Source of the DNA: a virus
DNA: 64,000 bases
IMG/VR virus record: IMGVR_UViG_3300017917_003742
Coordinates: 1-64,000 of that record
Strand: one strand, 5' to 3'
Below are positions 1-64,000 of the stretch, piece by piece. The notes beneath the pieces were generated by a model. That model saw nothing but the letters and a program-made list of their open reading frames with translations, had not been told where the DNA came from and made no database searches. Each line of letters begins with the position of its first letter. Position 1 is the stretch's first letter. The position numbers were made by a program, and so were the translations under genes.

Positions 1-144
1 ACACCAGATGGAAAGGATTCTGGTGGAACTGGTCAAGCAATCCGCATAGCACGGCAAATGAGCATTCCTGTGTTCAATTTATACAACGACAGAGAAGAAA
101 ATATTGACAGCTTCCTCACCCTGAACTATAGTGAAGAACTATGA
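1..144 (+). CDS. C-terminal fragment of a possible SLOG/Rossmann-fold protein
   Basis: The reading frame is open from the first base and stops at 142-144, leaving 47 residues of a gene that begins outside the window. The visible part has a glycine-rich turn (GGTGQAIRIAR) followed by IPVFNL. This resembles the last strand-helix unit of SLOG/DprA-like nucleotide-binding Rossmann folds, where a GG-T turn is followed by a helix and a strand ending in P-V. The stop overlaps the next start in an ATGA arrangement, so the two genes are probably co-transcribed. The family call rests on one short motif and is tentative. Confidence 0.4.
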   Translation, partial: TPDGKDSGGTGQAIRIARQMSIPVFNLYNDREENIDSFLTLNYSEEL

Positions 145-569
145 ACTCTTGGCTCAAATCATACGGCACTCTACAAATCGGCAACGATGTTGTTCGGCTA
201 TCTGTGTCCGAAGATTTTGCCAAGTATTACAGAACCTTTGTTGATAAAGAAGTTCGTCTTTTTACACAACTGCCTGCTCATGGTGTTCACATCACTCTTT
301 GGAATCCCAAGATTCATGGCAAGCTTTGTCCGAAGAAGGCGAAGTTCTTAAAAGACTTCTACAAGAAAAACAAAATCTCTTTTGAATACGATCCTTATAT
401 TGTAGAAGGTGGAGGCAAAACTAAAAAGTTCCGAAACTGGTATATGCACATTCGCTCAATGGCGGCAGAAAGCATTTGCAAGTATCTTGGAAACGATCAA
501 CACGAACACTTACACTTAACTATCAGCAATACAAAAAATGGAGTAAGACCTTATATATGGATGAAATGA
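141..569 (+). CDS. 2H phosphoesterase-like protein, possibly Acb1-type
   Basis: A 142-residue protein with two His-x-Thr motifs, H50-I-T52 and H125-L-T127. Paired HxT motifs about 70 residues apart are the hallmark of the 2H phosphoesterase superfamily, which hydrolyses 2',3'-cyclic or cyclic-oligonucleotide phosphodiester bonds. Size, motif spacing and context features (YYR near residue 30, YDPYI near 83, SNTKNG after the second motif) resemble the phage family that includes T4 gp57B/Acb1, which degrades CBASS cyclic-nucleotide signals. The family resemblance is from memory, not from a search. It overlaps the preceding gene and the following kinase by 4 bp each, forming a tight operon. Confidence 0.65.
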   Translation: MNSWLKSYGTLQIGNDVVRLSVSEDFAKYYRTFVDKEVRLFTQLPAHGVHITLWNPKIHGKLCPKKAKFLKDFYKKNKISFEYDPYIVEGGGKTKKFRNWYMHIRSMAAESICKYLGNDQHEHLHLTISNTKNGVRPYIWMK

Positions 570-1021
570 AAAACAAACTATACATACTAATGGGGCCAAG
601 CGGTTCCGGTAAAAGCACAAAAGCAAAAAAACTTGCAGCAGAATGTTGCATTTGTGAAGCAGATCAATATTGGCTCAACTGTGTAGGCGACTACCTGTTT
701 GTTCCTTCAAAAATTGGTGATGCTCACAAGTGGTGTCAGAATAAAGTTGAAAGCCTTATGAAAGAAGGTAAGAGCCGCATTGTGGTTTCTAACACCAGTC
801 TTAATAAGAAAGAACGTCAAATTTATCATGACATTGCAAAGAGAAATAATTATGATGTTGAGGTTGTATTACCTGACTCACCTTGGTTTCTCTCTGTTCG
901 CCCTCGCTTGATTGATAAAACTTTCACAGACGAAGACGTTAATATCTTTGTGGAGAAAAGCACTCACGGAGTTCCTTTTGAAGGAATGAAGCGCATGTTC
1001 TTGAAATACGAGGAAGATTAA
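566..1021 (+). CDS. P-loop nucleotide/polynucleotide kinase-like ATPase
   Basis: The product is 151 residues from the ATG at 566, which overlaps the previous stop (ATGA). An upstream in-frame ATG at 476 lies inside the 2H gene and is rejected. The Walker A motif GPSGSGKST starts about residue 9. A later segment (SNTSLNKKE, then YDVEVVLPDSPW) matches the AAA_33/zeta-like kinases related to the N-terminal domain of T4 polynucleotide kinase and N4BP2-type proteins. The substrate is unknown. Next to a 2H phosphoesterase, a role in RNA end repair or nucleotide signalling is plausible but inferred. The 3' end overlaps the convergent gene by 4 bp. Confidence 0.75.
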   Translation: MKNKLYILMGPSGSGKSTKAKKLAAECCICEADQYWLNCVGDYLFVPSKIGDAHKWCQNKVESLMKEGKSRIVVSNTSLNKKERQIYHDIAKRNNYDVEVVLPDSPWFLSVRPRLIDKTFTDEDVNIFVEKSTHGVPFEGMKRMFLKYEED

Positions 1022-1554
1022 ACAGTGATATAAACCTTGTCACCGTATTTGTTACTAAAGATAAAGCGATTAGAAGTGAACTCTTTTCCAAGGAGTTCAC
1101 TTCTTAATTTCTTGTAGTGATGTCCTGCTCCTGGCATGAGGTATGCAACTGTGCAATGTGGTTTGTAATCAGGATATTTGTTGGTATGTTCAAAGTTATC
1201 GCAAACTTCTTTGTTGAGTTCATGTAAATCTTTGCTCACGATTCCTAATTTTAGTACATCAAATTTTTCATTCTCGAACAATGAAAAGTCTTTGATTTTA
1301 AAAGTCGTTGGTCGAAGATTTATCTTGTCTGTGATTGGCTTTGCTTGTTGAACATGCAATCCATAAAGAACTGTGATGTGCGGTTCGGTTTCTAAACCGT
1401 GACCGGGTTCAAGGTCATAAACTTCACAAGGACAAATCTCTTCTTGAACTTTTCGGATTTGTTCAGAAAGAAAACTGAGGTCCAACATAAGGCAGGAGTA
1501 ACTTCTGACTGCACTGCCTTCTGAAATAAAATCGAATAATTGTTTGAATTTCAT
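1018..1554 (-). CDS. 2H (LigT-like) phosphoesterase with an N-terminal capsid-targeting-like peptide
   Basis: A 178-residue protein with H59-I-T61 (EPHITVLYGL) and H133-C-T135 (PHCTVAYL), the paired HxT motifs of 2H phosphoesterases and close in style to bacterial 2'-5' RNA ligase-like proteins. The first 12 residues, MKFKQLFDFISE, resemble the T4 capsid-targeting sequence (MKTYQEFIAE in internal proteins) and end in I-S-E, matching the (L/I)-x-E cleavage rule of the T4 gp21 prohead protease. The catalytic domain begins right after it. It lies 1 bp downstream of the lysozyme-like gene and probably shares its late promoter. Packaging into the head is an inference. Confidence 0.7.
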   Translation of the reverse strand: MKFKQLFDFISEGSAVRSYSCLMLDLSFLSEQIRKVQEEICPCEVYDLEPGHGLETEPHITVLYGLHVQQAKPITDKINLRPTTFKIKDFSLFENEKFDVLKLGIVSKDLHELNKEVCDNFEHTNKYPDYKPHCTVAYLMPGAGHHYKKLRSELLGKEFTSNRFIFSNKYGDKVYITV

Positions 1555-1555
1555 A

Positions 1556-2605
1556 TTATAAATTTGGGGTATTTTCTACTCTGTTTTGTTGATTAGGGGT
1601 CATATACTCGTCAAATGCTGAACGTATTAAATTTGCGTTCTCTTTCATTCGCTTATCCACACCATCTTTTCTACGATCATGTAAATCGTGATGCTTTAGA
1701 TAATTTGTTGCAGCAACTTCTAAGAATTTCTTACCCTTTTCTAAAAACTGAGTTGCTTGAGAATTTTGTCCTGCTTTGAGAGCAGCTTCATATTTAAAGA
1801 AAAGCTCCATTGCAGTTTTTATATTTGCACGCGCTTCGTTCTGCCCTCGGCTTTTACGAGACGAAATATCACCTCTGAAAAAGCCGTCAAGAATTGCCTT
1901 TTGTAAATTTTCAGGATATTGTAATAATCTAGGAAAATTAGATTTAGAAGTTGCCATTGCAACTTTACCATTAAAGTCTTTATTAAATATTTCTAATGCC
2001 TTCTCATCAGAAATAGTGATAACTCTTCGTTTTTCACCTTTAATAGTTTTGTAACTTATTTCATCTGGTGTGAAAAGTTTACCGGGTCCGACTTCACTTT
2101 TTAAAATTAAGTGTCCAATTCCAATTGTTGCATATCCTTTGGAATCTGCATAGGAATTGTTTCTTATGCCTAAATTGCTTATTTCATGAAATTTGATATA
2201 TTCTTTAATATCTGATAAAATTGAAGCTTGTTTTTTAGGCTGAACTGGAACTACTTGTTGTTTCTCAAAAGGTTTTTTGACAGGCTTCTCTTCTACTGCT
2301 TGCTGAATTATTCTCATAGAAGTGTCAGGATCAGCTTTTGCAATTTGATTTTTAACTTCTGGCGGAAGAGTTTTAGATATTTCCATTGCCATATCATTTG
2401 CAGATTGATACACCTGTTCTATCTGTTCTGGATTTTCCTTTAATTTTTCTGAAACTGCTTGTTTATATCTTTGATATTCAAAGTCTACAGCAGGAAAACC
2501 TAATAGCGCACCTATAGCAAATATTTTTAATTTATTAAAAAAACCTTCTTCAATGACAACTTGTTCATTCTCAAGCACTAAATTATACAACTCTTCAAAT
2601 TTCAT
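1556..2605 (-). CDS. GH24 lysozyme-like protein with a capsid-targeting-like N terminus
   Basis: A 349-residue protein. Residues 130-330 look like a T4-type lysozyme domain: E141 sits before the first glycine-rich stretch, followed by D154 and T160 in YADSKGYATIGIGHL. These match E11, D20 and T26 of T4 lysozyme, with the D-to-T spacing of 6 conserved. The N terminus (MKFEELYNLVLENEQ, then VIEEG) resembles a capsid-targeting peptide with an I-E-E cleavage site at residues 18-20. Residues 21-40 are hydrophobic and 45-125 are charged and partly P/K-rich. It could be a packaged or virion-associated muralytic enzyme rather than the free endolysin. Confidence 0.75.
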   Translation of the reverse strand: MKFEELYNLVLENEQVVIEEGFFNKLKIFAIGALLGFPAVDFEYQRYKQAVSEKLKENPEQIEQVYQSANDMAMEISKTLPPEVKNQIAKADPDTSMRIIQQAVEEKPVKKPFEKQQVVPVQPKKQASILSDIKEYIKFHEISNLGIRNNSYADSKGYATIGIGHLILKSEVGPGKLFTPDEISYKTIKGEKRRVITISDEKALEIFNKDFNGKVAMATSKSNFPRLLQYPENLQKAILDGFFRGDISSRKSRGQNEARANIKTAMELFFKYEAALKAGQNSQATQFLEKGKKFLEVAATNYLKHHDLHDRRKDGVDKRMKENANLIRSAFDEYMTPNQQNRVENTPNL

Positions 2606-2610
2606 AAAAC

Positions 2611-2618
2611 TATTTATC
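2611..2618 (-). promoter_or_regulatory. T4-late-like promoter box (GATAAATA)
   Basis: On the minus strand GATAAATA is followed by 5 nt and then the ATG of the lysozyme-like gene. It differs at one base from the T4 late consensus TATAAATA, and the window encodes a gp55-type sigma factor. The spacing would give an almost leaderless transcript. Confidence 0.6.
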
Positions 2619-2630
2619 TAAACTATTAGA

Positions 2631-3119
2631 TTATGTTTTAAAGGCGTCTTTCTTTCGTTTTTTAACATCTTCTCTTGTTTCCCAAATATGTAAATCAGAA
2701 TTCTTGAAAAACTCAATATCGTCTTTTTTCTTTTTTAATATTTTTTCTAAATGAGTCTGCATCTTTTTACCGTTTTCGGTTTTCATATCAGCGTTCAAGA
2801 CAAGTTCATAAAGAACAGTTTTTAAATCGTATTTGTCAAAAAATAGTGCATCATATTTTTCATCTATTTCTTGCTCTGTTACAACTGCTTTTTTCTCAAG
2901 AACAATGTCAGCTAACCTTCCGGTGTCATAGTCGCCAATCCAACGAAATCTTTGAATATTGATTTCTTCATCATTAATACCAAGCTCTTTGAATGAATGC
3001 TTTTTGATGAGCATATTATTTCTTATAGCTAGTGGAAACGAATCTATGTCAAAAGTAAAACACACGAACTGTCGAGTTTGTGTGTTAAACAGTGAATAAA
3101 GATAAAATTCTTCGTCCAT
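2631..3119 (-). CDS. Hypothetical protein, 162 aa
   Basis: I do not recognise this protein. It is acidic in the middle and very lysine-rich over the last 60 residues (a KKKK run near residue 130 and KKRKK near the end), with a predicted helical C terminus. The start codon shares its first base with the last base of the HAD gene's stop codon upstream, so the two genes are translationally coupled. No signal peptide or membrane segment is visible. Confidence 0.7.
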   Translation of the reverse strand: MDEEFYLYSLFNTQTRQFVCFTFDIDSFPLAIRNNMLIKKHSFKELGINDEEINIQRFRWIGDYDTGRLADIVLEKKAVVTEQEIDEKYDALFFDKYDLKTVLYELVLNADMKTENGKKMQTHLEKILKKKKDDIEFFKNSDLHIWETREDVKKRKKDAFKT

Positions 3120-3460
3120 TACTTTCTTTCTCCGGTGTTCTTTTCAACGCCAACAGCTTTGTCATCCCAAAACTCATACATACTAGAATACTTGATACAG
3201 GTTACAGACAGTTCTTGCCCAATATGCTTTTTACACCATTCTTTAATAGCTTCTTCTGCTTGAACCTGTTCTGCTAATGGATGATCTGGTGCAACTCTTG
3301 CAGTGAATATTTTGACATTCTTGCCATCAGAGAGCCAACGCTTTACACGATTGACCATCTTTTCAATGGGTTCTCCAAGAACGTTTGGACCTTCATACTT
3401 TTCGTAAGTTGCAAGAGTTCCGTCAAAGTCAACTCCTATATATCCTTTTTGTTTTCTCAT
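3119..3460 (-). CDS. HAD-superfamily phosphatase-like protein
   Basis: A 113-residue protein with HAD motif I as D11-F-D13-GTLA, motif II as T53-A-R, and an acidic motif IV-like DDKAV near residue 100. These support a small Mg2+-dependent HAD hydrolase with no large cap domain, similar to the short HAD proteins common in phages. The substrate is unknown; nucleotides or 3'-phosphates are possible. The start codon lies directly against the T-tract of a hairpin terminator, with no Shine-Dalgarno sequence. It is coupled to the following hypothetical gene by a 1-bp overlap. Confidence 0.8.
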   Translation of the reverse strand: MRKQKGYIGVDFDGTLATYEKYEGPNVLGEPIEKMVNRVKRWLSDGKNVKIFTARVAPDHPLAEQVQAEEAIKEWCKKHIGQELSVTCIKYSSMYEFWDDKAVGVEKNTGERK

Positions 3461-3496
3461 AAAAAAATTGGTGTAGGTTTTACCCTACACCAATTT
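3461..3496 (-). terminator. Hairpin terminator after the vWA gene
   Basis: A 13-bp perfect inverted repeat (3465-3477 paired with 3484-3496, 6-nt loop) is followed on the minus strand by T residues running to the ATG of the HAD gene at 3460. It lies 30 bp past the stop of the vWA gene and is a good rho-independent terminator for it. Confidence 0.75.
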
Positions 3497-3520
3497 ACAC
3501 TATAAGATGTGATTTGTCAA
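3492..3520 (-). promoter_or_regulatory. Candidate sigma70-like promoter for the HAD operon
   Basis: On the minus strand TTGACA (3520-3515) is followed by 17 nt and TAAATT (3497-3492). The -10 box overlaps the upstream arm of the vWA terminator, so initiation and termination signals are packed together here. Confidence 0.45.
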
Positions 3521-3525
3521 AAAGA

Positions 3526-5529
3526 TTATAGATATTCTTTTGTCTCTTTAACCTTTACAACAAGACCATCATATTCAAATTCATCAGCCTTGTCAACACC
3601 TTCGAACCAAGAGTTTGTTACCATAAGGTAGAACTTTTGTGCGGAGATTTTCTGTGAGAGAAGATCAACAGTTTCCTCAACACCTTCAAGAGTCTTTTGA
3701 CAGAACTCAACAAAGGTTTCGGTTCCAAGGTCGGAAAGCTTCTTCTCATACTTCTCAAAAAGAGGAAACACGATAAGATCGCCTACGTTTGCCTTGCCTT
3801 TCTTAGTCCACTTCTCGTAGCTCTTAGAAGCAGAGATTGTGGCAGCACCCTTGAGTTGTCCTGAGATTTCAAGGAAAGGAATGTAGTCAGCATTCTCATC
3901 TTTTGGCTTGTATTCCTTTTTAGGAGAGTAACGCATCTGATAATCAAATCCCATTTCTTCAAGAAGCTTGGCACCTTCTTCGCCATACTGTTCAACACGA
4001 AGGTCAACAGAATGCTTTTGAGTTGCATGTTTCTTGATGTAGAATCGAAGAACGCTGGCATGTGCCTTTTCTTCGAGAAGGCTCTTGTTCAGGTTAACAA
4101 AGTCCTTGACGTGAATAGTTGAGTTCTTTTCATCAAAAAGATCAATGTCCTTGGAAGGAACAATGCTGTACTCCTTATCGCCTGAAAAGATGCTAAGATT
4201 TTCAAAGTTAAAGTCTCCGTTTGCAACAAGAGTATAGTTGCGGTAGGTAGAACTTTCAATTGGGAAAACAATAGGAACTTTTGCAGTCTTGTTGTAATCG
4301 GCAACCCTTTGACTCAATTCATCATTATAAATTCCAGTAACTTGTCCTTTACGAACAGTGAGGAATGAAATGTTGGCACGATCTTCGTTTCCGGTAATTC
4401 CAACAATGGTTGGCTTGGTGTCAGTTGTTTTGAATTCAACCTTGGAAGCGTCTCCGCCTTTGCGAGAAATGGAAGTATATTTTGACTTGTTCATATCAAT
4501 ATAAACAGAGCCAAGATTTTCCTTGATCTTTTTCAGGAAGTCACCAATGAAAACAGTGTCGTCTGCTTCCGCAGGAACAATCTCTTTTCCGATAAGTGCC
4601 TTTGCCTTAAGATCATTTTCTGCACGGCCTTTCTGGTTTACAGTAAAGCTTTTTTGAAGAATCTTAGCACTGGTCTTGTCGCCTGCTTTGCGAAGCAATG
4701 CTACGCCAAGGTTTGCCTTGTTCTTTTGTGAAAGCATAAGAGCAAGAGAGTAAACAAAACGACCATCCTTAAGTTGTTCAGATGTTAGATTGTCAATCTC
4801 GTTGTAATCAATAGCGAATAGTTCGCCGTCTTCATCACTTTCAAGAACTTCTACGTTGCTGTTTTCTGCGACAAGAGGAAGAACCTCTTTACTAGAAACC
4901 TGCCAAACAAGTTCGTAGTTCTTTGGAAGTTTGACATTCTTAACTTTCTTCTTGCTAGAAACAAAGTCCTTGCAGCTTTTCTTCATGTCAGAGTAATCGG
5001 AAACGTGTGCGAATGCACCGCCAATGTCCTCGGTCATTTGAAGAAGAAGCTTACGATTGTAGTAGCCGCTGTAGCCAACAATCTGCTTGTGTAAGAAAGT
5101 CTTTTTAAGAGTCTTACAAATGCGAAGAACTTCACTTTCAGGAGAACGGTCATTTGGATAACCGTCAGTAAGGAAGAACAACACGTTTTCAGTATTTCCG
5201 CTGATTAGCTGAACGTCCTTTACAACATTATCAAGACTATTAAGAACTTCTGTGAAACAGGTTAGTCCTCTTGCATAAATCTTGCTTTCAATAAGGGCTT
5301 CTAGATTTCCGCCAATGTTGGCACCCTTACAAATCCAATCAAAATCACCACTGCTAGAAAAGTAGGCTAGACTGAATGTATCACCCGACACAAGTAAATC
5401 TTTTACGGCTCGGAGAGTTTCTTTGAGGTCAGGAATGGACCCCCACATTGAACCAGACAAATCTGTGATAAAAAAGTAATTTGTTGGTTTATTCTTTGCT
5501 TCTTCGTTTTTAGGTATAGTTAATTTCAT
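3526..5529 (-). CDS. von Willebrand factor A-domain protein
   Basis: A 667-residue protein. The MIDAS motif D23-L-S-G-S of a vWA fold lies in FFITDLSGSMWG, followed by a Thr/Asp metal-binding loop (LFFLTDGYPND near residue 120). The vWA domain takes roughly the first 200 residues; the rest is unrecognised and rich in lysine and acidic residues. There is no signal peptide or membrane segment, so it should act in the cytoplasm. vWA domains usually bind a protein partner through a metal ion, often an AAA ATPase, but no such partner is adjacent. It has its own consensus promoter, a structured leader and its own terminator, so it is a single-gene unit. Confidence 0.85.
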   Translation of the reverse strand: MKLTIPKNEEAKNKPTNYFFITDLSGSMWGSIPDLKETLRAVKDLLVSGDTFSLAYFSSSGDFDWICKGANIGGNLEALIESKIYARGLTCFTEVLNSLDNVVKDVQLISGNTENVLFFLTDGYPNDRSPESEVLRICKTLKKTFLHKQIVGYSGYYNRKLLLQMTEDIGGAFAHVSDYSDMKKSCKDFVSSKKKVKNVKLPKNYELVWQVSSKEVLPLVAENSNVEVLESDEDGELFAIDYNEIDNLTSEQLKDGRFVYSLALMLSQKNKANLGVALLRKAGDKTSAKILQKSFTVNQKGRAENDLKAKALIGKEIVPAEADDTVFIGDFLKKIKENLGSVYIDMNKSKYTSISRKGGDASKVEFKTTDTKPTIVGITGNEDRANISFLTVRKGQVTGIYNDELSQRVADYNKTAKVPIVFPIESSTYRNYTLVANGDFNFENLSIFSGDKEYSIVPSKDIDLFDEKNSTIHVKDFVNLNKSLLEEKAHASVLRFYIKKHATQKHSVDLRVEQYGEEGAKLLEEMGFDYQMRYSPKKEYKPKDENADYIPFLEISGQLKGAATISASKSYEKWTKKGKANVGDLIVFPLFEKYEKKLSDLGTETFVEFCQKTLEGVEETVDLLSQKISAQKFYLMVTNSWFEGVDKADEFEYDGLVVKVKETKEYL

Positions 5530-5557
5530 TTTCTTAATATTTCTTAATTTCTCAAAT

Positions 5558-5579
5558 TATACGTGTTTCCACGTATAAA
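5558..5579 (-). promoter_or_regulatory. 5'-terminal leader hairpin of the vWA mRNA
   Basis: A 9-bp perfect inverted repeat (TTATACGTG and CACGTATAA, 4-nt loop). The promoter at 5588-5616 would start transcription near 5581, placing this stem at the very 5' end of the mRNA. An A/T-rich, probably unstructured stretch then leads to the ATG. A role in mRNA stability or translational control is plausible. Confidence 0.5.
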
Positions 5580-5587
5580 GTCACAGT

Positions 5588-5616
5588 AATATAACACAAG
5601 AAAACCCCTGTGTCAA
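5588..5616 (-). promoter_or_regulatory. Consensus sigma70-like promoter for the vWA gene
   Basis: Minus-strand TTGACA (5616-5611), a 17-nt spacer and TATATT (5593-5588). The leader to the ATG at 5529 is about 50 nt. The promoter lies just beyond the stop codon of the oxygenase gene. Confidence 0.75.
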
Positions 5617-5618
5617 AT

Positions 5619-6098
5619 TTATTCTGCAACAACTAAACTATATCTTAAACTTTTTACAGGAGATACATAGTGTGCTGCATCATATGGAAAGTCAATATAT
5701 TGCCCTGCACTGTCAAAAATCTTTACAAGATTGTGATCAATGTCTTCGCAAACAAGACCATCCACATCTGAACTAGTCAAAGTTATTAGGTGCAGTTTTC
5801 GAATAGAATATGAATCACGGTGCGGTGCAATATAATCACCGGGTTCATATTTTTGAACTTGAATAAAATTATAAAAGTCTTTTAAGTCAGGGTCAAAATC
5901 AGCGTCACGAAAAATAGCTTCTTTTAACTCGTCTGACATGTGACAATCTTTCAGTGTTTTGAAACGACTACACACATTTGGAATAAGAGATTCATGCTTG
6001 TCAGCACCTTCTCTTGGCATAAAAAGATGATCGTGTTGTTTTACAAGATTGATTATCTCGTCAACATTTCTTATAAAATTTGGAATTGTTTTAATCAT
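5619..6098 (-). CDS. 2-oxoglutarate/Fe(II)-dependent dioxygenase-like protein
   Basis: A 159-residue protein with the iron-binding pattern of the 2OG-Fe(II) oxygenase fold. H93-x-D95 lies in GDYIAPHRDSY, the distal H143 in AAHYVSPV, and R152 nearby in a position suited to binding the 2-oxoglutarate carboxylate. This is the usual order H-x-D...H...R on a double-stranded beta-helix. It may hydroxylate a protein, nucleic acid base or small molecule; the substrate cannot be seen. The 5' end overlaps the upstream 131-residue gene by 8 bp, so it belongs to the minus-strand operon starting at the methylase-like gene. Confidence 0.75.
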   Translation of the reverse strand: MIKTIPNFIRNVDEIINLVKQHDHLFMPREGADKHESLIPNVCSRFKTLKDCHMSDELKEAIFRDADFDPDLKDFYNFIQVQKYEPGDYIAPHRDSYSIRKLHLITLTSSDVDGLVCEDIDHNLVKIFDSAGQYIDFPYDAAHYVSPVKSLRYSLVVAE

Positions 6099-6486
6099 AA
6101 TTATTTTTTATATATGTAAAAAATTTCAGTTCTCTATCACATAGAGGAAACCAGAATGCATTCAGTAATTCCTTTTTACCCGGTTTAACATTTCCATTAG
6201 TTATTTCATCTTCAAAAAGTTTAATCAACTCATCTTTTAAAAGACGCTTATCGTATCGTTGTTCATGAAACTCACACTTTTTTAAAATGCTTATAAAAAT
6301 ATTCATGAAATCTTTTTCAATTAAGCGATCATTAAATTCAAAGCTTAATTGAGCGTCGTTGAAACTATTAATTATTCCTGTTAAATCGTTTTTTATAAAA
6401 TTGAATAACTTTTTTGTAAAGGGAAATTTTTGTATATCATCCATTACATTTTTGCTACTCTCGTTAACCTTTTTAAAGTATGTCAT
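6091..6486 (-). CDS. Hypothetical protein, 131 aa
   Basis: Not recognised. It appears to be a mainly helical, charged protein with no signal peptide or membrane segment. It overlaps the methylase-like gene upstream by 14 bp and the oxygenase gene downstream by 8 bp. The three genes therefore form one translationally coupled unit, hinting at a shared function in DNA or base modification, though nothing in this protein shows that directly. Confidence 0.65.
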   Translation of the reverse strand: MTYFKKVNESSKNVMDDIQKFPFTKKLFNFIKNDLTGIINSFNDAQLSFEFNDRLIEKDFMNIFISILKKCEFHEQRYDKRLLKDELIKLFEDEITNGNVKPGKKELLNAFWFPLCDRELKFFTYIKNNYD

Positions 6487-6979
6487 AATTTTCCCAATGT
6501 GTAAACTTACAATCGCCTTGGACCTTGTTCAAGAGAATTGCTCCAAGTTGAAATCCGCTTTGAGGAAATTCTTTTGGTGTTGGCATTGTAATTATTTCTC
6601 GTATAAAAAATCCAGAGTCCCGAACATCTTTTAATCTTGCCTTAAGAGCAAGCAAATGATTTAATGTAACAAGCGTTACAATATTATCGCTGATTTTCAT
6701 GGAATGTTCAATGCACTTACGATGCAAGCTCCAAGGAAAGTTTGTGATAATCCAATCGACCTTTTCGTTGTATTGAAAGAAATCTCGTCCCTCGTCAATC
6801 TCGCACCAATCAGGATTAACTCCAATTTGTAAAAATGCATTATAAAATGCTCCTTTTCCTCGGCAAGGGTCTAAGCACTTTTTTCCATAAGGATTGTAGT
6901 GAGTGACAATTTTCTTTGCAAGAGATTCAGGAGTGTAAACTCGATCATCGCCGCCTTTTGGAATCAGAGTTTTTTTCAC
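6473..6979 (-). CDS. N6-adenine-type DNA methyltransferase-like protein
   Basis: A 168-residue protein from a GTG start. DPCRGKGAFY (37-46) fits the SAM-binding motif I of amino-methyltransferases, and the catalytic motif IV appears as N80-F-P-W in place of the usual NPPW/DPPY. The N-terminal RVYTPESLAKKIV is typical of phage Dam-like or Eco57I-like methylases. There is no obvious target recognition domain, and the protein is shorter than most active adenine methylases, so it may be specialised or weakly active. The GTG start was chosen because it is the first start in frame and no upstream ATG exists. Confidence 0.7.
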   Translation of the reverse strand: MKKTLIPKGGDDRVYTPESLAKKIVTHYNPYGKKCLDPCRGKGAFYNAFLQIGVNPDWCEIDEGRDFFQYNEKVDWIITNFPWSLHRKCIEHSMKISDNIVTLVTLNHLLALKARLKDVRDSGFFIREIITMPTPKEFPQSGFQLGAILLNKVQGDCKFTHWENYDIL

Positions 6980-7010
6980 GGTAAAAATTTAGAGTATTCA
7001 ATTAGTTTAG

Positions 7011-7045
7011 AAAAACACAGTATCAAAGAAATCAATGATACTGTG
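7011..7045 (-). terminator. Rho-independent terminator of the metallophosphoesterase gene
   Basis: A 10-bp perfect stem (7016-7025 with 7036-7045) with a 10-nt loop is followed on the minus strand by five T residues. It lies about 40 bp after the stop of the 431-residue gene. Confidence 0.75.
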
Positions 7046-7082
7046 CCTAAAAATAAATGTGAATATAAATCAGCTTTGTCCA

Positions 7083-8378
7083 TTAATCAAAATAGAAATA
7101 TTTGACGCTGGTAACACCTTCCTTATCGTTTACAACGAGAGCGGTTTGACGCTGACGAGAATTATAACCAGAGTTGTCTGCATGTCGGCATCCGCCTACA
7201 AGAGTTGGGAACATAAATCCTTCAACATTTGTAAGCTCATAGCTTTCGCTGTGATGTTGGTCTGCACTCAAGTAATATTTTCTTTCCACTCCTATCATTT
7301 GTTCAGGCTTTGCCATGAAAAGATTGTTGATGTAATTTTCTCTCTGTTTACCCGGTGCTGGAAGGCGATCTTTTGCAACAGATGAGTAACCGTGTTCCAT
7401 AAGGAAAAGACTGTTACCAACATTAAAAGTGATGAAACGTTTGTTTGTAATGTCAAACTTGATTCGTTTATCGCCTTTGAAATAAAGTGAAAGCATTCTT
7501 GCTAAAACATAATCACCTAATGCTGAATGGTTTCCGCTACATGCTACAACAGAAACACTGTTTGTTGAGCTTAAAATTGTTTTAACAAAATTTACAAGAG
7601 AATCAAATGCAACCTCAAGTTGTTCTTCGGCAATTGGATGCGCCTCAAGCTTTGTTCCTTTGTCGGTAAATCCTGTTAAGGTGTGAGACATGTCGCCAAG
7701 AAGAAGTAGTTTAACCTCTTTGTAACAACCCCTGCGAATTTCGGCTGCTGCTTTTCGGCCATAATCTGCAACAGTGTCTTTGGTCTTTTCAATGTTCCAT
7801 TCTTTCTGATTGTAAAGATAACGCTCATGTGCTACAAGACCATAATGCCAGTCACTAAGACCAAGAAGAAGAGTGTCCTTGCAGTCGCGTGGAGTTTGAA
7901 CTGGACGAGGCGGAACATAAGGAGGAGGTGTCCATTTTTGAAGAATCTGCTCAAACGGATCAATTTGAAGAGTCTTCATTGCACGCCATTTTTCAGCATC
8001 CTCTTGAGTTTCTTTCCAGTCACGTTTTTCAAACTTTTGAAGAATGTTAAATTTCTTAGAAGAAATTGCATCGTCAACAAGAGCTTCTTCGCTTGAGTTA
8101 CTAATAGTCTCTTCTGTGAATGGAAGAGTGTCATGTGTAATATTCATTACTTTAAGAACATGACGAATAACGTCTACTGGAATGCTCAATTTAAGTGCAA
8201 TCTCGTTTGCAGTCAAACCTCCAGCAATGCTGCTGTAAAGCTTAACAATCAAGTCAATCGAAGTTTTTGTAAAAACGAGATTTTGTCCGAATTTCTTTTC
8301 CGTGTGGAAAACGTATTTTTGAGTTGACGAATTATAAGTGTAATGCTTGTTCGTCTTGAGAGAGTTTTCTTTACTCAT
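7083..8378 (-). CDS. Calcineurin-like metallophosphoesterase with N-terminal HTH
   Basis: A 431-residue protein. The C-terminal two thirds hold a binuclear metallophosphoesterase site in the right order: D-W-H (LSDWHYG), GDMSH, GNH (ACSGNHS) and a late His-rich segment (SADQHHS). Residues about 30-70 look like a helix-turn-helix (LTANEIALKLSIPVDVIRHV), so the enzyme may be directed to nucleic acid. It is distinct from the gp47 nuclease elsewhere in the window. It is a single-gene transcription unit with its own promoter and terminator. The substrate is unknown; DNA or a nucleotide is most likely. Confidence 0.8.
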   Translation of the reverse strand: MSKENSLKTNKHYTYNSSTQKYVFHTEKKFGQNLVFTKTSIDLIVKLYSSIAGGLTANEIALKLSIPVDVIRHVLKVMNITHDTLPFTEETISNSSEEALVDDAISSKKFNILQKFEKRDWKETQEDAEKWRAMKTLQIDPFEQILQKWTPPPYVPPRPVQTPRDCKDTLLLGLSDWHYGLVAHERYLYNQKEWNIEKTKDTVADYGRKAAAEIRRGCYKEVKLLLLGDMSHTLTGFTDKGTKLEAHPIAEEQLEVAFDSLVNFVKTILSSTNSVSVVACSGNHSALGDYVLARMLSLYFKGDKRIKFDITNKRFITFNVGNSLFLMEHGYSSVAKDRLPAPGKQRENYINNLFMAKPEQMIGVERKYYLSADQHHSESYELTNVEGFMFPTLVGGCRHADNSGYNSRQRQTALVVNDKEGVTSVKYFYFD

Positions 8379-8393
8379 AAGGCAATAATACTT

Positions 8394-8422
8394 AGTTTAC
8401 ACCGGAACTTTCCGGTTGTCAA
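8394..8422 (-). promoter_or_regulatory. Promoter with a palindrome filling its spacer
   Basis: Minus-strand TTGACA (8422-8417), a 17-nt spacer and TAAACT (8399-8394). The spacer holds the inverted repeat ACCGGAA-ct-TTCCGGT (8401-8416), a possible operator. It could also be a weak hairpin ending the upstream 216-residue gene, but there is no T-tract. Confidence 0.5.
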
Positions 8423-8423
8423 A

Positions 8424-9074
8424 CTAAATCGTTGCCGGACCTTTTGCCTGATCTAAGTTAGGAAGTAATCCTCTTGTATCACCGCTAAAGTGTTGATTGA
8501 GTAGGCGAAAAACTTCTTTGATAGTTTTCTCATTTACATCACCAATATTAATGTTGAAATTAGGGGTTCCGTGAAGAAGACAGTTAAGAATAATACGTGT
8601 CCAATAAACACGCTTACCATTATCTAATTTTTGTTCTTCTGGTAATTCCTTATTAAAATCTATGATTTTTTGAATGATGTTCTTTCCTTTAAATTCAGGG
8701 TCTTCTGTCCATTTGGATGAAACACCTTCATACTTGTCCATGGTCCATTCGATAAATCCTAATACAGGAAGAATATCTTTTGTTCTTTCAAAGTAATCAG
8801 AAATCATTTCAAAAGGAATTTCCTTTCCTTTAATCTTTAATTTTAATTTATGAACATCTTTGGAACTTGGGTTGAAATAAATTGCACGAATAGCAAGCTT
8901 GGCAAGCTCAAGTTCTTCTGGAAATCCCTCCTCTTCTTGGGGCATGATTTCGTTTTCTAAACCTTGTTCTTCGGGCGGAACATCACCTTCCGCACCTTCT
9001 GGTGGTGGAGGAGCGTCTGCCTCTTCTTGTTCAAAGAGGATGCGATGAATGTAACTTTCAAATTCTGATTTCAT
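8424..9074 (-). CDS. Putative internal virion protein with a capsid-targeting-like N terminus
   Basis: A 216-residue protein. The N terminus MKSEFESYIHRILFEQ fits the T4 capsid-targeting pattern with an L-F-E cleavage site at residues 13-15. It is followed by a proline- and glutamate-rich linker (about residues 16-55) and a predicted helical domain. I do not recognise the domain. The gene begins 1 bp after the stop of the 924-residue gene, so both are probably expressed together late. The targeting role is inferred from the motif; the gene is secure because the frame is intact and the neighbours abut it. Confidence 0.65.
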   Translation of the reverse strand: MKSEFESYIHRILFEQEEADAPPPPEGAEGDVPPEEQGLENEIMPQEEEGFPEELELAKLAIRAIYFNPSSKDVHKLKLKIKGKEIPFEMISDYFERTKDILPVLGFIEWTMDKYEGVSSKWTEDPEFKGKNIIQKIIDFNKELPEEQKLDNGKRVYWTRIILNCLLHGTPNFNINIGDVNEKTIKEVFRLLNQHFSGDTRGLLPNLDQAKGPATI

Positions 9075-9075
9075 A

Positions 9076-11850
9076 TTAGGGAGTGTTGAGAGGTTTGTAT
9101 TGAAGAATATAATCGTTGTATGCTTTATTAAAGGCTTGGTTATTCTTTAATGTATTTTGAAGAGCTACCTTATTTCTATAATTAGGGTCTGCTAAAGAAC
9201 TAGAAATGTGTTGGAAAACTTGAGTGCTTGTGTCAGGGTCTTGTAATAAGTTATTAAAATCTGTACCTCTGCCAAGAACAAGTGCATCCATTTCATCAGG
9301 ACTTCTTTGTTGAGTGGATGTTTGGTTCTGACCCAAAGACTTGTTTGTTCCTGTGGTCATTGGCTGATTCACTTTTGTAGAAGGATTGGAGCTAACAGAA
9401 GGTGGAGGATTTGAACCTGTGGTGCTGCTTTGTGGCTGATTGGAATCTCCGCTCTGATTAGCGATTCCGCCCTTTGCCATGTTCAACTCTTTTAAAACTT
9501 TAAAAACGTATCCGTCAAAATTATTCATATCTCTACTTACTCCTGAAAAATCGAATTGCAGTTGATCACCACCTGAATTTATTTTTTTATAAGATTTATA
9601 ATCTCTAAGTTTTTGTTCCAATTCTTTAAATCCTAATAACTCTTCCGTAATATCAGATTCATCTTCGTCTTCGTTTGATGCATCTCTAATGCTTTCTAAT
9701 ATTCGGTAAACATACATTCCGATATTTTTGTCACCAAGAGTATTAATGTTGTCAACAGATTGATCGAAGCCTATATTTATTTCTGCTACAAGAGGTTCTT
9801 CGTAATTATGAGAATATGCTATTTTTGGTTTATTATCTAATTGCTCTTTTAATGGTTCATCAGGATTTACTATATATGCATACCGTAAATTATTTAAAGG
9901 TTTATCTAAAAACTTATCATTAAAATATATAGTTGTTTTAAAATCAAATGCTTTTAAAACATCATTTTTAACATCGTCTCCAATAGACGATAATCTTTTT
10001 TGAAAAGTCTCATCTGTTTCAGTTGAGCTTTGTTTATATATCAAACTATTAAAAACGAAATTTTTAAATTTTTCATAAAAATGGTTTGAAACAATATTAT
10101 ATAAATTTTTCAATTTAACAAATTCCATTGCTGAAACCTCAATAGCAGGATGTATAGAATCAGATAATTTTTGAGGTCTTATGATATTTCTATCATTTAT
10201 ATCTAATTTTATATTTTGATTTTCTAAAACAACGGAAAATTCATAATTATTAGAAAAATCGTTTAATAATTCATACATTTCACCATCTCCTAACTGTTCA
10301 TCAGGAACTCCTGCAAATTTTAATATTGCAGCATTAATTAATGCATCGCAGTATAGTGGAACTTCTGAACCCCTTCTAAAATCCTCTTCTGTAACTTTAC
10401 GAATAGCATCAACTATAACCTCTTGAGCAGCATCATAATAACCGTCATAATCAAAACTTGCATCATATTCACCATAATATTCGCCATAGTCATAAATAGA
10501 AGGCATTTCTACTTGTATAGCAAGATGAATATCAGAATTATCCAATTTCCAACCGTTTATTCCTTCGTTTCTCAATTTATCCATATTTTCAGGACCAATC
10601 TGTTTAATAATAGAATTTGAAATAAAATATCGAATTTTTGCTACAGTATATGCGTTATCAATGGATATATTAACATTTGTTTCTTTGTATCTGTCTTCAA
10701 AAATAGGTGCAATTATTTTAGAATCTTCATTACTGTTTAATTCGTCACGAACCTGTTCCCAAAAGTTCGCTTCATAAACATCACCTTCTTCATCACGGTA
10801 TTCCTCTTCTGTAGAGGAATCGTGACGATAACGAACATCTTTACCCCATATATTTTTAATTTCGTTACTAATTGAGTGATTGACATCTTCATATGATCCA
10901 CCAACTAATCTTAGTGTATCATCAAAATTAAAATCTGAAACATCTTGTTTTTTAGCCCAATCTACAACTTGTTTTCTAAAATCACTTGATAAACGAATGT
11001 TTCCATAAATCTTGGTTGTTGGAACAGCAAGTTCGTGACCTTGGGCGTCGAACACACGACGTATACGCATTCGTGCAATTGGTCTTGCACCACGTATACT
11101 TCTGCTAGAATCAGAGAAAATCTCATCTCTTTGTAAAGCATCATCGCTTAAAAGATTATTATTTAACGCATCATCTTCTTTTAATAAATAAATTACACCT
11201 GCATTAAGCATGGAATCTGCTAATGCACAATAAAAAAAGTCTCCTCCTTCGGAATGACACGACGTTGTATCAAAATCTGACATTCTTAAAACATCAATGG
11301 GTGCTCTTGAATATACGATAAAATAATCAGAAAGCATTGACGCTTGAACTTGTTTTTCAAGATTTGTTGTTTTTAACAAACGGTCAATTTTAACAATATT
11401 TTCTTTGTCGAACTTTAATTGATCTTGTAAAGCTTCAATTGTCCATCCGGTTTTTTCCATTCTACTATCAAACTCCTGTTTATCAGAAATTTGTAAAGAT
11501 AATACAGATTCTATTGTTTCAACGTGCTTTTCTAATCTTTGTTTTTCATTTGTTAAAGCTTTACCAATTCTTATTTTGTTTTTTGGTTGAGAAGGTTTGT
11601 AAACGATCCAATTATCAAAATCAATAACATATTTGTATTCTAATAAACTTTTTAAATCCTGAACTATAGGAGAATCTTTTGCACCTGTTTTTAATCGGTC
11701 GATTATTCGTAGCTTGTCACCAAAAATAGAATTGAATGGTAGTTCGTTATTTTTTATTTTATCTTTTAAACCTCCTGGAAGTTTATCCACATACTGTTGA
11801 GATACTTCTTCAATAACTTTTTTTCCATTTATAAAACTTTTAAAATTCAT
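9076..11850 (-). CDS. Large putative internal/virion protein, 924 aa
   Basis: Not assigned to a family. The N terminus (MNFKSFINGKKVIEEV) has the same capsid-targeting look as three other genes nearby, with an I-E-E cleavage site at residues 13-15. The middle contains TTSCHSEGGDFFYCALADS followed by an R-rich, beta-strand-like segment (ARPIARMRIRRVF), an arrangement that recurs in other large phage proteins of unknown function. The last 150 residues are low-complexity (Q/S/N/P-rich) and end in a helical tail. A late-like box, GGTAAGTA, lies 5 nt upstream of the ATG. Together these suggest a packaged or structural protein. Confidence 0.65.
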   Translation of the reverse strand: MNFKSFINGKKVIEEVSQQYVDKLPGGLKDKIKNNELPFNSIFGDKLRIIDRLKTGAKDSPIVQDLKSLLEYKYVIDFDNWIVYKPSQPKNKIRIGKALTNEKQRLEKHVETIESVLSLQISDKQEFDSRMEKTGWTIEALQDQLKFDKENIVKIDRLLKTTNLEKQVQASMLSDYFIVYSRAPIDVLRMSDFDTTSCHSEGGDFFYCALADSMLNAGVIYLLKEDDALNNNLLSDDALQRDEIFSDSSRSIRGARPIARMRIRRVFDAQGHELAVPTTKIYGNIRLSSDFRKQVVDWAKKQDVSDFNFDDTLRLVGGSYEDVNHSISNEIKNIWGKDVRYRHDSSTEEEYRDEEGDVYEANFWEQVRDELNSNEDSKIIAPIFEDRYKETNVNISIDNAYTVAKIRYFISNSIIKQIGPENMDKLRNEGINGWKLDNSDIHLAIQVEMPSIYDYGEYYGEYDASFDYDGYYDAAQEVIVDAIRKVTEEDFRRGSEVPLYCDALINAAILKFAGVPDEQLGDGEMYELLNDFSNNYEFSVVLENQNIKLDINDRNIIRPQKLSDSIHPAIEVSAMEFVKLKNLYNIVSNHFYEKFKNFVFNSLIYKQSSTETDETFQKRLSSIGDDVKNDVLKAFDFKTTIYFNDKFLDKPLNNLRYAYIVNPDEPLKEQLDNKPKIAYSHNYEEPLVAEINIGFDQSVDNINTLGDKNIGMYVYRILESIRDASNEDEDESDITEELLGFKELEQKLRDYKSYKKINSGGDQLQFDFSGVSRDMNNFDGYVFKVLKELNMAKGGIANQSGDSNQPQSSTTGSNPPPSVSSNPSTKVNQPMTTGTNKSLGQNQTSTQQRSPDEMDALVLGRGTDFNNLLQDPDTSTQVFQHISSSLADPNYRNKVALQNTLKNNQAFNKAYNDYILQYKPLNTP

Positions 11851-11871
11851 AAAATTACTTACCTTTTACTC

Positions 11872-11900
11872 TTGACTTCATCAATGTGGCAGACTAAAGT
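11872..11900 (+). promoter_or_regulatory. Sigma70-like promoter upstream of a candidate small RNA
   Basis: TTGACT, a 17-nt spacer and TAAAGT on the plus strand. Transcription would begin about 11906-11908, the first base of the outer stem of the RNA candidate. No open reading frame follows for about 300 bp. Confidence 0.55.
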
Positions 11901-11905
11901 AGTAG

Positions 11906-12013
11906 TGTCTCAGTTTAAATACAAAAACGCTGCATTCCTCTAGGGGGCGATGCAGGGCAGGATGAAGAATCTTATTCGGTTTTATTAGTTCCGATGTGAG
12001 ACAAAGATTTTTT
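11906..12013 (+). ncRNA. Candidate structured small RNA (three-way junction)
   Basis: A closing stem TGTCTCA (11906-11912) pairs perfectly with TGAGACA (11997-12003). It encloses two smaller stems: CTGCAT/ATGCAG (11930-11935 with 11950-11955) and TCGG/CCGA (11976-11979 with 11991-11994). A six-T run follows at 12008-12013, as in a terminated transcript. A promoter ends exactly where the closing stem begins. It is not a tRNA: loop sizes and the T-arm do not fit. The individual inner stems are short, so the fold is a hypothesis; the coincidence of promoter, closing stem and T-tract is the main support. Confidence 0.4.
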
Positions 12014-12030
12014 AAGACATAACTCGGCTC

Positions 12031-12052
12031 CAAAAACTACGGAATAGATTAT
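12031..12052. repeat. 22-bp direct repeat, copy 1
   Basis: CAAAAACTAC, two variable bases, then AATAGATTAT. It matches copy 2 at 12134-12155 in 20 of 22 positions, 103 bp apart. The AT-rich 3' half could serve as a -10 region, so these may be phage-specific promoter elements or protein-binding sites. Confidence 0.6.
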
Positions 12053-12055
12053 GTT

Positions 12056-12111
12056 CTGTCAAACAGTCTTCTCTCAAAATTATTCGTTGGGGGTAGGGGG
12101 CTGTTTGACAG
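12056..12111. repeat. 11-bp perfect inverted repeat with a G-rich loop
   Basis: CTGTCAAACAG (12056-12066) and CTGTTTGACAG (12101-12111) are perfect complements separated by 34 nt. The loop includes a G-run (ggggg-ta-ggggg, 12089-12100). It starts 3 bp after repeat copy 1, so a transcript initiated at that repeat would begin with this stem. It may be a second small RNA, an operator or part of a replication origin. Confidence 0.5.
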
Positions 12112-12133
12112 GATTAAGAACAAAAACTCTCAC

Positions 12134-12155
12134 CAAAAACTACATAATAGATTAT
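12134..12155. repeat. 22-bp direct repeat, copy 2
   Basis: CAAAAACTACATAATAGATTAT, the partner of the copy at 12031-12052. It lies about 50 bp upstream of the NADAR gene, with only very AT-rich sequence in between, and may contribute to its promoter. Confidence 0.6.
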
Positions 12156-12202
12156 AAAACCTTTTATAAAAATTATAATATTTTTTGGCCTTTTTTAAAA
12201 TT

Positions 12203-12667
12203 ATGAGCAAAGAATTTATTAAGAACTGGTTTAGCAACATGCTTCCTTTTGATAGTCCACTAGTGGTTGACGGAATTTCATACCCCGCTGTGGAAAATTA
12301 TTATCAAGCAATGAAATTGCACGAAAATGATTTCGAGGGCAGAAAACTACTAGCATCGGTTTCTCCAAGAAAAAGCAAAACTCTGGTAAGAGAAATGAAG
12401 CAAAGAGAGCTTTCTGTTTCTGAAAAAATAAAATTTATGCGTTTTGCAATAGAGCATAAATACTCTAACAACACAAGCTGGGGTAAAAAATTATTAGAAA
12501 CTGGCGATGAACAGATTATTGAATACAACAATTGGGGTGACGTTTTTTGGGGATTTGATGTTGAAAAGGGTGAGGGAAAAAATCTTCTTGGTTTATTGTT
12601 AATGGCTCGTCGTTCAGAACTAAACTTGGAAAATCTTTTAAATGAAAGTTGTAAACTTAAAAACTGA
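12203..12667 (+). CDS. NADAR-domain ADP-ribose N-glycosidase-like protein (YbiA-type)
   Basis: A 154-residue protein from the ATG at 12203; a TTG 18 bp upstream is in frame but unlikely. The whole length fits NADAR: WFSNM near residue 9, an E-N-Y-Y-Q helix at 31-35, the SPRKSK segment, WGKKLLETGDEQIIEYNNWGD (93-113, read in two parts), WGFD and G-x-N-LLGLLLM. NADAR proteins remove ADP-ribose from modified guanine in DNA and act on related N-glycosidic ADP-ribose compounds. In a phage, an attractive role is reversing DarT-type DNA ADP-ribosylation by the host. It overlaps the DUF4326 gene by 26 bp. Confidence 0.88.
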   Translation: MSKEFIKNWFSNMLPFDSPLVVDGISYPAVENYYQAMKLHENDFEGRKLLASVSPRKSKTLVREMKQRELSVSEKIKFMRFAIEHKYSNNTSWGKKLLETGDEQIIEYNNWGDVFWGFDVEKGEGKNLLGLLLMARRSELNLENLLNESCKLKN

Positions 12668-12938
12668 ACCATATGACCTTTATATAGGTCGAGAAAATAT
12701 CACTTACAATCTTGAGGAGAGTAAGTGGAAAAATCCTTTTTCATTAGAATTTTATAATCGAGAAGAAGCAGTATCTTTATACGAAACTTACGTACGGCAA
12801 AGTGAATTATACAATCAACTTGATGAGTTAGAAGGTAAAACTCTTGGCTGCTGGTGCGCTCCAAAACTTTGTCATGGAGACATTTTAATAAAACTTTATA
12901 ATGAAAAAAGGTTGAATTCTTTATTAGATTTCAGTTAA
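12642..12938 (+). CDS. DUF4326 family protein
   Basis: A 98-residue protein matching the compact DUF4326 pattern: VVNLKTEPYDLYIGR at the N terminus, SKWKNPF, a helix with R-EEA-SLYETYV, and the C-terminal LGCWCAPKLCHGDIL. The cysteines and histidine in CWC...CHGD could bind a metal. The biochemical function of the family is not established as far as I know. Its start lies inside the NADAR gene, so the two are translationally coupled and may act on the same nucleotide or ADP-ribose chemistry (inference). Confidence 0.8.
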   Translation: MKVVNLKTEPYDLYIGRENITYNLEESKWKNPFSLEFYNREEAVSLYETYVRQSELYNQLDELEGKTLGCWCAPKLCHGDILIKLYNEKRLNSLLDFS

Positions 12939-12945
12939 TACTGTT

Positions 12946-13842
12946 ATGGTATTACTGCTTGGTAAAAACGGATACGTTTCAAAACGTTTTATTGATTTTT
13001 TCGAATTTAAAAATATAAAATATAAAAGTCTTTCTTTAAAAGACACAAACCTTTCGCCTTCTTACGTTTTAGAATCGGTTATAGACGAAATAAAACCTCG
13101 TTTTGTTATAAATGCAATGGGTTACACAGGAGTTCCAAACGTGGACGCTTGTGAAGACAGTAAAAAAGAGTGTCTTTTTGCTAACGTAATTCTTGCCGAA
13201 GGTGTAGCGGATATGTGTCGTAAGAAAAACCTTCCTCTTGGCTTTGTTAGCAGTGGTTGTATTTACAACGAAGATGAAGTTGAATGGTGGAGAACTTATA
13301 AAGAAAAGGATTGGCCTAATTTTTCATTCTACAACACGAAAAGCGATTGCTCATGGTATAGTGGAACAAAAGCTCTTGGAGAAAGTCTTGTAAGAAAAAG
13401 CTGGGACCGAACCAGAATATTCAGATTAAGAATGCCATTTAATCATTTGGACGGTCCTAAAAACTATCTCTCCAAAATATTCACTTATGACAAAGTGTTG
13501 AGTCTTGAAAATTCTCTTACAAATCTTGATGAGTTTGTTCGTGCAGTTTATCAAGGAATGAATGCGGAAACTCCCTATGGAACATATAACATTGTTAATC
13601 ATGGAGGAATAAGTGCAAAAAGAATTCACACTCTTGCCAAAGCATACAATCTTGGAAAAGAGAGTTATGAATACTTCGAAAGTTTAGAAGAGTTTAACAA
13701 AGTTGTAAGAACACCTAGAAGCAATTGTGTTTTAGATACTAGTAAAATTAAAACTGAGGGCATTTACATGCTTCCAGTTGAGGAGAGTTTAATTAGATGT
13801 TTTGAATCATGGAATCAACCCGAAAGAAAAATATTCTGGTAA
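12946..13842 (+). CDS. RmlD-like NAD(P)-dependent sugar reductase/epimerase
   Basis: A 298-residue extended short-chain dehydrogenase. The N-terminal LLLGKNGYVSKRF is the dinucleotide-binding turn, FVINAMGYTGVPNVD the cofactor strand, SSGCIY the catalytic Ser region and Y-S-G-T-K (YSGTKALGE) the catalytic Tyr/Lys. This is closest to dTDP-4-dehydrorhamnose reductases, which complete a 6-deoxysugar. It overlaps the rmlB-like gene by 34 bp and probably works with it. The exact sugar made is uncertain because no RmlC-type epimerase is visible. Confidence 0.75.
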   Translation: MVLLLGKNGYVSKRFIDFFEFKNIKYKSLSLKDTNLSPSYVLESVIDEIKPRFVINAMGYTGVPNVDACEDSKKECLFANVILAEGVADMCRKKNLPLGFVSSGCIYNEDEVEWWRTYKEKDWPNFSFYNTKSDCSWYSGTKALGESLVRKSWDRTRIFRLRMPFNHLDGPKNYLSKIFTYDKVLSLENSLTNLDEFVRAVYQGMNAETPYGTYNIVNHGGISAKRIHTLAKAYNLGKESYEYFESLEEFNKVVRTPRSNCVLDTSKIKTEGIYMLPVEESLIRCFESWNQPERKIFW

Positions 13843-14807
13843 CAGGTGGACTTGGCTTTATTGGCTGGAACTTTATTAATAAAGTATTAGGTGAAAATTT
13901 AATTGAGTGTGATGTTTTAGTAAACATTGACAGTGGTGAGTATTCTGCCATTAACAATATACCGCTTGAAACTCCAAAGTATAAGTTTTACAAAGGAAAA
14001 ATGGGTGAATTGAGTGAATCTGTTTTGGAAAACTACAATATAGATACTGTGGTAAATTTTGCTGCAAGCACACACGTTGACAACTCCATCAAAAGCGTAA
14101 AAGCATTTGTGGAAAACAATGTTTTAGAAATGAGCATTCTCATGGAAAACTGCCGAAACTTTTGGAAAAAGAAAAACATAGACGGCTTGTTTGTTCAAAT
14201 TAGCACAGACGAAGTTTTTGGTAGTGTAGAAGATCAAGGAGGAATATCATTCAACGAATACACTCTTCATCATCCAAACAATCCTTATAGTGCAACAAAA
14301 AGTGCAGCAGAAGTTTTACTTCGCTCTTTTATGCACACTTACAACTTTCCAGCAATTATTACAAACTGTGGAAATAATTATGGACCGGGACAGCATGAGG
14401 AAAAACTAATTCCTAAAATTATAAAGTGTTGCTTAGAAAAGAAAAGCATTCCAATTTACGGAAACGGAATGCAAAAACGCGACTGGATTTATGTGGACGA
14501 TCACTGTGAAGGAATTGCTCGCGCAATTCATCTTGGACGAAAAGGAGATTCTTATCTTTTTGGAACAACTAAAAATGTTACAAACTTGGAACTTACTAAA
14601 ATTATTTGCCGAATTTTAGACAAAAAATTAAACAGCATTTCTCCACTTGAATCTCTTATACATTTTGTTGAAGATCGTTTGGGTCATGATGTAACATACA
14701 CTGTGGATTATGCCCGCTCACTTCAAATGTTGGGATGGGAACCAAAAACAGATTTAAGTGAAGGACTTGAAAAAACTGTTGACTGGTATTTAAATAAAAT
14801 ACAATGA
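13809..14807 (+). CDS. rmlB: dTDP-glucose 4,6-dehydratase
   Basis: A 332-residue protein, normal length for RmlB. ILVTGGLGFIGWNFI is the NAD-binding motif, STDEVFGSV carries the T-D-E catalytic triad part, and YSATKSAAEVLLRSF the catalytic Y-x-x-x-K. RDWIYVDDHCEGI is typical of this enzyme. It converts dTDP-glucose to dTDP-4-keto-6-deoxyglucose. It sits between the RmlD-like reductase and RmlA, with overlaps of 34 bp and 4 bp, so the three form one operon for nucleotide-sugar synthesis. Confidence 0.9.
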   Translation: MESTRKKNILVTGGLGFIGWNFINKVLGENLIECDVLVNIDSGEYSAINNIPLETPKYKFYKGKMGELSESVLENYNIDTVVNFAASTHVDNSIKSVKAFVENNVLEMSILMENCRNFWKKKNIDGLFVQISTDEVFGSVEDQGGISFNEYTLHHPNNPYSATKSAAEVLLRSFMHTYNFPAIITNCGNNYGPGQHEEKLIPKIIKCCLEKKSIPIYGNGMQKRDWIYVDDHCEGIARAIHLGRKGDSYLFGTTKNVTNLELTKIICRILDKKLNSISPLESLIHFVEDRLGHDVTYTVDYARSLQMLGWEPKTDLSEGLEKTVDWYLNKIQ

Positions 14808-15523
14808 AAGGAATAATTTTAGCGGGAGGGCGGGGATCGAGATTAGCACCTTTAACAAAAGCAGTTAGCAAGCAGTTGCTTCCTGTTTACAAATATCCAA
14901 TGATTTATTTCCCAATCAACACATTACTCCAAATGGGAATAGAGGATATTTTAATCATAACAACACCAGAACATCAAAATCTTTTTAAGGAAACTCTCAA
15001 AGATTTAAAATGTGCAAATTTTTCTTATATTGTTCAGGACAGTCCTCGCGGTTTGCCAGAAGCGTTTGTTCTCGCAGAAGAGTGGTTAGAAGGCAGTGAC
15101 GTTGCGCTTATTTTAGGTGACAACATTATAATTAATAACGCTCCAATAGATTGCCTTCCAAACACGGTTTTTTCCTACAAAGTTAAACATCCTGAAAGAT
15201 ATGGTGTGTTGGATTTTGACGAAGATGGTCGCATCAAAAACATTGTTGAAAAGCCTCAAACATACATTAGCGACAATGCAATGATTGGTCTTTATGTATT
15301 AGAGAATAGTGCATGTGAAATCGCCAAAAAATTAAAACCATCAAGCCGAGGCGAACTTGAAATTGTTGACCTTATCAAAGAAATGAATAAAAAACATCCT
15401 GTTTCAGTTTTAGAACTTGATGGTTTCTGGTTTGATGCAGGAACACATGACGATCTTCTTGATTGTGGTAATCTTGTAAAAGCTATAGAATTTAGAACAA
15501 ACAAGAGCTTCGATTTAGCTTGA
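14804..15523 (+). CDS. rmlA: Glucose-1-phosphate thymidylyltransferase
   Basis: A 239-residue nucleotidyltransferase. The N terminus MKGIILAGGRGSRLAPLT is the nucleotide-binding signature, followed by KQLLPVYKYPMIYFPI and a metal-binding GDN near residue 105. It makes dTDP-glucose from dTTP and glucose-1-phosphate, feeding RmlB. It is about 50 residues shorter than typical bacterial RmlA at the C terminus, lacking part of the allosteric tail, which may reduce feedback control by dTDP-rhamnose (inference). The start overlaps the rmlB stop by 4 bp. Confidence 0.9.
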   Translation: MKGIILAGGRGSRLAPLTKAVSKQLLPVYKYPMIYFPINTLLQMGIEDILIITTPEHQNLFKETLKDLKCANFSYIVQDSPRGLPEAFVLAEEWLEGSDVALILGDNIIINNAPIDCLPNTVFSYKVKHPERYGVLDFDEDGRIKNIVEKPQTYISDNAMIGLYVLENSACEIAKKLKPSSRGELEIVDLIKEMNKKHPVSVLELDGFWFDAGTHDDLLDCGNLVKAIEFRTNKSFDLA

Positions 15524-15548
15524 TCTGCCAAGTTCTTTGGTGTATAGT
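15520..15548 (+). promoter_or_regulatory. Promoter placed 5 nt before the Dda start codon
   Basis: TTGATC, a 17-nt spacer, TATAGT, then exactly 5 nt to the ATG at 15554. Normal initiation would fall at or next to the start codon, giving a leaderless mRNA. Confidence 0.75.
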
Positions 15549-15553
15549 AGTCT

Positions 15554-16891
15554 ATGGACGAAATCACATTAAATGAAGATCAAAAAGCTGTTTTCGAAAA
15601 ACTAAAAGACTTTATTGACTCCTCTAGTCAACATATGTTTCTTATGGAAGGTGCAGCAGGCACAGGAAAAACAACAACCGTTTCGCAATTTATTGGTTGG
15701 CTTTTAGAAGAAACAAACATTTCTAACATTGCTATGGCAAGCCCAACGCACAAAGCGTTAAAGGTTATGATGGAAATGTGCCCTGATAAACATCGAGGAA
15801 GTATTCAATTTTTAACACTGCATTCTATGCTTGGATTAAAGCATGAAATTACCAAAGATGGTAAAGAAATTTTTGTTCGTGATAAAAATGTAATGACAAA
15901 GTTTCCATTTTTTGAGCTTGTTATCATTGATGAAAGTAGTATGATTGCAGACCAACTCTTTAATGAGATGGAAGATCAAAACTATCGTAAAATCAAAGTT
16001 TTGTTTGTTGGTGACAGTAATCAGATTAATCCTGTGAATCACAAGATGAGCATTCCAATGCTGCCTGAAAAGCGAAAAGAATTTAATATTGGTCACTGCC
16101 GACTTGAGAAAATTGTTCGTCAAGCGGAAGGCAATCCCATCATCAAATACTCTCAAAAAATTATCAACAACGAATTCTCGTTTAATCCCGGTGAAAAAGA
16201 GATGGTTGGAGACAGCGGCATTGTAATGCTTTCAGAAAGTCAAAACAAAGTGTTACAGCAACTCTTACAGTATTATTTTGGCTCTTCAAAGTTTGACGAA
16301 GATGCAAACTATTGTAAACTCATTGCATGGAGAAACGCCACTGTAGAATTTTACAACAAGCTTGTTCGAAATTTCAAATATGGACCTAAAGCGGGTAAGA
16401 TTGTGCTTGATGAAAAACTTATTGTTGACCGTCCAATTAAAGGAGATGATGATAAAGTTTCATTCGCAACAAACGAAGACTTGGTTGTGAAAAATATTGA
16501 AGTCAAAGAGAAAAAGCTTTTTGATAACGACTCTTGGCTTTATTACGACTGTCTTGTTCAAGGAATGGATAAATGCGGCAACATTCATATTCTTCATGAG
16601 AAAGAAGAAAAGCGTTACACAGACACTCTTCGTAAACTTGCCAAAGATGCAGTTGATGAAAAGGAAGTTTCCGCTCGTCTCAAAAAGTGGAGAAAATATT
16701 ATTCTTTCATGGAAAACTTTGCACAGGTAAAATACAACTATGCAATTACTGCTCACTGCTCTCAAGGCAGCACATATGACAATTGCTTTGTATTACACAG
16801 TGACATTGGCATTAACCGAAACGAGGAAGAAAGACGCAGAATTCTCTACACTTCTTTTACAAGACCAAGAAAAATGCTATACATTTTGTAA
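15554..16891 (+). CDS. dda: Dda-like SF1B DNA helicase
   Basis: A 445-residue helicase, close to T4 Dda in length (439). LNEDQKAVFEKL is the Q-like motif, GAAGTGKTT the Walker A (about residues 35-43), PTHKALK motif Ia, VIIDESSMI the Walker B, VGDSNQINPV motif III and YAITAHCSQGSTYD motif V/VI, ending in LYTSFTRPRKMLYIL as in Dda. It should unwind DNA 5' to 3' and help start replication and clear bound proteins. It has its own early-type promoter and is followed by a small gene with another promoter. Confidence 0.9.
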   Translation: MDEITLNEDQKAVFEKLKDFIDSSSQHMFLMEGAAGTGKTTTVSQFIGWLLEETNISNIAMASPTHKALKVMMEMCPDKHRGSIQFLTLHSMLGLKHEITKDGKEIFVRDKNVMTKFPFFELVIIDESSMIADQLFNEMEDQNYRKIKVLFVGDSNQINPVNHKMSIPMLPEKRKEFNIGHCRLEKIVRQAEGNPIIKYSQKIINNEFSFNPGEKEMVGDSGIVMLSESQNKVLQQLLQYYFGSSKFDEDANYCKLIAWRNATVEFYNKLVRNFKYGPKAGKIVLDEKLIVDRPIKGDDDKVSFATNEDLVVKNIEVKEKKLFDNDSWLYYDCLVQGMDKCGNIHILHEKEEKRYTDTLRKLAKDAVDEKEVSARLKKWRKYYSFMENFAQVKYNYAITAHCSQGSTYDNCFVLHSDIGINRNEEERRRILYTSFTRPRKMLYIL

Positions 16892-16898
16892 AAAAGTG

Positions 16899-16927
16899 TT
16901 GAAAGTTTAAAGAATCCCATATAGATA
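16899..16927 (+). promoter_or_regulatory. Candidate promoter before a 55-residue gene
   Basis: TTGAAA, a 17-nt spacer and TAGATA, then 7 nt to the ATG at 16935. The transcript would again be leaderless or nearly so. Confidence 0.55.
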
Positions 16928-16934
16928 CTTTTGT

Positions 16935-17102
16935 ATGAAAACAAAAACCTATTATATGGGATTCTTCCGATATGATGACGCAAAAATTTGGAATAAAACA
17001 AATTTGAACGAAGATAAAAAAGAACTCGAAGAGTATCTTAACAATCTTCAATATGTTGATAAGCGTTCCATCAACATCAAAACTATCGAACTGCCAGAAT
17101 AA
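16935..17102 (+). CDS. Small hypothetical protein, 55 aa
   Basis: A short gene: the frame starts with MKTKTYYMGFFRYDD and ends in TIELPE, with the stop touching the next start (TAA then ATG at 17103). A promoter ends 7 nt upstream. The protein is charged and has no recognisable motif. The tight fit between promoter and following gene supports it being real and the first gene of the operon to 19355. Confidence 0.55.
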   Translation: MKTKTYYMGFFRYDDAKIWNKTNLNEDKKELEEYLNNLQYVDKRSINIKTIELPE

Positions 17103-17867
17103 ATGAAAAACGTAAACGAGACAAAACTAGAGGCACTTAATATCGCCAAGCAATTTAATGCTGGCGATTTAGATGAGCTATTAAATAATGCACAAAAAGT
17201 TCTAAACTTTTTAGAATATTATGTAGGAGACTGCTCTAATAAACTACAAGAGAAAAAAGAAAAATTTATTGAGGTTGTTGACCGACAACTAAATCAGTAT
17301 AATTACAAAGACCCTCTCAGAAAAGAGTATGCGCGTCATGCAATTGTAGCAGATTATATTGATAAGCGTTTAAAGACTGGAATTCAAGAGCTTTGCAATC
17401 AGATTGATGAAGAGGTTGGCGAGGAATACGCAACAGTAAAACCTGAATATAAGACTGGTGAAAAGATTGCAGAGGTTTTCATGAGCGGTCTTGTACCCAC
17501 CGAAAAAGATTCTGTTTTTTCTAGTGGTGACTATGTTTCACCACCCGAAGAAAAAGATACCACCTGCAAAGAAGCTGGTCATAAATCAAAGATAATTTTA
17601 ACTCACAGAGAAGAAGTGGATAAAGAACTTTTAAAAGTTCTAAACGAAAAGATTCAAGAAGACATTCAAATTTCTAAAGATAATCAAAAAAAGAAGTCAT
17701 GTACACCATTAGTTGATTCTTTCATAAAGCAGCAAGATAAAAAGGCGGGTAGTCCTATTGTTATAGGTAGCTCGGCAATTCAACCAATTACTGATTTCAA
17801 ACATATATCAAAGGATGTTCTTGAAAGAATGCATAAAATTTCAATAAGCGAAGAAAATGGAATTTAA
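17103..17867 (+). CDS. Hypothetical protein, 254 aa
   Basis: Not recognised. The first 110 residues are predicted helical, with a pattern (VVDRQL, later DYIDKRL) that is faintly repeated in the next gene (EYVDRQL). A disordered, charged middle section (EEKDTTCKEAG) is followed by a K-rich C terminus. It overlaps the next gene by 11 bp. Together with the 237-residue gene and the ATPase it forms a three-gene unit. Confidence 0.65.
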   Translation: MKNVNETKLEALNIAKQFNAGDLDELLNNAQKVLNFLEYYVGDCSNKLQEKKEKFIEVVDRQLNQYNYKDPLRKEYARHAIVADYIDKRLKTGIQELCNQIDEEVGEEYATVKPEYKTGEKIAEVFMSGLVPTEKDSVFSSGDYVSPPEEKDTTCKEAGHKSKIILTHREEVDKELLKVLNEKIQEDIQISKDNQKKKSCTPLVDSFIKQQDKKAGSPIVIGSSAIQPITDFKHISKDVLERMHKISISEENGI

Positions 17868-18570
17868 TAAACAATACTGGATAGAACAATTAACTAAAGA
17901 AGTTGGTTTAGAGGGAGTTTCTTATGAGGAACTCTCAAACCACTTTGTAAACTTTGACTCATTTTTTGGAAATGACGAAGACTCTCCTACAAGCAGAGTT
18001 AATGCTAAAGAATACGTTGATCGTCAATTAGTTGAGATAGAAAAGCAATACGAGGAATTCTCTCAAACTGAAAACGCTCTTGAGTCATTTCCTTTAGCAC
18101 CTTCAAAATCTTTAACACTTGATTACAACGAATCCGACATTTTCAGCCGACTTCACAATGTTGCAAATGAAGGTTTTAAGGAAATGCCCTTTGAACAAAA
18201 TTATCAAGATAATAAAATCTTGTATAACGGTGTTCCGCTTATTATTCCTGTTCAACAAAACATTCAACGCGAAGATATTGGCTACTACGAAGTTTTTGTT
18301 GAAGGTCGTGTGTTTGTTGTTGCAATAAACAAAAAGAACGGTGACTTAAAAACAGAAGATCAAATTAATCATGTCAAATCAACAAGTTACTTTGTAGAAG
18401 AGATCAATCCCCTAAGATTAGTTGGAGGAGAAGAAATCATTTCTTACTATCAGTTCGCAAATATGATTGAAGAAATCGTTCGTAGAAAAGGAACCGTTTC
18501 TGTTGATGTGAAACTTAAAGACAATGTTAAAACTGAATTTGATGGAGTGAAACTAGATAATTTCCTATGA
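17857..18570 (+). CDS. Hypothetical protein, 237 aa
   Basis: Not recognised. The N-terminal third is acidic and helical. The C-terminal half (about residues 120-235) reads as alternating strands (YYEVFVEGRVFVVAI, then GTVSVDVKLKDNV), suggesting a small beta-rich domain. It overlaps the upstream gene by 11 bp and the ATPase gene by 4 bp, so its amount is probably tied to theirs. It could be a regulator or loader for the ATPase, but nothing in the sequence proves it. Confidence 0.65.
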   Translation: MEFNKQYWIEQLTKEVGLEGVSYEELSNHFVNFDSFFGNDEDSPTSRVNAKEYVDRQLVEIEKQYEEFSQTENALESFPLAPSKSLTLDYNESDIFSRLHNVANEGFKEMPFEQNYQDNKILYNGVPLIIPVQQNIQREDIGYYEVFVEGRVFVVAINKKNGDLKTEDQINHVKSTSYFVEEINPLRLVGGEEIISYYQFANMIEEIVRRKGTVSVDVKLKDNVKTEFDGVKLDNFL

Positions 18571-19355
18571 TTAAAAGTTTCGAATTTAAAACAGGATTTG
18601 TAATGGGCTACGATCATTTAAAAGGTCGAGAGTTCAAATTTAATGATAAGCTGAACGTGTTGTTTGGCAACGTTGGTTCGTGCAAAAGCACTGCATTAAA
18701 AACAATGGCAGCATATTGTGGCATTCGCACAGGAGGATGGAGCACCATTTCTGAACCTGCCCAGCTTGCATACGATAGCATAAAGCATTTTCCTTTTTGC
18801 TATCGTAACTTGTCTCCAAGCAATGTTGATGCAATTGTAGATTGGGACGGAACTCCGTCATTCTTCAACGACAGCGAGGCACTCTCTAAAAACGATAATA
18901 CGTGGTTTTTTAGCAATGCAAAACAGAGTGCGGACGGAATTACCACAGAAGCAGAACAAATGGAAATTTTGGCAAGTAAACCGTCTTCTGGACAGTATCG
19001 TATTCACAAGATCAACAAGATTATGAAGGTGATTCAAACACCGCCAAATCTTCTCCTTGTTCCACCATACATTAACAACAAAGTTCTTGCTCAAATAGAA
19101 GTCGAATACATTAAGAGTCTTCCAAGAAACGGTAAGATTACTCTTCTTTTAGATGAGCCTGAAAAGGCACTTTCTATTCCAAAGCAGATTGAATTGTTTG
19201 ATGTTATGGTAAAACTGTCAGAACACTTTCAAATTATTATGGCAACTCACTCTCCTTTTATTCTTGAGTATAAGAAAGCAAATCTTATTGACGTTACTCC
19301 CGGTTATGTTAAAGAATGCCGAACTCTGATAAAAAATATCGGAAAAGGTAAGTAA
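18567..19355 (+). CDS. ABC/SMC-type AAA ATPase
   Basis: A 262-residue ATPase. The Walker A motif is G-N-V-G-S-C-K-S-T (near residue 33), after the strand KLNVLFGNVGS. The Walker B is TLLLDEPEKAL, and the switch His lies in IIMATHSPFIL. This order and spacing are typical of AAA_21/AAA_15 ATPases related to RecF, OLD and Abi-type proteins. There is no long coiled-coil insert, so it is a compact head-only form. It follows two unknown genes with overlapping ends. Confidence 0.8.
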   Translation: MIKSFEFKTGFVMGYDHLKGREFKFNDKLNVLFGNVGSCKSTALKTMAAYCGIRTGGWSTISEPAQLAYDSIKHFPFCYRNLSPSNVDAIVDWDGTPSFFNDSEALSKNDNTWFFSNAKQSADGITTEAEQMEILASKPSSGQYRIHKINKIMKVIQTPPNLLLVPPYINNKVLAQIEVEYIKSLPRNGKITLLLDEPEKALSIPKQIELFDVMVKLSEHFQIIMATHSPFILEYKKANLIDVTPGYVKECRTLIKNIGKGK

Positions 19356-19361
19356 TTTATT

Positions 19362-20012
19362 ATGCCAGAAAAACTAGATAGGTTCTATTATAGAACCGTT
19401 AAGAAGAATTGTCTTTATTGTGGCTGTGAACTTAAATTAAATAATAATAGAGATGTGGAACGAAAAACCTTCTGCAACAGAAGTCATTCTGCATACTGGA
19501 ATAAAGATAATAGGAATTTTACTAATAACAAACCTCACAAGGAAGAGACTAAACAGAAAATCAAAAAATCTGCAAAGGCGAGAGAAAATTGGAAAGGTGA
19601 TAAAAATCCTAATTACAAAGGAAAATTAAAGAGAGGTAAACGTCTTTCTGAAAACCAAAAAGAGTTTTTACGGAAGAGAATGTTAGACGGAGGGGCTTTA
19701 GTTGCTCGAAAAGGTAATAAACGGAAAAGTTCTATTCAGATAAAAGTTGAAAATTACCTGACAAGTATAGGTATTTCTTTTATTGATGAATATAGACTCA
19801 ATAATAGATTAGTTGATATTTTTATAGAGCCTAATATAGTTATTGAATGCGATGGAAATTATTGGCACAGCTTTCCGCACATTAAACTCAAAGACGAGAA
19901 ATTGAATTCTTTTTGTCGAGAAAATAATATCGAAATAATTCGTCTTACGGAAACCCAAATAAAACAATCCGAATTTATACAAATTTTGGATAAATATTTT
20001 AATGGGAAATAA
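19362..20012 (+). CDS. Homing endonuclease (zinc finger, NUMOD3, Vsr-like nuclease)
   Basis: A 216-residue protein. It has a putative zinc-binding CLYCGCEL with FCNRSHSAYW (residues 12-45), then NUMOD3-like DNA-binding repeats (HKEETKQKI and NPNYKGK, about 58-88). The C-terminal nuclease domain contains VDIFIEPNIVIECDGNYWH, with acidic residues and a His fitting the Vsr-like/EDxHD fold of homing enzymes such as I-Bth0305I. It should cut DNA and spread as a free-standing selfish element. No intron boundary is visible around it. Its last 11 bp overlap the next small gene. Confidence 0.8.
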   Translation: MPEKLDRFYYRTVKKNCLYCGCELKLNNNRDVERKTFCNRSHSAYWNKDNRNFTNNKPHKEETKQKIKKSAKARENWKGDKNPNYKGKLKRGKRLSENQKEFLRKRMLDGGALVARKGNKRKSSIQIKVENYLTSIGISFIDEYRLNNRLVDIFIEPNIVIECDGNYWHSFPHIKLKDEKLNSFCRENNIEIIRLTETQIKQSEFIQILDKYFNGK

Positions 20013-20142
20013 ACTAGATCGTTGCGTTAATAAAGTCAAAGCCAAAAGCGGTAAAAAGGTAAATCCTTGGGCCGTTTGTTCTAAATCCACCGGAATCAAA
20101 AAGAAAGAAGGCGGAGGATGGACCAAAGGTAAGAAGAAGTAA
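20002..20142 (+). CDS. Small basic phage protein, 46 aa
   Basis: A 46-residue, lysine-rich protein starting MGNKLDRCVNKVKAKSGKK and containing NPWAVCSKSTG near residue 21. This compact pattern recurs in small conserved phage proteins of unknown function, often near packaging or structural genes. The C terminus GGGWTKGKKK is strongly basic, so it may bind nucleic acid. The start overlaps the homing endonuclease stop, and the stop abuts the end of the convergent gene at 20143. Confidence 0.65.
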   Translation: MGNKLDRCVNKVKAKSGKKVNPWAVCSKSTGIKKKEGGGWTKGKKK

Positions 20143-20643
20143 TTAACAAACCTTTTTACTCAAATTACAAAATAAATCTTTTAAAGAGTTTTCGTCAAGA
20201 AAACTCTTTAATTTTTTAGGGTCCACAGGTGTTTTATTTTTGAGAAGCAACACTTCGTCAATAACACTACCCTCTAGTTCATTTACAAGAGCCTGATTTG
20301 GAATATCAGTTTTCTTTTTTAGGAAGAACAATTTGTTTGTAACACTTTTGAGTTTCTTACAAATTTTATTAAGAAAGTTTGTTAATTTCTCACGATCATA
20401 ATATTTGAATAGTTCGTGAGATTCAGAAAAAAAGTTGTCATGAAAAAATAACAAGTCTTTGTCGTTTGTTATTCTGTCGCCAAATCGTTTAACAAATAGG
20501 TAGAAAATTATTTTCTTTGCATTGCGATCTAGTTTAGAAAGCAACTTGTATTCGTATAAACAATCAACGATTTCTTTCTCGATAAGAAATAAGAATCGGT
20601 CTATGTTCTCAAAGCTGTATAGCATAAGATAATATAACCTCAA
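20143..20643 (-). CDS. Hypothetical protein, 166 aa
   Basis: Not recognised. The composition is strongly helical and lysine-rich (KKIIFYLF, KKLKSV and LFFLKKK), with no signal peptide. It overlaps the GIY-YIG/terminase-like gene by 4 bp and should be translated with it. Its size is close to T4 gp16 (small terminase), but it lies downstream rather than upstream and shares no visible motif, so that link is only positional. Confidence 0.6.
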   Translation of the reverse strand: MRLYYLMLYSFENIDRFLFLIEKEIVDCLYEYKLLSKLDRNAKKIIFYLFVKRFGDRITNDKDLLFFHDNFFSESHELFKYYDREKLTNFLNKICKKLKSVTNKLFFLKKKTDIPNQALVNELEGSVIDEVLLLKNKTPVDPKKLKSFLDENSLKDLFCNLSKKVC

Positions 20644-21794
20644 CTGAACTCACATTCAAGTTCGTTTTTGAATGCTTGTTCTCCAGCCAATTTTATAAAA
20701 TCTTCTTTCCATTTTTCATCTCTATCGGGAATGTCACTCCATATTATTTTATTCTTATGAAACGTTTCGTTGTTATAAAGTTTTATAAGAATTGAATCCT
20801 CGGTTTTTGGGGTTCCTGAAATTATAAGTTTATTAGATTTTGAACTTTTTACAACAGGTAAGCACGCTTTCAAAAATTGTTCCTTATCATCTTCTTCACA
20901 AAGATCTATATTATCTAAAATTAATAAACTGTGATTTTTACCTCTTATAATATTTGTGTTTAAACTAGAAGTGCCTATTTTACTACCATTTGAGAAATAT
21001 ATAGCGTCTGATCGTTGTTCAATTATTTTAGGAAAAAGAGGATTATTAAAGAAATAACAGGTTCTTCTTAATAATTCGTTGTAATGATGTGCATTCACAC
21101 AGTTCATGGTATAAATTCCTGCGGAAAAATCTTTATTGAATAAACAACAGTGTAATGAGAATAATACGTGAAGCATAGACATTCCTGATTGACGACCTGC
21201 TATAGTTACGTTCATTTTATTTTCATTCCAGTCTTTTAATATTTCTTTTTGTTTATTATACAATTTTATAGAAGAAGACGCACCATCATGTGTGTTCCAT
21301 TTGACATGATTTTCGATAAAATAAACTATATCGTTTTTACACTTTTCATATTCATCGGATGATGAATTGTCTATAACTACTCTGTATTTTTCGATTAAAT
21401 CTTTTGGGGGACCGTTGAGACGAATGTTGATAATTCCGTTATAATAATCTTCACGAAGAATAGCATTCTCCTTTAATTGCCACATAAGTTCAAGATAGGC
21501 ACTTTCCCACTTGCATGTAGTTAATTCTAGAATTTCTCTCTTAAAGTTTTCTTTACCGTATTTCTTAAGGTCTTCTTTTAATTCATTAGAAGAACCATAG
21601 TATTTCTTCCAGTCGCTTTCTTTGACCACGCGACGACTTCTAGTTTTACCTTTTAGTGGAGGTCTTTTCTGATTGCTCCAGAATTGTTTTTTACCGATAT
21701 ACTTTTTACCATTAGACAGACAAGTGATACGATAAACAAAGCCAAACCACTCACTAATATCTTCTGGAACATTTTCCCAAGAGTTTTCATTCAT
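20640..21794 (-). CDS. GIY-YIG nuclease fused to a degenerate large-terminase ATPase domain
   Basis: A 384-residue protein in two parts. Residues 17-128 are a GIY-YIG domain: GFVY (18-21), KKYIGKK (30-36), SDWKKYYGSS (60-69), YGKENFKREI and YYNGIINIR. This matches the stand-alone phage GIY-YIG family. Residues 176-384 follow T4 gp17 ATPase order: LYNKQKEIL, G-R-Q-S-G-M-S at the Walker A position (200-206), FNKDFSAGI, a D-A-I-Y-F-SNGSKIG segment, NIIRGKNHSLLILDNID as Walker B, SGTP (326-329) and ELECEFS at the end. The Walker A Lys is Met and the nuclease domain is absent. It is unlikely to be the working terminase. Confidence 0.8.
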   Translation of the reverse strand: MNENSWENVPEDISEWFGFVYRITCLSNGKKYIGKKQFWSNQKRPPLKGKTRSRRVVKESDWKKYYGSSNELKEDLKKYGKENFKREILELTTCKWESAYLELMWQLKENAILREDYYNGIINIRLNGPPKDLIEKYRVVIDNSSSDEYEKCKNDIVYFIENHVKWNTHDGASSSIKLYNKQKEILKDWNENKMNVTIAGRQSGMSMLHVLFSLHCCLFNKDFSAGIYTMNCVNAHHYNELLRRTCYFFNNPLFPKIIEQRSDAIYFSNGSKIGTSSLNTNIIRGKNHSLLILDNIDLCEEDDKEQFLKACLPVVKSSKSNKLIISGTPKTEDSILIKLYNNETFHKNKIIWSDIPDRDEKWKEDFIKLAGEQAFKNELECEFS

Positions 21795-21800
21795 ACTGGA

Positions 21801-21808
21801 TATTTACT
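21801..21808 (-). promoter_or_regulatory. T4-late-like box (AGTAAATA)
   Basis: Minus-strand AGTAAATA followed by 6 nt and the ATG of the GIY-YIG/terminase-like gene. A similar box, AGTAAATA (21997-22004), lies 7 nt upstream of the next minus-strand gene. Confidence 0.45.
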
Positions 21809-21989
21809 TCCGTTTTTTGCGCTTTCTAGTCTTTTTGGTTTTTACTTTTCCTCTTCTGGAATATGTTCCCATTATAAACGGAGTTCGTGGATCATCTGTA
21901 GGATAAGGACCATCAGAACCTAATACTCCTGCATCAGTCATACCGTCTTCTAAAAACATTTTTACTATTTTGTCAAAATTTTTAGTCAT
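21804..21989 (-). CDS. Small basic protein, 61 aa
   Basis: A 61-residue protein with a neutral N-terminal half (VLGSDGPYPTDDPRTPF) and a very basic tail (KKTRKRKKRK). No family is recognised. The basic tail suggests nucleic-acid or charged-partner binding. It precedes the GIY-YIG/terminase-like gene by 9 bp, and a TAAATA box 7 nt before its start suggests late expression. Confidence 0.6.
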   Translation of the reverse strand: MTKNFDKIVKMFLEDGMTDAGVLGSDGPYPTDDPRTPFIMGTYSRRGKVKTKKTRKRKKRK

Positions 21990-22003
21990 TTCTTACTATT
22001 TAC

Positions 22004-22032
22004 TTGAAATCTATATATCAAGGTGGTATTTT
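22004..22032 (+). promoter_or_regulatory. Candidate promoter for the uvsY-uvsW operon
   Basis: TTGAAA, a 17-nt spacer and TATTTT, with 9 nt to the ATG at 22042. The -10 match is weak. The -35 touches the late-like box of the divergent small gene. Confidence 0.4.
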
Positions 22033-22041
22033 TAAAGCATA

Positions 22042-22446
22042 ATGAACGAAGAACCTATGGATTTACTAGAGAAATACTCTAAGGAAATAGAAATGGACAC
22101 CAGTATTGATGTTACAAACATTATGGAAAAGCAACTTTCTTGCCCTAATGTTAAACATAAATGGCTTTTCAGATTAATGAAAGCCAAGAAACATCTTATT
22201 GATTTGGTGGAACTTAAAGATAATTTTGTTAACAACATAATGAACAAAGATAATCCTTTAAAGTTGAGCAAAGCAGTTATTGCAAACAAGCTCGAAACTC
22301 AAGGAGATTATAAAGAATTACAGAAAAGAATAAAAGAGCAAGAGATTCTTGTAGAATATCTTGATAGCAGTGTGAATAAAATTTTTAGTCAGATGGGATT
22401 TGACTTTAAAAATCTTGTTGAATTGATGAAAATGGAGCAATTATGA
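22042..22446 (+). CDS. uvsY: UvsY-like recombination mediator
   Basis: A 134-residue, mostly helical, charged protein, nearly the same length as T4 UvsY (137). Shared features include a short N-terminal D-ID-T pattern, a KWL-type segment (HKWLFRL) in the first third, LVEYLDSS near residue 110 and a C-terminal GF-KNLVE helix. It is followed within two genes by UvsW, as expected for recombination genes. UvsY loads UvsX onto gp32-coated single-stranded DNA, and both partners are encoded in this window. The similarity is by eye; the position strengthens the call. Confidence 0.65.
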   Translation: MNEEPMDLLEKYSKEIEMDTSIDVTNIMEKQLSCPNVKHKWLFRLMKAKKHLIDLVELKDNFVNNIMNKDNPLKLSKAVIANKLETQGDYKELQKRIKEQEILVEYLDSSVNKIFSQMGFDFKNLVELMKMEQL

Positions 22447-23099
22447 TGAATTATTCTAATGCACTACGCGAACAAGAAATAATTAAAAATAGACACGATA
22501 GTTATTTTGATGATTTATGGGAAGTTATTAATGGGCGAGCATCCACTCCTGTAAAAGATTATGAAAAAAGGCTTGCAGATTCTATAATGAATGAATCTAA
22601 TAAACAGATGAACACTACTGAATGTAAAACTATATCCGCAGTAAATTATTTTCCTTCCGATAATTTTTACGACAAGATGTTCACTAACTCTTTTGAATCA
22701 GATGTGAAACTTTTATCGAATTTTGAAGCAACAACAAATCTGTGTCTTTCTGGAACAATTGAAAATATCAACTACTCTTATCAGACTCTTTGGCCGAAAA
22801 AGGATACTTCTCAGAAGAAAGTATATAAAAACTTTAATATTGATGATTTTAAGTATAGAGACGTTGCAAAGAGAAATATAAAAGCTGTTTTCCAAAAAAG
22901 AAAAATAAAAAACAAAGAAGAATGTATATATATTGTTGATAATCTTTCACCAGAAGGTGTAGAAATTTTTATTAAAAAATATGTTAATAGAGAAATAAAA
23001 TGCTCTATACTAAAAATGTTGAGAAAGCTAGAAGCTTCTGATTGTACTTTTAATACACAAGATTGTGTATTTGAAAAATGGCAGAAGACATCAGAGTAA
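22443..23099 (+). CDS. Hypothetical protein, 218 aa
   Basis: Not recognised. It lies between the UvsY-like and UvsW genes, overlapping the first by 4 bp and the second by 22 bp. It is charged and mainly helical, with cysteines at C-T-F-N-T-Q-D-C near the end. Its place in the recombination operon suggests a role in DNA processing or packaging, but there is no motif to support one. Two ATGs in tandem (22443 and 22446) make the exact start uncertain by one codon. Confidence 0.65.
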   Translation: MMNYSNALREQEIIKNRHDSYFDDLWEVINGRASTPVKDYEKRLADSIMNESNKQMNTTECKTISAVNYFPSDNFYDKMFTNSFESDVKLLSNFEATTNLCLSGTIENINYSYQTLWPKKDTSQKKVYKNFNIDDFKYRDVAKRNIKAVFQKRKIKNKEECIYIVDNLSPEGVEIFIKKYVNREIKCSILKMLRKLEASDCTFNTQDCVFEKWQKTSE

Positions 23100-24502
23100 C
23101 ATACGATAAGAAGAGTGGATATTTAAAATGTTCACCTAACGTTTTTAAACTGGTAAGAGAAAAGTTCTCTATAAAGAATCCATCTTATCAATCTAGGAAG
23201 TTTGTTCCTAGATTATATTCTATCACGCCTGCGGGTGCGTTTCAGGTAGGAATGTGGAACGAGATTGAACATTATATTCGTTCTCTTAACATTCCTGTTA
23301 AAATAACATTATCAGACGAGTTTAAAAATCAATTTAATCCCCAAACAAACATCAAGGAAATTTCTAAGATTGATGGATTCACTTATTATGATTATCAAGA
23401 GGATACACTAAACGAGTTTATCAAGAATGGTAGAGGTATATCACTTGTTGCTACTGGTGGCGGTAAAGCACTGATTGCAGGTGGCTTGTGTAAAACATTC
23501 CTCGATCACTATCCTCATTTCAAGATATTAATCATTGTTCCAAACGTGTCGTTGTTAAATCAACTTTACTATTCTTTCCTAGATGAATTTGGAATAAGTT
23601 GTATATCTCGTTGGGGAGATGGTAAGCTTCCTGATTTATCTCAAAATATTCTCATTGCTAACTCTCAAATCTTAACAAGTGACATCAAAGCAACACTAGC
23701 TGTTGTCGGGAATTATGATGTTGTAATTGTTGATGAAGTTCATACCATTAACGAGAAGAAAAACAAAATCAGCAAAGTGGTTCATAATATAACCACACCT
23801 TTCAAGTTTGGACTTACAGGAACACTACCAGATAGTCTTATGGCAAGCTGGAATGTTATTGGCAAGATTGGTCCTATTGTTTATGAGAAGACTTCTTATG
23901 AATTACGTAAACAAGGCACTATTACAGATGTCAAAATCAAAATGGTTTTATGTCAACATGAACGTGTGCCTGTGTTTCTAACTGGTCCAAATCCAACTGA
24001 CAAATATAACGCAGAATACGATTATGTTATAAACTACGCTCCAAGAAACGATGTTATTAAAAAGCTTTGTGACAAGCTTGTAGGAAACACATTGATTGTT
24101 GTGGACAGATTGGATTATATCTCAGTCTTGAAAAAATTATTAGAGGGTGGAGACAAAAAGATTTTCGTTATCACAGGCGAGACTCCAACAAGTGAGAGAA
24201 CAGAAATCCAGAACACTATGGACAAAGAAGATGGAATCATTTGTATTGCCATGAGCAAATGCTTTTCCACTGGTATTTCGATTAAGAATCTTCATTATGC
24301 AATTTTTGCATACATGGGAAAAGGTGGTGTTAAAACAGTTCAAACCATTGGCCGAACTGTTCGTAAACACAGTAGCAAAGAAGTAGCTGTGATTTTTGAC
24401 ATAGCTGACAACTTAGAATACTCTCGTAAACATGCAAAAGAAAGACTCCAAATATACAAAGAGCAAAAAATTGAGTATTCTATTACAAAAATAAAAATTT
24501 AA
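23078..24502 (+). CDS. uvsW: UvsW-like SF2 helicase
   Basis: A 474-residue SF2 helicase, close to T4 UvsW. YYDYQEDTLNEF is the Q motif, VATGGGKALIA motif I, VDEVHT motif II (DEVH, T4 has DECH), GLTGTLPDSL motif III, FSTGISIKNLHY motif V and QTIGRTVRKH motif VI. The residue after the P-loop Lys is Ala instead of Ser/Thr; T4 UvsW is also atypical there. UvsW unwinds R-loops and branched DNA, moving the phage from origin-based to recombination-based replication. It follows the uvsY-like gene. Confidence 0.9.
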   Translation: MAEDIRVTYDKKSGYLKCSPNVFKLVREKFSIKNPSYQSRKFVPRLYSITPAGAFQVGMWNEIEHYIRSLNIPVKITLSDEFKNQFNPQTNIKEISKIDGFTYYDYQEDTLNEFIKNGRGISLVATGGGKALIAGGLCKTFLDHYPHFKILIIVPNVSLLNQLYYSFLDEFGISCISRWGDGKLPDLSQNILIANSQILTSDIKATLAVVGNYDVVIVDEVHTINEKKNKISKVVHNITTPFKFGLTGTLPDSLMASWNVIGKIGPIVYEKTSYELRKQGTITDVKIKMVLCQHERVPVFLTGPNPTDKYNAEYDYVINYAPRNDVIKKLCDKLVGNTLIVVDRLDYISVLKKLLEGGDKKIFVITGETPTSERTEIQNTMDKEDGIICIAMSKCFSTGISIKNLHYAIFAYMGKGGVKTVQTIGRTVRKHSSKEVAVIFDIADNLEYSRKHAKERLQIYKEQKIEYSITKIKI

Positions 24503-24503
24503 T

Positions 24504-25235
24504 ATGTGGGAAACTGACACTGATGATATTGAACCCGAAGAAGAACTTTCTGAAATAGATGTTCTTGATGAAAAGCCTCGTAAAAGAACACGCCGAACAA
24601 AGGCTGAAAAAGAAACTGAGGAATATGTTTCTAAAGAAGAGATGTGGAATGAACTATACAATTATTACATTTCTCTTGGAGAAGATTATGATTGGGAAAA
24701 TCAAAAGCTTCTTAAGAAAGATTCTTACCCCAAAATTTCAAATCGCTTAACAACCATTGTTAGTGATATTGCAACAAAAATGGGATACCGTGGAAACTTT
24801 TGCTCATATTCTTGGATTGACGAAATGATTGGTGATGCCACACTTAAAATGGTTAAAGCTGTTCGTGACTGCTCATTCAAGTGCTATACAATTGCCGAGA
24901 TAATTTCTAAAACAGAAGATAACGGAACCGTATTTATCAGCTTTATTGATAAAAAAGGCGAAGCTCAGAAAAAGCAACTTGAAGAATCCGATACATTCTT
25001 TTTTGAAGATGGCAAGGAATATATCAAGTTTAAAGCAAATCCTTTTGGATACTTTTCTCGAATAACAAGTCATTCTTATCTTAATCGCATTAAAAAAGAA
25101 AAGTTATTAGAAGAGACAAAAAGAAATTTTCAAGCTGAAACTTGGGATCGTCTTTACTCTGATGAAAACTTTCGTAATGTTCGTCGTCCGAAATATATTG
25201 AAAACGACGATAATGATGGTATATTTGAGGAATGA
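24504..25235 (+). CDS. 55: Late sigma factor, gp55-like
   Basis: A 243-residue protein. After an acidic, charged N-terminal stretch, NRLTTIVSDIATKMGYRGNF and YSWIDEMIGDATLKMVKAV match the sigma region 2-like core of T4 gp55, and NPFGYFSRITSHSYLNRIKK is the characteristic later segment. gp55 directs host RNA polymerase to late promoters (TATAAATA in T4). Many virion genes here have a TAAATA box just upstream, which agrees. It overlaps the next gene by 4 bp and follows uvsW closely. T4 gp55 is shorter (185), with the difference in the N-terminal tail. Confidence 0.88.
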   Translation: MWETDTDDIEPEEELSEIDVLDEKPRKRTRRTKAEKETEEYVSKEEMWNELYNYYISLGEDYDWENQKLLKKDSYPKISNRLTTIVSDIATKMGYRGNFCSYSWIDEMIGDATLKMVKAVRDCSFKCYTIAEIISKTEDNGTVFISFIDKKGEAQKKQLEESDTFFFEDGKEYIKFKANPFGYFSRITSHSYLNRIKKEKLLEETKRNFQAETWDRLYSDENFRNVRRPKYIENDDNDGIFEE

Positions 25236-25549
25236 GAAAAAAGATAGCAGACAGATTATACAAATTATACGGTGGTGATTTTAGACATTTTCCAAAGGGT
25301 TTACGAATGTTCCTTTGGAAAATGTTTGGGCATGATTACCGATTTTATCCACATGATAGAATGTATTTTCCAAAAATAGGAAAATATGAATATTCGGATT
25401 TAATAAATGTGGAAGATGAATGGTTTGTTTATAAGACATGGGTTCCGCATCTTTGGCCTGAATTATCAACAGAAGAAATTTGTAATGCTCGACTCATGAG
25501 CGGTCCTGTTAGTCTAAAGTTTCAATTAAATTACACTTATGAAGAGTAA
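25232..25549 (+). CDS. Hypothetical protein, 105 aa
   Basis: Not recognised. It is unusually aromatic and basic (FRHFPKGLRMFLWKMFGHDYRFYPHDRMYF in parts), with many F, Y, H and W residues but no continuous hydrophobic membrane segment. It overlaps gp55 by 4 bp and the endonuclease VII-like gene by 11 bp, so it is embedded in an operon and very likely expressed. Confidence 0.6.
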   Translation: MRKKIADRLYKLYGGDFRHFPKGLRMFLWKMFGHDYRFYPHDRMYFPKIGKYEYSDLINVEDEWFVYKTWVPHLWPELSTEEICNARLMSGPVSLKFQLNYTYEE

Positions 25550-26306
25550 AGAAATTATAGAACAAAAAAACAAAGATAAAATAGATAGACTTTTATTAGA
25601 GATAGAAGTCTCACCTATTAACGAAACGGTCAATATCGACTATGTTATTAATCTCTGTTATATAACAAAAAATACTATTAAAAAATATATAAAGGATAAA
25701 AAGTTAGAATGTTTATGGGTTGATAACGAACCTGTTTTTTTACGAACACATCTTTTGAATTTTTTAAAAAATAATTATATAAAAGTTAGGACCGAATCTA
25801 AAATGTTAAAAGCTAGTATAGCTGGAAGTTCTATTTATGAAGGGAAGACCTGTGAAATCTGTAAAACCAAATCTAGATATATTTCTAATAGTAGTTGTGT
25901 TGATTGTTCTACGAGAAAAGGTATTATTAAGCTGAACGACCAAGAGCTTATGAAACAATATAGAACTCCTGAAAAAGTTAAACAATATACGAAAAAATAT
26001 CGAAGTTTAGGAAAACATAGATGTTCTCCCTCTAATTCTAAAGTTAGTAAATTTAATCACAATTTAATCAAAAATTACAATATAGATGCATCTATGTATA
26101 ATAAATTACTAACTGAACAAAATAATGTCTGTGCTATATGTAAACGCTGTTGCGTATCAGGGAGACGTTTAGCAGTAGATCATGATCATAAAACTGGAAA
26201 GGTTCGTGGATTGCTGTGCGGTAGATGTAATACGGGATTAGGTAATTTTACTGATTCCATTGAATTTTTAGAAGAAGCTATAAAATATTTAAAACATGAA
26301 AAATAA
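25539..26306 (+). CDS. Endonuclease VII-like (HNH) nuclease
   Basis: A 255-residue protein. The C-terminal 90 residues match the recombination endonuclease VII fold: CAICKRCC, LAVDHDHKTGKVRGLLCGRC and NTGLGNFTDS, with zinc cysteines and the catalytic D-H-D-H. Upstream is a second four-Cys pair (CEICK and CVDCS, about residues 104-123) and a helical N terminus that may bind DNA. T4 gp49 is a Holliday-junction resolvase of this fold, but many phage copies are homing endonucleases. The extra N-terminal domain and the position between two unrelated genes leave both options open. Confidence 0.75.
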   Translation: MKSKEIIEQKNKDKIDRLLLEIEVSPINETVNIDYVINLCYITKNTIKKYIKDKKLECLWVDNEPVFLRTHLLNFLKNNYIKVRTESKMLKASIAGSSIYEGKTCEICKTKSRYISNSSCVDCSTRKGIIKLNDQELMKQYRTPEKVKQYTKKYRSLGKHRCSPSNSKVSKFNHNLIKNYNIDASMYNKLLTEQNNVCAICKRCCVSGRRLAVDHDHKTGKVRGLLCGRCNTGLGNFTDSIEFLEEAIKYLKHEK

Positions 26307-27309
26307 TCTTATCCTGTGCGTTGGAGACATACACTTAGGAGTTAATAAGAATAATCCGTTGTTCTTTAAAACTGCATTACGTTATGCAGACTGGATTAAT
26401 TCTGTTTGTCAAAAAAACAACATAAAAACAATTGTTCAGCTTGGTGACATATTTCATAATCGGGAAATGATTCACCTTCCTGCTATAAATTGTGCATACG
26501 AGTTTTTCGATAAACTCAAAGATTATGATTTGCATATAATTTCTGGAAACCATGACTGCTTACTGAATAATACTAGTGATGTTAACTCTCTTAAACTGTT
26601 AAAGCAATGGCCTAACATCACTGTTCATGAAAAAGTTTCTGTGATAGACGAGATTTGTTTTTGTGGATGGGGAACCAAAATCGAAGATATTCCGAAAAAC
26701 AACAAAATTATTTTTGGTCACTTTGACATTAAAGGATTTGAAATGAGTTCTTTTAAAATTAGTGAACACGGCTTTTCTGCATCTGATCTTATGAGCCGTT
26801 GCAGTTTGCTTATGAGTGGTCACTATCACAAGCCACAAGTGCGTTTTTACGACAAGAAACCTCTTGTTTATACTGGCAGTGCATATCAGCTTAATTGGGG
26901 AGAAAGTGGTGAGGATAAATATGCATACATTCTCGACACCGAGACATTACAATACAGGCTTTTAGAAAATAAAATTAGTCCTCGCTTTCAGTATATAAGA
27001 AAGCCAGAAGATTATGACAAAGTTGAAAATAACTTTGTTTCAATCGAAGTTGAAAATGTTGAAGATGTTCCAAATGCAGTTGCAAAGCTTTCTGCACTCA
27101 AAGCACTGGATATTAAAACAACGCAAAAACCCCTTGAGTATAAACGCGAAATTTCTCTTGAGAATGGCGATGTTGTGACATTTGAGGAAAACGCATCGTC
27201 TGTTCTTGAGTGTATCGAAGAATACGCATCTCTTCTAGAAAATATAACAGACGAGGAAAAGAAAATTGTTGCAGAAAAGCTCAATGACCTTTATAGTCGC
27301 TGTGTATGA
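26296..27309 (+). CDS. 47: gp47-like Mre11/SbcD nuclease subunit
   Basis: A 337-residue protein, equal in size to T4 gp47 (339). Metallophosphoesterase motifs are in order: GDIHLG, GDIFHN, ISGNHDC, then GHFD and MSGHYHKPQ. The C-terminal part should contact gp46. The gp46/gp47 complex degrades DNA ends to make single strands for recombination. The partner gp46 is encoded in the same direction at 40472, about 13 kb away, whereas they are close together in T4. It overlaps both neighbours by a few bases. Confidence 0.92.
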   Translation: MKNNLILCVGDIHLGVNKNNPLFFKTALRYADWINSVCQKNNIKTIVQLGDIFHNREMIHLPAINCAYEFFDKLKDYDLHIISGNHDCLLNNTSDVNSLKLLKQWPNITVHEKVSVIDEICFCGWGTKIEDIPKNNKIIFGHFDIKGFEMSSFKISEHGFSASDLMSRCSLLMSGHYHKPQVRFYDKKPLVYTGSAYQLNWGESGEDKYAYILDTETLQYRLLENKISPRFQYIRKPEDYDKVENNFVSIEVENVEDVPNAVAKLSALKALDIKTTQKPLEYKREISLENGDVVTFEENASSVLECIEEYASLLENITDEEKKIVAEKLNDLYSRCV

Positions 27310-27866
27310 GTGCTGAAAAACAAAGACGCTGGTTTCCAATCAATTTTGAAAAGATCAAGGGAATTCCTATTAATTCCCATCCCGGTGCATTTGGTTGTGC
27401 TCGTAAATACAACTTTCACGAAGGAGTTGATCTTTATGGCGAACCGGGTGATTGGGTGTATGCTATACGTGATGGTGTAGTAATTTCCAACATGGGTTTT
27501 ACAGGACCAAAGGAAGGACACTCTTGGTGGTTAGAAACTAATGCAGTTCTTGTAAAAGATGAAGAAGGTTATTATGTTTATGGAGAACTTTTTTCACATC
27601 TAAAAGCTGGTGACAAAGTTCTTGCAGGAGATAAAATTGGAGAACTCACACCAGTTCTTCCTCCGCATAAAAAGCGAGTTGACATTCCCGGTCATTCTGT
27701 TACAATGTTACATCTTGAGCGTTGGAGTCTCGCTTATGACGAGGTTGGCGGATGGAGTGCATGGCAAACCAGAGAAAGCCGCCCAAATTATCTCTTGGAC
27801 CCAACACAGGAACTCATTCAAATTTTAAAAGATAAAAAAAGACCATTAACATTTTTAACACTATGA
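27306..27866 (+). CDS. M23 peptidase-like (LytM) protein
   Basis: A 186-residue protein. HEGVDLYGEPGDWVYAIRDG is the M23 core with the zinc-binding H-x3-D, followed by GELFSHLKAGDKVLAGDKIG and MLHLERW. The usual final H-x-H is M-L-H here, so the catalytic first His appears replaced while the zinc His remains. This could mean altered or lost peptidase activity. No signal peptide or membrane segment is visible. Neighbour overlaps of 4 bp on both sides place it in an operon with gp47, an unusual partner for a cell-wall enzyme. Confidence 0.7.
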   Translation: MSAEKQRRWFPINFEKIKGIPINSHPGAFGCARKYNFHEGVDLYGEPGDWVYAIRDGVVISNMGFTGPKEGHSWWLETNAVLVKDEEGYYVYGELFSHLKAGDKVLAGDKIGELTPVLPPHKKRVDIPGHSVTMLHLERWSLAYDEVGGWSAWQTRESRPNYLLDPTQELIQILKDKKRPLTFLTL

Positions 27867-28063
27867 CTAATGAACTAACAGACCGTGAATTTGCTTGCTT
27901 GTTATGGAACACGATGTATCCTGAAAGACGCCCATTTGGACAAATTTCAGACAGCGCAAAGGACGAGTGGGAAAAACTCGCAAGAATAGCAAAAGGTATT
28001 GCCAAATTAGAAGGCATAGATTGCATGGCAGAAATCAAAGAAATCTTAAAACCACAACTATAA
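27863..28063 (+). CDS. Small hypothetical protein, 66 aa
   Basis: Not recognised. A compact helical protein with the segments REFACLLWN and EWEKLARIAKGIAKLE. It overlaps the M23-like gene by 4 bp and ends 1 bp before the CoaB gene. The operon arrangement supports it as real. Confidence 0.55.
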   Translation: MTNELTDREFACLLWNTMYPERRPFGQISDSAKDEWEKLARIAKGIAKLEGIDCMAEIKEILKPQL

Positions 28064-28064
28064 T

Positions 28065-28718
28065 ATGAAAATTTTAATTACTAGTGGAGGAACCGATGTT
28101 CCTATTGACGATGTTCGTAAAATCTCTAACATGAGTTCAGGAAAATATGGTGCCGAAATTGCAACTGTATTACATGATAATTTTTTTAATGAACATGATA
28201 TTTGGTACTTAGGGAAAAAAGGTGGAGTGTTCCCTAATCCAGAGATAGATTTACATTTTCAAGGTAAAAAATATTTAGGTAATTTAATATTTTCTAATTA
28301 TGAAGAATATAAAGAGAATAGCATAATAGCAGCGGCAAAGATTTCACCTGACATAATTATTTCCGCAGCAGCGGTTTCCGATTACATCTTGGATAAAACA
28401 GAAGGTAAAATTTCTAGTGACAATGATGAACTTGTTATTCGCTTGAAGAAAGCTCCGAAGATTTTACCTTTGCTTCGTGAAGCGGCTCCAAATGCGCTTC
28501 TGGTAGGCTTTAAACTGCTTGTAAGTCCATCCAAGGATGAGATTGACAGTGCCGTTCAAAAGGTGTTTAAAAACGGCGCAGATTTGGTCGTGTATAACGA
28601 CTTAACAGAGATTCGCAAAGGTAATCTCATACGCTATGTTTTTACTCCTACCATGAGTTTCACTATTGCAAGAGACGCCAAAGAATTAGTAGACATAATC
28701 CTCAATTATAAGAAATGA
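28065..28718 (+). CDS. coaB: Phosphopantothenate-cysteine ligase (CoaB-like)
   Basis: A 217-residue protein. The N-terminal ITSGGTDVPIDDVRKISNMS with SSG matches the CoaB nucleotide-binding region (TAGPT...ISN-SSG in bacteria). SAAAVSDY, a lysine-rich segment KKAPKILPLL and VVYNDLT follow in the CoaB order. It joins phosphopantothenate and cysteine. In most bacteria this is the C-terminal half of a fused CoaBC (Dfp); here it is a separate gene, followed by CoaC with a 4-bp overlap. Together they would carry out two consecutive steps of coenzyme A synthesis in the host. Confidence 0.85.
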   Translation: MKILITSGGTDVPIDDVRKISNMSSGKYGAEIATVLHDNFFNEHDIWYLGKKGGVFPNPEIDLHFQGKKYLGNLIFSNYEEYKENSIIAAAKISPDIIISAAAVSDYILDKTEGKISSDNDELVIRLKKAPKILPLLREAAPNALLVGFKLLVSPSKDEIDSAVQKVFKNGADLVVYNDLTEIRKGNLIRYVFTPTMSFTIARDAKELVDIILNYKK

Positions 28719-29227
28719 AAGTGTTACACGGTTTAACAGGAAGTGTCGCAACTGTTCTGAATGATAAAATTCGACAATCTTATAATTTAGTATCATTTGA
28801 TACAAAATTTATTGCAACTAACAATTCCTTTCAAATATCTAGTGTAGGAGAAGCTTATACAGATAGTAGCGAATGGTTCGTTTATAGAGAAGAGAAAAAA
28901 GTTCTTCATATCGAACTTGTTAAGTGGGCAGATGTTTTTGTCATTGCACCACTCTCTGCTAACACTCTCGCAAAAATTGCAAATGGAATTTGTGACAACT
29001 TGCTCACATGTGTCGCAAGAGCGTGGGATTTCGAGAAACCTTTCATTGTTGCTCCCGCCATGAATACAAAAATGTGGACTCATCCAATAACAGAAGAGCA
29101 TGTTAAAAAACTTCGTTCATGGGGAATATCTGTTTTAGAACCTGTTGAGAAAACTCTTTATTGTGGTGACACAGGAATAGGAGCAATGACAAATATTGAA
29201 AACATTATTAGAGCAATAAAAATATGA
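28715..29227 (+). CDS. coaC: Phosphopantothenoylcysteine decarboxylase (CoaC-like)
   Basis: A 170-residue HFCD-family flavoprotein. The FMN-binding region starts at GLTGSVA, the catalytic His is H65 in VLHIELVKWAD, the substrate motif PAMNTKMW carries N117, and C150 lies in LYCGDTGIGAM. These are the three key residues of bacterial CoaC, all present, so it is probably active. It is separate from CoaB, in the order coaB then coaC, opposite to the domain order of the usual fusion. It overlaps its neighbours by 4 bp on each side. Confidence 0.88.
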   Translation: MKVLHGLTGSVATVLNDKIRQSYNLVSFDTKFIATNNSFQISSVGEAYTDSSEWFVYREEKKVLHIELVKWADVFVIAPLSANTLAKIANGICDNLLTCVARAWDFEKPFIVAPAMNTKMWTHPITEEHVKKLRSWGISVLEPVEKTLYCGDTGIGAMTNIENIIRAIKI

Positions 29228-29520
29228 CAGAAGACCTTAAAAAATATTTAGAAACTCTTAAAAAACAAAATAGTCCAGAAAATCAAGACTATATTAAAGC
29301 GGTTGAGCTAGGATTAACTGGAAAAGATCGTTGGAGTGAAGGAATTCCCCATCATCCAATGTCAGAACGATTAATGAAGTTTCTAGCAAAACACGACTTC
29401 ATTGATTATGACGATTATTTCTGTTGGAAAATGGGAGGAGACGGAGATAACGGTGAAACTCTTATGTATCAAATGGATGCCTTTTTTGAAACTCTTGATA
29501 TTGAGAAAAAGAGTAGTTAA
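29224..29520 (+). CDS. Conserved small phage protein, 98 aa
   Basis: A 98-residue protein with a memorable core: HHPMSERLMKFLAKHDFIDYDD, then YFCWKMGGDGDNGETLMY (these are adjoining stretches). I have the impression this pattern recurs in T4-like phages as a conserved protein of unknown function. It is acidic and soluble. It overlaps coaC by 4 bp. Confidence 0.65.
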   Translation: MTEDLKKYLETLKKQNSPENQDYIKAVELGLTGKDRWSEGIPHHPMSERLMKFLAKHDFIDYDDYFCWKMGGDGDNGETLMYQMDAFFETLDIEKKSS

Positions 29521-29523
29521 ATA
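29518..29523 (+). promoter_or_regulatory. Late-like TAAATA box within a palindrome
   Basis: TAAATA followed by 5 nt and the ATG at 29529. It lies in the inverted repeat GTAGTTA-aa-TAACTAC (29513-29528), which ends against the start codon. The box overlaps the stop codon of the upstream gene. Confidence 0.4.
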
Positions 29524-29528
29524 ACTAC

Positions 29529-29978
29529 ATGGAAAAAGATTTAACATTAGATGATCTTAAAAACGCCATTGAAGAAATGGGATATTATGTTTCGGAAATA
29601 CGTCCAAAAGGACCGTGTTGGGTTATTTTTGGAAAGGTGTTTTATGAAGGAAAGTTACGATTTGAAAAAACTGCCATCGAGTGCCGAACACATAAAGTGA
29701 AAAATATAGACCAGTTCAAATTTGATATTATAACAGACTATAAAGATATTTGGGAAGAAAATAATATCAATCCCATATTTAGTTTATACACTCTTGAAAA
29801 AATACAAGATGAACAATCAGGAGAATCTTTATATGCTGTAAGATATGCGATTACAGATCATTTATATAAAGGAGCGAAAGAAATAACAATCGAAGAAGCG
29901 AAAGAAATATTGAAAACTCGCAGAGACGATGTTTCAATGGAATTTTATCAAGATTTGAAGAACATTTACGAATTGTAA
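29529..29978 (+). CDS. Hypothetical protein, 149 aa
   Basis: Not recognised. It is charged and soluble, with strands and helices alternating (CWVIFGKVFYEGKLRFEKTA). It lies alone between the small conserved gene and the promoter of the sugar cassette. A late-like box 5 nt before its ATG may drive it. Confidence 0.6.
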   Translation: MEKDLTLDDLKNAIEEMGYYVSEIRPKGPCWVIFGKVFYEGKLRFEKTAIECRTHKVKNIDQFKFDIITDYKDIWEENNINPIFSLYTLEKIQDEQSGESLYAVRYAITDHLYKGAKEITIEEAKEILKTRRDDVSMEFYQDLKNIYEL

Positions 29979-29990
29979 TCTATAAAATAC

Positions 29991-30019
29991 TTGAAAAATT
30001 CTTAAACGGGTGATAAAGT
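29991..30019 (+). promoter_or_regulatory. Promoter at the start of the glycosyltransferase cassette
   Basis: TTGAAA, a 17-nt spacer and TAAAGT; 12 nt to the ATG at 30032. A leader of about 6 nt would leave no room for a Shine-Dalgarno sequence. Confidence 0.6.
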
Positions 30020-30031
30020 ATCTATACAAAA

Positions 30032-30892
30032 ATGTCAAAATTTAATCATTTCAAAGAAAAAACCGCAGTCGCAATCATCACCTGTAACCGTGAAGAATTC
30101 CTCCATCAAGCAGTAGAAAGCATAGATCGTGAAGCTGTAGGAGAAATTTTCGTTGTTAATGCTGGTGGTCATCTTAAAAAAAGACCCGAAGGCGTTAAAA
30201 TTGTTCAGTGTAACCGAAATCCTACCGTTGTAGGAATTGCTAAGAATATTGCTCTTCGTGAAATGAAAAAGAGTGGATACGAGTTTTTATTCTTAATGGA
30301 AGATGATGTTAAAGTTAAAGATAATAATGTTTTCTTGAAGTATATTGAAACCGCAATGGACAGTGGACTTTGGGCAGGCCAGCTTTCTTATGGTGTTCAC
30401 GGAGGCGTAGGAGGCGGAAACGTAGCTCCTGACGGAACTCCCCTAAAAAGACTCACTGTTCAATACACACATCATAAAGTAGATTTATATCGCAACAGCT
30501 TTCAAGCATTCACACTTTATCATGCAAACGTTTTAAATCAGATTGGATATTTCGCAGAAAACTATCTTAATGCAGCAGAACATTTAGATCATTACTACAC
30601 TGCATACCTAAAAGGTCTTGGATGTAATTACTGGTATTTCCCTGACATTGAAAATTCATTTGAGTATCTTGAAGACATTGATGCAAATCACAGCAACTCT
30701 GTAATTCGAAATTCCAAAGATTTTACAACCAACTTTTCAACAAGTTGGGGACTGTTCAAAGATAAATTCAATTGTTATCCTCACGAAGTCACGGATTCTT
30801 CTGTTGAAGAAGTGAACGAAAGATTAAATCTTATCGAACAAAACTATTCTCAAAAATCTTTACTAGAGTCTCCCGTTGACAGCGAACAATAA
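30032..30892 (+). CDS. GT2-like glycosyltransferase
   Basis: A 286-residue GT-A-fold protein. AVAIITCNREEFL is the nucleotide-sugar strand, IAKNIALREM the helix after the sugar pocket and LFLMEDDVKV holds the acidic metal-binding motif (EDD). The late LEDIDANHSNS motif is shared with the 256-residue protein at 32067, so the two are paralogues. It probably transfers a sugar to a surface glycan, phage protein or modified DNA base; the acceptor is not visible. Confidence 0.75.
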   Translation: MSKFNHFKEKTAVAIITCNREEFLHQAVESIDREAVGEIFVVNAGGHLKKRPEGVKIVQCNRNPTVVGIAKNIALREMKKSGYEFLFLMEDDVKVKDNNVFLKYIETAMDSGLWAGQLSYGVHGGVGGGNVAPDGTPLKRLTVQYTHHKVDLYRNSFQAFTLYHANVLNQIGYFAENYLNAAEHLDHYYTAYLKGLGCNYWYFPDIENSFEYLEDIDANHSNSVIRNSKDFTTNFSTSWGLFKDKFNCYPHEVTDSSVEEVNERLNLIEQNYSQKSLLESPVDSEQ

Positions 30893-30904
30893 CTGTAGTA
30901 TAAT
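30876..30904 (+). promoter_or_regulatory. Perfect consensus promoter 5 nt before an AAA ATPase start
   Basis: TTGACA, exactly 17 nt and TATAAT, both hexamers perfect, then 5 nt to the ATG at 30910. The -35 lies inside the end of the preceding gene. It should be strong and give a leaderless mRNA. Confidence 0.85.
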
Positions 30905-30909
30905 CTAGC

Positions 30910-32070
30910 ATGAGTCTTATTGATAAACTTAAAGAGTTAGGTGCAGTTTTTGTCGAAGAAACCATTAACGCCAATGATGGGAAATTCATTCTCGGAAAAG
31001 ACGCTACAGCTTATGAGGAATTTCTCTATGTGTTGAAGTATGGTAACATTCCATCAACATCTGATGTTGAATACAAGAAAAATCGCTTTGAAGAAGTGCT
31101 AAAATTCTTTATCAAAGAAAATTTCAAAGTTGGGTTTGTTCGTTCAACATACAATCGTTGGAGTGCAGAAACCGTCTTCTTGTTCAATGACAGCATCAAA
31201 ACTATCATTGAACTTGCTGATCGAAAAAACAATGATGTTATTCTCACCACAGACGAGGAATCGCAAAATGATGAGTATGCAACCATAACAATCTGTTATG
31301 ACCTTCAAAAAGGTGGAGAATTTGCAAATAAAGTTAAAGAAGAATTTTTCGCAAAGAAAGATTTATCCGACAGTGGCAAGATTCTTTTGTTTGAAAAGAC
31401 CGAATACAATGAGATGATTCTCACTCCTCACCCAATTAAGAACTATGATCTTGATTTGAGTGAAAACTACAACGACGACTTTCTTGATGTTCATGAAAAA
31501 ATCAAAGGATGGGCAGAAGATTTCAAGAGTCGCAACAATAAGCTTGTTCTTCTTCATGGTGTTCCCGGTAGTGGAAAAACCAATTATATCAAGTATATCT
31601 TGAACAATATCAAATCCTCCAAGAAGATTTATATTCCGCCATATCTTGTGAACAGCATGGCAGACCCAGCATTTTTTCCTGTTATCAAACGTGAAAAGGA
31701 AAGCATTCTCATCATTGAAGATGCAGAAAAGATTCTTATCAATCGTGAAGATTCCTCAGACAACAGTGTAATTTCAATCTTGTTGAACCTTTGTGATGGT
31801 ATCATGGCTGATGTATTGAACTTTAAAATCATCGCAACTTTCAACACAGACGAAGATAAAATTGATGCTGCATTAAAGAGAAAAGGACGCATGTTTTTGA
31901 AGTATAAGTTTGACTCTCTTTCCAAAGAGAAAACTAAGCACTTGTTCAATAAAATTTATGGTGCAGAACCACCTAAAGAACGTATGACTCTTGCCGAAAT
32001 CTACAACGACGAAAACGAATTTGGTGCGAAAAAAGAAGAGAAGAAATCTATCGGTTTCCTTAATGTATGA
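30910..32070 (+). CDS. AAA+ ATPase (Bcs1/FtsH-like AAA domain)
   Basis: A 386-residue protein. The N-terminal 190 residues are unrecognised. The C-terminal AAA domain has Walker A GVPGSGKT (217-224), Walker B ILIIED (266-271), sensor-1-like ATFNT (309-313) and KRKGRM with a candidate arginine finger (near 324-328). It resembles AAA proteins that remodel proteins rather than clamp loaders. A perfect consensus promoter suggests strong early expression. It sits within the glycosyltransferase cassette but is not a sugar enzyme, and overlaps the next gene by 4 bp. Confidence 0.8.
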   Translation: MSLIDKLKELGAVFVEETINANDGKFILGKDATAYEEFLYVLKYGNIPSTSDVEYKKNRFEEVLKFFIKENFKVGFVRSTYNRWSAETVFLFNDSIKTIIELADRKNNDVILTTDEESQNDEYATITICYDLQKGGEFANKVKEEFFAKKDLSDSGKILLFEKTEYNEMILTPHPIKNYDLDLSENYNDDFLDVHEKIKGWAEDFKSRNNKLVLLHGVPGSGKTNYIKYILNNIKSSKKIYIPPYLVNSMADPAFFPVIKREKESILIIEDAEKILINREDSSDNSVISILLNLCDGIMADVLNFKIIATFNTDEDKIDAALKRKGRMFLKYKFDSLSKEKTKHLFNKIYGAEPPKERMTLAEIYNDENEFGAKKEEKKSIGFLNV

Positions 32071-32837
32071 TCGGAATAGGAATAATTACATATGATCGTG
32101 AAGAAAAGTTCAATAGAGTATTAAGTTCTATTGAACTTTCTCGCGTCGGACATGTTGTTGCATTAAAAGACGGAGGAAAACCGCCTTATAAAGAACTGCC
32201 TTACTCTGATAAAAAAATTGAATATCACCAATTAGAGGATAATAAAGGAGTTGGAAAGTGCAAAAATATTATTTTAAATTATTTAACAAGTAAAGATTGT
32301 GAACATATTTTTTTACTAGAAGATGACTGTCTTGTAAAAGATAACAGTGTGTGGGACTATTGCATATCTTTCGCAGAAGAAAGTGGACTATTACATTTTA
32401 ACTGGAACGATTATCGTCATCCACGTTTTGCAACAGCAGAGTTTCATAAGCACAAGGCTGCACTTTGTCATAACACAGAAGCAAGTTTCTCTTACTTTCA
32501 TAAGAAATTCCTAGAAGACATTCGTTTTGATGAAAATTATATGAATGCATGGGAACATATAGACATCGAACTTCAAGGAGAAGCGAAAGGATTTCTACCT
32601 CCTTTTCGTTGGTTTGTTTCGCCATCAGATTTAAATTTATATCTTGAGGATATAGACACAAATGATTCTTCTATCACAAACAGGGAACATTATCATGAAC
32701 GTGTAATGAGTGGTCATCACTATTTTGAAAAAAAGTGGGGTAAAAAGGTCAACGAAATTCCAAGAGTAGACGGAAAATCCTTCTACGAAAAAATGAAACA
32801 AATTACAATAAAATATGCAAATCGCAATAGTAACTAA
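32067..32837 (+). CDS. GT2-like glycosyltransferase, paralogue of the 30032 gene
   Basis: A 256-residue GT-A protein. IGIITYDREEKF begins the fold, IFLLEDDCLV holds the acidic metal motif and LEDIDTNDSS repeats the C-terminal motif of the upstream paralogue. Several histidines (FHKHKAALCH) lie in the centre. The pair may act in sequence on the same glycan. It overlaps the next gene by 23 bp. Confidence 0.72.
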   Translation: MIGIGIITYDREEKFNRVLSSIELSRVGHVVALKDGGKPPYKELPYSDKKIEYHQLEDNKGVGKCKNIILNYLTSKDCEHIFLLEDDCLVKDNSVWDYCISFAEESGLLHFNWNDYRHPRFATAEFHKHKAALCHNTEASFSYFHKKFLEDIRFDENYMNAWEHIDIELQGEAKGFLPPFRWFVSPSDLNLYLEDIDTNDSSITNREHYHERVMSGHHYFEKKWGKKVNEIPRVDGKSFYEKMKQITIKYANRNSN

Positions 32838-33681
32838 TACCTTTAGAAAATATCATCGTCAAAATATAGCTTCTGAATCTTGGTTAAATCTAAAGAGATC
32901 GTTTCCTGATAATGTGCGTTTATACAATCTCCAATTCAAGGATGAGAAAACCACATTTGAAGATCATTACGAAGGTGTTGACACAGTTTTTTGTTTGGAT
33001 ACATCAAGTAAAACTTATATTAAAAATGCCTCAAAAAAACTTCCTGTAATATCAGAAATTATTTTTCGAGGTTTTGTTTATAGTAAATGTGATTATTTGA
33101 TATATGTAAATTCTGATGTTATTCTTCTTCCTAGATTAATAGAATATATTTTAACAGAAAAGCCTGATTGTATGGCAGGTCCAAGACTTGATATAGAGAA
33201 TGTTGATTCTTTTCAAAATATATTAGATGAGAAGGTCAAGCCAGTTCGAAATGAAATTGCAGGATACGACTTTTTTGTTTTCGAAAAGAGTTGGTTCGAG
33301 ACTTATAAGAAATATTTTGTTAGTAAGTTCTTGATTGGTAAACCTCTTTTTGACGTAGATTATGCAGGTCTTATGGTTCTCTTTGGAAAGAAATATCATA
33401 TCGCAAACGGTTATCCTGTTATGGCACTTCATATTCATCACGGAATTGATTCTGTAACAACAGATTGTGCCGAAAGGGATCATAATCAGAAAGTTCATGA
33501 TGAGAACGATTTGTTCAGAATAGCCAACAATGTGATGTTTTTTAACTTACAACATAACTTGTGTAAAAGAAAACCTTGGGGTGCCTTTTTACAACCGCAG
33601 GCTAATGAACAACAAATTCAGAAAAGTTTTTTTGATGTGATGAACATACATGTTGATAACCAGATTAAATACGTCGAATGA
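32815..33681 (+). CDS. Putative GT-A glycosyltransferase
   Basis: A 288-residue protein. IAIVTNTFRKYH at the start and YLIYVNSDVILLPRLIEY near residue 100 resemble the GT-A nucleotide-sugar strand and the S-D metal motif. A late His-rich region (ALHIHHGID) could complete the active site. The family is not certain, but the fold order and position in the sugar cassette support a transferase. Confidence 0.6.
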   Translation: MQIAIVTNTFRKYHRQNIASESWLNLKRSFPDNVRLYNLQFKDEKTTFEDHYEGVDTVFCLDTSSKTYIKNASKKLPVISEIIFRGFVYSKCDYLIYVNSDVILLPRLIEYILTEKPDCMAGPRLDIENVDSFQNILDEKVKPVRNEIAGYDFFVFEKSWFETYKKYFVSKFLIGKPLFDVDYAGLMVLFGKKYHIANGYPVMALHIHHGIDSVTTDCAERDHNQKVHDENDLFRIANNVMFFNLQHNLCKRKPWGAFLQPQANEQQIQKSFFDVMNIHVDNQIKYVE

Positions 33682-34316
33682 AAGTTTATACATTTTTTAC
33701 AGATAGTCATCGGAAACTTTTTGATATATTTGAAAAGAATTTTCCTTACTCAGAAGCAGAGTTAAACGTTAAGTGGTTTCCACAAGAATGCAAGACTGGA
33801 AGTTATATGGCCGAAGGTTGGACTTCTACAATGAGAAAGAAGGTAGAATATATTCTACAATCTTTGAAAGAGACGCCTGAGAACGAATGGTTCGTTCATT
33901 CAGACTGCGACATTGTTCTATTTCCCGGTTGGTCAGACATTCTTGAACGCAACAAGAACAAAGTTGATATGATGATTCAGAATGACTATACTATGCTTTG
34001 TGCAGGATTTTTCTTTTGTAAATCCAATGTCCAGACTAAATTACTTTGGGGAAGAGTTTTAAGAGACTTAGATAAGTTTGAGCATGACCAAATTGCTATG
34101 AATCATTTCATCAAACAAATGCCCGAATTAAAAGTTGGTGTTCTTCCAGATAGTTATTTCACTTATGGATATTTTAATAGGGAGAATTGGGTTGGACAAA
34201 AATTTCAAGTTCCTAATATAGATGATTTAAAAATGTTTCATGCTAACTGGACACAAGGAGTTGACAATAAGATGAAACTCTTGGAAGAAGTAATTAGACA
34301 GAAATGTTCAAAATAG
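33678..34316 (+). CDS. Nucleotide-diphospho-sugar transferase-like protein (GT77-type)
   Basis: A 212-residue protein. FVHSDCDIVLFPG carries a D-x-D-like metal motif, followed by MLCAGFFFCKS, an EHDQIAMN segment and FHANWTQG near the end. This order is characteristic of the nucleotide-diphospho-sugar transferase family that includes GT77-type arabinosyl/galactosyl transferases. It overlaps both neighbours (4 bp and 13 bp), so it belongs to a continuous translated unit. Confidence 0.7.
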   Translation: MKVYTFFTDSHRKLFDIFEKNFPYSEAELNVKWFPQECKTGSYMAEGWTSTMRKKVEYILQSLKETPENEWFVHSDCDIVLFPGWSDILERNKNKVDMMIQNDYTMLCAGFFFCKSNVQTKLLWGRVLRDLDKFEHDQIAMNHFIKQMPELKVGVLPDSYFTYGYFNRENWVGQKFQVPNIDDLKMFHANWTQGVDNKMKLLEEVIRQKCSK

Positions 34317-35125
34317 TAACAATATCTAAAAATGGTTTTGGAGAAGTTTCTGACGAAGTAAAAACAGAGCAGAACGTATTTGATCTTCTGGTAAAAAATA
34401 ATAAAATATTACCAGAAGATTTAGGTTATGTCGGAATACCTTTGGCTGATAATATAAACAATCGTGGAATAAGGTATACTCAGAGCTTAATAAACGATGT
34501 TCAGAACAAGTTTCCGAATTTTAAAAAAATATATATTTGTCAGCATATAAAAGTTAATGAGTTAAATTTTTACGACAACACTGTTTTCACTCCACATGTA
34601 CTAAATTCACAGAACCATTTGTGTATTCCTCATTATAATTCTGTGATAAAACAAGATGATTATATTGAACCGCAAAAAAGAAAATACAAGTTTTCATTTT
34701 TCGGTGCATTTAATTCACATATAACTCGTAAACAATTAGCAGTTTATAATACAGATGATACACCAGTCGTTGATACTGGAACATGGCATTATTATAAATC
34801 ACCGAATGATAAAGAGAAATTTAAAAAAGATTACGTAAACAATCTAACTAACACTGTTTTTAGTTTGTGTCCAGAAGGAACAGGAGTGTCAACAATTCGA
34901 CTTTTTGAATCTATGGCTTGTGGTTCAATACCAGTTCTTTTTAATGATGTTAAAGTACCAGAATGTATTAGAGAATATTGCATCTATTCTAAGATAGAAT
35001 CTCTTCAAGATGATTTAAAAAATATCGAAAATAAAATAGACGAATATTCAAAAAACTTATACAAAATTTATTGGGATAGACTAGAAAACGAAAAGATTCT
35101 AGAGTATATATTAGATAATGTGTAG
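34304..35125 (+). CDS. Exostosin/GT47-like glycosyltransferase
   Basis: A 273-residue GT-B-type protein. The C-terminal half has the exostosin signature SLCPEGTGVSTIRLFESMAC then GSIPVLFNDV, with an upstream KFSFFGAFNSHITRKQL segment. The minus-strand gene at 38275 has a similar signature and is probably a paralogue. It likely transfers a sugar from a nucleotide donor to the cassette's glycan. Confidence 0.72.
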   Translation: MFKIVTISKNGFGEVSDEVKTEQNVFDLLVKNNKILPEDLGYVGIPLADNINNRGIRYTQSLINDVQNKFPNFKKIYICQHIKVNELNFYDNTVFTPHVLNSQNHLCIPHYNSVIKQDDYIEPQKRKYKFSFFGAFNSHITRKQLAVYNTDDTPVVDTGTWHYYKSPNDKEKFKKDYVNNLTNTVFSLCPEGTGVSTIRLFESMACGSIPVLFNDVKVPECIREYCIYSKIESLQDDLKNIENKIDEYSKNLYKIYWDRLENEKILEYILDNV

Positions 35126-36434
35126 TTTTTTAGTAACTAATAAACAAATCGAAAATTTAGATCACGTAAATTATTATCTAAAATTCAGAGGTCCAGACCA
35201 TACAGAAATTGTAGAAGAAAATGGATGGACTATGATTCATAATTTACTGTCTATTACGGGAGATTTTACAAGTCAACCAATTTCACAGAACAATGTTTTT
35301 CTTATTTTTAATGGAGAAGTTTATAATTTTTTAGATAATAATAAAGATTATAAAAGCGATGCATATTTTATATTAGATGAATATTTTTCTAAAGGAGAAG
35401 ATTTTGTAAAAAATCTAGATGGAGAATTTGCACTCGTATTATTAGATTTTAATAAAAACGTGTTGTATTTCTCTAGTGATATTTTTTGTTCAAAACCTAT
35501 TTTCGTAGCTTCGGAAAACAAAAAGATAGGCATCGCTTCTTATAAATCATCTTTAGAAAGACTAGGATTTAATAATTTTCAGAGAGTAACTCCCAATACT
35601 CTTTATAAATTAGATATAACTAATTGGACCTTAACCCACAACAATATTCACGATTGGGAGTTGACTCAGAATATTGATTCTTACGATCTTTGGGAAGAAG
35701 CTTTTTTTCAATCATTAACTAAGAGAACTATCTTTACAAGAAATTCATTTCTTGTTCCTATGAGTAGTGGTTATGATAGCGGCTCTATCGTTTGTGGTTT
35801 GGTAAATTCTCCTAACAAAAAAGATTTTATAACGTATTCGTTTTTCGGAAACGAAGATCGTTCTATCATAGAATCAAGATTACAGAATCATGACAAGAAA
35901 TATTTTAGTAATAGTATAACAACTTCTCAGAAAAATGAAATTGTTGATCTTATGAAAGAGATTGTTGAGCCTTTTTATTATGGTCCTTCACCTCAGACTA
36001 AAACTCATGAGGGGTTTGATGATAAAGGTGCTATAGGTCTTTTTTATCTTCTTAAAGAAATGAAACAGAAGGAGAATATCAAGGTCCAATTATCAGGACA
36101 AGGTGGAGACGAAATAACAGGAAATTTATCAACATATGGTTTTAACACCAGAAACCCTAATCCTTGGCCGAATGATTTGAAGAGTGTGTTTCCTTGGGGA
36201 AACTTTTACTATGGCGCAAATTGGAGTTATCTGAACAAAGAAGAGTGTATAGCAGGAAGTCTTGGAATCGAAACACGCTATCCCCTCTTGGATAAGAAGG
36301 TTGTTCAGTCTTTTATTAATCTTACACCTGAATTTAAAAATAGGTTTTATAAAGCACCTTTAAGGAATTTCATGAGTAAATATAAGTTCCCATTCAAAGA
36401 AGAAAAGTTAGGATTTAATTTACAAATTATATGA
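35118..36434 (+). CDS. asnB: Asparagine synthase-like glutamine amidotransferase
   Basis: A 438-residue protein. The N-terminal class II glutaminase has the nucleophile Cys after Met (MCSF), RGPDHT and FNGEVYNF. The C-terminal synthetase has the pyrophosphate loop SSGYDSG (normally SGGLDS) and LSGQGGDEI. It is over 100 residues shorter than typical AsnB. In polysaccharide clusters such enzymes amidate a sugar acid or similar group, which fits this context better than amino-acid synthesis. It overlaps both neighbours. Confidence 0.82.
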   Translation: MCSFLVTNKQIENLDHVNYYLKFRGPDHTEIVEENGWTMIHNLLSITGDFTSQPISQNNVFLIFNGEVYNFLDNNKDYKSDAYFILDEYFSKGEDFVKNLDGEFALVLLDFNKNVLYFSSDIFCSKPIFVASENKKIGIASYKSSLERLGFNNFQRVTPNTLYKLDITNWTLTHNNIHDWELTQNIDSYDLWEEAFFQSLTKRTIFTRNSFLVPMSSGYDSGSIVCGLVNSPNKKDFITYSFFGNEDRSIIESRLQNHDKKYFSNSITTSQKNEIVDLMKEIVEPFYYGPSPQTKTHEGFDDKGAIGLFYLLKEMKQKENIKVQLSGQGGDEITGNLSTYGFNTRNPNPWPNDLKSVFPWGNFYYGANWSYLNKEECIAGSLGIETRYPLLDKKVVQSFINLTPEFKNRFYKAPLRNFMSKYKFPFKEEKLGFNLQII

Positions 36435-37018
36435 CAGAAATAACCAAACTAGGAACAGAATATGGTAAACACTATATTGACCTAAATTACATAAATAAAG
36501 ATTCTCTAGTATATTCATTTGGAATAGGAGAAGACATATCTTTTGATATGGAAATCATCAATCGAAAAGGGTGTACAATTCATGCTTTTGACCCTACACC
36601 AAAAAGTTTAAAATGGATAAAATCACAAAACCTACCTGATACTTTTAAATTTTATGAATATGGATTATCTAATATAGATGGAATATTATCATTTGAACCA
36701 CCACCAAATCCAGAATGGGTATCATATAAAGAGTCATCAAAAGGCGAATTCTCTTTTCCTGTCAAAAAATTAAGTACAATTCTAAAAGAATTGGGACATT
36801 CAAAAAGAATAGATTTTCTGAAATTAGATATTGAAGGTTCAGAATATTCTGTTATAGAAAACATTTTAAAAGAAAATCTAAATCCTTTTCAGATGAGCAT
36901 AGAATTTCACGGCGATCCTAAATACATAATATCTTGGGTCACTGAGAATAAACAGTTAAGAGATAGTTATCATGCATACGTATTTCCTGATAACGAGATT
37001 TACTTTTTTACAAAATAA
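36431..37018 (+). CDS. FkbM-family methyltransferase
   Basis: A 195-residue SAM-dependent methyltransferase. VYSFGIGEDISFD is the SAM-binding region, IHAFDPTPKSLKW the ribose-binding acidic strand and FLKLDIEGSEYSVI the FkbM signature. FkbM enzymes usually O-methylate sugars or related hydroxyls, so it probably decorates the glycan built by the neighbouring transferases. Confidence 0.82.
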   Translation: MTEITKLGTEYGKHYIDLNYINKDSLVYSFGIGEDISFDMEIINRKGCTIHAFDPTPKSLKWIKSQNLPDTFKFYEYGLSNIDGILSFEPPPNPEWVSYKESSKGEFSFPVKKLSTILKELGHSKRIDFLKLDIEGSEYSVIENILKENLNPFQMSIEFHGDPKYIISWVTENKQLRDSYHAYVFPDNEIYFFTK

Positions 37019-37021
37019 AAT

Positions 37022-37585
37022 ATGGAACATTATTACCAAAATATAGGCGAAAACTGGTTTAGTTATCAAGGACTTTATACAGAAATGGTTAAGAGATACG
37101 ACAATGCAAAATTTGTCGAGATTGGTTGTTGGAGAGGACGCAGTGCTTGTTATCTCGCTGTTGAAATTTTTAACAGCAACAAAAATATTCAATTGTATTG
37201 CGTTGATACTTGGGCAGGCAGTGAAGAACATAAAGACATGGACGTAATCAAGGATAATAAGTTATATGACGAATTTTTAGGTAATATTGAACCTGTAAAG
37301 CATATTATAACTCCTGTGCGAAACGCATCATTGGAAGCGGTAAAGTCTTTTGAAGATAATTACTTTGACTTTATATTCATTGATGCCTCCCATGACTATG
37401 AAAATGTTTTAGCAGATTTAAGAGCATGGTATCCAAAACTTAAAACTGGCGGATATTTTGCAGGTCATGATTATGGTAATACATGGACTGGTGTTAACAG
37501 AGCAGTTGACCAATGGTGTCAAGAAAACAACGTGAGATTAGAAATGTCTGGTCATCAATCATGTTGGGGATTAACTAAAAAATAA
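37022..37585 (+). CDS. Class I SAM methyltransferase (Methyltransf_24-like)
   Basis: A 187-residue protein. FVEIGCWRGRSACYLAVEI is motif I, YCVDTWAGSEEH motif II and FDFIFIDASHDYENVLADL the post-motif acidic loop; GGYFAGHDY follows. This is the common small-molecule methyltransferase type found in glycan and lipopolysaccharide gene sets. It lies 3 bp after the FkbM gene. Confidence 0.82.
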   Translation: MEHYYQNIGENWFSYQGLYTEMVKRYDNAKFVEIGCWRGRSACYLAVEIFNSNKNIQLYCVDTWAGSEEHKDMDVIKDNKLYDEFLGNIEPVKHIITPVRNASLEAVKSFEDNYFDFIFIDASHDYENVLADLRAWYPKLKTGGYFAGHDYGNTWTGVNRAVDQWCQENNVRLEMSGHQSCWGLTKK

Positions 37586-37586
37586 T

Positions 37587-38294
37587 ATGAAAACTGCTTT
37601 TTGTTTCTCAGGAGAATTAAGAAGCATAGACAAAACCTATCCGTTATTAAAGGAAAAAATAATGGATAGGTTTTCTAACTATGATATTTTTTATCATACT
37701 TGGAAAGATGATCCTGATTTAAATAAATTACATTATTTTGAAAATGACAATCATACGAAAAATATCATCGTAGAGAATCGAGTCACTTTAGATGAAAAAA
37801 AGTATAACAAACATCTAATAAACAATACCAAAGTTCAGCCTTTGTTAAGACAACTATATGGTCTTGAACAAGTAAACAACTTAAAAAAAGAACAAGAAAA
37901 ACAAAACGGATTTTCATATGATATTGTTTTTAGGATAAGACCAGATATTCTTGTGTGCAACAACACTTCGCTTGAAAAAGGTGTCGAGACTTGGGATATG
38001 AAAGATTATGTATATACCACAGACCATGATGATTACGGAGGTTACAATGATAAATTCTATTTTTCGAATTCTGTAAACATGGACATATTATCCAATAGAA
38101 GAGAACTTATGGATTATTACGTGAGTATCGGCGGTTTATTACATTATGAGAAATTTTTAAAATTTTCTATAGATTACTCTGGATTAAAATTATGTCGAAC
38201 TTCTATGTTGTTTACACTCCTACGAACAAACGGAAACTTCTCAGGACAATTAGAGGATAATAAATTTATAAAAATTAATTTAGATAACTCTTGA
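37587..38294 (+). CDS. Putative glycosyltransferase-like protein
   Basis: A 235-residue protein. FCFSGELRSIDKTYPLL at the start and YDIVFRIRPDILV near residue 110 recur in phage and bacterial proteins of glycan clusters that are thought to be transferases. NDKFYFSNS follows in the same order. No confirmed catalytic residues are visible. Its 3' end overlaps the convergent GT47-like gene by 20 bp. Confidence 0.55.
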   Translation: MKTAFCFSGELRSIDKTYPLLKEKIMDRFSNYDIFYHTWKDDPDLNKLHYFENDNHTKNIIVENRVTLDEKKYNKHLINNTKVQPLLRQLYGLEQVNNLKKEQEKQNGFSYDIVFRIRPDILVCNNTSLEKGVETWDMKDYVYTTDHDDYGGYNDKFYFSNSVNMDILSNRRELMDYYVSIGGLLHYEKFLKFSIDYSGLKLCRTSMLFTLLRTNGNFSGQLEDNKFIKINLDNS

Positions 38295-39171
38295 TGTTTT
38301 TCAAAAAACCGTGTGGAGAAAAATAAGTTTCCCATAATTCTCTATTACTTTTAAGATTGAAATTTTTACTTACAATAATTTCAGGTAACTTTTCTATATC
38401 ATCAAAATCTATTAGAATTATATGGTCGTTCCAATCTATAATGTTTTCTAATGGTAAAATCGTGTTTGTATTTATAACTACAGGAACGCGCCCAAAACAA
38501 AGAGATTCGTAAAAACGGTAAGAGAAATTACCGTTACCTCTCATACAAAAAGTATATTTATTTTGTATAATATTTGAATAGAATTCTCTTTTGGCTTTAA
38601 ATTTCGGAAGTTCTGGCGACCAAAAACCAGACCTAACTATTTTATTGACAGGAAACACTTTTTCGATTTTTTCTAAAGCTTCTTTTCTATTACTGTTGTA
38701 CACCCCACAAAACCCGATACTTTCGCTACATTCTTCCATAAAGATGCAATCATCAGATATTAGAGCAGGAAATACTCTTTCGTTTTCTAAAATATTAGAA
38801 CGTCCTACACTTGTTCTGAAAAGTATAAGATTGTCTGGTAATGTGAATTTTGATTCGTTGTCGTCATTATAAAAGGCGATTACTTTTTTATCATATTTTT
38901 TTGCATCTTGGCAAATTTCATTTATTCTTGAATCGTTAGGGTGGTATTTAAATGGAACACCCACATAGTCACAATTTTCAATGGTAGTTGATTTTATCGA
39001 ATTTTGTCCTGTGAAAAATAGTTTATTTAATAATCCATGATTCCAATAACCATGTGCATTTGTTATTTTTTCAAAAGCTATTTCATTTACAAATGGTATT
39101 GCCCATAATAATTCTGATGAACATACTAAATCATTTGGTGTTAGCCGTTTTAAATCTACATGAAGGTTCAT
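38275..39171 (-). CDS. Exostosin/GT47-like glycosyltransferase, minus strand
   Basis: A 298-residue protein. TFCMRGNGNFSYRFYESLCF followed by GRVPVVINTN matches the exostosin C-terminal signature and resembles the protein at 34304. It is the only minus-strand gene in this stretch. It is transcribed from one arm of a divergent promoter pair, opposite GDP-mannose epimerase, and its start lies 6 nt after a TAAGTA -10 box. Confidence 0.7.
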   Translation of the reverse strand: MNLHVDLKRLTPNDLVCSSELLWAIPFVNEIAFEKITNAHGYWNHGLLNKLFFTGQNSIKSTTIENCDYVGVPFKYHPNDSRINEICQDAKKYDKKVIAFYNDDNESKFTLPDNLILFRTSVGRSNILENERVFPALISDDCIFMEECSESIGFCGVYNSNRKEALEKIEKVFPVNKIVRSGFWSPELPKFKAKREFYSNIIQNKYTFCMRGNGNFSYRFYESLCFGRVPVVINTNTILPLENIIDWNDHIILIDFDDIEKLPEIIVSKNFNLKSNRELWETYFSPHGFLKNIKSYLN

Positions 39172-39177
39172 TTCTTT

Positions 39178-39237
39178 TACTTAAACGTAGATTCGTTTTT
39201 GTCAACAGTTGACATTCATAGCTCTTCTATGTATATA
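39178..39237. promoter_or_regulatory. Divergent promoters sharing a -35 palindrome
   Basis: TGTCAA-cag-TTGACA (39200-39214) places two perfect -35 boxes back to back with a 3-bp gap. The plus strand continues with 17 nt and TATATA (39232-39237), then 5 nt to the ATG at 39243. The minus strand continues with 16 nt and TAAGTA (39183-39178), then 6 nt to the ATG at 39171. Polymerase could not occupy both at once. Confidence 0.75.
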
Positions 39238-39242
39238 TTTTT

Positions 39243-40241
39243 ATGAGTCAAAAAACAGCTTTAGTGTTAGGTGCTGGTGGATTTATCGGAAACCACCTTG
39301 TTAATCGTTTAAAATCCGAAGGTTATTGGGTTCGTGGTGTTGATTTAAAATATCCTGAATATCAGTTTAGCAATTCAGATGATTTCATCATTGGTGATTT
39401 AAGAGATGTGTTTGTTGTAACAAAAGCTTTCTTTATACCAAAACAGACGGCTCCAAATGGCACAGGAATCTTTGATGAAGTGTATCAACTTGCTGCTGAT
39501 ATGGGTGGTGCTGGGTATATCTTTACTGGTGAGAATGATGCAAATGTAATGCACAACTCTGCTACTATTAATCTTAATGTTGCTGATGCAGCAGTTAAGT
39601 TTAATGCAGGCAAAGTGTTCTACTCGTCTTCTGCTTGTATGTATCCTGCATATAATCAAGAAGACCCTGAAAATCCAAACTGTGTTGAAAGTAGCGCATA
39701 TCCTGCTGCACCAGATAGTGAGTATGGTTGGGAGAAACTTTTCAGCGAAAGACTCTATCTTGCATACAACCGAAACTATGGTCTTGATGTTCGTATTGCA
39801 CGATTCCACAACATTTTTGGCCCACTAGGAACATGGCAAGGTGGTAAAGAAAAAGCTCCTGCTGCTATCTGTCGTAAAGTAATTTCCTCAACAGATGAAA
39901 TTGAAATTTGGGGCGATGGCGAACAAACACGTTCGTTCCTTTATATTGATGAATGTATTGAAGGTATTCGTCGTTTAATGAATGGTGATTTCCTTGGTCC
40001 TGTAAATCTTGGCAGTGAGGAAAGAGTTACAATCAATCAGCTTGTTGACATTGCTTGCTCTATTGAAGGTAAGAATCTCAAGAAAAAACACATCACTGGC
40101 CCAACAGGCGTTCGTGGAAGAAATTCTGATAACCGATTGATACAAGAAAAATTAGGTTGGGAGCCAAACTATCCTCTCGCAAAAGGTTTAGAAACAACTT
40201 ATCAGTGGATTAAATCACAAATGGAAACTAAATATATTTGA
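39243..40241 (+). CDS. GDP-mannose 3,5-epimerase-like protein
   Basis: A 332-residue extended SDR. LVLGAGGFIGNHLV is the NAD-binding motif, LAADMGGAGYIF and SSSACMYP the active-site strands, YGWEKLFSER the catalytic Y-x-x-x-K and NIFGPLGTWQGGKEKAPAA the epimerase signature. The motif set is very close to plant GME, which converts GDP-D-mannose to GDP-L-galactose or GDP-L-gulose. It could supply an L-sugar to the neighbouring transferases. It has its own promoter and a leaderless start. Confidence 0.88.
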   Translation: MSQKTALVLGAGGFIGNHLVNRLKSEGYWVRGVDLKYPEYQFSNSDDFIIGDLRDVFVVTKAFFIPKQTAPNGTGIFDEVYQLAADMGGAGYIFTGENDANVMHNSATINLNVADAAVKFNAGKVFYSSSACMYPAYNQEDPENPNCVESSAYPAAPDSEYGWEKLFSERLYLAYNRNYGLDVRIARFHNIFGPLGTWQGGKEKAPAAICRKVISSTDEIEIWGDGEQTRSFLYIDECIEGIRRLMNGDFLGPVNLGSEERVTINQLVDIACSIEGKNLKKKHITGPTGVRGRNSDNRLIQEKLGWEPNYPLAKGLETTYQWIKSQMETKYI

Positions 40242-40242
40242 T

Positions 40243-40446
40243 ATGATGACTACAAAATCCGCATTTGGTATTACCCGTCCCGGCGATCATTTCTCCCATA
40301 CACAAGGACAACCTTTGACTCCTCCCGCTCCCGCACAAAATATTGAAGCGGAAAAATTCAAGATTCTTTCCGAAGCAATTCAGAAGTTTATGAATAAAGA
40401 AATCTCTAAATCCGAACTCGAAGCCATACAAAACTCGTTGAAGTAA
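40243..40446 (+). CDS. Small hypothetical protein, 67 aa
   Basis: Not recognised. The N-terminal half is rich in T, P, G and Q (FGITRPGDHFSHTQGQP), and the C-terminal half is a charged helix. It starts 1 bp after the GME stop, with two tandem ATGs, so it is probably co-transcribed with GME. Its 3' end contains the -35 region of the gp46 promoter. Confidence 0.55.
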   Translation: MMTTKSAFGITRPGDHFSHTQGQPLTPPAPAQNIEAEKFKILSEAIQKFMNKEISKSELEAIQNSLK

Positions 40447-40466
40447 AGGAGTTCTTGGTGTAAATT
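40438..40466 (+). promoter_or_regulatory. Promoter 5 nt before the gp46 GTG start
   Basis: TTGAAG, a 17-nt spacer and TAAATT, then 5 nt to the GTG at 40472. It begins inside the end of the 67-residue gene. A purine-rich GGAG lies in the spacer and cannot be on a transcript from this promoter. Confidence 0.65.
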
Positions 40467-40471
40467 ACACT

Positions 40472-42214
40472 GTGAGTTCTAAAAACATCGAGTTTCAAAA
40501 AATAAAAGTTCGTAATTTCCTGTCATACGGTGACGACCCTATTGAAGTTGAATTCAAAAACGGCATTACATTTGTAACAGGATACAACAAGGACGAAGAT
40601 TCCTACAACGGCGTTGGTAAAACATCGCTTATTGTTGAGTCTTTGTCCTTTTTGCTTTTTGGTGAAACATACAGAGATATTAATCAGAAGCTCATTAAGA
40701 ATAAATTTGGTGGAAAAACTTGTATTGTTGAAGGCTGGTTAAAAGTTAATGATGATGAACTATACATTGTTCGCAGTCTTTCACCTAACAAACTTATATT
40801 AACAATCAATGGTGATTCAGACAGTTACACAAAGTCTGTTCCTGAAACTACCAAATATATTATGGACCGTATCGGTGTGTCAAAAACAGTGTTTACAAAC
40901 ACAATTGTTATGACTAACCGGGAGAGTATGTCTTTCTTAAATCAGAAGAAAGAGGTCAAAACAAAGTTTATTGAAGGTATTCTTGGACTTGAAGCATTTG
41001 GTGAATTTCTTCGTTTAGCAAAAGAAGAAGCCAAATCTGTTGATGACAATCGTGCAAAAAAGTTTCAAGAAGTTAATCTTGTTGAACGTGATTTAAACAA
41101 CGACCAGAGTTATTACGCTCAACATGAAGAGAAAAAGGTTCGGGATGAGCAGATTATAAATCAAAAAATAGTTTTACTCAAAGCCGTTCAGCCTGTTGAT
41201 AACTCCCAAAAAATACAAAATCTTCAAGAGGAGAAAAAAGCTCTTGAGGCATCTCTACCTGAAAAAGAGGAAAAGGTTGGAAGAGGAAATAAAAAGAAAA
41301 TGGAACTTGAGGCAGACAAAAATCAGAAAGAGAAAAATCTTCGTGGATTGTCTGGCAAGCTCACTGAATGTCCTTCTTGTAAAAGACCCTTTCTCGATCA
41401 CAATCCAGAAGAACTTGAAAAGGAAAAACAAACTATAAGAGACTCTATAAATGAACTAAATGTTCAGATTGAAAAGTTCAGCAAAGCTATTAACAAAGTA
41501 AACACCGACATTTTTGGAACAAAAACCAAGATTCGTGAATTATCCTCTTCTATTGATAATCTTCAAAATGAACAACAAAAATTTCTTAAGAGCGAGATGG
41601 AAATAAACAATCTTCTTGAACAATTAGAAAATGTTCGAAACGGAGAGAATCCGTTTGGGCCAAAAATTGAACGAGCAAAAGAGCGTTTAAAAACTTGCCA
41701 AGAACAGTTGGATTCTCTTATTCAAGAATCTAAGATTGCCAACATTGTTAAAGAAGGTGCATCACCAACAGGTGTAAAAGCTCTTGTTATCAAGAAAGTT
41801 ATTAGTGCATTAAACAACAGAATCAATCATTATTTGGTTCGTCTTCACTCTCCTTTCCGAATTTATTTTGATGAATTTTTTGAAGAGAATTTTAAAAGTG
41901 TGGACGGTGAAGAATATTGCTACGGCAGTTTGAGTGGTGGAGAAGCAAAGCGTGTTGATTTTGCAATGCTTTTCGCTTTCCGTGATATTCGTAGAATGCA
42001 GAGTAATGTTCATATCAATCTTACCGTAATGGATGAATTATTTGATAGTGCATTAGATAGCACTGGAATGAACGACATTATGGAAATCTTAAAAGAAAAC
42101 AAGGACGAATGTTTTATGGTTGTAACACACCGAAAAGAAAATGTGGATGATTATGGATGTAGGATAATTGACTTGCTCAAAGAAAATCATATAACACGCT
42201 TGAATAACATGTAA
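40472..42214 (+). CDS. 46: gp46-like SbcC/Rad50 ATPase subunit
   Basis: A 580-residue protein from GTG, near T4 gp46 (560). NGVGKTSL is the Walker A, a central coiled coil carries the zinc hook CPSCKRPF (near residue 296), SLSGGEAKRVDFAML is the ABC signature and LTVMDELFDSALD the Walker B, with THRKEN as the switch region. With gp47 it processes DNA ends for recombination. GTG was chosen because a promoter ends 5 nt upstream and no earlier ATG is in frame. Confidence 0.92.
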   Translation: MSSKNIEFQKIKVRNFLSYGDDPIEVEFKNGITFVTGYNKDEDSYNGVGKTSLIVESLSFLLFGETYRDINQKLIKNKFGGKTCIVEGWLKVNDDELYIVRSLSPNKLILTINGDSDSYTKSVPETTKYIMDRIGVSKTVFTNTIVMTNRESMSFLNQKKEVKTKFIEGILGLEAFGEFLRLAKEEAKSVDDNRAKKFQEVNLVERDLNNDQSYYAQHEEKKVRDEQIINQKIVLLKAVQPVDNSQKIQNLQEEKKALEASLPEKEEKVGRGNKKKMELEADKNQKEKNLRGLSGKLTECPSCKRPFLDHNPEELEKEKQTIRDSINELNVQIEKFSKAINKVNTDIFGTKTKIRELSSSIDNLQNEQQKFLKSEMEINNLLEQLENVRNGENPFGPKIERAKERLKTCQEQLDSLIQESKIANIVKEGASPTGVKALVIKKVISALNNRINHYLVRLHSPFRIYFDEFFEENFKSVDGEEYCYGSLSGGEAKRVDFAMLFAFRDIRRMQSNVHINLTVMDELFDSALDSTGMNDIMEILKENKDECFMVVTHRKENVDDYGCRIIDLLKENHITRLNNM

Positions 42215-42240
42215 GGCATTTTTAAATATTTGAAATGCCT
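42214..42240 (+). promoter_or_regulatory. Late-like box inside a hairpin that covers the start codon
   Basis: AGGCATTT (42214-42221) and AAATGCCT (42233-42240) form an 8-bp inverted repeat. The TAAATA box at 42223-42228 lies in the loop and the ATG (42235-42237) lies in the right arm. TAAATA is 6 nt before the start. Confidence 0.45.
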
Positions 42241-43587
42241 ACAATCGTTTCAAATAATGAAATTAAAAAAGTTCCTAATGTTAAGCCATTAAACGTTGGT
42301 CCCTTAAACAAGATTCAATTCTCCAACATCGTTTTTCCTTTCGGAAAACAGTTTGGTCCAAAAATCTTTGGTGAATTAGGACAAAAATTAGCGGGATACT
42401 CTCCTAACAGAAATGGAATAAAACTTCCTGTGCCGGGAGAAGGATTACCAAGAGTTATTCATTATTGTGCTGACCAAAGCGGTTGTGCTTTTTGGCGAAT
42501 GATTTGGCCCGGTGATGAGCTTCTTTCCAATAATAAAGCTGTAATCATGACTCTTTATCAGATGGTTACACTTGGACAATTCTATGGTGGCATTGATGCA
42601 GTTCGCCTACAAAGACAATGCACTGAGCCTCAACTGGAATTTATCAAGTTCTTGCGAAATGTTTCCGATCAAATGAAAGAGCAAACAGGAAAAGGCTTCC
42701 GCATAATTTGGGAAGTTGATGACCTTGTTCTTCCATCTTCTGAAATTCCTGATTACAATGTTTGTAAATCAGCGTTTGAAGGTGATACAGTTTATAAGAA
42801 CGTAAAAGAAATGATGAAGTATGTTGACGAAGTGACTGTTGTTTCTGAACATATGCGTCAACACTACAAGAAACATCTTGAATATGATAAGATTACTGTT
42901 ATTCCAAACTATGCTCCGAAGAGTTGGATTGATCGCGGATTTGATGAGAAAAAGATTCTACAAAAATATCGCAGAAAGGGCAATCCAAGAATTCTTTATG
43001 CAGGCAGCGGAACACATTTTGATGTAACAAACAAGGTTGGACAAAAGGACGATTTTGGTCATGTGGTTGATGCCATCATCAAAGATATAACTGTTAACAA
43101 AAAATACGAATGGGTTTTCTTTGGAGCACTACCTCTTCGACTAAAAGAATTTATCGGAAAAGGAATTGAGTTTCATCCTTGGTGTTCAATTCTTGAATAT
43201 CCTGAAAAGCTTCGTGAGTTTAATGTAGATGTGTCTATTGCGCCTCTACAAAATAATGCGTTCTCTCGCTCAAAGGCAAACATCAAGTTGACCGAAGCTG
43301 GTATGCAGGGCATTCCTTGTGTGGCTCAAAATATTGATTGCTATAACTCTGATGGTTGGAAATATCTTTTTGATAATGCGGAAGAAATGTTCAAAAAGGT
43401 TGACCAAATTCTTAACACTGAAAAATCATACATGGATGCATGTAAGTTTGCCAGAGAGTATAGCGAGAAGTTTCTCTTGCAAGATCACTTAGATGAGTAT
43501 ACATTGCTGTATACGACTGATTACGGGGACATTAAGAGAAAAGAAAACTCTTCTTTCTTAAAAAACAATCCTGAACAGTTCGTCTAA
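42235..43587 (+). CDS. GT4-like (group 1) glycosyltransferase
   Basis: A 450-residue GT-B protein. The N-terminal half includes CADQSGCAFWRMIWP; the C-terminal half has the donor-binding pattern RILYAGSGTHFD, ISIAP-type VSIAPLQNN, and KLTEAGMQGIPCVAQNI, with the glutamate of the E-x7-E type motif. It lies between gp46 and DNA polymerase, outside the main sugar cassette, and a late-like box suggests late expression. It might glycosylate a virion protein or modified DNA. Confidence 0.78.
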   Translation: MPTIVSNNEIKKVPNVKPLNVGPLNKIQFSNIVFPFGKQFGPKIFGELGQKLAGYSPNRNGIKLPVPGEGLPRVIHYCADQSGCAFWRMIWPGDELLSNNKAVIMTLYQMVTLGQFYGGIDAVRLQRQCTEPQLEFIKFLRNVSDQMKEQTGKGFRIIWEVDDLVLPSSEIPDYNVCKSAFEGDTVYKNVKEMMKYVDEVTVVSEHMRQHYKKHLEYDKITVIPNYAPKSWIDRGFDEKKILQKYRRKGNPRILYAGSGTHFDVTNKVGQKDDFGHVVDAIIKDITVNKKYEWVFFGALPLRLKEFIGKGIEFHPWCSILEYPEKLREFNVDVSIAPLQNNAFSRSKANIKLTEAGMQGIPCVAQNIDCYNSDGWKYLFDNAEEMFKKVDQILNTEKSYMDACKFAREYSEKFLLQDHLDEYTLLYTTDYGDIKRKENSSFLKNNPEQFV

Positions 43588-43592
43588 GAACT

Positions 43593-46175
43593 ATGCTCAG
43601 AAACATCTACTACGACAAGAAGAAATCAGTTATTCATCACTGGCTTTATGACGAACAAGGCGAACCTGTTTACAACAAGGTTTACTTCAAGCCATACATT
43701 TACGTCAAAGCTGTTGACAAGAAAAAGATTGATGGAGTTGGTATTGACGGCGAAGAATTAACAAAAATGGAATTCTCGTCTGAATGGGATCGAGACAATT
43801 TCTTGAAAACTTTCAAGGGTCAAGTTTATTTCAATCTTTCTGCAACACAGCAATATCTTCTTGAGAAATACTACACCAAAGATATTCAAGAGTTGACCAG
43901 CTTTCCGTTGCGCACATTCTACTACGACATTGAGGTTGTGGCTGACGAATTCCCTGACCCAAAAGAGGCAAAGTTTCCAATGACCTCGATTACAGTTTAT
44001 GATAATTTCACCAAGAAATATTATATTTGGGGTGTCAAGCCATACGATCATTACTCTTGTAAAGATCATTTACAAAACATTGAACCAGAGGACATTTGCT
44101 ATGATTACTGTCCAACTGAAAAAGAACTGCTTTCAAAGTTTGTAAAGTTCTGGCGTAAAAACTATCCAGACCTTATTGTAGGTTACAACTCATACACTTT
44201 CGACTTGCCTTACATTGTTCACCGAATTGAAAAGATTTTTGGTGAAGGTAAATCATCAATGCTTTCTCCCATCAACAACATTTATGGTCATGAGAAAGAA
44301 AACAAGTTTGCTCAGAGTTATACAGAATACACCATCGCAGGCGTTTCACATTTGGACTATCTCGTTCTTTATAAAACATTCACTCCCGGTGAACGTGAGA
44401 GTGATTCATTAGACTTTGTTTGTAAAAATGAACTAGGCAGTGGCAAGCTTGATTATGGCGATACTTCTCTTAAAGACTTGAGCGTTGTGGATTGGAATCG
44501 TTTCATCAACTACAACGTATGGGACGTTAAACTCATGGTAATGCTTGAGGAAAAGAAAAAGTATCTGAATGTTGCAATGTTCTCTGCATTTAGTGGTTTT
44601 TGTAACGTGGATAAAGCACTAGGCAAGGTTGCTATTATTGAAGGTATTATTGCGAAGCAGGGTTTGATGAAAAATCAAATTATCACAACTCAAGACAACG
44701 GAGAACATCAAAAGATTCCCGGTGGATATGTTAAAAACCCTGAAATTGGAATGTATGAAAACGTGATGGTCATGGACTTGAACTCCTTGTATCCAAACAC
44801 AATTATCACACTAAACATTTCTCCTGAAACCAAAATTGCTCGAATCGAAAACGAGGATGACCAAAACATTTCACTTTATTTCTTCAAGCAAAAGAGAAGA
44901 ATGGACATTCCAAAAGAGAGATTCAAAGAAGTTCTTGTTAAAAAGAATTGGTGTGTGAGCGCAGCAGGAATAGTTTTCGATCAGAATAAAAAAGGTCTTT
45001 GTGCAGAGTTCGCAGACAACTTATATAAAAAGAGAAAGGCTGTAAAAAATCAAATGTTATCAATCGAAAGCAAGTTGGCAAACATGGACAAAGCAGATTT
45101 GTTTGATTACACTGCTCAAAAGAGACTTGCTGACCAATTGGACACAGAACAGTATCTTTACAAGATTCTTCTAAACTCAACATATGGCGTTCTTGCTAAC
45201 CGTTTCTTTGCACTCTATGATTTGGACTGTGCCAAGAGTATTACACTCACAGGACAGGCTCTTATTCAGCAGAGCGAGAAGATTGCAAATGAATACATGG
45301 AAAAGGAGTGGAATCTCTCGAAAAAAGACCGAGTTGTTGCAGAAGACACTGACTCTGCAATTCTTTCGATTGATGACATTCTTAAAAAATTGAATGTAAC
45401 AATCGTAGATGACAACGGAGATTTGACACCAGAGTTTAAAGAGATTGAAGAGAAAATATCCGAAAACTTGAACAAAGGCGTTGTAGAATGGGCCAAGGAC
45501 AAGTTCAATACAGTTGACTGTCGCTTTGAGTTCAAGCGTGAAAGCGCATGTCCTAAAGCAATTTGGGTGGCAAAGAAACACTACGTCATGCACATCCGAA
45601 ACTCGGAAGGTGTGAAAATGGACAAACTAAAATACAAAGGTTTGAGTGTTGTGAAATCAACATATTCAGACAAGACCAAAGATATTACAAAGAGTATTGT
45701 AAAAGGTATTTTTGATGCGGTTGACAAGAAAAAAGCAGACGAGACTTTCTTCAATTCTTATGAGAAATTTTTCGATCTTCCAGTAAAGGATATTTCGGTT
45801 CGTTCATCAATTAAAGTGTTGAAAGATTATGATAAGGGTGGCGGGTTTAATACTGTTAAAGGTTGTCCTGCTCACGTTAAATATTCATTATATTACAACG
45901 AATTGGTGAAAAGGCTAAACTTGACTAATAAATATCCATTGATTACAGAAGGTTCCAAGATCAAACTTGTAGCAGTAGCCCCTAATAAATATGGTATTGA
46001 TGGAATAGCATATCTTGATGGGTTGCCCGAAGAATTTGAATTGGTTCCTGATAGAGTTAAGATGTTTGAGAAGTGTGTAGTTAAATGCCTTACACCAATC
46101 TTTGATGCATTAAAATGGAATGTTCCAGACCCTAAAAAACAACATGAAGTCTCGTTGGAAGACCTTTTTGGATAA
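43593..46175 (+). CDS. 43: Family B DNA polymerase (gp43-like)
   Basis: An 860-residue replicative polymerase (T4 gp43 is 898). The 3'-5' exonuclease motifs are YDIEVV (ExoI), NSYTFDLPY (ExoII) and YNVWDVKL (ExoIII). Polymerase motif A is DLNSLYP, motif B KILLNSTYG and motif C EDTDSA. All key acidic residues are present. It works with the clamp, helicase and gp32 also encoded here. It starts 5 bp after the glycosyltransferase, with no clear Shine-Dalgarno. Confidence 0.96.
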   Translation: MLRNIYYDKKKSVIHHWLYDEQGEPVYNKVYFKPYIYVKAVDKKKIDGVGIDGEELTKMEFSSEWDRDNFLKTFKGQVYFNLSATQQYLLEKYYTKDIQELTSFPLRTFYYDIEVVADEFPDPKEAKFPMTSITVYDNFTKKYYIWGVKPYDHYSCKDHLQNIEPEDICYDYCPTEKELLSKFVKFWRKNYPDLIVGYNSYTFDLPYIVHRIEKIFGEGKSSMLSPINNIYGHEKENKFAQSYTEYTIAGVSHLDYLVLYKTFTPGERESDSLDFVCKNELGSGKLDYGDTSLKDLSVVDWNRFINYNVWDVKLMVMLEEKKKYLNVAMFSAFSGFCNVDKALGKVAIIEGIIAKQGLMKNQIITTQDNGEHQKIPGGYVKNPEIGMYENVMVMDLNSLYPNTIITLNISPETKIARIENEDDQNISLYFFKQKRRMDIPKERFKEVLVKKNWCVSAAGIVFDQNKKGLCAEFADNLYKKRKAVKNQMLSIESKLANMDKADLFDYTAQKRLADQLDTEQYLYKILLNSTYGVLANRFFALYDLDCAKSITLTGQALIQQSEKIANEYMEKEWNLSKKDRVVAEDTDSAILSIDDILKKLNVTIVDDNGDLTPEFKEIEEKISENLNKGVVEWAKDKFNTVDCRFEFKRESACPKAIWVAKKHYVMHIRNSEGVKMDKLKYKGLSVVKSTYSDKTKDITKSIVKGIFDAVDKKKADETFFNSYEKFFDLPVKDISVRSSIKVLKDYDKGGGFNTVKGCPAHVKYSLYYNELVKRLNLTNKYPLITEGSKIKLVAVAPNKYGIDGIAYLDGLPEEFELVPDRVKMFEKCVVKCLTPIFDALKWNVPDPKKQHEVSLEDLFG

Positions 46176-46425
46176 AACAAAAAGGTTTTACCATATCATA
46201 TTTGACGAGAGAGACATTGAAGAAATACGAAAAGATTACTTTGAGGAACGTTGGATTTCAAAAGAAGAATTAATTCGTTTATTTGAATACGAAGAACAAC
46301 AATTTATAGAACACTACAAGAATCTTCAAAAAGATTACAATGATATGCTTTCGTATTTTAATATGAATGCATTGTCGAATTATACACTTTTAGAAAGAAA
46401 ATACCAAGGAAGTTTAAAAAAATAA
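46144..46425 (+). CDS. Small hypothetical protein, 93 aa
   Basis: Not recognised. A very charged, helical protein (ERDIEEIRKDYFEERW, then EYEEQQFIEHYK). The ATG at 46144 was preferred to the in-frame ATG at 46120 because it shortens the overlap with the polymerase gene to 32 bp; either is possible. It is probably translated from the polymerase message. Confidence 0.55.
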   Translation: MKSRWKTFLDKTKRFYHIIFDERDIEEIRKDYFEERWISKEELIRLFEYEEQQFIEHYKNLQKDYNDMLSYFNMNALSNYTLLERKYQGSLKK

Positions 46426-46435
46426 CTCTTTTCTC

Positions 46436-46465
46436 TTGAAAACACACGTTTCTCTGTGTTAATAC
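46436..46465 (+). promoter_or_regulatory. Candidate promoter before the 122-residue gene
   Basis: TTGAAA, an 18-nt spacer and TAATAC, then 5 nt to the ATG at 46471. An AACACA/TGTGTT inverted repeat (46441-46446, 46455-46460) occupies the spacer. Confidence 0.55.
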
Positions 46466-46470
46466 TTTAT

Positions 46471-46839
46471 ATGGAAGAAAAAGTAATAGGAATTCTTAAA
46501 AACGTCAGCGAGCTTATCGTTGCAACTCTTGTCGAAGAAACAGACACCGCCGTAAAGGTTAAAAATCCTGCATTCTTAGGAATCGCTGGTCAAAATAATC
46601 AAATCAATATCAATTTCATTCCCTTGGAAATGCTCAGTCTTCAACCCTCTGTGAATGTTAGAAACCTTCTTGCAAATCCAGCCGAAGAATTGATTTATAC
46701 ATTTGATAAGAACAGTGTTCTCAAATCCGACTTGGTTCTTGCACAAAACGTCATTGACAACTACAAGAATCTAACAACAGCAAAACCTGCTCCAACAACT
46801 GCAAAAACCGCAGAAGAAAACGTCGTAAAACTTTACTAA
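46471..46839 (+). CDS. Hypothetical protein, 122 aa
   Basis: Not assigned. The first 60 residues (VIGILKNVSELIVATLVEE, then AVKVKNPAFL) alternate in a way reminiscent of a small Sm-like barrel, and the C terminus is disordered and rich in A, T and K. The ATG at 46471 is chosen because the promoter ends 5 nt before it; a weaker upstream start would add five residues. A nucleic-acid binding role is possible but only a guess. Confidence 0.6.
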   Translation: MEEKVIGILKNVSELIVATLVEETDTAVKVKNPAFLGIAGQNNQININFIPLEMLSLQPSVNVRNLLANPAEELIYTFDKNSVLKSDLVLAQNVIDNYKNLTTAKPAPTTAKTAEENVVKLY

Positions 46840-46843
46840 TTAT

Positions 46844-47086
46844 ATGAAACCAGAAGAACAAAATCAAAAAAATTCAGAGCTAAATACGCTCATGACAATC
46901 TTAAATAGTTATAATCAACTACCTGTTGATTTTTGCCTAAAAGAATTTTTAGGTTGGGATGACACAAAAATTAAAACCTTTAACAAAGAACGTAAAAAGA
47001 CAAAAAGAAATATTCTAAAAGAATATAACAAAATGTCTAAAGCTATTTCATCCGATTCTTGTTGCGGAACCTCCTGTCAAGGATAA
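46844..47086 (+). CDS. Hypothetical protein, 80 aa
   Basis: Not recognised. A lysine-rich protein (KERKKTKRNILKEY) with a Cys cluster at its end (SCCGTSC), which could bind a metal. It lies 4 bp after the 122-residue gene and 8 bp before the Hc1-like gene, so the three probably form one operon ending at the terminator. Confidence 0.55.
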   Translation: MKPEEQNQKNSELNTLMTILNSYNQLPVDFCLKEFLGWDDTKIKTFNKERKKTKRNILKEYNKMSKAISSDSCCGTSCQG

Positions 47087-47094
47087 ACAATTTT

Positions 47095-47328
47095 ATGGAA
47101 ACACAAAACGAACTAGAAGCATTAACAGATAATGAGAAAGAAAGTGTGAACATTTTCAGATCATATCTTGAAAATGTTGCCAAATTCAGAGGCAAAGGAA
47201 CTGCTTCTGCTGCGGCAAGAGCAAGAAAAGACGCATCAGCTTTGACCAAACTTCTTAAGACCATTCGTAAAGAATTACAAGAAGCCAAGGCACAAGCAGT
47301 GGCAGCTAAGAAAGCTCAAAAAGCATAA
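47095..47328 (+). CDS. Histone H1-like (Hc1-type) small basic protein
   Basis: A 77-residue, Ala/Lys/Arg-rich helical protein. YLENVAKFRGKGTASAAARA and RKDASALTKLLKTIRKEL resemble the Hc1 histone-like family of Chlamydia, where a K-GNK-A-A-x-R-x-R core and helical K-rich tail bind DNA. The ATG at 47095 is preferred; upstream in-frame starts lie within the previous gene. It may coat or compact phage or host DNA. A strong terminator follows. Confidence 0.6.
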   Translation: METQNELEALTDNEKESVNIFRSYLENVAKFRGKGTASAAARARKDASALTKLLKTIRKELQEAKAQAVAAKKAQKA

Positions 47329-47350
47329 AGAAAAAACCGAGTGTATTAAA

Positions 47351-47385
47351 AAACAGAGAAGGAATTCCTTCTCTGTTTTTTTTTT
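47351..47385 (+). terminator. Strong rho-independent terminator
   Basis: AAACAGAGAAGG pairs with CCTTCTCTGTTT across an AATT loop (47351-47378), followed by T residues to 47385. It separates the polymerase-side genes from uvsX. Confidence 0.92.
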
Positions 47386-47386
47386 C

Positions 47387-47415
47387 TTGAAATCGCTTGA
47401 CCCATATTGTATATT
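47387..47415 (+). promoter_or_regulatory. Candidate uvsX promoter
   Basis: TTGAAA, a 17-nt spacer and TATATT, then 7 nt to the ATG at 47423. It starts 2 bp after the terminator T-tract. An alternative -35, TTGACC at 47397, has poor spacing. Confidence 0.6.
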
Positions 47416-47422
47416 GTATTGT

Positions 47423-48430
47423 ATGTCAGAACTACTTAAAAAACTCAGAAAAAATACAATATTAAAACCAGAAACATTAAAGAATAGCAAATACTTCTCA
47501 GACGAAAAGTTTATCGGAACAAATGTTCCGCTTTTGAATTTAGCCCTTTCAGGAAAATTAAACGGTGGATTACCAAAGGGTATTGTGCAAATTGCTGCAC
47601 CACCAAAACATTTCAAAACCAACTTCATGATTGAAATCATCAAAGGTTTCCAAAAAGAAAATGAAGGTCATGATTATGTTGTAGTGCTTTATGATAGTGA
47701 ATTAGGTTCCACTCCAAGTTACTTTGAAAAAGCAGGCGTTAACACTGAACGCATTGACCATAGACCAATTCGCTCTGTTGAAGAATTAAAGGCTGATGTT
47801 GCGAATCTTATGGAAGATATTAGCGAAGGTGATCGTGTATTAATTTGTGTTGACTCTATTGGTATGCTTCGTTCTCTTAAAGAAACAGAAGATGCAAAGG
47901 ACAACAAACAAGTTGCTGATATGACAAGAGCAAAACAACTCAAGTCATTTTTCCGTATCATTACGGGTGAAGCTGCAATCAAGCAGATTCCAATGATTAT
48001 TGTAAACCACTCTTATCAAACACAAGAAATGTATGCTAAAGAAGTTGCTGCTGGTGGTCGTGGCGCACAATATGCTGCACACACTCTTCTCTTCATTACC
48101 AAAGCACAAGAGAAGGAAAAAATTGAAGGAAAAGATGCACTTGCAGGTTTCCAATTCACCCTTGTCGCAGGTCTTAGCCGCTACGTGCGCGAGAACGCAA
48201 AGTTTCCTGTTTCTGTAAGATTCGGTGAAGGTGTTGATCGTTACAGCGGTCTTTTTGATCTTGCAGTTGAACTTGGCTTTATTGACAATCCTAAGCAAGG
48301 TTGGTATATGCTCAAAGGAGAAGAGAGGCAACGTCGTAGAGCAGACATCGAAGAAGATGAAGATGTTATGGAAAGCTTTATCAGCAACAAAGAATTTTGT
48401 GAAGCTGTAGAGAAAAAGTATAGTCTCTAA
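47423..48430 (+). CDS. uvsX: UvsX-like RecA family recombinase
   Basis: A 335-residue protein. The Walker A APPKHFKTN is atypical but matches the T4 UvsX style (GPSKSFKSN). VVLYDSELG, VLICVDSIGMLRS (Walker B) and IIVNHSYQT follow in RecA-fold order, with the loop AAGGRGAQYAA. The ATG at 47423 is chosen over 47387 because the earlier one lies before the promoter -10. UvsX drives strand exchange with gp32 and UvsY. Confidence 0.93.
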   Translation: MSELLKKLRKNTILKPETLKNSKYFSDEKFIGTNVPLLNLALSGKLNGGLPKGIVQIAAPPKHFKTNFMIEIIKGFQKENEGHDYVVVLYDSELGSTPSYFEKAGVNTERIDHRPIRSVEELKADVANLMEDISEGDRVLICVDSIGMLRSLKETEDAKDNKQVADMTRAKQLKSFFRIITGEAAIKQIPMIIVNHSYQTQEMYAKEVAAGGRGAQYAAHTLLFITKAQEKEKIEGKDALAGFQFTLVAGLSRYVRENAKFPVSVRFGEGVDRYSGLFDLAVELGFIDNPKQGWYMLKGEERQRRRADIEEDEDVMESFISNKEFCEAVEKKYSL

Positions 48431-48436
48431 TAAATA
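48430..48436 (+). promoter_or_regulatory. Late-like box before the 95-residue gene
   Basis: AATAAATA (the TAAATA core at 48431-48436) followed by 5 nt and the ATG at 48442. It overlaps the uvsX stop codon. Confidence 0.4.
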
Positions 48437-48441
48437 AAAAC

Positions 48442-48729
48442 ATGATCGAAGCAGTTATTAAATCAACCGGAAATATTGTTGGTAAGCCCGTTGTCAATAG
48501 AATTATTATTGACAACGAGAGTGATATAGCTGTTCGTAGAAAAGATGAAGAAACGGGTAAGATCGAACAGTTTACTATTGGTGAACTGTTCGATTCTTAC
48601 AACCGTAAATCTTCGTATCGTAAGAATGAACCTGATCCATCTCTTTTTGAATCGTGGTTTAGTAGCAAATATATAAAAGGAAGAAACTTGGAAAGCCGAA
48701 TCATCAGCATCCAGTTTTACAGAGTATAA
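48442..48729 (+). CDS. Hypothetical protein, 95 aa
   Basis: Not recognised. It begins MIEAVIKSTGNIVGKPVVNR and is rich in charged residues, with beta-strand character in the first half. It lies between uvsX and the gp41-like helicase. A TAAATA box 5 nt upstream may allow separate late expression. Confidence 0.6.
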   Translation: MIEAVIKSTGNIVGKPVVNRIIIDNESDIAVRRKDEETGKIEQFTIGELFDSYNRKSSYRKNEPDPSLFESWFSSKYIKGRNLESRIISIQFYRV

Positions 48730-48730
48730 C

Positions 48731-48759
48731 TTGACTTCCTCTCCTAAGTATAGGATAGT
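48731..48759 (+). promoter_or_regulatory. Promoter 5 nt before the gp41-like helicase
   Basis: TTGACT, a 17-nt spacer and GATAGT, then exactly 5 nt to the ATG at 48765. It begins just after the stop of the 95-residue gene. Confidence 0.7.
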
Positions 48760-48764
48760 AGCGC

Positions 48765-50117
48765 ATGGTAAAAATAGACCTTGATTTTTTCGAGAAAATT
48801 ATCATTCAGCACTGTCTCAAAAAAGATTCCACTTACATCGCATCCATTATTGATTATCTCGACAAGAGTTTATTCAAAGACAGTAACATTGCTGAGATAA
48901 TTGACATCATCAAAACTTTCTACATTGAAAGAAATTCCATTCCAACTCTCACAGAATTAAAGAGCCGAGTGAATACTTTGACACTCAAAGAGTGTTTGAA
49001 AAAAGTTGTCGGTTACATTCGTGAATTAGATTCCGAATACAACGAGAATGAGCTTGTGAACAACACAGAATACTTTATCAAGCAAAGAAAGTATTCACTG
49101 TTAATGGAAAAAGCCATTGATGAAAAAGCCTCTAAAAAAGAATTTAATCTTGAAGAGATTCAAAAAGAGAGTGAAAAGATTCATCAGATCACACTCATTG
49201 ACAACTTTGGTTTAGATTACTTTGGAGACAATGAACGTGTTGTTGATTATCTTCAACAAAAGGACAGCTTTATTTCTACTGGATACCGAACTCTTGACGA
49301 AGCATTTGGTGGAGGCTTTCAAAAAGAAGGCAAAGCAATTTATGACATTGGCGGAGAAACCAATGTTGGTAAAAGTATTTTCCTTGCCAACATTGCACTA
49401 AATGTTGTGTTACAAAACAAGAATGTTGTAATCATATCTCCTGAAATGAGTGAGATGCGTTATGCCAAGAGAATTTCTGGAATGCTTACAGGTATTGCAA
49501 TCAATATGCTTGGAGACAACATTGAAAAGTATAAAAGAGAAATCGAAGCATTTAAGAATAAATACTCTTCAAAATTTATCATCAAAGAAGTTCCAACAAA
49601 AGGTGTTTCTGCCAAGAATGTTTATGCATATCTCAAGAAACTCAAAGACAAAAGAGGAATCAATCCTGATCTTCTTTGCATTGACGGACATGCACTTTTA
49701 AAGCCTTCTGTTTCACAAAATTCCAAGCACGCTGAACTTCAATTTATTGTTCAAGAGTGTCGTGGTATTTCCTATCAGATTGAAGCACCAATTTTAACTG
49801 TTGCACAACTTAACCGTGGCAGTCACAAAGCCAACAATCCCGGCCTTGATAACATGGCAGGTTCTTGGGACCAGCTTGCAGATTTTGATGCACACGTTAA
49901 CATTTGGCAAACTGATGAAGACCGTGAATGTAGCATGATTCGATTTGGTGGCAAGAAAGTTCGTGATGGTGCAAAAGGCGGAGAAGGCTATCTTCGCATT
50001 GACTATGATACTCTTCGACTTTTTGAAGAAGGCGACTTGCCAGAAATGGAAATGATTGATAAAGAAACAACACTTTCATCTATTTTAGACTTTGATTCCT
50101 TAATGAGTCAAAGTTAA
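48765..50117 (+). CDS. 41: gp41-like replicative DnaB-family helicase
   Basis: A 450-residue helicase (T4 gp41 is 475). GGETNVGKSIFLANIA is the Walker A, VVIISPEMSE motif H1a, DLLCIDGHALL the Walker B region, APILTVAQLNRGSH motif H3 and VRDGAKGGEGYLRIDYD the C-terminal motif of DnaB-type enzymes. The N-terminal helical domain should bind the primase or loader. It should form a hexamer on the lagging strand. The next gene follows after 6 bp. Confidence 0.92.
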   Translation: MVKIDLDFFEKIIIQHCLKKDSTYIASIIDYLDKSLFKDSNIAEIIDIIKTFYIERNSIPTLTELKSRVNTLTLKECLKKVVGYIRELDSEYNENELVNNTEYFIKQRKYSLLMEKAIDEKASKKEFNLEEIQKESEKIHQITLIDNFGLDYFGDNERVVDYLQQKDSFISTGYRTLDEAFGGGFQKEGKAIYDIGGETNVGKSIFLANIALNVVLQNKNVVIISPEMSEMRYAKRISGMLTGIAINMLGDNIEKYKREIEAFKNKYSSKFIIKEVPTKGVSAKNVYAYLKKLKDKRGINPDLLCIDGHALLKPSVSQNSKHAELQFIVQECRGISYQIEAPILTVAQLNRGSHKANNPGLDNMAGSWDQLADFDAHVNIWQTDEDRECSMIRFGGKKVRDGAKGGEGYLRIDYDTLRLFEEGDLPEMEMIDKETTLSSILDFDSLMSQS

Positions 50118-50123
50118 ATATAA

Positions 50124-50393
50124 ATGATGTTTAATGATGACTTTATTTCGCCGTGTGCTAATACACAGATTGTAAACCAAGAACTCGAAGACTTGATTAA
50201 CAAGTTTGGTAGTTTGATTACTCTTATTACTAATAAACCTGTTTCTTGTGTTACGATGTTTATTATAATTCAAAAGAATCCAGAGCTTAAGAAATTCTTA
50301 GTTGAACTTTCTGAAACTTCGTGGTATTCTATCGTGGAGTATATGGCATATCGCTATCCCGTTCTCAACAAATCAAAGAAAATTAAAAAATGA
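50124..50393 (+). CDS. Hypothetical protein, 89 aa (positional candidate for gp33)
   Basis: A small protein located before a 220-residue gene and gp32. In T4 the order is 33-59-32, where gp33 is the late co-activator. No clear similarity to T4 gp33 (112 residues) is visible, so this is a positional idea only. Tandem ATGs occur at 50124 and 50127; a TTAAATA box lies 6 nt before the second, which may be the real start. Confidence 0.5.
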   Translation: MMFNDDFISPCANTQIVNQELEDLINKFGSLITLITNKPVSCVTMFIIIQKNPELKKFLVELSETSWYSIVEYMAYRYPVLNKSKKIKK

Positions 50394-51052
50394 GTTTGTC
50401 AGAAAACCAAAAACAAATTTACAACCTCTACCTAAGAGCATTCCGAATTAATAATAACCAACCATTCAGAGCCAAAAAAGATTTCTCTGATGTGGAAAAG
50501 GATATAGAAAAATTAACAGCATTACAAAAAATTGAAAAGGTGTTTCAAAAGTATCCTGCCTTTTTTAATAAAACTTATTTTGATGCTCCGTATAAAATTT
50601 ATAGCGACGATAAGAAATATTATTCGTTGAAATTTTACGGCAGTCAAAAAGGAATAAGCACTTGTATTGCTTATTATAAAACTTTGCTTCAAAGCAATCC
50701 CGAAGAGCAATTTGAATATATCAAAGACTCTTTTAAATTTGTCGCACAATATTGTGAACAGAAAAAGATTCCTTTGGAGCTTTACATCAAGCATTGTTCT
50801 GTTTCACAAAATGATTGTTTGATTCATCTTAAAGAGCACAAAATTTCATGGTATGCTGTGTTTGGCATTCCCGGTTTTTTTGAGTTGCTGAACAACTTGC
50901 CAAAAGATGAGTTTGAACTATATTATGGTTCAGATGTAGAATTAAACTCACTCTTAAATAGATACCGAGGCAGTTCAAAAACTGTTGATTATATGAGCGA
51001 GCTTAAGAAAAAAATCTCATCATATTTGCAGAAAAAACTTGCGGAAAAGTGA
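50390..51052 (+). CDS. Possible gp59-like helicase loader
   Basis: A 220-residue, mostly helical, basic protein, equal in size to T4 gp59 (217) and immediately upstream of gp32 as in T4. KIEKVFQKYPAFFNKTYFDA and LKFYGSQKGI are reminiscent of loader-like proteins in other T4-type phages. gp59 loads gp41 onto gp32-coated forks, and both partners flank it here. The sequence match is weak, so size and position carry the call. Confidence 0.5.
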   Translation: MSLSENQKQIYNLYLRAFRINNNQPFRAKKDFSDVEKDIEKLTALQKIEKVFQKYPAFFNKTYFDAPYKIYSDDKKYYSLKFYGSQKGISTCIAYYKTLLQSNPEEQFEYIKDSFKFVAQYCEQKKIPLELYIKHCSVSQNDCLIHLKEHKISWYAVFGIPGFFELLNNLPKDEFELYYGSDVELNSLLNRYRGSSKTVDYMSELKKKISSYLQKKLAEK

Positions 51053-51067
51053 AGAGTGTGGTATAAG
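51039..51067 (+). promoter_or_regulatory. gp32 promoter
   Basis: TTGCGG, a 17-nt spacer and TATAAG. The expected start is near 51074, giving a leader of about 60 nt, much longer than for most genes here. Confidence 0.6.
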
Positions 51068-51074
51068 TATACAT

Positions 51075-51102
51075 AGCTGTCGGAGATAGTATCAAGACAG
51101 TT
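51075..51102 (+). promoter_or_regulatory. 5'-terminal hairpin in the gp32 leader, possible autoregulatory operator
   Basis: AGCTGTC (51075-51081) pairs with GACAGTT (51096-51102) with one G-U, right at the predicted 5' end. It is followed by an A-rich, unstructured stretch up to the ATG at 51134. T4 gp32 represses its own translation through a 5' pseudoknot and an A/U-rich single-stranded region, and this leader has the same layout. Confidence 0.5.
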
Positions 51103-51133
51103 GATTAAGAAAAAATTAGAAAAATTAGAAATT

Positions 51134-52066
51134 ATGTCATACAACCTAGAAGATATATTAAACCAAGTCAAAGCAGTTGAAGAAACTAAGATTCAGAAAG
51201 AAAAGGGAGGCTACAAAGGCGACCCAAGAATTCTAAAATTTAAGAAGAACTGCACATACGTAATCCGTCTCATTCCTTACATCAAGGATGTAAACAACAC
51301 CTTTGTAACATACAAAGAAGTCGGATTCAAGAGTCCAGTAGACGGCACATATGTCTATGGCGGGCGTTCTCCACAGGACGCAGGAATCAAGGAAGACCTT
51401 TTCAAAAAGACCCAATGGGATCACTATTCCAAGGCTAAGGAAAGAGGCGATGAAGCTGAACAAAAGGCTTCTTATAAGCTGCTCGCACAGCGTAAACAAG
51501 CAGTAAACGGCTATCTCGTTTCTGTTGATGGTGATGATCCTGATGCAAAGGAAAAGATTGGTGAAGTTCTTGCCATTCCATATCCAGCACAGGTTGATCG
51601 TGAAGGAAATCCTATCAGCGATATTTACAAGAAAATCCACTCTGCGATTTTCGGTGATATGGCTAAGAAGATTGGTGCTAAGGCACTTGACCTTTCCTCA
51701 AAGGGTCGTAGCTTAATTGTTAAGGTTACTGAAAAGGCTGGTTTCAACAACTATTCAGAAACAACTTTCGATGATGCCGAAGACCTTGGACTTTCCGACG
51801 AACAGATTCGTGACATCCTTAACAAGGCACATGATTTGACTGAATTCATTCCAGAAGTTAAGTCTCAGGACGAAATTCAGAAGATTCTTGACAAGCATTG
51901 GTTCGGCACAAGTGCATCACCAGATGATGAACTTGATTCCGAAGAAGAGGAAGAAGTCTCTCCAAAGCCAAAGATCAATCTAACTACATCAGCCAAAGAT
52001 GATGAAATCCCTATGGGAGATTCAAAATCTAACGAACCTGATGAATTAGATGCTCTTCTTGACTAA
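51134..52066 (+). CDS. 32: gp32-like single-stranded DNA-binding protein
   Basis: A 310-residue protein (T4 gp32 is 301). The N-terminal region is basic, a central OB-type domain contains LKFKKNCTYVIRLIPYIKD, and the C-terminal tail is strongly acidic (DSEEEEEV and DELDALLD), as needed to bind partner proteins. The T4-type zinc-binding His/Cys set is not obvious. The ATG at 51134 is used; an upstream TTG at 51101 is inside the leader. It coats DNA for replication and recombination. Confidence 0.88.
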   Translation: MSYNLEDILNQVKAVEETKIQKEKGGYKGDPRILKFKKNCTYVIRLIPYIKDVNNTFVTYKEVGFKSPVDGTYVYGGRSPQDAGIKEDLFKKTQWDHYSKAKERGDEAEQKASYKLLAQRKQAVNGYLVSVDGDDPDAKEKIGEVLAIPYPAQVDREGNPISDIYKKIHSAIFGDMAKKIGAKALDLSSKGRSLIVKVTEKAGFNNYSETTFDDAEDLGLSDEQIRDILNKAHDLTEFIPEVKSQDEIQKILDKHWFGTSASPDDELDSEEEEEVSPKPKINLTTSAKDDEIPMGDSKSNEPDELDALLD

Positions 52067-52072
52067 AATTAA

Positions 52073-52100
52073 TTGAAATTTCAACAGAAGCGGCTAAATA
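52073..52100 (+). promoter_or_regulatory. Candidate promoter 5 nt before the P/Q-rich gene
   Basis: TTGAAA, a 16-nt spacer and TAAATA, then 5 nt to the ATG at 52106. The -10 box could also serve as a late box. Confidence 0.55.
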
Positions 52101-52105
52101 TTGCT

Positions 52106-52717
52106 ATGGACGATAATAGAGACATAGCACTTTTAGCCGCTTCTTGCGAAAGAGAAATGAAGCAAACACTTGCTGGAAGTGGCATCAAGTACAACCGAAC
52201 AGACTTTCGAAGATTCTTAGGAAACAGCGGAAACAATTATCCGCAACATCCATCTGCTCCTTATCCAAGTCAATACATTCAGCAGCAGATGTATCCGCCA
52301 CAACCTCCTCCTCAATATTATCCACAGGTTCCACCAGCATATAATAATCCTGTTGATCCTGTAATACCAGAAGGTGTTTTACCACCATCAAATCAACAGT
52401 TTATTCCGATGCCACAAGGAGTGGCAATGCCTCAACAAGCTCCTAGTAATTTCGGTTCTTCAATGGAATCCACTGGCGGTTTTGTAATGCCAAGTTACAC
52501 TAATGAAGCAGGAAAAACTTATCTTGAAGATGAAAAACAATTCCGTGATGCTCTTATTACAGAAATCAAAGCATTAAAGAATAACATCAAGGCTCAAAAA
52601 ACTCAACTAAACAAGTTGACTAAAACAGTAGAATCGCTTATACTACTGCTCAACAAAGAACAACCCCAATCTCAACCAGAAACAGAAATCATAGATGATA
52701 ATCCAGATCAATCCTAA
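52106..52717 (+). CDS. P/Q/Y-rich low-complexity protein with a C-terminal coiled coil
   Basis: A 203-residue protein. The N terminus is charged (MDDNRDIALLAASCE), residues about 45-130 are rich in P, Q and Y (QQMYPPQPPPQYYPQVPP), and the last 60 form a likely coiled coil (LKNNIKAQKTQLNKLTKTVE). It lies between gp32 and the sliding clamp but is not a known replication protein. The disordered middle could support multivalent contacts. The ATG at 52106 is chosen from the promoter position. Confidence 0.65.
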   Translation: MDDNRDIALLAASCEREMKQTLAGSGIKYNRTDFRRFLGNSGNNYPQHPSAPYPSQYIQQQMYPPQPPPQYYPQVPPAYNNPVDPVIPEGVLPPSNQQFIPMPQGVAMPQQAPSNFGSSMESTGGFVMPSYTNEAGKTYLEDEKQFRDALITEIKALKNNIKAQKTQLNKLTKTVESLILLLNKEQPQSQPETEIIDDNPDQS

Positions 52718-53435
52718 AGAATTCGTAAACGAGTTCATTAACCCAATCAATGAACTCAACAGAGAAGGTAAAATTGCCCTTTTCTGTGACGGCTCAAATC
52801 TTTACTCGGTTTCCGCAACAAAGTCGCGCAACATTAATCTTTACAACACTTACAAACCTCTTCATCTTGAAGACTGTTTAGATCGTTGTAGCTTAAATGT
52901 TTTGAAACTAATCAAAGGATTAGGTTGCGTAGCAAATGACGAAATGTTTGTGTCATTAGACATTTCCAAAGAGAATAACACTCTTTCATTTGCAACAAAA
53001 GAAATTCGCTTCAACATCAGACTACTCGATGACAATCTTGTTGAAGTTCCTAAATTTAATCTTGAAGTATTCAAGAAATTTGCAGTTCACCATGAAGTGA
53101 ACATTGATGCGAGCAAGGTCGTGAACATCAAAAAGGCACTAGAATTCTCATCAGAGACATCAAAGTTTTACATTGAACAAGAAGACGAAGACGTTTACTT
53201 CTACTTTGGTGACAAGTCCTCTACATCGAATCATACAGACGATATTAAGATTCATGTATCAGAAGGAGTAAAAACAACAGTGCCGAATAAAATCTATGAT
53301 GTTGACATTTTACGACTTGTTCTAAAATCCAAAAACGATTTTTCGATGAAATTAAATGATAATGGTGTCATGTATATTGAAATCGAAAACAACAACTCAA
53401 ACCTAAAATACATAACAACTCCACTAATTAAATAA
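52695..53435 (+). CDS. 45: gp45-like sliding clamp
   Basis: A 246-residue protein with the repeating two-domain pattern of PCNA/gp45-type clamps: strand-rich sequence with periodic charged faces, NREGKIALFCDGSNLYSV and SLDISKENNTLSFATKEIRF in the first half and KFYIEQEDEDVYFYFGD in the second. The length fits gp45 (228). It lies within the replication block after gp32 and overlaps the previous gene by 23 bp. The call relies on fold pattern and context more than on exact motifs. Confidence 0.7.
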   Translation: MIIQINPKEFVNEFINPINELNREGKIALFCDGSNLYSVSATKSRNINLYNTYKPLHLEDCLDRCSLNVLKLIKGLGCVANDEMFVSLDISKENNTLSFATKEIRFNIRLLDDNLVEVPKFNLEVFKKFAVHHEVNIDASKVVNIKKALEFSSETSKFYIEQEDEDVYFYFGDKSSTSNHTDDIKIHVSEGVKTTVPNKIYDVDILRLVLKSKNDFSMKLNDNGVMYIEIENNNSNLKYITTPLIK

Positions 53436-53436
53436 A

Positions 53437-53742
53437 ATGGACTATAACACATTCGCAGGAAAAGTTAGGAGCGCAGATTGCTCCGTATCAAAACTGGACC
53501 TAGTATATAATCACACCGATTGCAGATGTTGGTCTGCGATTGTGAATCAAGGACGCGATAATATCATTGTTACATACAATGTAAACCGTTCCGAACTTGG
53601 CTCACAAGCGTTCGACATCTTCTCTTCAACCAAAATCTTAACCGATGTTGAACCAGAAGACGTATGCGATGTGGTCGAGTTTATGATCACTAAGCCAATT
53701 ATCTCTCAAATCATTGAATCTGAACCCCTAATCGAAGAATAA
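53437..53742 (+). CDS. Hypothetical protein, 101 aa, paralogue of the next gene
   Basis: Not recognised. VSKLDLVYNHTDCRCWSAIV followed by NQGRDNIIVTYNVN matches the next protein (V-K-D-V, D-R-WS-I-NG-I-VT). The two appear to be a tandem duplication. It starts 1 bp after the clamp stop and is likely co-transcribed with it. Confidence 0.6.
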   Translation: MDYNTFAGKVRSADCSVSKLDLVYNHTDCRCWSAIVNQGRDNIIVTYNVNRSELGSQAFDIFSSTKILTDVEPEDVCDVVEFMITKPIISQIIESEPLIEE

Positions 53743-53745
53743 TTT

Positions 53746-54054
53746 ATGTCAAATAAAATATCAACTAAATCATATTGCATCAAGCGTCTGCGCGATATGG
53801 GCTACACTGTAGATAAAATTGACGCAGTTGAATACACACCAGAAGATGAAAGAAAATGGTCTTTTATCATTGATAACGGAGGAATGTCAATCTTTGTAAC
53901 TTGTTACAAAAACAACACAATCCACATCTATGATGGCGGTAGGTATACAAATACCAACATGAAACTCGATACAGATAGTATCGAAGTCCTAGCAGAATAC
54001 CTAAATTCGCGTGGATTAATTCATAAACATCCAAGATACGGTCAAAACGCTTAA
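53746..54054 (+). CDS. Hypothetical protein, 102 aa, paralogue of the previous gene
   Basis: Not recognised. VDKIDAVEYTPEDERKWSFI followed by IDNGGMSIFVTCYKNN aligns with the preceding protein. Both have a long strand-like middle and an acidic end. It is the last gene before the terminator at 54059. Confidence 0.6.
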   Translation: MSNKISTKSYCIKRLRDMGYTVDKIDAVEYTPEDERKWSFIIDNGGMSIFVTCYKNNTIHIYDGGRYTNTNMKLDTDSIEVLAEYLNSRGLIHKHPRYGQNA

Positions 54055-54058
54055 TTTT

Positions 54059-54088
54059 TTTGGGGGAACAATGTTCCCCCAAATTTTT
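54059..54088 (+). terminator. Rho-independent terminator after the replication block
   Basis: An 11-bp stem (TTTGGGGGAAC with GTTCCCCCAAA, 3-nt loop, 54059-54083) is followed by five T residues. It closes the operon and lies directly before a late promoter. Confidence 0.9.
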
Positions 54089-54099
54089 CTCTTATCTTT

Positions 54100-54107
54100 T
54101 ATAAATA
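54100..54107 (+). promoter_or_regulatory. Perfect T4 late promoter (TATAAATA)
   Basis: TATAAATA matches the T4 late consensus exactly and is followed by 5 nt and the ATG at 54113. It sits immediately downstream of the terminator. Confidence 0.8.
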
Positions 54108-54112
54108 CATAT

Positions 54113-54466
54113 ATGGACGAAACCCCTGAAAATCCTTCCGAGTCCGATCTTAAAAAAGTTGAAAACTTTTTAAAAGGTATCCCTGATAAAAAAGCTCCAA
54201 AAGTTAGAAAAAAACCAAAAGCTCTTTCTCAAAAAGAGAAACAAAGACTAGGCACAGCCATTGCTGGCACACTATCAGAATTTGTGGATTGTTATATTTT
54301 ATTAGGATTTGATGTCAACGGAAACTCTATGATTCTTATAAATTCTCATAATAATCTAGAAAGCCGTGCATTATCCGATCTTGTTGAAGATTTTATGACA
54401 ACAGGCGGAAGCAGCATTACAATGGGGTTGGATGAACCTGACGACGAAGACGACTCAGCAATCTAA
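54113..54466 (+). CDS. Hypothetical late protein, 117 aa
   Basis: Not recognised. A basic N-terminal part (KKAPKVRKKPKALSQKEKQR) is followed by a hydrophobic, strand-rich middle (FVDCYILLGFDVNGNSMILI) and an acidic end. The ATG at 54113 was chosen because it lies 5 nt after the late promoter; the longer in-frame start at 54071 lies in the terminator. Its 3' end overlaps the convergent spike gene by 12 bp. Confidence 0.65.
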   Translation: MDETPENPSESDLKKVENFLKGIPDKKAPKVRKKPKALSQKEKQRLGTAIAGTLSEFVDCYILLGFDVNGNSMILINSHNNLESRALSDLVEDFMTTGGSSITMGLDEPDDEDDSAI

Positions 54467-56488
54467 TTTAGATAATTGTTTTAAAGCTGCTTTTAGTTCA
54501 GCGTATTTTGCTTCTAATTCAGCTTCTAATTTTTTTACTTGTTGCTGAATATATTCATCCGTGTACTTTTGGGTACGAACACCTTCTCCACTTGGTAAAG
54601 AATCATTTTCAGAAGTTGTTCCGGCCCAATCAGTTTTATCAATAGATAAAGTATCACAACCATTTCCGCCAAATTTATCAACCACAGTGTTTTCTGTGGT
54701 TGAATTTTTTACAGGCTGTGCCAATACAGGAGAAGGCCAATTGTTTCTTGCACCAACAGCACGAACAGCATTGTGTGGATTTGCGCTTCCACTTCCTGAT
54801 TGTGAACCAATACTTGCTTGAACATCACTATTTTGTTCAAATAGTTTTAAAGGAAGATTTTTAAAATAGTGATAATGTTTATCAACAACTGCAAAGTTTG
54901 TGCTTTCTACAGAGTAAACCTGCAAACAGTGATCATTTCCATTACTATCCTTACCTACTGCAATACCAATGAGCGCCCCTGGTAAAAGAGATGCATATGT
55001 AGGACTTTTCGGTGCATCAGCCACACAATCTTGTGGTTCCGTTGCAATCTTAATTCCATTTGCACCAAAATAACAAATTTCAGGAGATGGTGGTGGTAAT
55101 ACGCGAGGCTCAATGTTTTGATCATAAGTGAAATCACTTTCAGTTATATGATATTCACAAGGTGCAGTAACGTGATGAACAGATAGTTCACCTTCAACGT
55201 GTGCGCCCCCGCGAATCACTGCATTAATTCCAACATTCAAGTTACCATCAATTAAAACTTGTTGTTCAATTTCTGTTTGTCCGCCAGTTTCAAGAGTTCT
55301 GGATAAACGCTTAGGACGAAGAGAAATTACATCACCAGTAATGTCAACACGTTCACCATCAAAAGATAATTCGCCTCTTGAACCAATCGAAACCTCTTCG
55401 CCGTTTAAATTTACAACTGTTCCATACAAATTAAGAGGACCGCTTGTTTTAAATTCAATTCCGTTGCTGCCAACAGTTGCAGTCCAACCATCACAAACAT
55501 TTAGTTCATAAGAACCACCGGGAAATTTATCAACGTCCACATTTTCAATAAGGGATGATTCACGATATTGTGTATAAATTGTTGTTCCAAGAGGATCAAT
55601 TTTCACACCACAAGGAACAAGCTTGCCGTATGGGTCTTTTCGGAATGATTCAAAATCATTGAAAACAAGTCCAATATTTTGAATGAAATGTTTTGCAATA
55701 GTTTCTATTTTGGAACCACCATTAGGACATTTATTTTGTCCTAATTGCTTTTCGTATTCGTAAATTCTTTTTTGAATTTCTTCACGCTTTTGAGAAATGG
55801 TGTTCTTTTGCGTTTCTATGGCCCATGCGCCATCTTGAGATGACGGCGAGAGCATCTTACCCCAACAGGTCAAGCAAAGGTTTCCTCCGCTTCCTGAGAC
55901 GTTCTGATAGCCTTCCTTACCATCTCTTACACTCATCACTTCACGACTGTTTACTTTTTGTGTTGTGACAACAGTTGGAGAATTGTTTACAATCACTCTG
56001 GAAACGTTGCTGTGTGTTGGACACTTTGCAGGAGTTCCAGATTTTGTTTGGTTTGGTGCTTGATCTATGTTGTTTTCTTTGTTTACTCTTTTAACTTCGA
56101 ATAATCTTTTGACATCATGAATTTCTTGATATGCATCCTTGATATTTTGCATTGGTTCTTTCCAACGATTTGCATCACCAACAGTTTCTAATACATCGCC
56201 AAGAACAACCTTTTGACAGTTCTCGTCAACATGTTCTGTTTGTGAACCGTTTATTGTTAAAAGAGAATCGCCCATAACATGTTCACGTTTGTCATGAACA
56301 GTTAACTCGTCACGGCCAAATTTATCCAATTTGCTATGAGAACCATTTTTGTGTGTTATTGTTACACTCTCTTCGTCTTTTGTGTTGACAAATTCGATGT
56401 TTCCTGCGGGTTGGTTCAAAACAACCTTATCTTTAACGATTTCTTCTGATTGATTTGAGTCGTTGCTGTATTTACCGGGATAATGCAT
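54455..56488 (-). CDS. Tail spike with triple-stranded beta-helix (gp5 C-domain/VgrG-like)
   Basis: A 677-residue protein. Its N-terminal third is a run of short alternating strands (AGNIEFVNTKDEESVTITHK, later SLLTINGSQTEHV and VVLGDVLETVGD), the pattern of gp5/VgrG beta-helix spikes. A middle region holds possible metal ligands (CPTH and CLTCW). Later sections resume beta repeats (GELSFDGERVDITGDVISL), and the last 35 residues form a coiled coil. No lysozyme domain is present. It probably forms the membrane-piercing needle together with the OB-type protein encoded upstream. Confidence 0.78.
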   Translation of the reverse strand: MHYPGKYSNDSNQSEEIVKDKVVLNQPAGNIEFVNTKDEESVTITHKNGSHSKLDKFGRDELTVHDKREHVMGDSLLTINGSQTEHVDENCQKVVLGDVLETVGDANRWKEPMQNIKDAYQEIHDVKRLFEVKRVNKENNIDQAPNQTKSGTPAKCPTHSNVSRVIVNNSPTVVTTQKVNSREVMSVRDGKEGYQNVSGSGGNLCLTCWGKMLSPSSQDGAWAIETQKNTISQKREEIQKRIYEYEKQLGQNKCPNGGSKIETIAKHFIQNIGLVFNDFESFRKDPYGKLVPCGVKIDPLGTTIYTQYRESSLIENVDVDKFPGGSYELNVCDGWTATVGSNGIEFKTSGPLNLYGTVVNLNGEEVSIGSRGELSFDGERVDITGDVISLRPKRLSRTLETGGQTEIEQQVLIDGNLNVGINAVIRGGAHVEGELSVHHVTAPCEYHITESDFTYDQNIEPRVLPPPSPEICYFGANGIKIATEPQDCVADAPKSPTYASLLPGALIGIAVGKDSNGNDHCLQVYSVESTNFAVVDKHYHYFKNLPLKLFEQNSDVQASIGSQSGSGSANPHNAVRAVGARNNWPSPVLAQPVKNSTTENTVVDKFGGNGCDTLSIDKTDWAGTTSENDSLPSGEGVRTQKYTDEYIQQQVKKLEAELEAKYAELKAALKQLSKLDC

Positions 56489-56494
56489 ATTAGA

Positions 56495-56502
56495 TATTTA
56501 AT
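56495..56502 (-). promoter_or_regulatory. Late-like box (ATTAAATA) of the spike gene
   Basis: Minus-strand ATTAAATA followed by 6 nt and the spike ATG. Confidence 0.4.
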
Positions 56503-57953
56503 TACGCTGATTCGTAAATTCCTCTATAATCTGCCTGAGATGCAAAAGAACCAAGAATAATTGGGTAATTTAAATCACCATTTTCAAAATAAATCCAAAC
56601 ATGCGAACCAACACCGGGTATTGCGATCATGCCTTTGAAATCATTATTATAGTCTGGTGAACGCATAGGACCACGATGCATTTGAGAAACGTTTCCCACC
56701 AAGTTTGCACCTTTTGTTTTATTAGGATCATTGCTTGGTTCACGGCAACGATTCACTGTTGCACGGGACTCATTGTTTGCTCCTCCGATGTGCATATCTT
56801 TTCTTTGGAAAGTTGGTAATAATTTTGATGTGATGTTGTTGAAAATTTCTCCACCGCCTCCACCACGGGAAATCATACTCTGACCATTTGTAATTGGACT
56901 ACGTGGCATAACAGTTTTACCGTTCACAGGAAAACTGCTGCTCAAAAATCCTTTTAATGAAAGAATTTTGTTTATGTCAAAAGGATTTTTATTATGACGA
57001 ATGTTTATAGCGTTAATATTTTTTCTGTTTGCTTTAATTTTAATAGGTCCATCTTCAAAAGTAACTTCGTCATCATTATATGATGTAACTTTAAAATTAT
57101 TAGGTAAACTCTTTTTATCATTAATGATTAATCCTACTGGCAAATCACTGTAAGTGTATGATGGAGCTTCGTCAGTGTCCTCATAAAGTAATGGAGTATC
57201 AAACGGAAGCATGTTTGTTGTGTCCACTGCATTAAAGCATTCTCTGTTGAACAAAGGATTATCCTCAGATAATTTCACATCATTTAAAAAAATGCTTGGA
57301 TTTGTGACATTTACATCAATGCTCACAACAGAATTATTATCATTTGAAATTGGTGGGTCTAAATCTAAAACTTGAGGAACAAATTCCGATGGTATTTGAT
57401 CTATAACAGAATCTAGAGGAGAATTTGTTTTTTTAAGATTACTTTTAACTGCGCCTGTTTTATCGCATTTATCAGGAAGACAAAACGGCAAACCGTTGAC
57501 TGGAAAGTTTAAATCTGTGTTTGTTCTTGGTGGTTGACCGTAAGTTGGTAAAGGAGATTTAGCTGGTCGGTTTTGACTTTGTTGTTTATCCTTGGCGAAT
57601 GCTTCGGCGGATTTGTTACTGTCTTGTGAAATATAACCAGAATCATTTCCAATGTAATAAGAATCAGAAGGCGCATTATAAAAACCGGGACTGCTCATGC
57701 CCATCATTGGAAGCATAACTTCGGCCCATAGTAGTCTTTCTTTTTGACTGTCTAAAATTTGTGGACTCAAAGAAGAACCAGTATTGGCACCCATAACCTT
57801 GAAAAATTTATCTTCTTCTTGTGCTTGGTTCCAATTTTTTGTTTGATTCAAGTTGATGCCGGGAACATAAACTTTTACTCGACCACTCTGTTGTGGGTCG
57901 TTATTCTGAATAACTATTCCTCTATATAAACCATTATAAATCATATTAATCAA
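56502..57953 (-). CDS. gp5-type OB-fold baseplate hub protein
   Basis: A 483-residue protein. The N terminus (GLYRGIVIQNNDPQQSGRVK with VYVPG) is the first half of the gp5/VgrG OB fold. The C terminus (GMIAIPGVGSHVWIYFENGD with LNYPIILGSF) is the second half. Between them lie about 330 residues of insertion, partly low-complexity. In T4 the OB domain, lysozyme and beta-helix share one gp5 chain; here the OB protein and spike are separate and no lysozyme is present. It overlaps the upstream gene by 8 bp. Confidence 0.75.
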   Translation of the reverse strand: MINMIYNGLYRGIVIQNNDPQQSGRVKVYVPGINLNQTKNWNQAQEEDKFFKVMGANTGSSLSPQILDSQKERLLWAEVMLPMMGMSSPGFYNAPSDSYYIGNDSGYISQDSNKSAEAFAKDKQQSQNRPAKSPLPTYGQPPRTNTDLNFPVNGLPFCLPDKCDKTGAVKSNLKKTNSPLDSVIDQIPSEFVPQVLDLDPPISNDNNSVVSIDVNVTNPSIFLNDVKLSEDNPLFNRECFNAVDTTNMLPFDTPLLYEDTDEAPSYTYSDLPVGLIINDKKSLPNNFKVTSYNDDEVTFEDGPIKIKANRKNINAINIRHNKNPFDINKILSLKGFLSSSFPVNGKTVMPRSPITNGQSMISRGGGGGEIFNNITSKLLPTFQRKDMHIGGANNESRATVNRCREPSNDPNKTKGANLVGNVSQMHRGPMRSPDYNNDFKGMIAIPGVGSHVWIYFENGDLNYPIILGSFASQADYRGIYESA

Positions 57954-58989
57954 ATTCGTTTTTACATTCAGGCTTAGTGCCTACAACTTTATCGTTTGTT
58001 GGGTCTGTGTTTTCATTTGAAACATTATTGTCATACATTGGTCGTCCATTCATATCAACAATGTATGTCACAGGTTCTCCGTTTGGCCCTTCGTTCATGC
58101 TTATTTCAAAACCTTCAACTTCATATTTTGCAAGCTCCTGAATACAGAAAAACTTGTTTATTAATCGCAAAGAGTCGCCCGCGAGTGACAAAACCGCTGC
58201 CAATGCTCCTTCGACTGCATCAGAATTTCTTTTGCCGTTGAAAACGTCCATTGAGTAGTTATGACCGTGTGCTATTGGCCTTTCACTTGAATATGAAGGA
58301 TGCATAAAGGACATGTTGTTTCCTTTTGGCATAGAGCGTAATCTCATAGAGTTTAAGAAATTATTTGCATTATCCATCAATCCAAAAACGGATGCTGCCA
58401 TTTTTAATTGAGTATTTTTATTCATTCTACTGTTTGTGTCCAAGCAGTTTACTCCGTCCATGTTCGGCCATTTCATCGGATCAATTGATGTTTGGTTTTG
58501 TGCTATGCTTGCAAAACTTCCAACGTCTTCGCTAGTTTGTTGAAAATACGGAAAACTGTATATGTTATTCTGAATATACATATTAATGGCTGGGTGCATT
58601 TTTTGTGCCTTATTCAAAAACTCTCGCAAAAGAGGAGTTGGCATAATCGCACAAGTTTGGGGATGAGTTTTACCAACTGCACTAGGAGGCATTTGGTTTA
58701 CTGCATTATTAACACTCGCTGCTCCATACAAATTTTGTGTTGTTTGATTTTTAATCTTTTGTCCATTTCCAAGTTTTCCACCAACAAACGAAGAGAATTT
58801 TGTCAACTCCGTTGAACTACCTGTCCAAGGACCATGATATTCAGCAATCATCTGAACTGCACGGTCTAAAGGCATTTCGCTTGTTTCTAAGGAAAGGCGT
58901 AAATCGTCAAATATTGTTCCATTTTTTCTTTTTCCTGTTGGTGTGGAATAAAGAGATTTGCGAAAATTTTCTGTTACAACTTGAGACAT
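57946..58989 (-). CDS. Putative baseplate/tail structural protein, 347 aa
   Basis: Not recognised. Rich in N, M, S and Q, with segments such as PMKWPNMDGVN and MRLRSMPKGNNMSFMHPSYS. Such composition is common in phage structural proteins. It is encoded between hub and OB-type protein genes and overlaps the latter by 8 bp. A late-like box (TGTAAATA) 6 nt upstream of its ATG supports late expression. Confidence 0.6.
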   Translation of the reverse strand: MSQVVTENFRKSLYSTPTGKRKNGTIFDDLRLSLETSEMPLDRAVQMIAEYHGPWTGSSTELTKFSSFVGGKLGNGQKIKNQTTQNLYGAASVNNAVNQMPPSAVGKTHPQTCAIMPTPLLREFLNKAQKMHPAINMYIQNNIYSFPYFQQTSEDVGSFASIAQNQTSIDPMKWPNMDGVNCLDTNSRMNKNTQLKMAASVFGLMDNANNFLNSMRLRSMPKGNNMSFMHPSYSSERPIAHGHNYSMDVFNGKRNSDAVEGALAAVLSLAGDSLRLINKFFCIQELAKYEVEGFEISMNEGPNGEPVTYIVDMNGRPMYDNNVSNENTDPTNDKVVGTKPECKNEFD

Positions 58990-58995
58990 ATCTAG

Positions 58996-59003
58996 TATTT
59001 ACA
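58996..59003 (-). promoter_or_regulatory. Late-like box (TGTAAATA)
   Basis: Minus-strand TGTAAATA followed by 6 nt and the ATG of the 347-residue structural gene. Confidence 0.5.
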
Positions 59004-59014
59004 GTCAGAAATGG

Positions 59015-60583
59015 TTAAGGTTTTATAATTAACACATCATCTGACTCAAATCTGGTTATTTCTTTGTATGTATGAGTTTTAACACCAATCAAATCGGTGG
59101 TATAGTTTCTAGTTCTGTTATCAAAATAATGAACAACATTAGTTACAAAATATTGACCTTCTAATTTATGGTCATATTCTTTATCATTTAAATTTTGTTT
59201 AGACAATCCAAAAAATCTTCCTGTTTGACGTAGAGTTAATCCTCTTGTTGAGAAATTTATAGCAAGATTTGAGAAAAGATAATATTGTAATAATTTATTT
59301 CGTCCTTCTGCTAAACGTGTAACTTCCTCTTTAGCAACCGTGACAATTGTTTTGGTATTTAAAGAATCTCTAATAAATGGAGTAAAAACAAGTCGGTCAT
59401 TGTTCTCTTTTGTAAGAACATTATCTCGGATAGTTTTTTTGAAAAATGTTTTATATTGTTCTGCACTATGATTTTTATTCTCTTCACAAAATTGCCCACA
59501 CGAAGAATTGTAAGAAACGACTCGATAATTTGTTAAATTTTTTGAGTAGTCTGAACCGTTCAAATCTACTAAACGATAGTTATAAATGATGTTATATTCA
59601 TCAGCTTTTATTTCATTTTCTGATTCAGCAGAACCTAAAGGAGCTTTTATAAGAGGAGGAGTCTTTTCTGTATCAGAAAATTCTTTGAGAAAGAAATGCT
59701 CAATTTGATATTCTTTAGGAGTGTTTTGTTCGTTTCCTGCTTTTTCAAAATATTTTGATATAGGCTTGAGTGAAAATTGTTTTGGACTCATACTCTTCTC
59801 TGCTCTTTCAAATTTAAAAATACAAGGTTCGTTATTATAAACATCTGATGCTGTTGTATAATGAAGCATGTATTCTAAATTATCTATAAACTTAGCATTA
59901 ACAGGAGAAGAATAATTCATTGTATTCTTTTCACTACCAGAGTCCCACTCTTCTTTATTATTTGTTAATTTAGAATACTTTTCAAAATCAGGGTCTTTTC
60001 TCAATAATTCAGCAATTGCTTCTGTGCATACAAGAGAGCGTTCAGTGTTATCAACCTGAGATATATTAGTTTTGTTAGAATTTTTACCAACGGTTGAAGT
60101 TGAAAAATCCGAATCCTTTTCAGTCATCATTTGGTAAACCTTTTCCCAAAAATAAAGTTTTTTCTTCTTGTCTGTTATTGATGTGCTGGGCAAATCTTGA
60201 ACTTCGTAAACTACAGTTTCTACCTCAAGACGCCATTTCTTATCATCTAATAAAAAATTAGGCAGTCCTTGCATATTAACATCTTTTGGTTTTATAGAAA
60301 TGAAAAGAGTATCTCGACCATCATTACGAAATTTATATATGATATTATTTTTATCCTGTTTAACTGATTTTTGAGTTTCCTCACTTTCTTTTTCTAAAGA
60401 TTCGTAAGGAGTGTTTATAACAATACTTCCTTTGATTTTCCAATCAAAAATATCTTCTTCTAAAATAAGATTATCCCAAGAGACGTTATTTAGATATACA
60501 TCGTTGACTCCGTTATAAAGTCTAACTGTGCATTCATAATCTTGCCCGTTAAAGGTGTAATCGCTATTTTGTTCTGCGCTCAT
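59015..60583 (-). CDS. gp27-like baseplate hub protein
   Basis: A 522-residue protein. The first 120 residues are strand-rich (VRLYNGVNDVYLNNVSWDNL, WKIKGSIVI), as in the tube-like domains of gp27/gpD hubs. The C-terminal part (TRGLTLRQTGRFFGLSKQN, then LEGQYFVTNVVHYFDNRTRN) matches the final domain of late-control/hub proteins that grip the spike. It lies between gp53 and the spike genes, as expected. An AATAAATA box lies 7 nt before its start, although the start overlaps the gp53 stop by 1 bp. Confidence 0.7.
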   Translation of the reverse strand: MSAEQNSDYTFNGQDYECTVRLYNGVNDVYLNNVSWDNLILEEDIFDWKIKGSIVINTPYESLEKESEETQKSVKQDKNNIIYKFRNDGRDTLFISIKPKDVNMQGLPNFLLDDKKWRLEVETVVYEVQDLPSTSITDKKKKLYFWEKVYQMMTEKDSDFSTSTVGKNSNKTNISQVDNTERSLVCTEAIAELLRKDPDFEKYSKLTNNKEEWDSGSEKNTMNYSSPVNAKFIDNLEYMLHYTTASDVYNNEPCIFKFERAEKSMSPKQFSLKPISKYFEKAGNEQNTPKEYQIEHFFLKEFSDTEKTPPLIKAPLGSAESENEIKADEYNIIYNYRLVDLNGSDYSKNLTNYRVVSYNSSCGQFCEENKNHSAEQYKTFFKKTIRDNVLTKENNDRLVFTPFIRDSLNTKTIVTVAKEEVTRLAEGRNKLLQYYLFSNLAINFSTRGLTLRQTGRFFGLSKQNLNDKEYDHKLEGQYFVTNVVHYFDNRTRNYTTDLIGVKTHTYKEITRFESDDVLIIKP

Positions 60584-60906
60584 TAAGAATTATTTATTTG
60601 TGAAACTATTTGTGTGACAGCAGCAGTTTTTAAAATTTTAACTCTTTCTCCAGAAATTACATCAAAAGGATTTTGCTTTTTATTTGCAACAAGAATTATC
60701 CACCATAAACGGGGAGTTCCATAATATTTGTTTGATAACTCATACCATGAACGAAAATCATACGCTGTATCATAACTATAAAGTGTAGGGTCAATATCTC
60801 CTTCAATATTAACAAGATTGAAAAAATTATAAAATTCGTATCCATCACTTGTTGTATAAGTGTTGAATATGTTTGCATAGTCGTATGAATTAAGTGGTTC
60901 GCTCAT
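60583..60906 (-). CDS. 53: gp53-like baseplate wedge protein
   Basis: A 107-residue protein. WYELSNKYYGTPRLWWIILV followed by ANKKQNPFDVISGERVKIL is the compact LysM-like core of T4 gp53 (YGNPQLYWVLL in T4), which locks adjacent baseplate wedges together. It is about half the length of T4 gp53 and lacks its long helical tail. It starts 1 bp after the tube-cap gene. Confidence 0.78.
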   Translation of the reverse strand: MSEPLNSYDYANIFNTYTTSDGYEFYNFFNLVNIEGDIDPTLYSYDTAYDFRSWYELSNKYYGTPRLWWIILVANKKQNPFDVISGERVKILKTAAVTQIVSQINNS

Positions 60907-60907
60907 A

Positions 60908-62023
60908 TTATCTTGGTGGTAGTCTAAATGGGTTAACGGTTAATCTTTCCGCAGTTCCAATAGGATTGCCCATTTCTTCATCAAGCTCAAAACCTGCCTG
61001 TCGGAGAAGCTTATTAGTGTCGTTGTTTTCAAATCCTTCGCTTAATGCTTGTTGGAAAAGATCGGCAAATCTTTGTGCTTTTCTTACATCACTAATTGCT
61101 TCAACTTTGCCACCTTTTTCAAGATCGCTCATAAGATTTCTAGTTGGCATTAATAGTGCGGTGAATGTTATGGATATTCTGTAAGCTTCGGGGACAGTTC
61201 TTTTTCCGCCATCAACTACCATTGTTCTAGTATTTCCTAAATTTGTAATATTTAAGGAAGACACGTAACATGCAGGAAATTGAACAACGTCAGGAATTTT
61301 AAGAGAATATATTACTGGAGGGTCAACTATTGCAAAATTTCTTCTAGAAGGAGTATTCTGGTAAGAGAATAAATGACAAAATCTTCTGTTATTTTCCACT
61401 TCGTCCCAAGTTCCTGTGTTAAAAAGATCAAAAGTAACTTCGATGGTTTCTGTTCCTGTTCCTGTCCATGATTGAGGATTTTCAAAATTTATAGCACCAG
61501 GAAGCATGGTGTTTGCGATGGCTATTGCTGCACCACCAAATTCTTTACCACTGCTTATACTAGCTGCTATTCCTGCGCCCACGCCTTTTGCAGCGCCGAA
61601 CGCCTTTATCTCTCTGCCTAATTGTAAAAGTCCTGTGAACGGACTTTCTTCTGAGCCAAAAGTATTTGTTCTGGCTAATTTCTTAGGATTAAAATATGGT
61701 AAAATATAAGTGAATCCTGTAGCTTCGGCAAAGTATTTGTATTTGTAAACTTCTAAAGGATCATCTGGTTCAGTGAAAGCTTTTGTGCCTTCTCTTTCAA
61801 TTCGTGTGAATACGCGACCATAATATGCCAAGGCTGCTATTAATTGACCTGTGGTTTGTTGATATTCTTTAAGCTCAACATAAGGAACATCGTTATCATC
61901 AGGCAATATAGGCGAAAGAGTCCATGCCATATTTTCAATGACATTTATATCACCATTTCCTACAGGTTTGTAAAACTTACTGTTTTTATCGGATAGTGTA
62001 TACTGAATTTTGAAGCCTGCCAT
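60908..62023 (-). CDS. Baseplate tail-tube cap/initiator-like protein (gp48/gp54 type)
   Basis: A 371-residue protein. The C-terminal half has tube-fold signatures: ETIEVTFDLFNTGTWDE, then VPEAYRISITFTALLMPTRNL, with a loop from VYSL-type strands (DPPVIYSLKIPDVVQF). The N-terminal half includes a glycine/alanine-rich segment (GAAKGVGAGIAASI). These features fit gp48/gp54-type proteins that cap the baseplate and start tube polymerisation. It follows the tape measure gene and precedes gp53. Confidence 0.65.
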   Translation of the reverse strand: MAGFKIQYTLSDKNSKFYKPVGNGDINVIENMAWTLSPILPDDNDVPYVELKEYQQTTGQLIAALAYYGRVFTRIEREGTKAFTEPDDPLEVYKYKYFAEATGFTYILPYFNPKKLARTNTFGSEESPFTGLLQLGREIKAFGAAKGVGAGIAASISSGKEFGGAAIAIANTMLPGAINFENPQSWTGTGTETIEVTFDLFNTGTWDEVENNRRFCHLFSYQNTPSRRNFAIVDPPVIYSLKIPDVVQFPACYVSSLNITNLGNTRTMVVDGGKRTVPEAYRISITFTALLMPTRNLMSDLEKGGKVEAISDVRKAQRFADLFQQALSEGFENNDTNKLLRQAGFELDEEMGNPIGTAERLTVNPFRLPPR

Positions 62024-62028
62024 AGAAA

Positions 62029-62036
62029 TATTTATC
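62029..62036 (-). promoter_or_regulatory. Late-like promoter (GATAAATA) of the tube-cap gene
   Basis: Minus-strand GATAAATA, 5 nt, then the ATG at 62023. It is identical to the box of the lysozyme-like gene at 2611 and overlaps the end of the tape measure gene. Confidence 0.6.
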
Positions 62037-64000
62037 TAACAGATTTATTAGCTCTTTCACGGAAATCTGCGATAGGATCACTTCCACCAAGAATGATTGG
62101 TTGTTTTCCAGAATTTGCAGCAACAGCTTGCGCAACAGATGCACTGCCTTGAATTGTGGTGTTAGCAATAAGTTGTGTTCCTTGAGCAAATACGGAAATT
62201 AATGCATCAAGTTTTTCGTTCATTTCTTTGAATGCTTCATCAAATGGACCGCCCCGTTTTGCCATAACCACATCATCCGATGATGACGGAATTACAACTT
62301 TACTATTAGACACGCGAGCATCGTTAACTTTTTGAGGCATGTCCCAACGAGTTGTACTATTCTGAGAGGGAAAGTTTTTAGCATTAGCAACTGGATTATA
62401 TTCAACAGGTTTTTTACCTTTTTCAAGGTTTTCGTCCAGTTTTTCCTTTTCACCAGTGAACCAATTCCATATACCTTTGGCCCAATTAACAGGATTTAAT
62501 GCGGATAATATATCACCTATGAGTCCTAAGAACCAGTCTACTCCACTCATTAATTTATTATATACAGATGAAAACCAATCATTTATTTTAGTTTTAGGTG
62601 TAGCTTTTCCGTTTTTTCCTTCACGGTCTAAGAATGCATTTAATACATCTAATCCAATAGATATTGCAGTGCCAATACCGGGAAAGAATGATGCTATACC
62701 AGAACCTATGCTGATAAGACCACCAGCTATGTCGCCTTTTTTAAATCGGTCATATGCATCTTTGAAAGAGATAAGACCTCCAATTAAAGGAATCTTTTTT
62801 GCTATGTTTTTAAACATTGCTCCAACAAGTTTAAAAATGGAACCACCGCCTAATTTCATAAAAGACCCTACAAATTTAAAAGTTCCTCCGCCAGAAAATA
62901 TACCAGAAACAAACTTAAGTAATTGTTGCGGAATTATACCAATTTTCGGTAAAAAGGATTTGAATACGGTTGTAAATTTAGATAATGCTGTTGCAGAAGA
63001 ATTTTTAACTACAGTAAAATAATTTGAAATTACTTTCAAAGGTGCTGTTAAAGAACCAAACATTTTTGTTCCAATATCAGAAAAAACCTTTCCTATAAAT
63101 TCAATAGGTTTTGTGAATAATGGCTTTAATATTGCAGTCACTTTAGAGAATGCACTAAGAGTAAATTTATCAGAAATTGTGAAAAATAGTTTCTTCACAC
63201 CATAATATATACCTTTTGTTAAAAGAACTGCCAATCCTTCATTTTCTTTTCCAAGTTTTTCTTTTAATCCGAAAAAGTTGAATGTTTGTTTTAAGAAATA
63301 CTTTGGTAAGTCGTAGAAAAGTGCGTGTAATCCCTCCATTGAATAATCAAATAATTTCTCTAAGAAAGGTTTTAACATTTTTATAAATGCGTTTTTCATA
63401 TTACCAAAAGCATTGCCGATAGCTTTACCCATTGGTGTATCTAAGAACTTAGAAAGAAATCCTATTCCTGCCAATAATGCAACTGTTCCAATGATACCTT
63501 TGATAATTTTGCCAACAATAGACCCTTCTTCTTTGTCTTTATCTTTTTGATCTACTATATTATTAACAGTTCCCGCCTTTTTTAATACATTTGATAAAAA
63601 CGATTTAATAGCCGAATCTATACCAACGATATTAACATCTACAACAGAATTTTTACCTCTAGTAGATTTTGTATTATTCGTATTTCCTAACACTGTGTTT
63701 ATTTTTCGTGTTAATGCATTCATGTTTTTGATGTTGTTTATGAACGTATTCATAACACCAACTTTTATAGAATCACGAAAGTCGCGCATTCTTGTTAATA
63801 GACTATCTAATGTCTTTTTAAATCCTGTTAAGCTTGGAAATGTTATACCTGAAATCTTCGGTAATGAAAAACTAGATATTTTATTAGAGAAATCTTGAAT
63901 ACTTTGATCCAAAGATTGAAACGATGGAAACGCCATGCCTGATAAATTATTAGAGAAATCAGAAACACTATTATCTAATGCTGTGAATGTTTTTATCTTT
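62032..64000 (-). CDS. Tape measure-like tail protein, 5' end beyond the window
   Basis: The frame is open to the window edge (656 residues visible), so the ATG at 63936 is probably not the real start. The visible N-terminal part has a repeat of about 20 residues: ALDNSVSDFSNNLSGMAFPS followed by SLDQSIQDFSNKISSFSLP. The middle has glycine-rich, hydrophobic stretches (GIIGTVALLAGIGFLSKF, FPGIGTAISIGLDVL) typical of tape measure proteins, which line the tail tube and help DNA cross the membrane. Position upstream of the tube-cap gene agrees with T4 gene 29. Confidence 0.65.
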   Translation of the reverse strand, partial: KIKTFTALDNSVSDFSNNLSGMAFPSFQSLDQSIQDFSNKISSFSLPKISGITFPSLTGFKKTLDSLLTRMRDFRDSIKVGVMNTFINNIKNMNALTRKINTVLGNTNNTKSTRGKNSVVDVNIVGIDSAIKSFLSNVLKKAGTVNNIVDQKDKDKEEGSIVGKIIKGIIGTVALLAGIGFLSKFLDTPMGKAIGNAFGNMKNAFIKMLKPFLEKLFDYSMEGLHALFYDLPKYFLKQTFNFFGLKEKLGKENEGLAVLLTKGIYYGVKKLFFTISDKFTLSAFSKVTAILKPLFTKPIEFIGKVFSDIGTKMFGSLTAPLKVISNYFTVVKNSSATALSKFTTVFKSFLPKIGIIPQQLLKFVSGIFSGGGTFKFVGSFMKLGGGSIFKLVGAMFKNIAKKIPLIGGLISFKDAYDRFKKGDIAGGLISIGSGIASFFPGIGTAISIGLDVLNAFLDREGKNGKATPKTKINDWFSSVYNKLMSGVDWFLGLIGDILSALNPVNWAKGIWNWFTGEKEKLDENLEKGKKPVEYNPVANAKNFPSQNSTTRWDMPQKVNDARVSNSKVVIPSSSDDVVMAKRGGPFDEAFKEMNEKLDALISVFAQGTQLIANTTIQGSASVAQAVAANSGKQPIILGGSDPIADFRERANKSVR

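Follow-up and report, generated by a model that had tools for sequence, protein, structure and literature searches.

Free-standing SegE-type GIY-YIG homing endonucleases (PF19835, phrog_447) either end after the nuclease domain or carry NUMOD/HTH DNA-binding tails, and in many homing endonucleases the DNA-targeting domain lies at the C-terminal end. The large terminase T4 gp17 (PF03237, phrog_2/5989) contains an ATPase domain and a RuvC-like nuclease domain. Chimeric phage nucleases are represented by Odn of phage ICP1, in which a GIY-YIG-like nuclease carries a captured non-nuclease domain, the DNA-binding domain of the satellite RepA, and is directed at the satellite (PMC8263062). An intron endonuclease was found to serve interference between co-infecting phages (PMC11620839). 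As for the packaging machinery, T4 motors take up ATPase-defective gp17 subunits, packaging then being impaired (PMC8589836), and an HNH nuclease beside the terminase of HK97 participates in cos cleavage, as described in PMC10448857.

Here we analysed a window of 64,000 nucleotides within an IMG/VR contig (75,159 b) that belongs to a T4-like bacterial virus. One gene of this window shares the domain, the catalytic residues and a variable genomic slot with the SegE-type enzymes, but has a 246-aa gp17-like pseudo-ATPase in place of their tails. With T4 gp17 it shares the ATPase fold, the R-Q-x-G loop, the Walker B Asp and the motif III Thr, but it lacks the Walker A Lys, the catalytic Glu and the RuvC-like nuclease domain, and is joined to a GIY-YIG domain. 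Like Odn, it is a nuclease with a captured domain; the target of the Odn domain has been shown, whereas the captured domain here is a packaging ATPase whose partner is proposed from homology. No fusion protein of such design was found in the literature searched. Both parts are known, as are chimeric phage nucleases, and the combination appears to be new.

Architecture of the fusion gene

The fusion gene was found as a single frame without interruption. The gene, its parts and its neighbours are listed below with the evidence for each.

20640..21794, minus strand: fusion gene, 384 aa, GIY-YIG nuclease and gp17-like pseudo-ATPase (ORF, Pfam, PDB sequence search, recurrence in loci L002/L003)
21384..21794, minus strand: SegE-type GIY-YIG nuclease domain, aa 1-137 (PF19835, alignment)
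20643..21380, minus strand: T4 gp17-like ATPase domain, aa 139-384, predicted to be catalytically dead, without nuclease domain (PF03237, phrog_5989, AF2, Foldseek)
21177..21197, minus strand: Walker A in degenerate form, G-R-Q-S-G-M-S (aa 200-206), with Met205 in place of Lys (terminase alignment)
20901..20927, minus strand: degenerate Walker B, L-L-I-L-D-N-I-D-L, aa 290-298, Glu replaced by Asn295, Asp294 kept (alignment)
20643..20744, minus strand: block at the C-terminal end (aa 351-384), IWSDIP..DEKWK...ELECEF, with some of the best-kept gp17 positions (alignment)
21804..21989, minus strand: gene of 61 aa upstream of the fusion, flanking the slot and conserved (comparison with relatives)
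20143..20625, minus strand: gene of 160 aa (MLYSFENIDRFL...) downstream of the fusion, flanking the slot and conserved (comparison with relatives)
19362..20012, plus strand: HNH/Vsr-like (MTES_1575, NUMOD3-like; phrog_559) endonuclease gene (window only)

The preliminary description had proposed a chimera of a GIY-YIG nuclease and a terminase ATPase domain, which was confirmed by the two Pfam families, by the AF2/Foldseek similarity to T4 gp17 and by the recurrence of the fusion in L002/L003. The Pfam scan assigned aa 10-122 to SegE_GIY-YIG (PF19835; E 3.5e-36, 124.6 bits with a cut-off of 25), and a short tail follows up to about aa 137; the domain had thus been recognised correctly, while its extent, given as the N-terminal 128 residues, had not. 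Y21, Y32, G34 and E102 were invariant in an alignment of 15 SegE-like rows, the catalytic Glu102 being retained in the fusion, and the nuclease domain is intact-looking as judged from this alignment. The T5orf172 nuclease and RepA_N-type DNA-binding domain of the Odn type are not the domains that Pfam detected in the fusion.

In the C-terminal part, aa 199-383 matched Terminase_6N (PF03237; E 9.3e-8, 32.4 bits with a cut-off of 22). The only significant PDB sequence match was T4 gp17 (aa 146-331, E about 3e-17). The structure prediction that had been suggested as a check gave an AF2 model of aa 139-384 (43 rows) with a mean pLDDT of 89.2, and Foldseek matched this model best to 2o0j, the ATPase domain of T4 gp17 (E 1.7e-19, TM 0.89). 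The tail of the fusion, at aa ~146-383, is predicted by the model to adopt the gp17-type ASCE ATPase fold. The full-length AF2 model was poor (pLDDT 41) and did not give the mutual placement of the two domains. The ATPase part also matched phrog_5989 (3.4e-36), and in the full-length scan this match extended into the GIY-YIG part. The idea that phrog_5989 is a family of ready-made fusions was rejected, as L135, a true gp17, is also matched by this profile, which is therefore a gp17 N-part family. The G+C content was lower in the tail (0.289 and 0.245 in the two fusions) than in the nuclease part (0.345 and 0.321).

The P-loop of the fusion reads A-G-R-Q-S-G-M-S, and Met205 occupies the position of Lys in 41/41 aligned terminases; Leu is found there in L002 and Ile in a paralogue of phage LR756500 described below. 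Similarly, Asn295 (L-D294-N295-I-D) replaces the catalytic Glu present in all of the 41 terminases, while R201, Q202, G204, D294 and T328 were retained. Both replacements agreed with the earlier reading of the sequence. Lambda-type terminases use an alternative Walker A lysine located upstream. Such a rescue was rejected for the fusion, in which Ala occupies position -2 from R (LR756500 has Ser there). The protein terminates with ...ELECEF-S at the point where gp17s enter the nuclease domain, so the RuvC/RNase H-like nuclease domain is absent, again as proposed. We take the portal-contact helix-loop-helix of T4 gp17 (about residues 333-353) to fall in the region of the C-terminal block. The view that part of a packaging motor was fused to a nuclease foreign to it was upheld, in the form of an apparently catalytically dead gp17 ATPase domain following a SegE GIY-YIG domain.

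The slot in relatives and the phage's own gp17

The homologue survey proposed in the preliminary description recovered the fusion a second time, and at the corresponding locus, in L002 and L003, two contigs with identical gene sequence from samples other than that of the window. The motifs differed in sequence from those of the window, reading GRQSGLS and VDNIDY. Distinct fusion sequences are known from the window and from L002/L003 alone. No fusion beyond these was detected in further viral scans, in the cellular genome contigs searched, or in 50,697 phage records at the sensitivity of tblastn. In the phage records, coverage of at least 80% was reached by two records, both of the same genome of Agrobacterium phage Atu_ph04. 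This phage (97% coverage) was rejected as a third fusion, as the match was in two pieces and the terminase was a separate, full-length gp17.

In the window and in L002/L003, the fusion is located between a short gene upstream and the ~160-aa gene (MLYSFENIDRFL...) downstream. In seven loci of relatives (L004, L005, L006-L008, L101 and L107), the slot was occupied by a 139-144-aa GIY-YIG gene alone, which ended just ahead of the downstream gene with no terminase remnant, indicating that the ATPase tail was gained by, or lost from, a standing gene. L009/L010 had another GIY-YIG in the slot, and L099/L104 had a 361-aa GIY-YIG/NUMOD3-like enzyme on the opposite strand; no clean empty allele was present among the relatives' loci compared. 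These varying contents identify the slot as a homing-endonuclease slot. The earlier suggestion of a homing enzyme targeting terminase genes was not supported, because the slot is far from gp17, close relatives have the same GIY-YIG without the ATPase part, and gp17 ATPase domains are not known to bind DNA sequence-specifically. The GIY-YIG part of the window showed 93-95% aa identity to the stand-alone versions of L004/L005. The nearest GIY-YIG to the window was that of tail-less L005 (nt identity 0.876), and the nearest to L002 was that of tail-less L004 (0.910). The presence of the tail did not track GIY-YIG relatedness, a pattern suggestive of recombination or repeated loss.

Other features were noted around the slot and elsewhere in the window. 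The endonuclease gene at 19362-20012 was absent from relatives having both of its flanking genes, and this presence/absence site could be used for mapping its target. Two adjacent genes at 28065-29227 resemble the coenzyme A synthesis proteins CoaB (DFP domain) and CoaC (flavoprotein) as separate units, which is unusual in a phage. The window also contains a NADAR-domain gene (12185-12667) and nucleotide-sugar genes (RmlD-like and neighbours; 12946-15523).

Regarding the true terminase, which was to be sought elsewhere in the genome, the result was twofold. No second gp17 or terminase was found on the window's own contig, and a weak PF03237 score at 15644 was rejected as a candidate, being a helicase P-loop. 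Synteny with relatives nevertheless places an intact gp17 just past the contig end. A relative with the stand-alone GIY-YIG (G001, locus L107) has an intact 572-codon gp17 frame with CASRQIGKST, FVDEFA and the nuclease domain, and further clade members with gp17 include L146, which came from the same metagenome as L002. L136 and L146 share the gene order of a tail-repeat gene, a MENDLVS-like gene and gp17, the tail-repeat gene of relatives lying ~1 kb from intact gp17. The window's contig terminates inside the same tail-repeat gene (57-61% identity to L136/L146), and the genes preceding its end match L136/L146 in order. The phage's own gp17 is therefore expected about 1 kb beyond the contig end, and the gene order makes it very likely that the phage has another, normal gp17. 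The ATPase domain of the fusion showed about 30-32% identity to the clade's own gp17; owing to this low identity and its position outside gp17 in the tree, derivation of the tail from the clade's own gp17 was rejected.

The Walker A motif of gp17 was itself an insertion site in the phage clade of the window. L136 (4714-7449) has a 340-aa intein-like insert exactly after the catalytic lysine (RQIGK / ... HN / TTLM), L157-L160 have long inserts in 1168-codon gp17 frames, and the gp17 frames of L163 and L164 are enlarged and altered right after the lysine. In LR756500.1 (L172, 6392-12828), gp17 is seemingly split, with an endonuclease gene of 367 aa between an N piece of 192 aa and a C piece of 629 aa. 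The C piece has an intein-like start and is followed by a dead ATPase paralogue and another endonuclease of 615 aa; by sequence this gp17 is a candidate split-intein terminase. A large in-frame intein-like insert was also present in L107 (1751-4324), in the homologue of the window's helicase gene (23078-24502), where it follows the ATPase motif (GAGK / CFGKGTQ...VTHN / SLIQAG).

Constraint on the tail and paralogues of the gp17 ATPase domain

Comparison of the tails of the window and L002 over 243 aligned codons gave identities of 59% at the nt level and 49% at the aa level, with dN of 0.48 and dS of 1.5. For the GIY-YIG part, dN was 0.05 and dS 0.99. The dN/dS of the tail was about 0.3, such ratios being approximate because synonymous sites are near saturation. 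In a neutral simulation of the tail with 25% of sites changed, a stop was gained in 2000/2000 runs. These dN/dS figures and the stop in every neutral run argue that constraint on the tail is relaxed but real. The amino-acid evolution of the tail was ~10x faster than that of the nuclease part, and because it evolves fast and is missing from close relatives, the ATPase tail is regarded as dispensable.

Invariance of at least 95% among gp17s was seen in 64 columns, of which 25 were kept by both fusions and 26 were lost by both. The changes common to both were K-loss, A229T, N230M, K231N, S287N, E295N, F296I, A297D and S327G; since the two fusions often have the same new residue, catalysis was lost before the lineages split. 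The conserved columns were unevenly kept, with 11/15 in the N-block, 5/9 in the C-block and 9/39 in the catalytic middle, which includes Walker B and the coupling motif. The tails of the window and L002 were monophyletic (100/100 in one tree, 100/99 in another) and fell outside all sampled gp17s.

When the fusion tails were used as queries against all loci fetched, stand-alone ATPase-only paralogues of gp17 were recognised in other phages, apparently for the first time. L162 encodes a 254-aa paralogue with intact motifs (ARQTGKT and LDEVD) and has an intact gp17 on the same contig. In LR756500, a 462-kb uncultured phage, a 272-aa paralogue directly follows gp17 and is dead like the fusion (SSRQMGIS and IDNIS; K to I, E to N). 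The short gp17.2 of Sinorhizobium phage phiM12 is located directly upstream of gp17 and has intact motifs. All three resemble the fusion tail in being gp17 ATPases without the nuclease domain and additional to gp17, but they stand alone, and the L162 and phiM12 copies keep the Walker A Lys and Walker B Glu. The L162 and LR756500 paralogues and the fusion tail consist of the ATPase domain alone and end at the gp17 domain boundary. The nearest tree row to the two fusion tails was the LR756500 copy (87/88), and L162 grouped with them at 69/47; the branches were long, which leaves a common ancestry of all of them tentative. As the LR756500 copy is equally dead and adjoins gp17, the fusion tail can be placed in a broader group of degenerate paralogues of the gp17 ATPase, and the copies in LR756500, L162 and phiM12 indicate that gp17 ATPase domains have repeatedly been kept apart from the motor enzyme. 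Our searches brought up no earlier account that treats pseudo-ATPase copies of the packaging motor as one group. A 394-aa gp17-ATPase-like protein was also observed among metabolic genes of a 735-kb phage (LR756501.1; L173, 2902-4086), with Walker B intact and a Walker A, KSRQMGIT, having a possible alternative lysine.

Possible roles of the fusion protein

The interpretation ranked first, which we hold tentatively, is packaging-directed interference, in which the pseudo-ATPase would dock the GIY-YIG nuclease on packaging complexes or DNA. The ATPase domain, which lacks the ATP-catalytic residues but has kept its fold and reading frame, would act as a docking module that does not hydrolyse ATP. 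Homology suggests the portal, the gp17 ring, the small terminase or the DNA end under packaging as its partner, and docking would tether the active nuclease to packaging complexes or packaging-competent DNA. We infer this role because the tail takes the position of a targeting domain, its N- and C-blocks have been preserved but its catalytic centre has not, and a dead copy adjoins gp17 in LR756500. The likeliest benefit would be competitive, by cutting DNA being packaged by a co-infecting phage or satellite; alternatively, the dead subunit may poison the competitor's motor, given that in principle a gp17-like subunit without catalysis could be built into a motor or obstruct it, by analogy with T4 (PMC8589836). 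With an identity of about 30% to the domain, the gp17 of the phage itself would be spared or tolerant. The overall interpretation of the preliminary description was supported in part, its alternatives of a packaging regulator and an interference factor both being conceivable.

The main rival explanation, which we rank second and hold to be somewhat unlikely, is that the fusion is a selfish passenger, namely a GIY-YIG gene in a hot spot that caught a fragment of a gp17 paralogue by illegitimate recombination, with a tail whose only contribution, if any, would be to homing (through solubility or non-specific DNA affinity) and which brings the phage no benefit. The variable slot, the extra endonuclease nearby in the window only, and the closest kinship of both fusions to tail-less genes agree with this explanation. 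However, the frame has stayed open at a dN/dS of about 0.3 over near-saturated synonymous divergence, and dead or ATPase-only paralogues stand alone in other phages, which argues that the ATPase domain has some use of its own.

An accessory role in the phage's own packaging, for instance by entering the ring as a non-catalytic subunit or by cutting to make packaging ends, would fit the ATPase-only paralogues adjoining gp17 in phiM12 (gp17.2) and LR756500, the tolerance of T4 motors for inactive subunits (PMC8589836) and the precedent of the HK97 HNH nuclease (PMC10448857). We consider it improbable, given the distance between the fusion and the packaging genes, its absence from close relatives, which presumably package normally, and an identity of only about 30% between its ATPase domain and the clade's gp17.

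Avs-type STAND proteins of hosts recognise the large-terminase fold, and a decoy or antagonist of such sensors would be expected to look like a dead, fast-evolving terminase mimic. Indeed, the ATPase model matched the terminase of the Avs3-bound structure 8dgc (Foldseek, E 1.5e-7). This explanation is speculative and leaves the nuclease part without a role, and we regard it as very improbable. An assembly or sequencing chimera, conceivable for one contig of a draft metagenomic assembly, can be dismissed along with chance, because L002/L003, contigs from other samples, have the same architecture with a different sequence and a 49%-identical tail.

Extending the interpretation of packaging-directed interference, T4-like and giant phages might repeatedly duplicate the gp17 ATPase domain to give a motor-mimic pseudoenzyme docking on packaging complexes, here armed with GIY-YIG as a packaging-targeted interference nuclease that would destroy the DNA of competitors or satellites during packaging, although this generalisation is unlikely at present. 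If docking is true, nature would have supplied, in the dead domain, a dominant-negative or targeting reagent for biomotors of the strongest class known, and the fusion would represent a new route from a homing endonuclease to a tool of virus-virus competition.
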